Shown here in pieces: positions 1-23,499 of a DNA stretch of 23,499 nucleotides (its first letter is position 1; the number at the start of each line of letters is the position of its first letter). This DNA is from a virus, in the IMG/VR virus record IMGVR_UViG_3300025110_000133, positions 1 to 23,499 of that record, one strand, 5' to 3'. The notes below the pieces were generated by a model. It ran no database searches. It saw only the letters and a program-made list of their open reading frames with translations, and was not told the origin of the DNA. The position numbers and the translations under genes were made by a program.

Positions 1-100
1 CTGCCATCTGTTCTTTCTGTAGAGCAAGGTTCTCTTGATGACGCTTCTCTGCATCCTTCTTAGCTTCTTCATTAGAGCCACCGCCACCGCCACCGCACAT
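1..100 (-). CDS. Gly-rich virion-type protein, N-terminus only (runs off window)
   Basis: An ATG at 100 opens a frame that stays open to the window edge, so only about 33 N-terminal residues are visible. The protein starts Met-Cys followed by six glycines and a serine, then becomes highly charged and probably helical (Glu, Lys and Gln rich). Small structural proteins with an 'MCGGGGG' start are common in marine podophages next to the portal or tail genes; this is family knowledge from memory, not a search. It lies 39 nt downstream of the 480-residue virion-type gene on the same strand, so it probably belongs to the start of the structural operon. The product cannot be named from this fragment. 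Confidence 0.7.
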   Translation of the reverse strand, partial: MCGGGGGGSNEEAKKDAEKRHQENLALQKEQMA

Positions 101-139
101 AGCTAATCTCTGTAGTTACTTAATGATAGCTTGATATTA

Positions 140-1582
140 CTATGAGACTATTCCAAGTGTACTGACGTTACCTGTTGGCTTGTACTTGATAGTACTAAAT
201 CCTTTCCTTCCTGCACCTGAATACGCACTTCTATCATCTCTTTTAACTAGCTTATCTGCTGCTGTTGTACTTTTATTTCCTGTCTCTAAATTAATAATTG
301 TATTACCACCACCACCTGCTCCACCACCAGTTCCTTCTTGAGTAGGAGGTACATAATTAGAAGTCTTAGGCCCACCTGAAAGATTAGTCTGCCAACCTCC
401 ACCCCAGTCTATGTTTACTGTATCTCCTGCTGCTATGCCAAGGTTGCTGTCAGTTGTTGAATGATCTATTGCTGCTGCTGTGCTGTAAAGGTTGCCATCT
501 CCACCAGTTTGAAACCATTTATTTTTTATATCAAAGTTACCAGCTTCAATAGCTAATTTTCCAGCAGGAGTTTCAGCCCAAGTTGCAAGGTCTAGTTTGT
601 CAGCACCACCTGAAGTGAATTGTGTAGCGTCTACATTCTGAACACCAGTTGGGATAGTAAAAGGATTAGCACCACCACCACCTTGGAAGGCTCCATCTTT
701 TTGGTAGTTAGCCATGTGAAAGTCATGGCCTGTTGTTGTTCCAGTCTGATCAAAGGCTATTGGTTCAATCCTGTATCCACCAGGTGCGTTGTCATCTGGT
801 ACATAGTTCCATTGGTATGGAGTACCTGTTATTGGATTTCCATCGTCATCAGTTGCAACGATTTGATTGCCGTCATCATCTAGCTTGATGTTTCCATCAT
901 CATCTAACTCGTATTGAGTAGCAGTCTTGCTACCACCACCAAGACCAGTACCATCGGTGATTGCATCTGGGTGCATGTTTAAATATCTTTCTTCTGTTAT
1001 TAAGTCACCGTCACCATCAACACCCATGCTTATTTCTAATGGGTTGCCATACCCTATTGTTCCAAACTTCTTATAGTTCTGGTGGCCTGTGTTAGCTGAG
1101 ATGTCAGACGTTACTTTGTCTGTTGCTGCTTTGTAAGCTTCATCCCAACTCTTACCTTGTGCTAAGTGGCTTTGTATATCTTGTGTCGTTTGATAACCCC
1201 ACCACTCACTACCTTCTTGTCCAACAGTATTACCTTGCAACATTCCATAAGAATAATTCTGGTGATCTAAATAGTTTTCAAGGTTAGATGTTTGTAATTT
1301 ATTAGACCAGTCCTCTGTTCTAACACCTAATGCAACATCATGGTCTTGATGTTCAAACCAATCAGGTACACCTGCTACTCCTTTAGCTTCTGAAGATCTA
1401 GCTACGTTTCTTCTTACTGCTGTATCAGCTATCTTTGCTGCTTGATCTGCTGTTTTACCAGCAGCTATAGCATCAGCTTGTGCCTTGTCATATTCAGCAG
1501 ACCAATAAGCTAAACCATCAGCACCAAAGTCTCTATTTAAAAGACCTTGGCCTATGTTCTGTATTGCTGCTGACGTTGCCAT
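140..1582 (-). CDS. Putative virion structural protein, 480 aa, Asp/Gly-rich
   Basis: I do not recognise a specific family. Near the N-terminus (residues 14-27) is an 'LLNRDFGADGLAYW' segment like the short helical repeat often seen in cyanophage structural proteins. Residues 188-200 contain a DGDGDLITEE run resembling a calcium-binding EF-hand or dockerin loop, one residue short of the canonical pattern. Three DDDGN units follow at about 226-249. The C-terminal third is rich in Gly, Thr and Ser, with Gly4 and GGGAGGGG linkers. No signal peptide or membrane segment is visible. The ATG at 1582 follows the upstream stop codon by 2 nt, so the gene is probably read on the replication-arm transcript. 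Position after the exonuclease and before the glycine-rich gene suggests a virion or head-tail role (inference). Confidence 0.75.
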   Translation of the reverse strand: MATSAAIQNIGQGLLNRDFGADGLAYWSAEYDKAQADAIAAGKTADQAAKIADTAVRRNVARSSEAKGVAGVPDWFEHQDHDVALGVRTEDWSNKLQTSNLENYLDHQNYSYGMLQGNTVGQEGSEWWGYQTTQDIQSHLAQGKSWDEAYKAATDKVTSDISANTGHQNYKKFGTIGYGNPLEISMGVDGDGDLITEERYLNMHPDAITDGTGLGGGSKTATQYELDDDGNIKLDDDGNQIVATDDDGNPITGTPYQWNYVPDDNAPGGYRIEPIAFDQTGTTTGHDFHMANYQKDGAFQGGGGANPFTIPTGVQNVDATQFTSGGADKLDLATWAETPAGKLAIEAGNFDIKNKWFQTGGDGNLYSTAAAIDHSTTDSNLGIAAGDTVNIDWGGGWQTNLSGGPKTSNYVPPTQEGTGGGAGGGGNTIINLETGNKSTTAADKLVKRDDRSAYSGAGRKGFSTIKYKPTGNVSTLGIVS

Positions 1583-1584
1583 CT

Positions 1585-1767
1585 TTACTCGATGTTGTTC
1601 TGCTCATTATATACAGACCTTAACATCCTTACCAATTCCACTTGACCACCGTACCTCCATATCTCTCTGTCGTTTGTATCTATCGATGGACATTTATCAG
1701 GGTAGATCTCTTCTAGTTTCCTGATTAATACTTCAGGAATCTCGGGCCAAAGTTCTTCATCAATCAT
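1585..1767 (-). CDS. Small conserved phage protein, 60 aa
   Basis: This is an acidic, soluble 60-residue protein with no signal or membrane segment. Its sequence (LWPEIPEVLIRKLEEIYPDKCPS then DREIWRYGGQVELVRMLRS) has the look of a small protein seen after replication genes in cyanopodoviruses; I recognise the pattern but know no function. Its ATG overlaps the exonuclease stop in an ATGA arrangement, so translation is probably coupled. An ACCCACCAC word (1776 to 1768 on the minus strand) lies immediately before the ATG. Here that word also encodes the last residues of the exonuclease. Confidence 0.75.
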   Translation of the reverse strand: MIDEELWPEIPEVLIRKLEEIYPDKCPSIDTNDREIWRYGGQVELVRMLRSVYNEQNNIE

Positions 1768-2504
1768 GTGGTGGGTTCCCAGAGTGTGACTTTACCTGTG
1801 ACTTTATTGTACTCACCATGCCTAAGTATTCTTGTTAGTCGTGCTGATTGAAGTGCTGACTTATACGACAGCTTCTTCTTTTCATAAGCACCGACTACCT
1901 TATCCCACATATCAGAGACTGATTCACTGTCGCCTAATATTTTTTCAGCAGTAACAGGGCCAACACCAGGAAGACCTTCGATGTTATCTACCTTGTCACC
2001 TGTTAGTGCTTGACAAAGCCAATTTCTATCTGCCCTCTTTTCAGAAATGATTTCAATCTCTTCATTCCTAAGGAGAGTGCAGGGTACTGACCTCATATCC
2101 TTATCACCCGACACAATGATTGGATCTTTGTAGTCACCACTTGTACTAAGTAATGCCATTACATCGTCAGCTTCTAAGCCAGGATATACAACAGTGTGGT
2201 AATACCTCTTGGTTGCATTGATGACATCCCTTAGTGCTAAAGGTTTACGCTTACCTATTCTGTTACCTTTGTAATCTTGATAGACCTCCGTGTGTCTGAA
2301 GGTTGGGTAGTCAGTGAAGGTCATGATAATTTTTTTGTTATCATTTGTGATCGCTTGTGCCTGTTCTATTTTCATAGCCATCAGGTCAAGGGCATCACGT
2401 TCATCTGATACAAGTACATGTTGGTACTCGTTGAACTTGAAGTCTTCCTCTACTGCACAACAAGATTGGTAGGCCAGTAGATCACCATCAAAAATAAGAG
2501 TCAT
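1764..2504 (-). CDS. T7 gp6-like 5'-3' exonuclease (FEN/PIN-type nuclease)
   Basis: This 246-residue protein matches the T7 gene 6 / flap-endonuclease fold. An N-terminal DGD metal ligand cluster sits at residues 6-8, a GLEADD cluster at 109-114 and SGDKDM at 132-137. A helix-hairpin-helix DNA-binding region follows the acidic TGDKVDN segment (GLPGVGPVTAEKIL, about 177-190). All expected metal-binding acids are visible. In T7 this enzyme removes RNA primers and degrades host DNA to nucleotides. The ATG overlaps the primase-helicase stop (ATGA), and the stop overlaps the next gene the same way. In T7 a DNA polymerase gene separates helicase and exonuclease; here nothing does. Confidence 0.93.
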   Translation of the reverse strand: MTLIFDGDLLAYQSCCAVEEDFKFNEYQHVLVSDERDALDLMAMKIEQAQAITNDNKKIIMTFTDYPTFRHTEVYQDYKGNRIGKRKPLALRDVINATKRYYHTVVYPGLEADDVMALLSTSGDYKDPIIVSGDKDMRSVPCTLLRNEEIEIISEKRADRNWLCQALTGDKVDNIEGLPGVGPVTAEKILGDSESVSDMWDKVVGAYEKKKLSYKSALQSARLTRILRHGEYNKVTGKVTLWEPTT

Positions 2505-4114
2505 GTAAAGAAGTTGGATTGTTGTACTAACCTGCCCGACTTGTCATCGTACAGAAGTTTATCTACCTCACCTGTATTGCCACTGAATCTATTCTTGAGG
2601 ATTCCTAGCTGTAATTCAGAGCGTTCACCTGGATCTCCTTGTTGATTTCTAGTACAGGAAATACATAAATCTGATAGCTGTAAAATTGCACTGCTACCTC
2701 TGAGATCAGAAGGTGATACGCTTGCTCCCTCCTCATGTGCCTTGCCTTGTGGTCTACGCAAGTGAGATACAAGTATTAGTCCTATGCCTGTGGCTTCAAC
2801 ACATTGTCTAAGCCTGGTACATGTAATGTCTAACGCTCTTCTTTCATCTACATCACTAAGTCCAGAGATAACTATCGTTAGGTGATCAAGTATTACTACA
2901 TCTACTTCTTCTGCTGTAGCTAGATAAGTAATCTGTTCCACGAGTCTATCTACGTCCATACTGCCAAAATGATCGTACAAAAAAAGACGGCCTGATCCTA
3001 GGAGGGAGTCAAAGGCCGACTTCAGTTTGGGGATCTCGACAGTCTCATCTAAATGTAAGGGCTTGTTAAGTGCAACCCCCATGATTCCTTGAAGGGTACG
3101 TTGCAAGCTTTCTTCAAGTGCTATGTACCCGACTCTTAAATTTTGCGTGAGAAAATGATGGGCTAACTCTCTACATACCGTACTCTTTCCCGTCCCTGAG
3201 CCAGCGCAAAGAGTTACCATCTCACCTTTGCGGAAACCGTAGGTGTAGTTATTTAATTTCTCCCACGGATAAGGACATACAGCCTTAGCTCCTGGTTTTA
3301 TTAGCTCATCCCATAAGGTTGATGCTTCTTTTATCTGATCAGGTCGTGCAGGTTGTGCCTTCCATAGTAGATCCTTTAACTCTGCACCTTTACCAGCAAC
3401 AAGCATGTCGTTGGCATCTTTATATGGTTCAGGGATACGACAGATAGCTGCCTTACCAGCAGGTAGTAGTTCAAGTGCAACTTGACTAGCCTTTTGTCCT
3501 GGCTCATCGTTGTCGAAACAAATAACAACCCATGCGAATTGACTCAGCCACTTAAGATTTGCAGCGATAGCTTTCTTAACTGACTGAGTACCTGAAGGTA
3601 TTGATACGACAGGAAATTTATTGCCTTGTACCTGTGACGTAGATAAGGCATCGACTTCGCCCTCATTTAAAACACAGAACACATTGGAATCTCTTCCATG
3701 ATTTTGTCGCCACTTGCTTTGACCCCACATTTGCAGGTCACTTATGCCATCATCAGCTATCCAGTTAAACTTCTTGTCTCTGAATCGCAGGTGTTGCGCA
3801 GTTGGCAACCCTTGCTGATCGTTGTATGTGGCAACGTGTACCTGCTGATCACGATAGAAAGCTTGGGTGTAACTAAAGAAGTTAAGTGTTTCGACAGTGA
3901 TACCACGCCACTCTTGTTTGAATGGCTGCAAGTTTTTAAGCAGCTTGCTTGTTGACCTGACTACTGGCATTGGTTCTCTTTCCTTTTCTCTTTCAGGTTG
4001 AAAAGATGAATCACACGCATAGCAATGTGAGTGTCCATCGTCAAAGGTGACGCATCCCTTTGTTGTGTCGCAGTTAGGGCATGACCCTCTACTAACTTCT
4101 TTGCTTGAAGACAC
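2501..4114 (-). CDS. T7 gp4-like DNA primase-helicase
   Basis: The protein is 537 residues, close to T7 gp4A (566). An N-terminal zinc-binding domain has CPNC (12-15) and CYAC (31-34), so this is the full primase form. The TOPRIM primase core shows NEGEVDAL (150-157) and FDNDEPG (200-206). The RecA-like hexameric helicase domain has Walker A AGSGTGKST (304-312), an ALEES glutamate motif (332-336), Walker B VVILDH (416-421), a sensor LVSHLRRP (448-455) and DLRGSSAILQLSD (470-482) carrying the likely arginine finger. It unwinds the replication fork and makes RNA primers. The chosen start is GTG at 4114, 2 nt after the preceding stop; it places the zinc motif at the usual distance from the N-terminus. 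Confidence 0.95.
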   Translation of the reverse strand: MSSSKEVSRGSCPNCDTTKGCVTFDDGHSHCYACDSSFQPEREKEREPMPVVRSTSKLLKNLQPFKQEWRGITVETLNFFSYTQAFYRDQQVHVATYNDQQGLPTAQHLRFRDKKFNWIADDGISDLQMWGQSKWRQNHGRDSNVFCVLNEGEVDALSTSQVQGNKFPVVSIPSGTQSVKKAIAANLKWLSQFAWVVICFDNDEPGQKASQVALELLPAGKAAICRIPEPYKDANDMLVAGKGAELKDLLWKAQPARPDQIKEASTLWDELIKPGAKAVCPYPWEKLNNYTYGFRKGEMVTLCAGSGTGKSTVCRELAHHFLTQNLRVGYIALEESLQRTLQGIMGVALNKPLHLDETVEIPKLKSAFDSLLGSGRLFLYDHFGSMDVDRLVEQITYLATAEEVDVVILDHLTIVISGLSDVDERRALDITCTRLRQCVEATGIGLILVSHLRRPQGKAHEEGASVSPSDLRGSSAILQLSDLCISCTRNQQGDPGERSELQLGILKNRFSGNTGEVDKLLYDDKSGRLVQQSNFFT

Positions 4115-4116
4115 TG

Positions 4117-4323
4117 CTAGTTCTTTGCCTTTTGTCGAATTGCTTCTGATAAAAGTTTTGCAGCAAGAGTAGCTATTGCTTCTCCTTTATATTCTTCAGG
4201 AGCTTTCCATTCTTGCTGGCAACAAGGACAGAGTTCTGTTGTTTCAATAGAAGCCATTGCTTCAAGTGCTGCATATTCATCAACACTTATTCGGACATTT
4301 AGCTGTCGTTTTTTAATGTTCAT
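4117..4323 (-). CDS. Small ribbon-helix-helix-like protein with CPCC motif, 68 aa
   Basis: The N-terminal part (KKRQLNVRISVDEYAALEAMA) has the beta strand plus helix pattern of ribbon-helix-helix DNA-binding proteins. In the usual family a second helix follows directly. Here an insert with CPCCQQEW sits in the middle, and a C-terminal helix (IATLAAKLLSEAIRQKAKN) closes the protein. The insert could bind a metal or form a turn. It may be a small transcription regulator or an accessory replication factor; both are inferences. The ATG overlaps the end of the preceding gene by 11 nt, and the primase-helicase GTG follows 2 nt after its stop, so it sits inside the replication operon. Confidence 0.7.
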   Translation of the reverse strand: MNIKKRQLNVRISVDEYAALEAMASIETTELCPCCQQEWKAPEEYKGEAIATLAAKLLSEAIRQKAKN

Positions 4324-4480
4324 TAATGTGCTTAAGCATGGTTTTCAATTCAGTTATACGTTTCTTAATGTTCTGCACTCTCTCTGTGTCAGGAGGTGCA
4401 TCGGAGTCATAAGGCTCCCAGTTACCTGGGGATTCTTCTCGGTAGAAGCTGCCCTTTATCCATCTAATCTCTTTGTCCAT
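4313..4480 (-). CDS. Small hypothetical protein, 55 aa
   Basis: Not recognised. The ATG at 4480 is preferred over an upstream in-frame start at 4522, because the latter would add 14 residues lying entirely inside the endonuclease gene. Starting at 4480 leaves a 17-nt overlap. The protein is hydrophilic, with an aromatic N-terminal half (DKEIRWIKGSFYREESPGNWEPYD) and a basic C-terminal helix (VQNIKKRITELKTMLKHINEH) that could form a coiled coil. In T7 the slot between endonuclease and primase holds the lysozyme gene 3.5; this protein is far too small and shows no amidase motifs. Confidence 0.6.
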   Translation of the reverse strand: MDKEIRWIKGSFYREESPGNWEPYDSDAPPDTERVQNIKKRITELKTMLKHINEH

Positions 4481-4832
4481 ACCAGTCGGGTGGGATTGTG
4501 TTGTTACTCCACTTGAAACCATTGCGAGTTGCCCACTCGCCGTATGTCATGGAGTTTTTTCTTTTAGTTAGCTTGACTGCTGCGTTCTGAAAGCACAGTC
4601 GTATATCTAGATTGGGATGTTGCGTCTTAACCGCAACCATCTTTCGTCTATCTTCCTTGGAGAAGTGGCCTTTGGTCTCGACAACGACACCATTTTTGAG
4701 TACAAAATCTGGGCAATATTTTGAGTGGATTTCGTAGGGTAGTAGTACGGATTCATACGAGAACGAAACATTTTTTTTAAGTAGGCTAGCGGCTATTCGT
4801 GCCTCGAACTTGCTCCTGTAATTAGAAGCCAA
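4464..4832 (-). CDS. T7 endonuclease I-like Holliday-junction resolvase (gp3)
   Basis: With a TTG start at 4832 the product is 122 residues. It aligns by eye with T7 endonuclease I from YRSKFEARIAASLL onward. The catalytic set is complete: Glu10, Glu27, Asp42 (CPDF), Glu52 and Lys54 (VETKG) correspond to T7 Glu20, Glu35, Asp55, Glu65 and Lys67. The C-terminal SMTYGEWATRNGFKW and TIPPDWY also match the T7 pattern. The enzyme cuts branched DNA during recombination, packaging and host DNA breakdown. TTG is chosen because AAAGGA sits 5 nt upstream and the overlap with the SSB gene is only 11 nt. Upstream ATGs at 4886 and 4931 would lengthen the overlap and add a Gln-rich extension absent from the family. 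Confidence 0.88.
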   Translation of the reverse strand: MASNYRSKFEARIAASLLKKNVSFSYESVLLPYEIHSKYCPDFVLKNGVVVETKGHFSKEDRRKMVAVKTQHPNLDIRLCFQNAAVKLTKRKNSMTYGEWATRNGFKWSNNTIPPDWYGQRD

Positions 4833-5499
4833 AGTTATCCTTTGGATTTGGGGTTGCTGGAGTTCCTGACTCTTGTTGTGGTGCATCAACTGTGAATCCC
4901 CATCCCTCTGCTGTCTGAGCTTGACTGCCAAAGGGTATGAACTTCTTGATGTTTATAGCAGAAGGTGTAATTGCAAGACCTGAACCAACATCTTTGTGGT
5001 AAGGGAAGACATATAGAGCTACTTGTGCTGTGGTACATGGCCCTATCTTTATGTACTTCTTCTTCTGTGTATCGTTCAATGGTTCTTGCTGTCTGTTGTC
5101 AAACATTACTGGTGCAGTATTAGGTGTACCATTAGGCTTGTGTGTTTTTTTATTAGTGCGTATCACTAGATAGTTATCATCAGGAAAACCTTGTCTTTTG
5201 TTGCCATCTTTATCTAAGTATGGCCCCCAAGAATATGGGAGGTTATTCCATTTAATAAATTCTTGTAGCTCCTCATTTGTTTTATTAGGATAAGCAGCCT
5301 TAATTGCCGTCTTTAATTGAACAAGGCAATTATCTAGACCATTCCCTAATTTCTGTGATGCTTCACCATAAGGACAGACAATATCTGTCTTCCATTTATG
5401 AGGAGCAAACTTAGTATCTGCTTCAACCAACCATGAGAGGCTAAGCATTGAGTTCTCTGGTGTATTCAGTTGTGTTCCGTTGAGATCCAGTTCTTTCAT
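4822..5499 (-). CDS. T7 gp2.5-like single-stranded DNA-binding protein
   Basis: The 225-residue product is close to T7 gp2.5 (232) and lies in the expected slot between RNA polymerase and endonuclease I. It is a soluble beta-rich protein with conserved-looking blocks (FAPHKWKTDIVCPYGEA near residue 31; ITPSAINIKKFIPFG near the C-terminus). A Pro/Gln linker is followed by a short tail ending KDNFGF. T7 gp2.5 ends in an acidic tail with a terminal Phe that contacts the polymerase and helicase; the final Phe is kept here but acidity is low. The ATG overlaps the RNA polymerase stop (ATGA). Assignment rests on position, length and overall pattern more than on a strict motif. Confidence 0.8.
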   Translation of the reverse strand: MKELDLNGTQLNTPENSMLSLSWLVEADTKFAPHKWKTDIVCPYGEASQKLGNGLDNCLVQLKTAIKAAYPNKTNEELQEFIKWNNLPYSWGPYLDKDGNKRQGFPDDNYLVIRTNKKTHKPNGTPNTAPVMFDNRQQEPLNDTQKKKYIKIGPCTTAQVALYVFPYHKDVGSGLAITPSAINIKKFIPFGSQAQTAEGWGFTVDAPQQESGTPATPNPKDNFGF

Positions 5500-7868
5500 G
5501 TGATGAAATAAGTTGAGTTTCGTGTAAGTGTTGGATCTAATGAACCCAACTGGGGTTCAGTTGGTAGATCCTCCTTTTGTGTCGGGGTGAGTTGTGATTT
5601 CAGCCCGTCCTTTACCTTAGCAAGCCAATCTTCCTTATACATCTCAGCAAAGGATTCTCTTGCAGCATTTCTTAACGCACTCATCTCACTTGGAGTTGTT
5701 AAGAAACAGTCATGTATTCCTCCTATATTAATAACATTTTTCTTGGTAGCTTTGATGGTAGTAGCACACATATGAGCAGCATCAAATGAGTGCAGGATAT
5801 TAGCACTTAATCCATTCCCCATCTTAGTAGTATTCAGTGTGGGACAGTCATCTTGCACCCTAATGTCTAAGTGAATGTCCGACAAATACTTAAGTCTTAT
5901 CCTTGTATTCTTTGTACTATTATATTGCTGATGTGCTGTTAATCCTGATGGTGTAGTCCATGTAAGTGGTGTATCATTCTTACCTGCTCTTGTACCTATA
6001 GCTTTAAACCATACCATCGCCTGAACTGCTGGTTGTATCAAAGCACTCGCCTCTTTGTGTAATATCTTCGCCATGTAATGAATCGTTTGCATCGATCCAT
6101 CCTTTGTTAACCAACTTGTATTGCCATATAAATTCTTAGCTCTCTTAATTCCCCATTGATGAGCAAAGGTATAGAAGGATGCGTATGTTGCACTATAAGG
6201 AAGACACATCACAGGATTCTTAGCCAGTGTCCTATCTGTTTGAAGCATTAACCATTTTCTTGAGTGTTCATTGTTGTCTTGTCGTAGTTGTTCATTAACT
6301 CTCGTCATCACACTCGTATATATATCTTGTGGCTTATCTGTATTAATTAGATTCACTTGTTCACCCATACTTTTAGATCTAAGCAACGCTGAATAATGCT
6401 GTATCCCTGAGCAAGTGCAGTCCAGCATCACCGGCTGACGACATTTATATGTTGGTCCTTCCTTCTTCCACTCGTAATAGGTACGACAGAAAGATAAGAA
6501 AGACCATGGCTTATCTGCTCTCATCCAGAATTGAGAGTTAGTCCACGGGTCATTACCTGCTCCCATGATTAGTTGTTCATGTTCAAATACCCAATCGATC
6601 CTTGTTTGGAAGTCACTCTTAAGACCATATAAATTTGCACCATGTATGCGTAACCAATTCGCCTGTTCTTCTGTCTGTATATATGTGTAGTAACTGAACT
6701 CAAGCAGCGACCTGGCTACGTCATTACCTTGTGGATTTAGATACGGTGGTCGATAGTAAAGACGACCCCTCCAATCACAGCTAAGAGGATAGAAAATTTC
6801 AGGTGTGTCCCTGAATTTCCTTGCAGTATTAAGCAAGATTGCATTAGCCAACCTTGTGCTTTTAGTTTTCTCATTCCTTATATGTATGCTTCGTGCTGTC
6901 TTCTTCCATTTAATTATGTCGGGGTGATCCTCATCCAAATGCTTTGGATATGGAGGCACAGGCCATCCACTAATAGGAAGCAAGCAGCCAACAACTAGGT
7001 TCTGATCGTAAGCATGTAGTACCTGATCAAGCATCCATGTCTTAAGTCTCCAAGCAACAGCACTCTGTATATTTGCTGCCTCTATATAAGTCTCATCTCC
7101 CTTGCAATGACTAGCTATTAGATCGTTATTAGTTTTAAATAGTGGGTTGGGTATGCGATCATTATAGTACCCACCATAGCAAGACTTATCATATTTCTTA
7201 GGAGGGATAATCGTTGGTAGATAGTGAGGTGTTAGTACTTCTTGTCTGTGTTGTACGTCAGCTATCCATTTCAGACATTCTTCAGTTGGTTCAACAACCC
7301 TTCTCTTTTTACGTGGCTGATCACATCTAATTATCTTTAAGAACCCTGTCTCTTTAGCTGCAATCTCAACTAATAAATTACCGCAACACATCTTATCTTT
7401 ATTAGACCAGAGTTCAGTGCTATCCATCCTCTTTAAGTTCTCTATTTTATGTCGCTTCCTTTGTCTACTCTTGTTATATCTAGCCAATTCTTTTTTATTT
7501 AACTTGTTAAGCATCGCTTCAATCCATAACCTATCAGCTATTTCCATAGAGATTTGATGAAGAGATGGTGAACAAGTCAGTTGATCTACTATTGTTCTGA
7601 TTGTGGTAGCAGCCACGATCTGCGATGGAAGCAAAGTCAGAGGTCTAAGTCTTGCATAGGTGATACCCGCCTTGCCTGACTGGACCTCTTTTTGTATGCG
7701 TTCTATGTGGTCAACTATCTGATTAAAACCTACGCAAGAAAGAGTCTCTCCCCAATTAGAAAGAGACTCCATCTTCTTAGATTTAAAAGAGTTACTTACA
7801 AAGCGAGAAAAGTTTCTCCCATTTGTAAACATCTCCTCCTCTAGTTGTAGCTGTTCATTCAAGTTCAT
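5496..7868 (-). CDS. T7-like single-subunit DNA-dependent RNA polymerase
   Basis: The product is 790 residues from ATG 7868 (T7: 883). A TTG at 7874 would add two residues. The active site is intact. Asp483 in the VMLDCTCSGIQH block corresponds to T7 Asp537. Arg546, Lys550 and Tyr558 (DRTLAKNPVMCLPY) correspond to Arg627, Lys631 and Tyr639, with identical spacing. His719-Asp720 (GGIHDCF) correspond to His811-Asp812. The CDWRGRLYYRPPYLNPQGND block and NILHSFDAAHM are also conserved. Ser replaces the Gly after the motif B tyrosine. The enzyme would transcribe middle and late genes from phage promoters that I could not define. The gene overlaps the zinc-ribbon gene by 14 nt and SSB by 4 nt. Confidence 0.97.
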   Translation of the reverse strand: MNLNEQLQLEEEMFTNGRNFSRFVSNSFKSKKMESLSNWGETLSCVGFNQIVDHIERIQKEVQSGKAGITYARLRPLTLLPSQIVAATTIRTIVDQLTCSPSLHQISMEIADRLWIEAMLNKLNKKELARYNKSRQRKRHKIENLKRMDSTELWSNKDKMCCGNLLVEIAAKETGFLKIIRCDQPRKKRRVVEPTEECLKWIADVQHRQEVLTPHYLPTIIPPKKYDKSCYGGYYNDRIPNPLFKTNNDLIASHCKGDETYIEAANIQSAVAWRLKTWMLDQVLHAYDQNLVVGCLLPISGWPVPPYPKHLDEDHPDIIKWKKTARSIHIRNEKTKSTRLANAILLNTARKFRDTPEIFYPLSCDWRGRLYYRPPYLNPQGNDVARSLLEFSYYTYIQTEEQANWLRIHGANLYGLKSDFQTRIDWVFEHEQLIMGAGNDPWTNSQFWMRADKPWSFLSFCRTYYEWKKEGPTYKCRQPVMLDCTCSGIQHYSALLRSKSMGEQVNLINTDKPQDIYTSVMTRVNEQLRQDNNEHSRKWLMLQTDRTLAKNPVMCLPYSATYASFYTFAHQWGIKRAKNLYGNTSWLTKDGSMQTIHYMAKILHKEASALIQPAVQAMVWFKAIGTRAGKNDTPLTWTTPSGLTAHQQYNSTKNTRIRLKYLSDIHLDIRVQDDCPTLNTTKMGNGLSANILHSFDAAHMCATTIKATKKNVINIGGIHDCFLTTPSEMSALRNAARESFAEMYKEDWLAKVKDGLKSQLTPTQKEDLPTEPQLGSLDPTLTRNSTYFIT

Positions 7869-8094
7869 TCTCAATCATCCATCTATATTTACTGATGCGT
7901 TTGTTGCACTTCTCGCATGGGTATGAACGCCAAGCCAAGCCATACACTCGCACTGTTGACTCACACTCAGGACATTTAATGAGCTTGCCATCAAAGCCAG
8001 TGCGTGAGTACTTATGGATAGGTTGAAAGAGTTCAGTAACTTTGCAGTCACCGTCCTTGCAAGTGATCTTCTTAGTTGATTCGGTAGGAGTCAT
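7855..8094 (-). CDS. Small zinc-ribbon protein, 79 aa
   Basis: Two CxxC knuckles about 16 residues apart (CPEC, then CEKC) form a classical zinc-ribbon pattern. An earlier pair (CKDGDC) may add a second site. The rest is basic and hydrophilic, with no signal peptide. Such small ribbons in phages bind nucleic acid or host transcription and translation proteins; a specific role cannot be read here. It lies directly upstream of, and overlapping, the RNA polymerase gene. Its ATG overlaps the preceding stop (ATGA), so it is cotranslated with the early block. Confidence 0.8.
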   Translation of the reverse strand: MTPTESTKKITCKDGDCKVTELFQPIHKYSRTGFDGKLIKCPECESTVRVYGLAWRSYPCEKCNKRISKYRWMIENELE

Positions 8095-8252
8095 TGAAGT
8101 TTCTCCAGAATTAAGGCGTACTTATCTTCTATAAATTCTTCAATGGCCCTGCGATACATAGAAGAAGGACTAATGCCCTTCTTACTTGCAAGAGTGACAA
8201 CCTTTTGATGATAGACATCACCAATAGTTGTTTGAACTTTGTGAGTTTGCAT
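8091..8252 (-). CDS. Small ribbon-helix-helix-like protein, 53 aa
   Basis: This short gene has a well-defined frame from ATG 8252 to TGA 8091, which overlaps the next ATG as ATGA. The protein starts with a short polar stretch (MQTHKVQTTIGDVYHQKVV) followed by two helices (VVTLASKKGISPSSMYRRAI and EEFIEDKYALILEKL). The pattern of a strand, helix, 'S-xSSMYRRAIEEF' turn and helix is that of CopG/Arc-type DNA-binding proteins. It is a candidate early regulator or anti-host factor (inference). No Shine-Dalgarno is visible; an ACCCACC word lies 7-14 nt upstream of the start. Confidence 0.75.
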   Translation of the reverse strand: MQTHKVQTTIGDVYHQKVVTLASKKGISPSSMYRRAIEEFIEDKYALILEKLQ

Positions 8253-8266
8253 TTTAAAAGGTGGGT

Positions 8267-8416
8267 TTATGCGAGGGTTGACACGCCTGTTCCAATTGGA
8301 AACGCCGCACTGTTATCCCTCGTAGGTTGTTGTACTGCCGGTGAATTAGCCAGCAATAAAAAGAGGACAGCGTAGATAGTTAAACCTAACGCTGTCCCAA
8401 ACGTGTGCCTAATCAT
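8267..8416 (-). CDS. Small membrane protein, 49 aa
   Basis: ATG 8416 to TAA 8267. The frame begins inside the last codons of the preceding gene (8-nt overlap) and ends 14 nt before the next start, a spacing typical of real compact phage genes. The product has one hydrophobic segment (GTALGLTIYAVLFLLLANS, about residues 7-25) after a short basic start, then a polar Gln/Thr/Gly tail. It could be a single-pass membrane protein or an uncleaved signal anchor. A perfect 12-bp palindrome, TTCCAATTGGAA, lies within the gene at 8290-8301. Function unknown. Confidence 0.7.
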   Translation of the reverse strand: MIRHTFGTALGLTIYAVLFLLLANSPAVQQPTRDNSAAFPIGTGVSTLA

Positions 8417-8675
8417 TACCAAAAAGAGGATGTTCTTTCTGGTGTTTAGCTAGGCGAGCCTCGCTATACATAGCTGACTCTTCTTCGTATCTTTTTTTTA
8501 GATACTTCTCATCTTTTTTATTCATTCGCACCATTTTTTTCCAGTCACCCAAGGTCATATCTCCGTATCTCATTTTGGTTGAGTCGGGACATCCTTGACC
8601 AACCATTGCCATGCCCATGCTTACAAGGACATCGCTAATGATGCCAGCTTCAATCTCTTCGTTTGTTGGTTCCAT
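8409..8675 (-). CDS. Hypothetical protein, 88 aa, charged
   Basis: Not recognised. The first half is mildly hydrophobic with methionines and glycines (IISDVLVSMGMAMVGQGCPD). The second half is strongly charged and helical (KKDEKYLKKRYEEESAMYSEARLAKHQKEH). The ATG overlaps the preceding TAA by one base (TAATG), which implies coupled translation. It belongs to the early small-gene block upstream of the RNA polymerase. In T7 this block encodes host-takeover proteins; nothing in the sequence points to a particular target. Confidence 0.75.
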   Translation of the reverse strand: MEPTNEEIEAGIISDVLVSMGMAMVGQGCPDSTKMRYGDMTLGDWKKMVRMNKKDEKYLKKRYEEESAMYSEARLAKHQKEHPLFGND

Positions 8676-8950
8676 TAGTCAGGCTCACAGGTAGTTCGGA
8701 AGTCTTGGAGATATGCAACAGGTGTCCCTGTTGGTGCTTCTTCCTTCCTTAATTCAAGTTCGTTCTCAGTAATACACCAAGTACCGCACTTGTTCCCGTT
8801 GCTATCTCTAATGGATTGTTCACCTTCTCCCAGGTAGGAGTGAAGGTTATCCCATTGCCCCATAGTGGCGAGCTTGTGAAGAATCCGACTGAGTTCGCTT
8901 CTCTCTGTGAAGGCAGCGTTGTCAGTCTCAAGAGTAAGAGTGAGTTTCAT
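8675..8950 (-). CDS. Hypothetical early protein, 91 aa
   Basis: The protein opens MKLTLTLETDNAAF, a start I associate with small cyanophage early proteins, but I know no function. It has alternating strands and helices, a Cys pair (NKCGTWC) in the middle and an acidic helical stretch (ENELELRKEEA). No signal peptide or membrane segment is present. The ATG directly follows the TAA of the 47-residue membrane-protein gene, and its own stop overlaps the next start by one base. It is therefore cotranslated with both neighbours. A GGAG sits 13 nt upstream, rather far for a normal ribosome site. Confidence 0.75.
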   Translation of the reverse strand: MKLTLTLETDNAAFTERSELSRILHKLATMGQWDNLHSYLGEGEQSIRDSNGNKCGTWCITENELELRKEEAPTGTPVAYLQDFRTTCEPD

Positions 8951-9094
8951 TTAGAACAAAACTCCAAGAATAAAAACTACAGCTAAGACAACAGCCAAAG
9001 AATTTAATTGTTCTTTAATTGGTCTTAGTTCTTCTAACTCAGAAAGAAGGGTATTCTTGTCTTCTGTTAGTGATGCAATAGTGTCTCTTGCCAC
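8951..9094 (-). CDS. Tail-anchored small membrane protein, 47 aa
   Basis: GTG 9094 to TAA 8951. The cytoplasmic part (ARDTIASLTEDKNTLLSELEELRPIKEQLN) is a charged coiled-coil-like helix. The C-terminal 17 residues (SLAVVLAVVFILGVLF) form one hydrophobic segment that ends the protein, which is tail-anchor topology. The stop abuts the next ATG with no gap. There is no Shine-Dalgarno, but a TCCCACCA word lies about 20 nt upstream of the GTG. Possible roles include superinfection exclusion or a lysis accessory; the sequence does not choose between them. Confidence 0.7.
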   Translation of the reverse strand: MARDTIASLTEDKNTLLSELEELRPIKEQLNSLAVVLAVVFILGVLF

Positions 9095-9121
9095 GATAAA
9101 TAAATAAAATGGTGGGATTTG

Positions 9122-9158
9122 TGAGGGAGTGAGTCCCTCATCTAACCCCGAAGGGCTA
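9122..9158 (-). promoter_or_regulatory. Twin hairpins between early genes (UUCG hairpin plus GAGGGA hairpin)
   Basis: In the minus-strand transcript, a hairpin at 9158-9143 has a six-pair stem (TAGCCC/GGGTTA) closed by a C(UUCG)G tetraloop. One pair is G-U, which forms only in minus-strand RNA; the plus strand would have an A-C mismatch. Next comes a seven-pair hairpin at 9140-9122 (TGAGGGA, loop CTCAC, TCCCTCA). No U-run follows, so an intrinsic terminator is not clearly supported. An RNase processing or mRNA-stabilising role is possible. It sits between the 103-residue gene (stop at 9169) and the GTG at 9094. Confidence 0.65.
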
Positions 9159-9168
9159 GAGGAGAGAG

Positions 9169-9480
9169 TCAGACCGCTTGCAATTCGTCAGCTTTACCAG
9201 CGACACAACTGCAATGATCTCTGACAACTATCCAAACCATCTCATTAATGATTTGGTCGATAGTTCCATTATTCTTGCTCAAGTCTTCCAGAAGTGATTC
9301 CCCATAAATACCGTCAAGGTAAGCTTCAATTTCTACTTGGTGTTCATTGAAAAATTTCTTTGTCTCCCAGTAGTAAATAAAACCATTGACTCCCATTTCG
9401 CACCCATGTTGGGCAACGTCTCGGCACTCATCAATAGAATCAAATCTTTCTTCTAGTGCAAGAAATAAAGGTGAAAGCAT
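9169..9480 (-). CDS. Hypothetical early protein, 103 aa
   Basis: The start at ATG 9480 is preferred because GAGG lies 5 nt upstream. An in-frame start further upstream (9543) would run through the intergenic hairpins and give a low-complexity leader. The protein is acidic and helical: LFLALEERFDSIDECRDVAQHGCEMGVNGFIYYWET, then a helix with EHQVEIEAYLDGIYGESLLEDLSKN, then a C-terminal IINEMVWIVVRDHCSCVAGKADEL. No motif is recognised; five cysteines including CSC are present, but the spacing is not a standard zinc site. It is the second gene of the early block. Confidence 0.75.
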   Translation of the reverse strand: MLSPLFLALEERFDSIDECRDVAQHGCEMGVNGFIYYWETKKFFNEHQVEIEAYLDGIYGESLLEDLSKNNGTIDQIINEMVWIVVRDHCSCVAGKADELQAV

Positions 9481-9502
9481 AATGCCTCTTTGTGGTGGGT
9501 CG

Positions 9503-9518
9503 TCCCTCTTTTGAGGGA
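9503..9518 (-). promoter_or_regulatory. Six-pair hairpin TCCCTC-AAAA-GAGGGA
   Basis: A perfect inverted repeat with a four-base loop lies between the 71- and 103-residue genes. It directly follows the tRNA-like fold (9521-9568) in transcript order and precedes an ACCCACCAC word at 9500-9492. Its stem sequence is the same GAGGGA/TCCCTC pair as the hairpin at 9122-9140, with the arms in the opposite order. No T-run follows. It may be an RNA processing or stability element. Confidence 0.6.
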
Positions 9519-9520
9519 AT

Positions 9521-9568
9521 GACGAGGAATGGAGTTGAACCATTCCCTAAGCCTGGTTACTTATCGTC
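9521..9568 (-). ncRNA. tRNA-like three-way junction (possible TLS or attP relic)
   Basis: All 48 nt fold with a single unpaired junction base. The outer stem is GACGA/TCGTC (5 pairs). The first hairpin is TAAG/CTTA with an 8-nt loop. The second hairpin is GGAATGG/CCATTCC (7 pairs) with loop TTCAACT, which fits the tRNA T-loop consensus TTCRANY. The T-arm hairpin and outer stem abut without a gap, giving a 12-pair helix, the length of a tRNA acceptor plus T stem. There is no anticodon arm and no CCA; the next bases are ATTCC. The stop codon of the 71-residue gene (9559-9557) lies in the first loop. It may be a structured mRNA element or the tRNA 3' half carried by an attachment site. Confidence 0.45.
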
Positions 9569-9772
9569 TTTGTCCTGGTCCATCTTCATGGTTTCTTCCA
9601 GGTCGCATGCTGCATCCAATAACTCCATTAAGAACCCTTGGTGCATGTCGTTCATCTTGTCCCAGTCTTCCTCTGTCGTTACCTTCCTTAGTTCCTTGAG
9701 AGCATCAACTACTTTCTCGGCATCCTCTAAGGCGTAACCAACTTGACTAAGACCGTCCCTTACTGACTTCAT
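9557..9772 (-). CDS. First early protein, 71 aa, acidic helical
   Basis: The product is very acidic and wholly helical (EDAEKVVDALKELRKVTTEEDWDKMNDMHQ..., ending DLEETMKMDQDKDDK), with no membrane segment or known motif. An in-frame ATG at 9799 would give 80 residues. However, that ATG overlaps the -10 box of the promoter at 9798-9825, so a transcript from this promoter would not contain it. ATG 9772 is therefore chosen. Small acidic early proteins in T7-like phages often inhibit host enzymes or mimic DNA; that is only an analogy here. Confidence 0.7.
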   Translation of the reverse strand: MKSVRDGLSQVGYALEDAEKVVDALKELRKVTTEEDWDKMNDMHQGFLMELLDAACDLEETMKMDQDKDDK

Positions 9773-9780
9773 AATGAATT

Positions 9781-9789
9781 GTGGTGGGT
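9781..9789 (-). repeat. ACCCACCAC leader word (copy in first early leader)
   Basis: The nonamer ACCCACCAC (minus strand) occurs exactly four times: 9781-9789, 9492-9500, 1768-1776 and 10238-10246. Near-copies (T/A-CCCACC) lie at 8259-8266, 9110-9117 and 10120-10127. Five of the seven are 9-23 nt upstream of minus-strand start codons (9772, 9480, 9094, 8252, 1767), often where no Shine-Dalgarno is present. It is not complementary to the anti-Shine-Dalgarno sequence. It may be a leader or translation element, or a protein-binding site. Confidence 0.55.
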
Positions 9790-9797
9790 ACTCCTTC

Positions 9798-9825
9798 ATT
9801 ATATCAGATCTTAGTAGTTTTTCAA
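9798..9825 (-). promoter_or_regulatory. Sigma70-like early promoter
   Basis: On the minus strand, TTGAAA (9825-9820) and a perfect TATAAT (9803-9798) are separated by 16 bp. This is the best bacterial promoter match I see in the window, and it points into the early gene block. Transcription would start near 9791, giving a short leader containing ACCCACCAC before ATG 9772. Host RNA polymerase is the likely user, as for T7 early promoters. Confidence 0.65.
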
Positions 9826-9972
9826 TACCAACTGATATTAGATAGTTCTTTGCGGCTACAAACTAAAAGGAATACAACCCTCTGAAACTGTCCAGATTTC
9901 GACCTGATAGCCTTGCTTAACTGCTTATATGACAGTTATACCACCTAGTGATACCAACCGATTAGACCCCCT

Positions 9973-10010
9973 CCCCCCTTATTTGGACACGATTTGGACA
10001 CGATGGGGGG
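9973..10010. repeat. 11-bp tandem repeat flanked by C6 and G6
   Basis: ATTTGGACACG is repeated perfectly at 9981-9991 and 9992-10002, then AT. A run of six C (9973-9978) lies on the left and six G (10005-10010) on the right. The flanks can pair to close a hairpin whose loop carries both repeats. One turn of helix per unit is typical of protein-binding iterons. Confidence 0.6.
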
Positions 10011-10064
10011 TATCGATCTAGTTCTTACATAACGATTACCCCTTCACATTTTTCCGATAAAAAT

Positions 10065-10116
10065 GGGATCTGTGAGGATCTAATAGATATCTAATAGGGG
10101 GGATCTGGCGGGATCT
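10065..10116. repeat. Phased GGATCT words
   Basis: GGATCT begins at 10066, 10076, 10101 and 10111, which is two pairs each spaced 10 bp and 35 bp apart. Two CTAATAG words (10080 and 10091) lie between the pairs, 11 bp apart. Helical phasing suggests a protein-binding array or curved DNA. Confidence 0.5.
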
Positions 10117-10226
10117 TATAGGTGGGATAAGGAGTAACTTCTATTCATATATGGACAGTTAGTGATAGTAAGGGATTTGGGGAGTAGAATTTAGGGTAGT
10201 TAGTCTTGTACCAGTGAGGCTAATAG

Positions 10227-10254
10227 GGGGTCTTCCTGTGGTGGGTGAGACCCC
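10227..10254. promoter_or_regulatory. Seven-pair hairpin with CCCACCAC in its loop
   Basis: GGGGTCT (10227-10233) pairs with AGACCCC (10248-10254) around a 14-nt loop. On the minus strand the loop carries ACCCACCAC. It lies 41 nt upstream of the small terminase ATG. It may act as an operator or leader element for either arm, or a weak terminator; no T-run follows on either strand. Confidence 0.5.
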
Positions 10255-10295
10255 TGCCAAAACATGTGTATGATTAGAGAAAATACTGAGAGATT

Positions 10296-10532
10296 ATGTC
10301 TAGGAAGAATACGACAGAGGTATTGGGGGATTTACATGCAGGATTAGCTGAGTGGTTTATGGATAAGTTAGTGTCTGGGGAGATGACGGTAGCAGATGTG
10401 AATGTGCTCAGACAGTTTTTGAAAGATAATCAGATCAGTGCGCAGCCAGTGGAAGGTACTGCGTTTGGAGATCTAGCGAAACAGTTACCTGATATAGAGA
10501 ATGTCGTAGCATTTAAGAAGAAGAGGGCTTGA
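10296..10532 (+). CDS. Putative small terminase subunit (T7 gp18-like)
   Basis: The product is 78 residues (T7 gp18: 89) and lies 4 nt upstream of the large terminase gene, the usual pairing. The N-terminus (DLHAGLAEWFMDKLVSGEMTVADVNVLRQFLKDNQI) is helical, with the 'ADVN-LRQFLKDN-I' pattern typical of podophage small terminases. The C-terminus is basic (AFKKKRA). The small subunit recognises phage DNA and regulates the ATPase/nuclease subunit at packaging. A purine stretch, GAGAG, lies just before the ATG. The assignment relies on position, length and the helix pattern. Confidence 0.78.
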   Translation: MSRKNTTEVLGDLHAGLAEWFMDKLVSGEMTVADVNVLRQFLKDNQISAQPVEGTAFGDLAKQLPDIENVVAFKKKRA

Positions 10533-10536
10533 GTAA

Positions 10537-12267
10537 GTGAAAGAGAAGTGGGTGCAGCTACCTGATCAGTTCAGGGATGACTTTAGGTACTTTTTAGTTG
10601 TCGTCTGGAAGCATTTACAGCTTCCTAATCCCACACCTGTTCAGTTAGACATAGCTGAATACATGCAGGATGGACCAAAGAGGAGGATTATTGAAGCTTT
10701 TAGGGGAGTTGGTAAGAGTTGGATGGCAGCAGCTTATGTTTTATGGCTGCTAAGGAATGATCCACAGAAGAAGATCATGGTTGTATCTGCCAGCAAGATG
10801 CGAGCAGATGACTTTGCACAGTTTTGTTTAAGGCTGATTAGGGAGATGGAGATATTGAAGTGCTTAGAACCAGATAGAGATGAGCAAAGAAGTGCAAGTA
10901 ATAGGTTTGATGTAAGACCAGCGACACCAGATCAGTCACCATCTGTTAAATCTGTCGGTATTTTTGGACAGCTTACTGGTAGTAGGGCTGATTTAATACT
11001 GAGTGATGACGCTGAAGTTCCTAATACAGCTTGGACAGTAGGGATGAGAGAGAAATTATTGTTATCTGTCGGAGAATTTAATGCAATTCTGAAACCAGGA
11101 GGAGAAATTATGTTCCTGGGTACACCTCAGACGGAAGAAAGTATCTATAACAAGCTGCAAACAAAAGGATATGAATGTCGTATTTGGCCTTCAAGGTATC
11201 CAAAGAAACCTGAGAAGTATGGGAATGCACTAGCTCCGATGATATTGGAGCAGTGTTCAGAGAAAAAGAATCATCCAACAGATCCTGACCGCTTTAGTGA
11301 GATTGATTTATTAGAAAGGGAGTCTAGTTATGGAAAGTCGCAATTCACACTTCAGTTTCAATTAGATACAACCCTTAGTGATTTAGATCGCTTCCCTTTA
11401 AGGCTGTCAGATCTAGTAGTAATGGAATTAAATCAAGATGCACCAGAGAAAATTGTTTGGTCATCTGGTGCTGAGTATCGAATTAGTGATTTACCTGCTG
11501 TTGGGTTTAGTGGAGATTATTATCACAGGCCAGCTTTTATACATGGGCAATGGATTGAGTTCCAAGGTTGTGTGATGTTTGTCGATCCTTCAGGTAAGGG
11601 TCTGGATGAAACAGCTTATGCAATTGTCGCTCATCTCAACGGTAATTTATTTGTCTTAGAGGTCGGTTCATTCCGTGAAGGTTATACGGAACCTGTTCTA
11701 AGAGGTATAGCAGAAGCTGCAAAGCGTAGGAAGGTTAAGTTAATCCTCTTGGAAGATCAATTTGGTCAAGGCATGATGGAGAGCCTTTTAAAGCCATACC
11801 TTCGAGATATCTATCCCTGCACTGTTGAACCGACTAGGAGCAATGTTCAGAAAGAGAGAAGGATTATTAATGCTTTAGAGCCAGTATTAAATCAACATCG
11901 CTTAATAATTAATCGTTCAGTTATTGAAGATGATTCTAAAAGTAGAGGAGATGATTCAGTTGAAACTGCTTTGGCCTACCAGCTTTTCCATCAATTAACT
12001 CATCTAACTGTCGATAGAAATTGTTTACAACATGATGACAGATTGGACGCTCTAGCTAGTGCTGTCCAATACTGGAATGAATCTCTTGCTATAGATGAAA
12101 ACAGAGCAATCCAAGAACGTGCCGCTGAACTTTGGGATTTGGAGCTTGCTGCTTACAAGGGCGAAATTGAAGGTCTCCTTGATGCACAAATCCTTGGTGT
12201 ACCTCTTGAGACGGTCGGCAAAAACAACCCAAAGAACGGATGGATCGAAACCCATGGGACCCATTAA
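10537..12267 (+). CDS. Large terminase subunit (T7 gp19-like packaging ATPase-nuclease)
   Basis: The product is 576 residues (T7 gp19: 586), matching along its whole length. The ATPase domain has Walker A AFRGVGKS (54-61), a KKIMVVSASK block, the PSVKSVGIFGQLTGSRAD block (about 135-151), Walker B LILSDDAE (153-160) and the FLGTPQTE coupling motif (193-200). The RNase H-like nuclease shows Asp350 (FVDPSGKGLDET), acidic EDQFG (406-410) and the HDDRLDALA motif (499-507). It powers DNA packaging and cuts concatemers at the portal. The GTG at 10537 is chosen because it follows the small-subunit stop by 4 nt and fits the family N-terminus. The gene is opposite in strand to the replication and tail genes. 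Confidence 0.96.
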   Translation: MKEKWVQLPDQFRDDFRYFLVVVWKHLQLPNPTPVQLDIAEYMQDGPKRRIIEAFRGVGKSWMAAAYVLWLLRNDPQKKIMVVSASKMRADDFAQFCLRLIREMEILKCLEPDRDEQRSASNRFDVRPATPDQSPSVKSVGIFGQLTGSRADLILSDDAEVPNTAWTVGMREKLLLSVGEFNAILKPGGEIMFLGTPQTEESIYNKLQTKGYECRIWPSRYPKKPEKYGNALAPMILEQCSEKKNHPTDPDRFSEIDLLERESSYGKSQFTLQFQLDTTLSDLDRFPLRLSDLVVMELNQDAPEKIVWSSGAEYRISDLPAVGFSGDYYHRPAFIHGQWIEFQGCVMFVDPSGKGLDETAYAIVAHLNGNLFVLEVGSFREGYTEPVLRGIAEAAKRRKVKLILLEDQFGQGMMESLLKPYLRDIYPCTVEPTRSNVQKERRIINALEPVLNQHRLIINRSVIEDDSKSRGDDSVETALAYQLFHQLTHLTVDRNCLQHDDRLDALASAVQYWNESLAIDENRAIQERAAELWDLELAAYKGEIEGLLDAQILGVPLETVGKNNPKNGWIETHGTH

Positions 12268-12466
12268 ATACGAACCTAGAGGATGGGTTGTGCGTATCCC
12301 TTCTTCTTTTGTTGGTTATGAGTCTGTGTGTGTTGGAGGCTTCCAGACAGTTGTAATTGCAGAGACTCCTGACTCAGCTATGGATATTGCAGCTAATTCA
12401 GATGTATGGGAACAGTTAGATTTCCCTGTTGATAGTTTCCACGTCTTTCCACAAGATCCTCGCTAG
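12254..12466 (+). CDS. Hypothetical protein, 70 aa
   Basis: The ATG at 12254 lies inside the last codons of the large terminase gene (14-nt overlap). A longer in-frame start at 12095 would read through terminase sequence and looks unlike protein. The product is a compact beta-like protein (IKYEPRGWVVRIPSSFVGYESVCVGGFQTVVIAETPDSAMDIAANSD), consistent with an alpha-beta fold. No motif, signal or membrane segment is seen. Its TAG shares a CTAG palindrome with the stop of the antisense gene that follows. Confidence 0.65.
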   Translation: MGPIKYEPRGWVVRIPSSFVGYESVCVGGFQTVVIAETPDSAMDIAANSDVWEQLDFPVDSFHVFPQDPR

Positions 12467-12639
12467 ATTCTCCAGTTACGATTACGCTCTGGATGATGAC
12501 CAGCGACAGTCTTTTCTAACTTATTAAGCCGGTTAAATAATTCTCTTGTATCTCTATCTCTACGATTACTTACATTGCTAAGTGACATGATGAATACACT
12601 GGCTGTTGCACCAATAATTGCTGCTGTAATCTCTGCCAC
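12463..12639 (-). CDS. Small membrane protein, 58 aa, antisense within the terminase module
   Basis: GTG 12639 to TAG 12463. The N-terminal segment (ITAAIIGATASVFIMSLSNV, residues 4-23) is a single membrane span. It is followed by an arginine-rich coiled coil (NRRDRDTRELFNRLNKLEKTVAG) and a basic tail, so N-out/C-in topology is likely. The composition and clean frame look like a real phage gene rather than a chance frame. No competing plus-strand gene occupies 12467-12691. It converges on the 70-residue gene with a 4-nt overlap and diverges from the holin-like gene. It could be a holin-type or superinfection protein; unproven. No Shine-Dalgarno is visible before the GTG. Confidence 0.65.
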   Translation of the reverse strand: MAEITAAIIGATASVFIMSLSNVSNRRDRDTRELFNRLNKLEKTVAGHHPERNRNWRI

Positions 12640-12691
12640 TGTTCAAAATAACAAATTATGTCTAGTGTAAGACGGCCTACCACTGAATTTC

Positions 12692-13120
12692 ATGGAAGAA
12701 AAACCAGCAACTGATCAAAAGAAAAAGAATCCTTTGCAAAAATTGAAAGAAGGATTAGATGATCAGCAAGAACAGTTACAAGTTCTTTCTACATTTGTCA
12801 GATTGGGAGTTGTAGTTTGGTCGGGGTTTATATTAACACTTAATTATGTAACTATCCCAGGATTAGGGGAGCAAGAAAGAATAGATCCAACCTTCATAGC
12901 TTCAGTGTTTACAGGGGCTTTGGCCAGTTTTGGATTGGAGACTGCAAAGAAAAGAGGAGATGGAACTTACAAAGCTGATGAAGAGAAAAAGAAAGCAGAA
13001 GGTGGTGTTCCTTATCAAATAGTAAGGATTGAAACTCCTGTTAAACTAATACCAGTCGAACCAAGAATCGATCCGATTTCTGGTAAAGAAATAGATCCAC
13101 AGACAGGAAAACTTAAATGA
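12692..13120 (+). CDS. Two-TM holin-like protein, 142 aa
   Basis: A charged N-terminal helix (about residues 1-30, with QKKKNPLQKLKEGLDDQQEQL) leads into a hydrophobic segment (VRLGVVVWSGFILTLNYVTI, about 38-57) and a second, weaker one (PTFIASVFTGALASFGLE, about 68-85). A Lys/Glu-rich stretch and a Pro-rich C-terminal tail (KLIPVEPRIDPISGKEIDP) follow. Similar two-span proteins precede secreted proteins in marine cyanophages as I recall them. Holin function is plausible from topology and from its place beside the packaging genes, but no lysin gene is present in the window. Its TGA overlaps the next ATG (ATGA). Confidence 0.75.
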   Translation: MEEKPATDQKKKNPLQKLKEGLDDQQEQLQVLSTFVRLGVVVWSGFILTLNYVTIPGLGEQERIDPTFIASVFTGALASFGLETAKKRGDGTYKADEEKKKAEGGVPYQIVRIETPVKLIPVEPRIDPISGKEIDPQTGKLK

Positions 13121-13614
13121 AGAAGCTGTTAATCCTTTTATTGTTAGCGGCACCCTGCCAAGCAGAGATCACATCCAAGCTTTCTAGCTCTACTTCTCTA
13201 ACAGTTGGAGCCAGTAGTACTCAGGCGACCAGAGTTCCTTCTACTTACGCAGTGTCGGGAACCAATATAAAGGTCAGCACTGGGGAGCATATAGGTAAGT
13301 TCACGGCTGGTTCAGCTTCAGCAGCAGCTACGCTTGATGTTGGGACGTACGAGATAAATACAGCAGGATCAGCGTTTTCGCTAACGGAAAGTTGGCAACA
13401 AGGGGACGCTATACCAGCAATAGGAAGTGGTGTAGACGTAACTAGCGGTGTAGTTGCTGATATGCCAGCTTTCGGTAGTACCACTACGATCTCAGGCGGT
13501 GTGGCTGGTACGCTTGCGGGTACTGTACTGAGTTCTGGGGTTGTTACGGTCGTAGCAGGGGGCGCAAATACTACGGCTGTAGGTCAAGTAACCAATGAAA
13601 TTACCGTACGATGA
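13117..13614 (+). CDS. Secreted Ser/Thr/Gly/Ala-rich protein, 165 aa
   Basis: A clear Sec signal peptide, MKKLLILLLLAAPCQA, is followed by EIT, with cleavage expected after Ala16. The mature part is beta-rich and low in charge (SSSTSLTVGASSTQATRVPSTYAVSGTNIKVSTG..., later TISGGVAGTLAGTVLSSGVVTVVAGG). Its repetitive V/T/G strands suggest a beta-helix or adhesin-like fold. A virion protein would not need a signal peptide, so export through the host inner membrane is implied. The gene overlaps the holin-like gene by 4 nt and heads a run of three signal-peptide genes. Function unknown. Confidence 0.75.
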   Translation: MKKLLILLLLAAPCQAEITSKLSSSTSLTVGASSTQATRVPSTYAVSGTNIKVSTGEHIGKFTAGSASAAATLDVGTYEINTAGSAFSLTESWQQGDAIPAIGSGVDVTSGVVADMPAFGSTTTISGGVAGTLAGTVLSSGVVTVVAGGANTTAVGQVTNEITVR

Positions 13615-13624
13615 AATTAATCCT

Positions 13625-14053
13625 GTGCGCACCCTTCTATCTCTCTTATTTGTGCTTAGCCCTTCTGTTCAGGCTGTACCAGTGGTTCCTCAATTTACAC
13701 AGGGATCTGTTACTTCGCACACGGAAACAAGTACAAAAATTACGGAGACAATTAATTCAATTGACATAAATACAGGCTGGCAATACTCAGTTACGGGTAC
13801 AAATATGAAACATTCTGGCTCATCTGTGTCTCCAACAACTGTTACCGCCCCTTCTCAAACTACTGATGGCATTACTTACACATGGGTTGGTTTAAATCAC
13901 TCCAACAAACCCGACTGGCAACTGCAAACAGATGGAGCATCGTTTCAATTTACCGAAACATACGCTGCTCCTGGGGTCAGCCAGCAAACAATTATCCAGC
14001 GTACAACCGATCAAACAAGTATCACCGATACAACAAGTATCTTTCAACAATAG
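13625..14053 (+). CDS. Secreted Thr/Ser-rich protein, 142 aa
   Basis: The frame is open from an ATG at 13595, but that start would place acidic residues (YDEIN) before the hydrophobic core. The GTG at 13625 gives a standard signal peptide, MRTLLSLLFVLSPSVQA, with cleavage before VPVVPQ. It also starts 10 nt after the previous stop instead of overlapping it. The mature protein is beta-rich and rich in Thr and Ser (VTSHTETSTKITETINSID, TGTNMKHSGSSVSP, FTETYAAPGVSQQTIIQ). The TGTNMKHSG stretch resembles SGTNIKVSTG of the upstream secreted protein, hinting at a shared fold or duplication. Function unknown. Confidence 0.7.
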   Translation: MRTLLSLLFVLSPSVQAVPVVPQFTQGSVTSHTETSTKITETINSIDINTGWQYSVTGTNMKHSGSSVSPTTVTAPSQTTDGITYTWVGLNHSNKPDWQLQTDGASFQFTETYAAPGVSQQTIIQRTTDQTSITDTTSIFQQ

Positions 14054-14766
14054 CTTATGGATTACTCACGTTTAACTACGCTTTGCCTTCTTACGCTGGT
14101 GATGTCGGCGGCGTTAGCGCTACCGCCGCTCCTAACGCTTCGTCTAGTGGGTCCGTCATTAATCAGGGAGTACAAGTCCTACAAGGACCATTCCATACCA
14201 ACACGTACGGTAATGGAATCCAGTGCCAGGGAACTACATTAAGTATTACACCCTTCCTTACTGGAGCGTTATCGCTTAAACGACCTTACGAAAGTTTCTA
14301 CCAAGATCCTGTTTACGATACAACCGATGTGAACGATGATGGAATCATCGATAACCCTGGTGGTATCTTGTATTACAAGGATGTACGAACAGGACAGAAG
14401 GATTCACATTCCATTACAGGTGGAATTTCAGCGACACTTTCAGTACCACTGGATAAAAGATTTACTACTCGGTGTTTATCGGCCGCAACAACCCAGGAGA
14501 AAATACAACAGCAGATCCTGGCTAACAAGAGGCTTGACTTTGAAATTGCCAGGCTTCGTGAGTGCAGCAAATTTAAGTCTCAAGGAATTAATTTTCATCC
14601 TAAGAGTCCTGCTTTTTCAATTTGTTCCGACATATTGACCAGACCATTTAAGGAGAAGCCCATAGATCACGTTCATTCTATTTCCTCAGATCCTTCTGTT
14701 CCTTTCTCCTTTGAGATAAAGACAGAACCTTTGGTTTCTTCCCCCGTAGAGCAAGAATCTTCTTAG
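14050..14766 (+). CDS. Conserved cyanophage secreted protein ('QGVQVLQGP' family); start unresolved
   Basis: The core (SVINQGVQVLQGPFHTNTYGNGIQCQGTTLSITPFLTG, then a DPVYDTTDVNDDG segment and LSVPLDK) matches a protein I recall from many marine cyanophages, normally secreted. It has three parts: a Gly/Thr-rich N-terminal region, an Asp-rich middle and a helical stretch (TQEKIQQQILANKRLDFEIARLREC). The start is a problem. The only in-frame ATG is at 13882, deep inside the previous gene. ATA at 14050, overlapping its TAG, would give a weak signal peptide ending LPSYA before GDVGG. A strong signal peptide begins at ATG 14057 in the other frame (MDYSRLTTLCLLTLVMSAALA) and would need a -1 shift to join. 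The coding end is firm; the start is provisional. Confidence 0.65.
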   Translation: MAYGLLTFNYALPSYAGDVGGVSATAAPNASSSGSVINQGVQVLQGPFHTNTYGNGIQCQGTTLSITPFLTGALSLKRPYESFYQDPVYDTTDVNDDGIIDNPGGILYYKDVRTGQKDSHSITGGISATLSVPLDKRFTTRCLSAATTQEKIQQQILANKRLDFEIARLRECSKFKSQGINFHPKSPAFSICSDILTRPFKEKPIDHVHSISSDPSVPFSFEIKTEPLVSSPVEQESS

Positions 14767-15442
14767 TGATCTTCTTGGAAAAAGATTTGACTTGACCTTT
14801 TAATTGTTTCTGAACGAACTTTGCTAGTGGTTGTCCAAGGAGAGTTACACCGACCACCGAACCAATTGCTATCGCACTTGTATTAATAAGTGTCGTTGGT
14901 GGAGGAGTGTAAGTGTTAACAACTTCCAGTAAAGCTCTTTCTTCGTATAAGACTTTGCATTGATTTCCATCTCGTTTGTACCCCCTAATTATTTTTGTTC
15001 CGTACTTCCCAATTGCTCCTATGGGTAAATCGTCAGGTCTAGGACAAGGGAGAATGTTCGGAATTTGTACATTTGGAATTGCAGCAGACGCATCATTGTT
15101 CGTCTCTTGCAAATTAGAATTGTCTTTTTTGTCGGTATTAACTTTTGGTGTAATAGCTTGAGGGACTGGCTCTATATCTTCTGGCCTGTAATCAACAGGA
15201 TTGTAAGAAGGCATCCCTGCATCACAATATACCTGAACTCCTCTATCGTCATCTGTTCTTAATTTCTTATTGTTACCTGAATCTGGATGTGCTTCTACGC
15301 AGCCAGGAATTTCAAATACAAGATTAGGTGCTTGTAGCTGGAGAGTTATTGGTTGAGCTTGAGGAATATTGGTAGTTGAGACATTGATAATTGTGTCGGG
15401 GATATAAATATCACCAACTTGTATATCTTGAATTGGGTCCAC
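14678..15442 (-). CDS. Conserved cyanophage membrane-anchored protein, 254 aa
   Basis: GTG start at 15442, 2 nt after the previous stop. The N-terminal half is extracellular-looking (IQVGDIYIPDTIINVSTTNI, EIPGCVEAHPDSGNN, VQVYCDAGMPSYNPVDY), with cysteines probably paired. A variable Asn/Asp-rich linker (about 100-118) and a CPRPDDLPIG/KYGTKII/YKRDGNQCKVLYEE block follow. A hydrophobic stretch (TSAIAIGSVVGVTLLGQPLAKF, about 190-211) precedes a basic C-terminus (KKITKKILALRGKKPKVLSLSQRRKEQ). This domain order matches a protein I recall as conserved in marine cyanophages, function unknown. It pairs with the 64-residue gene upstream. Its 3' end overlaps the convergent plus-strand gene by 89 nt. 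Confidence 0.8.
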   Translation of the reverse strand: MDPIQDIQVGDIYIPDTIINVSTTNIPQAQPITLQLQAPNLVFEIPGCVEAHPDSGNNKKLRTDDDRGVQVYCDAGMPSYNPVDYRPEDIEPVPQAITPKVNTDKKDNSNLQETNNDASAAIPNVQIPNILPCPRPDDLPIGAIGKYGTKIIRGYKRDGNQCKVLYEERALLEVVNTYTPPPTTLINTSAIAIGSVVGVTLLGQPLAKFVQKQLKGQVKSFSKKITKKILALRGKKPKVLSLSQRRKEQKDLRK

Positions 15443-15444
15443 GC

Positions 15445-15639
15445 TTAGAAGCGAGGCATCTTAGGTAATCCTGTTTTGCCTGGAAGTGAAGGGATTGACC
15501 CTTTAACTAATGAAGGGATCTCTCCTTTTACTTTGTCTAGTGCCATGTCAATGATTTTTCCTCTGTTGAAGTAAAGACCTGCACCTGTACCAATAATTAG
15601 TACGTTAAGGGCTAAAGAAGTGATTGCGATTGCTTTCAT
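15445..15639 (-). CDS. Single-TM small protein, 64 aa
   Basis: The N-terminal segment MKAIAITSLALNVLIIGTGAGLYF is one membrane span or signal anchor. It is followed by a basic/acidic helix (NRGKIIDMALDKVKGEIPSLVKG) and a Pro/Gly/Lys tail ending MPRF. Small proteins opening MKAIAI-SL are, as I recall, found beside the 254-residue family in cyanophages. The ATG follows the tail-fibre gene by a 23-nt gap, and its stop is 2 nt before the next GTG. Function unknown; a membrane partner for the downstream protein is likely. Confidence 0.75.
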   Translation of the reverse strand: MKAIAITSLALNVLIIGTGAGLYFNRGKIIDMALDKVKGEIPSLVKGSIPSLPGKTGLPKMPRF

Positions 15640-15662
15640 AGTTTTATGGATGGGATTTCCAT

Positions 15663-17462
15663 CTATTCAGTAATTAATACGCTAGTTGCGCTTAGAGCTT
15701 TTCCAACAACAACAGAAGTTAAACCAGCCGTTGCAGAAAGTGCTCCTGCATCTGATGAATAAATTTGTGTTCCAGGGGTTAAAGAAGATGATGCTACTGT
15801 AGATCCTGAAAGTTTAATAACTGCTGTATCTCCGTCACTATAATTTCCAGATGATACACCAAGATAATTAGCAGTGTTAATAGTTGAAGATGCTGGTGTT
15901 TTTATACCCCATCTACTAGTAGTACTAGAACCTAGATATCCAAAGATTTCTTGATTAGAGCTTGTGTCATACACAACATGCACCATATCATTAACGGCAT
16001 TTGTCCTACCATTTTCTTCCGCACTCCAAGAAACGTCATTATCACTTGAGTTTAGAGTTGCATACCTAATTTTAGAACCGCTACTTGATGGATAATGGAA
16101 AACGAATTTTCCAATATCAGGATTAAATTCTAAAGATCTAGATCCAAGAGTTGAAGTAAAGCTAGAAAAAACGTCAGTAGTTGAACTATTTGTAAGTTGC
16201 CAAGAACCTCCTGACATCTCTTGTGCAACTACTAAACATTTAACTTTACTATTTGTATGATCCTTATAAACAATTAAGAATTTTTTATTTGTAGTATCAA
16301 AAGCAATGGATGTGCCAGTACATCTACAGGAATCAATTGTATGGATACTAGTTTCAGTGGCATCTATTTGACCAACGACATGAATACCTCTGTAATATAC
16401 ACCTGTAGCACTAGAGCCTGACGTAGACCATGTAACTAAATGCCTAAAAGAAGGATCAGGTGCATAAGCTATAGAAGTAGCTCCCCAACTACCGCTGTTA
16501 CTAATATTACCATCTCCTCCATTGGTAAGTGATGGACTAGAATAGCTGCCAGCTATGAGTCTCTTAACACCTATATAACCACCAACAGTTCCTGTTTTGT
16601 AGATAAATGCCATTCCTTCGTCATCAGAACCAGAACCACTAATACAACCTGCAGATGCACCAGCTTCCCATCCATTTACTTCTTCAATATCATTATATGA
16701 TGGTGTAGTTCCACTTATTTTTACTGCTTGAGCTGCATTGTAGTTAGAATTGTCTTTGTCATACATGACTGCGCCGTGCCCAGCTTTTGCAGAGTATCCT
16801 ACTTGTATATAATAAGTCGCTTGACTATTAAATACTACAGGAGTTCCAAAACTAATTGATGTACCACTTATTGTCCCTACAACACCTGATCCATAGTTAT
16901 TAGAATCTCTATAAGCAACAAATATCTTATTTTGACCTGAATCATAGTATCCCTTTGGTTCATAATGATTAGTATTGCTATCTATTACGGCATCAGTTAC
17001 ATCCTGAGCTATGGCTGTTGGAACTTGTACCTTACCATCACTCTTTAAATGTACTACTTGACCCGTAGATATTGAACCTGAAGCTACTATAGATACTTCA
17101 GGATCTGAACTTGGTATAGCAGCCCATGTTAAACCACCAGATGCACTTGATTTAGCTGTTAATACATGATCATTAGTTGGAGTATTATCTACTTTTAAAT
17201 TAGCTTCATCTACAATATTATCTGCTATTACTTGAGCACCATCTGCTGTAGAAGTTACTTCTCCAGAGTGGTTAGGGTGGGTGTATTCATTAGCCGCAGC
17301 CCACGTCAACCCACCAGTATTACCTGTTTTCTGTAGGAATTGTCCGTTAGAGCCAGCGTTGCTTATCTGTAGCCTTGCTTCATCAACCGCTTCATCTGCA
17401 ATGATGGCTTGGCTGGCAGCGTCATCTTTGACGCCGCCTGTTGAAATTTTTGTTAATGCCAT
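15663..17462 (-). CDS. Second tail fibre / receptor-binding protein, 599 aa
   Basis: The N-terminus (ALTKISTGGVKDDAASQAIIADEAVDEARLQISN) and two GGLTWAA units within about 120 residues are typical of marine cyanophage fibre proteins. Residues about 130-500 contain repeated short blades such as KKFLIVYKDHTNSK and GHGAVMYDKDNSNY, resembling a beta-propeller head. The last about 70 residues (NYLGVSSGNYSDGDTAVIKLSG..., SSLTPGTQIY) are a paralogue of the C-terminal module of the long fibre upstream. The ATG is 3 nt after the previous stop. There is no T7 fibre adaptor domain, so it probably attaches through the longer fibre or another tail protein. Host recognition is inferred. Confidence 0.82.
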   Translation of the reverse strand: MALTKISTGGVKDDAASQAIIADEAVDEARLQISNAGSNGQFLQKTGNTGGLTWAAANEYTHPNHSGEVTSTADGAQVIADNIVDEANLKVDNTPTNDHVLTAKSSASGGLTWAAIPSSDPEVSIVASGSISTGQVVHLKSDGKVQVPTAIAQDVTDAVIDSNTNHYEPKGYYDSGQNKIFVAYRDSNNYGSGVVGTISGTSISFGTPVVFNSQATYYIQVGYSAKAGHGAVMYDKDNSNYNAAQAVKISGTTPSYNDIEEVNGWEAGASAGCISGSGSDDEGMAFIYKTGTVGGYIGVKRLIAGSYSSPSLTNGGDGNISNSGSWGATSIAYAPDPSFRHLVTWSTSGSSATGVYYRGIHVVGQIDATETSIHTIDSCRCTGTSIAFDTTNKKFLIVYKDHTNSKVKCLVVAQEMSGGSWQLTNSSTTDVFSSFTSTLGSRSLEFNPDIGKFVFHYPSSSGSKIRYATLNSSDNDVSWSAEENGRTNAVNDMVHVVYDTSSNQEIFGYLGSSTTSRWGIKTPASSTINTANYLGVSSGNYSDGDTAVIKLSGSTVASSSLTPGTQIYSSDAGALSATAGLTSVVVGKALSATSVLITE

Positions 17463-17465
17463 AAT

Positions 17466-20400
17466 TTAGAATGAACCGTGGTCTCTAAGGAATAGTGTAG
17501 TCGCATTTATAGCTGTGCCAGCTTTGACAGTTCCTGTTCCACTAGTAGTAGCCATAGAGCCATCAGGTTGAGCATAGTAAGTACTCCCAGGAGTTAAACT
17601 AGACCCTGTAACTGTACTACCAAAGGTTTTAATAGTTGCTGTATCACCATCACTATATGCGGCTTTAGCAAATCCCATATAATTCGCAGTAGTCATGGTG
17701 TATGTCGCATTATGTAGATCCTGTTGACCTGCTACTAAATGATCTCCAGAAGAAGCATTAGAAAAGCCCATTGACCTATCTTTTATTGAGTCATAAATCA
17801 TCCTTCGATAACCACCTTGAGTGTTTTGGTTATGTATCTGTTCTTCACTTGATATCCAAGTTATAGTATTTCCACTAACTGTAAAACCTAGTATATGGTG
17901 ACGTGAATTGCTATCGTTCTGATAAGAAAACCAGAAACTACTACGGCTTGAAACGAAACCGTCTGATTCTCTATTGTTACCATTCATTGCACCCTGAGAG
18001 TGACTAGAAGTAGTAGTTGTCCATGTACTTAGATTATTATTTGAAGAACTTGTTGATAGTACTGCGGCAGTTATTGCACCACTACTAGAAGGAATACCAG
18101 CTTTCCATTTTATAATTAATTTATTATCATTAGAGTCATATAGCAGACAAGCTGCAGAGGCAGAGCTAAGCGTATAAGTACTGCCCCAAGTTATAGTGCC
18201 AGCATTTGTACCACCTGAGATTGCACCTGCCAAATATTTAATATCATTACCTACTTGAACTGCTGTTACAATCTTACTGTTTGTAGTGTCGTAAGCACAT
18301 GTAATACGGTGTTTATCTGCTGGAGTTCCTATACTAGAACTTACTTCAGTATCAGTTCCTCCACTAAAAGTTCTACTTGTACCAGAACCTGAGAAGTCAA
18401 TAACTCTATAACCAAACTTATCAACACCTACTCCACCACTCTCATCACCCTGATTCCAAAAGACAACTGCCCTTGTATTACTTATCCTTTGTATCGCCAT
18501 ATCTCTACCTGCTAGGCCGTTAGACATTAGATTATTTTCTGTTCCAAGATCTAATCCTGATCCATTCCAATGGACGGTCCTGCCTTTTATGGCTCCAGTT
18601 GCGTTAGGAGTAGTCCATACAACAAACCAATAATTATCTCCCATGTATTCTACTTCTGGAGAAGCGTAATACCATGTACCAGTATCAAGGGTAACAGGGG
18701 TTATCAAGCTAGTAGCTAAGGTAGTTGAGCCACCATGTGTAATTGTTAAGTATATTGTCCCTTCTGTAACGTATCCAGAACCATCAGGATGATGACCTCT
18801 CCATCCGACTAGTGCAATACCGTTAGAACTATCGACTGATCCACTTTGGCTGTTTGAATCTGGGTTGAATGCAGCGAATATATTCCCTCCAGCACCAGAG
18901 TTTATTGTTGTAGCAGATTGACCAGTTGTACTTGTAGGACCATTCTTAGGAACATAAGTTGTTGTTGGTGCTTTAAATTTTCCAGCACTTGTTAAGTAGA
19001 CTGCTTTATTAATAGGAAGCGCACCATCAGCTACTCCAGTTAGAGTAGGAGATGATTCTAGAGCGGCTCCATTAACAGTTAATGCACCTACTACGTTGAC
19101 ACCAGATGATGTTGTTTCAAGCCGCTTGGTTGGTGTATTTCCATAATAAAGTTCAACACATTGATCACTACCTGAGTTCTCTCTCAGCCTCATGTAGTAG
19201 TTGCCTGCACCCGAAGTATTCCAAAAATTAATATCTTTACTAGATCCAAGATTTATATCTTTACTATTTCCACTTTGTAAGGCTAGGTCTGTATGTGAAG
19301 TACTAATTAATGCTTCACTTGTGGTCAATTGTATGTTTAAATTCGCATAACTACTTCCACCACTTCCCCAACTTGCTTTAGGAGAAGCTGCTCCTGTACT
19401 TGGACTTTGGAAAATAAGCTGATTCTCTGACTTGTCCCATTGTATATTTGACGCTGCACCTAGAAACCGAACATCACCATCAAAATTAGTCTTATCAGCT
19501 ACGCTATCGTGCCATATATTAAAATCATGCCCCGTACCAAAAGCTGCCTTAACATTGTCATGGAAGTTGAATTCAACATTGCTTCCACTGATTACTGTAT
19601 CTCCAGTAAGAGTCCCTCCAGCTAAAGGTAGATAAGCACCATCTCCCCACTCCATCCCATTGGATGTATATTTAAGTATTTTACCTACTGAGGGTGCGTT
19701 ATGTATGTCTAACTTACCTTCTGAGATTGCAGCACTACTTGATATATCTCCATCAACAATACTTCCGTCAATAATGTGACTTGAGTTAACTGAGTTAGCA
19801 CTAGGCGTACCAATACTTACACTTGATCCGCAAGTAATTATAAAGAAATCACTTCCAGATGCAGGTGCAGCACTGAAGATTATGTCATTACCACTAATTG
19901 CAAATCCCTCAGATGGAACTCCTGTTCCAGCATTAGGTTTCTGAATGACTCCATTGACACTGACTATATGTTGTTGAGCAGATGTACCAGGGTTGCTTAA
20001 TGTAAATTGTTTTGCAGCACCATCGAAATTCCCTGAAGAGTTACCAATAGATCCACCTGCACCTGACAAGGTATTAACAAAGAAGCTACCAACTGATGCA
20101 ACGTCATCCCACGCTGAACCGTTGTACACCTTCATCTTGTTAGCGGCGGTATCAAAGTAAAGATCACCCTCATCGTTATTGGATCCAGGTGCAGAACCAG
20201 CTATTCGATATCGACTATTGAAATCGTTAATGTCATCACTTAACTGTTTAACATCTGTTTCACTTGTAAGAATCTTGTGATAGCTATAAGTATTGGCAGT
20301 GGAAGTAGATACGACAATTAATCCAACACCAGCAGCTAGTGTTTCTCCGTTTAACGAGCTAGGAAATCCATTAATAGTTACTGTCGTGTTATCAACTCTC

Positions 20401-21857
20401 TTCCCTGATGTACTTACTCCAGAGCCATTTATTACAACACCAGCAGCATTATTAATACTGACTACAACTCCAGTTCCAGGCTGAGTATTAGGGAATGAAA
20501 CCTCGTCAGCAATGGTAGTAAATCCACCAATAGCTGTTTGAGAACTAGCAACGTGAGCAGCAATAACCTTTGAACTTGGTATCTCTGTATCGCTAGTGGT
20601 GTCTAAAGTTCCACTGGAAGTCTTAAAGGATTTACCAGCGACAATATTTAATTCAGTAGTTGAGGCTGTAACGCCATCTAATTTATTTAGTTCTGAAGTA
20701 TTAGAAGTGATTCCATCTAAAGTATTTAGTTCTACAGGTGTAGAAGTTAGACCGTCTGTTTTATTTAATTCTGCTGTTGTAGCAGTAACACCATCAAGCT
20801 TATTTAGTTCTGCTGTTGTAGCAGTTAAACCATCTAGTGTTTCAACTTCAGCTTGTGTTAGATCAGCTAATGCAGATGCTGTGCCTGAACTCATAGTTGC
20901 GAGTTCTGTCAACTCAGCATCTAAGGGTTGTTTCGCATCTAGCTGTGTTTGTACGTTAGAAGTGACACCATCAACATGGTTAAGTTCTGTTGTTGTAGCG
21001 GTAACTCCATCAAGTTTATTTAACTCATCTGTACTTACAGTGGCTCCATCTAATATCTGTACTTCGGCTTGAGTTAAATCTGCTAAAGCTGAAGCTGTAG
21101 TAGAACCCATTGTTGCGAGTTCTGTTAACTCAGCATCTAAAGGTTGCTTTGCGTCTAGTTGAGTCTGAACATTTGAAGTAACACCATCAACGTAATTAAG
21201 TTCAGCAGTTGTAGCAGTAACCCCGTCAAGTTTATTTAATTCGTCAGTACTAGCAGTTAAACCATCTATTGCTTGGACTTCGGCTTCTGTTAATTCAGCT
21301 AGGGCATTAGCTGTAGTTTGGCCCATTGTTGCTAGCTCAGTTAGCTTGGCACTCTTAGGCTCGGCTGTTGTATCTACATAGTTCTTAGTTGCTGCATCTT
21401 GTGCTGCTGTTGGATCAGCAACTTTAGTCAGTCTTAAATTACCAGCACTAGATTCTCCCATTGAAGGAAGACCAGTAGCTTCATCAACACTGACTGTTTT
21501 ACCTTGGTTATCTTTTAACTCTTGGTCAATATATAAACTTTGTAGAACACTTGTATCTAAGTCGTTAGCAGTAAGGGTTGAACCATCTGCATAATCGACA
21601 AGAGGTGTAGCAAGTGATGAGTTTCTTCTTACTTCTACTCTTAAGTTTGCTGATGTTATTCCTGTATTTAGTCGTATAAGTTTAGGAGATACGTTAGTTA
21701 TTACTTGATACTGTGCCGATCCTGATCCTTGAGTTAGCTTGCTGTAATTGAGGTAGACCTCTATATGTTCTTCTTTGATGTAAGGGAAGGTGAACTGAAA
21801 GTCAGTAGTCCCTTGCGCTGAAGAAGAATTTACTATGTACGATGCTGTGTAACTCAT
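17466..21857 (-). CDS. T7 gp17-like long tail fibre, 1463 aa
   Basis: Residues 1 to about 130 match the T7 tail-fibre adaptor domain (YTASYIVNSSSAQGTTDFQFTFPYI..., DYADGSTLTANDLD...SLYIDQEL), which binds the tail. A DPTAAQDAATKNYVD block follows. Then come 72-residue repeats (about 170-405) with TAELNKLDGVTATTAELN units, likely a trimeric shaft. Further beta-rich shaft elements (DVRFLGAASNIQWD, VVGALTVNG) lead to a predicted propeller-like head (about 990-1390, with YDTTNSKIV, YDSNDNKLIIKW). A terminal module (GFAKAAYSDGDTATIKTFG, SSLTPGSTYY) closes the protein. T7 gp17 is 553 residues, so this fibre is far longer. It starts 3 nt after the gp16-like stop, the T7 order. Confidence 0.93.
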   Translation of the reverse strand: MSYTASYIVNSSSAQGTTDFQFTFPYIKEEHIEVYLNYSKLTQGSGSAQYQVITNVSPKLIRLNTGITSANLRVEVRRNSSLATPLVDYADGSTLTANDLDTSVLQSLYIDQELKDNQGKTVSVDEATGLPSMGESSAGNLRLTKVADPTAAQDAATKNYVDTTAEPKSAKLTELATMGQTTANALAELTEAEVQAIDGLTASTDELNKLDGVTATTAELNYVDGVTSNVQTQLDAKQPLDAELTELATMGSTTASALADLTQAEVQILDGATVSTDELNKLDGVTATTTELNHVDGVTSNVQTQLDAKQPLDAELTELATMSSGTASALADLTQAEVETLDGLTATTAELNKLDGVTATTAELNKTDGLTSTPVELNTLDGITSNTSELNKLDGVTASTTELNIVAGKSFKTSSGTLDTTSDTEIPSSKVIAAHVASSQTAIGGFTTIADEVSFPNTQPGTGVVVSINNAAGVVINGSGVSTSGKRVDNTTVTINGFPSSLNGETLAAGVGLIVVSTSTANTYSYHKILTSETDVKQLSDDINDFNSRYRIAGSAPGSNNDEGDLYFDTAANKMKVYNGSAWDDVASVGSFFVNTLSGAGGSIGNSSGNFDGAAKQFTLSNPGTSAQQHIVSVNGVIQKPNAGTGVPSEGFAISGNDIIFSAAPASGSDFFIITCGSSVSIGTPSANSVNSSHIIDGSIVDGDISSSAAISEGKLDIHNAPSVGKILKYTSNGMEWGDGAYLPLAGGTLTGDTVISGSNVEFNFHDNVKAAFGTGHDFNIWHDSVADKTNFDGDVRFLGAASNIQWDKSENQLIFQSPSTGAASPKASWGSGGSSYANLNIQLTTSEALISTSHTDLALQSGNSKDINLGSSKDINFWNTSGAGNYYMRLRENSGSDQCVELYYGNTPTKRLETTSSGVNVVGALTVNGAALESSPTLTGVADGALPINKAVYLTSAGKFKAPTTTYVPKNGPTSTTGQSATTINSGAGGNIFAAFNPDSNSQSGSVDSSNGIALVGWRGHHPDGSGYVTEGTIYLTITHGGSTTLATSLITPVTLDTGTWYYASPEVEYMGDNYWFVVWTTPNATGAIKGRTVHWNGSGLDLGTENNLMSNGLAGRDMAIQRISNTRAVVFWNQGDESGGVGVDKFGYRVIDFSGSGTSRTFSGGTDTEVSSSIGTPADKHRITCAYDTTNSKIVTAVQVGNDIKYLAGAISGGTNAGTITWGSTYTLSSASAACLLYDSNDNKLIIKWKAGIPSSSGAITAAVLSTSSSNNNLSTWTTTTSSHSQGAMNGNNRESDGFVSSRSSFWFSYQNDSNSRHHILGFTVSGNTITWISSEEQIHNQNTQGGYRRMIYDSIKDRSMGFSNASSGDHLVAGQQDLHNATYTMTTANYMGFAKAAYSDGDTATIKTFGSTVTGSSLTPGSTYYAQPDGSMATTSGTGTVKAGTAINATTLFLRDHGSF
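20640..21350 (-). repeat. 216-bp coding repeats in the tail fibre shaft
   Basis: Three units of 72 codons (for example GTTGCGAGTTCTGT at 20896 and again at 21112, exactly 216 bp apart) encode LTELATM, ALADLTQAEVQ, DGxTxSTDELNKLDGVTATT and NVQTQLDAKQPLD. The third unit decays into shorter ELN-LDG-TS units of about 14-18 codons. They form an elongated fibre shaft and are a site for recombination or slippage. Confidence 0.85.
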
Positions 21858-21860
21858 GGC

Positions 21861-23499
21861 TTAATTTAGGCTTGGGGTGTTCAACCAACTATCTACTCCT
21901 GAGTTTACCTCTGTTTGGTTGATAGACATGGATTTATTTTTTCTTGCTTCGTTTTCTAGGATTAATTTGCCTAGATGATTTTTACTAATAGGTAGATCAT
22001 TAGCTAAAGCTTCTTTATATTCTGTGATTAGTTCTATCTCGTAGACTTCTTTTGCTTTCTGTGCGAATGGTCTAATTATATTCTGAAGGTATTTAACCTT
22101 CTCTGAAGTCTGTCCTTCTACATTTTCGTCAGGAAGGTTATTGTAATGTGGATCTCGGATGACTGTTCTATTTAAAACTTCTTCAAGTGTTTCTCCACCT
22201 ACTTTAATTTCTTGAGTACCAATAACTTTAAATCTATTTAGTTCTAATTCATCTAACTTTCTTCTTGGTAAATTAAATACTCTTGGACTCCACATACGGA
22301 AATAACTACCCCGACCACGTAATCTGTAGATTTCTTGATGTGCGTCACTAATTGATTTATCTCTAGCTTTAAATGCTGATTGTGGGAGGAATAAATCGTT
22401 AGAAAGCTTAAGTATTGGTTCTGAAGGTTTGAAATTATTAGATCCTAAGATATAAGAATTACGAACTGGTAGCCCTGTTATATCATCTAAGACTGGGGGT
22501 TGTGTTTGAGATAATCCAGGTGTGTCTTTTAAAATACTATTAATAATATTTACATACATTCCTCTATGTTTCTCACCATTAACAGTAAAAGAAGTTTTGG
22601 TTTGTCTGATATAAGGATCTAAAGATCTAGCTGCATTTCTTATAGGTGATGGATACCAGCTAACAGCTTTGTTTGATAAGAATCTTTCCCAAGGATTTCT
22701 GCTGCCTTCATAAGCTTTTCTCTGACTTAAAGTCCCACTAATTAAATCTGATATTTCTAACATTCCACCCATAACAGTTTTGACAGTTTGACCTAATCCA
22801 ACATCTTTTACTGTTTTAAATATGGTGTGCATTTCTGCTGCAAACAAAGCATTGCCTGTTATAGGGTTATTAGTCTTTTCATAATCAGTTAAATTTGAAT
22901 AGTTATGGACAAACGAACCAACAGAAGAGAAAATTGTTCCCATTAAATCAAAAGGACTTAAATCTATAAATGGCCCCCATTTTTTAGTAACAGGATTTTT
23001 GATACTAATACCAAAGTTTTGTATTCCTATTCTCTGGTCTTGGTATCTGTCGCTTGTATTTGTAGATGGAGGTGGACTGAATCTTACATATCCTGTTTGA
23101 TGTAATCCATAGCCTACAGCTAATATTTGTGAAGCAGTTGCCATATATCCATTAGTTAAAGCTCTTTGGAAAACATTTTCACTTGCCATGTCACGTTGAT
23201 AACTATCAACAAAGTCTCTTGCAATAGGTACTGCTGTTAATAAGTCTTTAGTTAAGTTAACTGGTGTTCTATTAATAGGGCTAATTAAACCACCTGCAAT
23301 TTGTTCTCCAGCATTTCCACGGTGTAATTTCTGGACTTGTTTTCCATAAACATTTAAAAGATCTGTTACTGGTTGTAAGTAGTTTTTAGCTGGTTCTTCG
23401 TTTACATATTCTTCTGCATATTCCATAAGTTCTCTTGAGTCTGTTATACCTTTCTGTCTACCTTTCTTTACTCCAAATTCATGTGTTCTTGCTTCTGGT
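21861..23499 (-). CDS. gp16-like internal virion protein, C-terminal part (5' end outside window)
   Basis: The frame is open to the right edge of the window, so the ATG at 23426 is internal and 546 C-terminal residues are visible. The place directly before the gp17-like fibre is that of T7 gp16 (1318 residues), the ejected core protein with lytic transglycosylase activity at its N-terminus. That catalytic part would lie outside the window. Visible features are an aromatic/Gly segment (SQILAVGYGLHQTGYVRFSPP), a PFIDLSPFDLMGTIFSSVGSF amphipathic stretch, a conserved-looking NPWERFLSNKAVSWYPSPIRN block and a long charged C-terminal helix. Assignment rests on synteny and general resemblance to cyanopodovirus gp16 tails. 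Confidence 0.72.
   Translation of the reverse strand, partial: PEARTHEFGVKKGRQKGITDSRELMEYAEEYVNEEPAKNYLQPVTDLLNVYGKQVQKLHRGNAGEQIAGGLISPINRTPVNLTKDLLTAVPIARDFVDSYQRDMASENVFQRALTNGYMATASQILAVGYGLHQTGYVRFSPPPSTNTSDRYQDQRIGIQNFGISIKNPVTKKWGPFIDLSPFDLMGTIFSSVGSFVHNYSNLTDYEKTNNPITGNALFAAEMHTIFKTVKDVGLGQTVKTVMGGMLEISDLISGTLSQRKAYEGSRNPWERFLSNKAVSWYPSPIRNAARSLDPYIRQTKTSFTVNGEKHRGMYVNIINSILKDTPGLSQTQPPVLDDITGLPVRNSYILGSNNFKPSEPILKLSNDLFLPQSAFKARDKSISDAHQEIYRLRGRGSYFRMWSPRVFNLPRRKLDELELNRFKVIGTQEIKVGGETLEEVLNRTVIRDPHYNNLPDENVEGQTSEKVKYLQNIIRPFAQKAKEVYEIELITEYKEALANDLPISKNHLGKLILENEARKNKSMSINQTEVNSGVDSWLNTPSLN

Follow-up and report, generated by a model that had tools for sequence, protein, structure and literature searches.

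A compact tRNA-like fold lies between the first two early genes of a T7-like phage

Between the first two early genes of a T7-like phage, a short stretch of the minus strand appears able to pair into part of a tRNA, which raises the question of whether it acts as an RNA and what it might do at that position. The locus lies in a 23.5-kb virus contig, analysed over its whole length of 23,499 nt (the window). Its minus strand encodes a single-subunit RNA polymerase, a primase/helicase and an exonuclease, and its plus strand encodes a terminase. Among isolates, the Prochlorococcus phages P-SCSP1 come closest to it (RNA polymerase 55% identical). The minus strand is the sense strand of the early genes and carries the element RNA, for which folding bore out the coordinates and layout of the original prediction: an outer stem, a small hairpin and a T-arm with its T-loop, the T-arm stacking on the outer stem to give an acceptor/T-like helix of 12 bp. 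The features, with the evidence for each in brackets, are:

9521..9568, minus strand: armless tRNA-like element, 48 nt (fold, covariance model, compensatory changes, elbow-like covariation)
9568-9564/9525-9521, minus strand: outer stem, 5 bp, GACGA/UCGUC (fold)
9563-9560/9551-9548, minus strand: small D-like hairpin, 4-bp stem UAAG/CUUA (fold)
9559-9552, minus strand: small-hairpin loop UAACCAGG (fold)
9546-9540/9532-9526, minus strand: T-arm, 7 bp, GGAAUGG/CCAUUCC (fold)
9539-9533, minus strand: T-loop UUCAACU (fold)
9557..9559, minus strand: UAA stop of the upstream early gene, within the small loop (ORF list, copies elsewhere)
9518..9520, minus strand: spacer AUU from the element to the second hairpin, the proposed cleavage point (conserved UU in copies)
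9503..9518, minus strand: second hairpin UCCCUC-AAAA-GAGGGA, whose first U is the last spacer base (fold, relatives)
9481..9502, minus strand: C/A-rich leader CCCACCACAAAGAGG with a Shine-Dalgarno-like AAAGAGG before the next start codon (sequence, same leader in relatives)
9557..9799, minus strand: ORF of the upstream early gene, no PHROGs match (ORF list, PHROGs)
9169..9480, minus strand: downstream early gene, 103 aa, whose homologues are hypothetical proteins of Synechococcus podoviruses

Read from 9568 to 9521, the element is GACGA-UAAG-UAACCAGG-CUUA-G-GGAAUGG-UUCAACU-CCAUUCC-UCGUC. As had been claimed, it contains the stop codon of the first early gene (TAA 9559-9557 of ORF 9799-9557). 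At 9799 the ORF probably begins too far upstream; by comparison with contig L005, the probable start of this gene is an internal ATG at 9772 (minus strand), preceded by the same CCCACCAC leader as other genes.

On the minus strand, the 48-mer folds with -15.2 kcal/mol (z -2.5, 4/200 shuffles), and on the plus strand it has a z of -1.65. For 93 nt comprising the element and the second hairpin, z was -2.9 (1/200 shuffles). Taken alone, the window's fold is only moderately above chance by energy. An alternative pairing of TCGT with a downstream ACGA was rejected, as it is broken in the nearest relative, L001 (ACGACC to ACTACC); a second alternative that we weighed in the window pairs AGGGAATG with CATTCCCT.

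Relatives carry the same fold with compensatory changes

The element of L001 is identical in sequence to that of the window. Contigs L005-L008, which were fetched via the downstream protein, have other sequences with the same fold in the same place, and some have extra copies after the next gene. A descriptor scan gave 44 matches in 1.09 Mb of fetched loci compared with 2 in a shuffled control, and 41 copies once three matches that look like chance were set aside, although many of these loci had been fetched with patterns requiring the T-loop and a CCCTC/GAGGG hairpin, so that the counts are not a measure of prevalence. One narrow variant pattern alone matches 40 IMG/VR contigs.

A covariance model (R1) was built from ten copies, with the window copy left out, using rows that have a consistent outer-stem register; the first alignments had mixed two registers. 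With E-values that are rough owing to a short calibration, R1 recovered the window copy (E 3e-4) and gave 37 matches at E <= 3e-4 in 98 loci, with none from 3e-4 to 0.1 (850 kb).

The original prediction held that the fold would be a chance one if relatives lacked compensatory changes. Such changes were clearly present. When 31 distinct copies were aligned with MAFFT, blind to structure, 95.3% of cells were paired and 13 of the 18 pairs had double-sided changes; the 107 double-changed cells compare with 35 in shuffles and a maximum of 34 in slid controls. When 45 distinct copies were aligned with the model, a procedure that leans to structure, double-sided compensation was observed in 16 of 17 pairs, with 174 double-changed cells compared with 54 in shuffles and a score reached by 0 of 500 shuffles. 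T-arm positions were nearly gap-free in both alignments. The T-stem has 8 G-U and 3 A-C cells, an excess that is a weak sign that the sense strand may be the functional one. Once relatives are compared, the fold stands far above chance and is well supported.

Loop covariation resembles the tRNA elbow

The elbow of tRNA includes a contact of base 18 with Psi55 and a G19-C56 pair, and RNase P, RNase Z and other factors recognise its surface (PMC4810234). The window element has a T-arm closed by G-C, with a 7-nt loop of the form UUCRANY (UUCAACU). In about half of the copies the T-loop is UUCRA.., and in the others it is the variant UGCRA... The last two bases of the small-hairpin loop are GG in 28 of 28 copies with a UUC T-loop and AG in 22 of 24 copies with UGC, two being unclear and none having GG. 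A stricter, automatic drawing placed GG with UUC in 23/29 and with UGC in 0/24 (Fisher p 8e-10, which is overstated because the copies are related); the six remaining UUC copies reflect shifts in how the hairpin was drawn. No search pattern had selected for the UGC copies in this 53-copy set. Furthermore, the loop switch occurs among closely similar elements (L021, L082 and L084 versus L005 and L006), which amounts to an independent double change. The association of base 18 with base 55, together with constant G19 and C56, matches G18-Psi55 and G19-C56, and from it we infer a D-loop/T-loop tertiary contact in the element.

The combined length of outer stem and T-stem could be measured in 45 copies and is 11-13 bp in 44 of them, compared with 12 bp in tRNA. 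A coaxial acceptor/T stack of about 12 bp with a T-loop, a trait of RNase P and RNase Z substrates, is thus present in the element. Neither an anticodon arm nor a four-way junction was found in the copies, which have only the small hairpin between the outer stem and the T-arm, and CCA at positions 74-76 occurs in 0 of 53. Through its stack, its T-loop consensus and the covariation of its loops, the element bears out the suggestion that it is a tRNA-mimicking RNA.

The element overlaps the upstream stop codon and is followed by a second structure

All copies are oriented in the sense of transcription. Of the 48 copies that have a recognisable upstream gene, 47 contain the stop codon of that gene in their 5' half, at a position that varies from -9 to -28 relative to the T-stem. 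A downstream gene starts after 51 of 53 copies, mostly about 40 nt on. Between early genes there can be tandem copies, up to four in L180.

The 3' flank, which had not been part of the original prediction, has two further features. In 47 of 53 distinct copies, the 3' strand has UU directly after its 13th base, and that base is A in 38 of the 53 (A, C or U preceding the UU). In a second contig set, fetched with a pattern that was silent on the 3' flank, the UU spacer was present in 32 of 32 copies printed. Beyond it, 83% of copies have a perfect second stem of at least 5 bp compared with 3% in shuffles, the former figure being partly biased by the fetching pattern. This second structure is usually UCCCUC-GAGGGA in the window's clade and, for example, UGACAC-GUGUCA or GCCUGAC-GUCGGGC in named phages. 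In the clade of L160, L164, L165, L172, L182, L184 and L189 it is an H-type pseudoknot whose second stem is compensated (GCGG/CCGC or GCAGG/CCUGC); the pseudoknot had no Rfam match in the five loci scanned (clade members and neighbours).

We rejected an intrinsic terminator, since the sequence beyond the second hairpin is C/A-rich and has no U run, as well as a stop-codon readthrough element, since the stop lies within the fold and not upstream of it.

The element is repeated in cyanophage genomes and is not confined to early genes

A whole-record covariance search at an E limit of 0.02 found the element in 11 of 20 named cyanophage (Autographiviridae) records: four copies each in S-SBP1 and MedDCM-OCT-S45-C4, three each in P-SSP7 (600, 1021 and 20630) and S-TIP37, two in P-SSP10, and one each in S-RIP2, S-CBP2, S-CBP3, S-CBP42, Syn5 and NATL1A-7. 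At the same limit, none was found in P-SCSP1c, S-CBP1, S-RIP1, S-B28, S-CBP4, P60, DSL-LC07, S-SRP01, S28-C3 or Pelagibacter phage HTVC011P. The covariance model also gave dozens of further copies in cyanophage contigs.

The original prediction concerned a single copy between early genes; the element is repeated and also precedes late genes. Copies precede the major capsid gene in S-SBP1, S45-C4, S-CBP3 and P-SSP7, and one precedes psbA in S45-C4, indicating that the element is confined neither to early genes nor to transcription by the host polymerase. Downstream of the element, the capsid leader has a conserved CCGTC-(TAGA/ATGA)-GACGGTGGGATAGACCACA in P-SSP7 (L152 ~2195-2250) and S-SBP1 (L135 ~5360-5410); in S-RIP2 (L138, reverse strand) this leader occurs without the element. 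Glutamine-II riboswitch matches lie between psbA and the capsid gene at L138 7218-7272 (S-RIP2) and L136 5767-5823 (MedDCM-OCT-S45-C4).

The element is apparently a new RNA family of tRNA-like kind

Searches against Rfam (4227 families), at gathering and at permissive thresholds, gave no match to the element. The same searches recovered the Glutamine-II riboswitch and a real tRNA (L182) in these loci, indicating that the search works. ARAGORN reported no tRNA in the window. Its tRNA-Trp and tRNA-Arg calls at L006 634-728 and L049 10195-10290 reuse the element's T-arm, and these genes are likely false. The family pattern had no match in bacterial or archaeal genome contigs. In the open-access papers searched, we found no description of tRNA-like elements in cyanopodoviruses. 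The element is apparently a new RNA family of tRNA-like kind, an earlier description being possible; what sets it apart is that it lacks an anticodon arm, recurs between cistrons and overlaps stop codons. It is present, several times per genome, in some of the best-studied marine phages (P-SSP7, Syn5 and S-TIP37), where it has apparently gone unnoticed, and tRNA finders may place false tRNA genes and attP sites at such elements.

A possible role in punctuating the phage mRNA

The comparative analysis shows a fold that is selected as RNA on the mRNA strand, the covariation of a D-loop/T-loop type of contact, the position of the element, and the 3' UU with its second structure. To these we add the proposal that the message is cut or protected at the element. 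In the reading that we favour, and to which we give slightly less than an even chance, a cis-acting armless-tRNA mimic punctuates the polycistronic phage mRNA through cutting or protection on its 3' side, in which host RNase Z may be involved. The element would mimic the tRNA elbow and the acceptor/T half, without an anticodon arm, and would mark the boundary of two cistrons. With the stop codon within the fold, full folding would wait for the terminating ribosome to leave. Host enzymes of tRNA maturation would read the 12-bp stack and the elbow. The likeliest of them is RNase Z, a 3' endonuclease, which would cut on the 3' side after position 73; alternatively, RNase E would cut in the exposed AUU. 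The upstream mRNA would then keep its stop codon and carry at its 3' end a compact tRNA-like cap that resists exonucleases, and a protective hairpin or pseudoknot would stand at the start of the downstream mRNA. The element would thereby play the part of the RNase III sites at which the T7 early mRNAs are separated.

Bacterial RNase Z normally acts after 5' maturation, and the long 5' extension on the element, namely the upstream mRNA, argues against RNase Z cutting. In favour of this enzyme, the copies lack CCA at 74-76, a property that they share with RNase Z substrates. RNase P, RNase Z and RNase E are all present in cyanobacteria (PMC10989914). Two further points speak against the favoured reading: P-SCSP1c, S-CBP1, S-RIP1 and S-B28 manage without the element, and the stop-codon overlap could instead reflect a translation-related role.

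Protection could also arise without any tRNA enzyme. The element and the second hairpin would then form a passive, two-sided nuclease barrier, with host RNase E cutting in the exposed AUU and the elbow selected for nothing beyond its compactness and resistance to unwinding. Between the two structures, only AUU is conserved as single-stranded sequence, P-SSP7 induces host RNase E in MED4 (PMC9692554), and the second structure can be either a hairpin or a pseudoknot, as for a simple block. However, a passive barrier leaves unexplained the full D/T elbow and the 12-bp stack, which are kept despite extensive sequence change, and we regard it as unlikely, though deserving of attention. On the 5' side, host RNase P might cut the element, as it does in phage C4/M3 RNAs and some polycistronic mRNAs. 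Such acceptor/T minihelices, phage M3/C4 RNAs and mRNAs are cut by RNase P (PMC11143913), and the stack length fits. A canonical 5' cut, however, would remove the upstream stop in nearly every copy and leave a non-stop upstream mRNA, and because of this a 3'-side event fits better; we consider an RNase P site decidedly improbable.

The other serious rival is a translational role, in which the element would sense the terminating ribosome or bind an elbow-recognising factor and so control reinitiation at the next gene. The near-universal stop overlap and the regular distance to the next start are consistent with this, but the stop lies at many places relative to the T-stem, so that the geometry is not fixed, and the capsid start is 120-145 nt away in P-SSP7, S-SBP1 and S-CBP3; the translational reading seems to us quite improbable. 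The original prediction had also raised an attP core derived from the 3' end of a host tRNA, given that the 3' half fits tRNA positions 49-73. This did not hold up, and we give it almost no credence: no identical copy of the 21-nt core, that is the 3' half, occurs in 84,980 bacterial and archaeal genomes, there are several divergent copies per phage genome with compensated helices, an integrase was found in 0 of 10 window proteins scanned, and the P-SSP7 copies lie away from its integrase gene (4896-5768).

If the element does direct processing, as in the 3'-side punctuation that we favour, this would help to explain the separate phage mRNAs and how they are kept while host RNase E rises, and the element would provide a natural minimal substrate on which to test what RNase P and RNase Z need.

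Comparison with known systems

The element shares with tRNA (RF00005) the T-loop consensus, the closing G-C and a 12-bp acceptor/T-like stack, as well as the pairing by covariation of GG in the small-hairpin loop with UUC in the T-loop. It differs in being about 46 nt long and lacking an anticodon arm, a variable loop and CCA; its outer stem is 5-6 bp and its T-stem 6-7 bp, with the junction shifted, and the Rfam tRNA model does not match it. Plant virus tRNA-like structures of the TYMV type are single and 3'-terminal and can be aminoacylated, whereas the element is internal, repeated and without CCA; both are cases of viral RNA rebuilding the tRNA elbow by a different topology (PMC4810234). 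The phage C4 antisense RNA (P1, P7) and M3 RNA are likewise phage tRNA imitators, which are processed by host RNase P (PMC11143913). However, C4 and M3 are single trans-acting or stable RNAs, whereas the cyanophage element is repeated, acts in cis under our proposal and overlaps stop codons, and no C4/M3-type family in Rfam matched it.

The RNase III sites between the early genes of T7 are long hairpins. In genome layout the element corresponds to them, as it too lies between the early cistrons of a phage of T7 type, but it is a three-way junction with helices of 4-7 bp and not a long, near-continuous duplex. A long hairpin does occur at the window's next gene boundary (9130-9171, minus strand), where UGACUCUCUCCUCUAGCCC-UUCG-GGGUUAGAUGAGGGACUCA has a z of -4.3. 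It differs from the tRNA-like element, has a compensated version in L004 and L008 (UCUGUCC/GGGACAGA), and looks like an RNase III-type site.

In mitochondria, tRNA folds between cistrons mark the cutting points of a polycistronic transcript. Real tRNAs are released there, whereas the cyanophage element is a mimic at which cleavage is proposed. A mitochondria-like punctuation in these phages, in which armless mimics would be cut by host RNase Z and possibly RNase P, leaving tRNA-like 3' caps and structured 5' ends, is a tentative idea that we think has a fair way to go before reaching even odds; with the stop codon lying within the mimic, the ribosome would gate the cutting.
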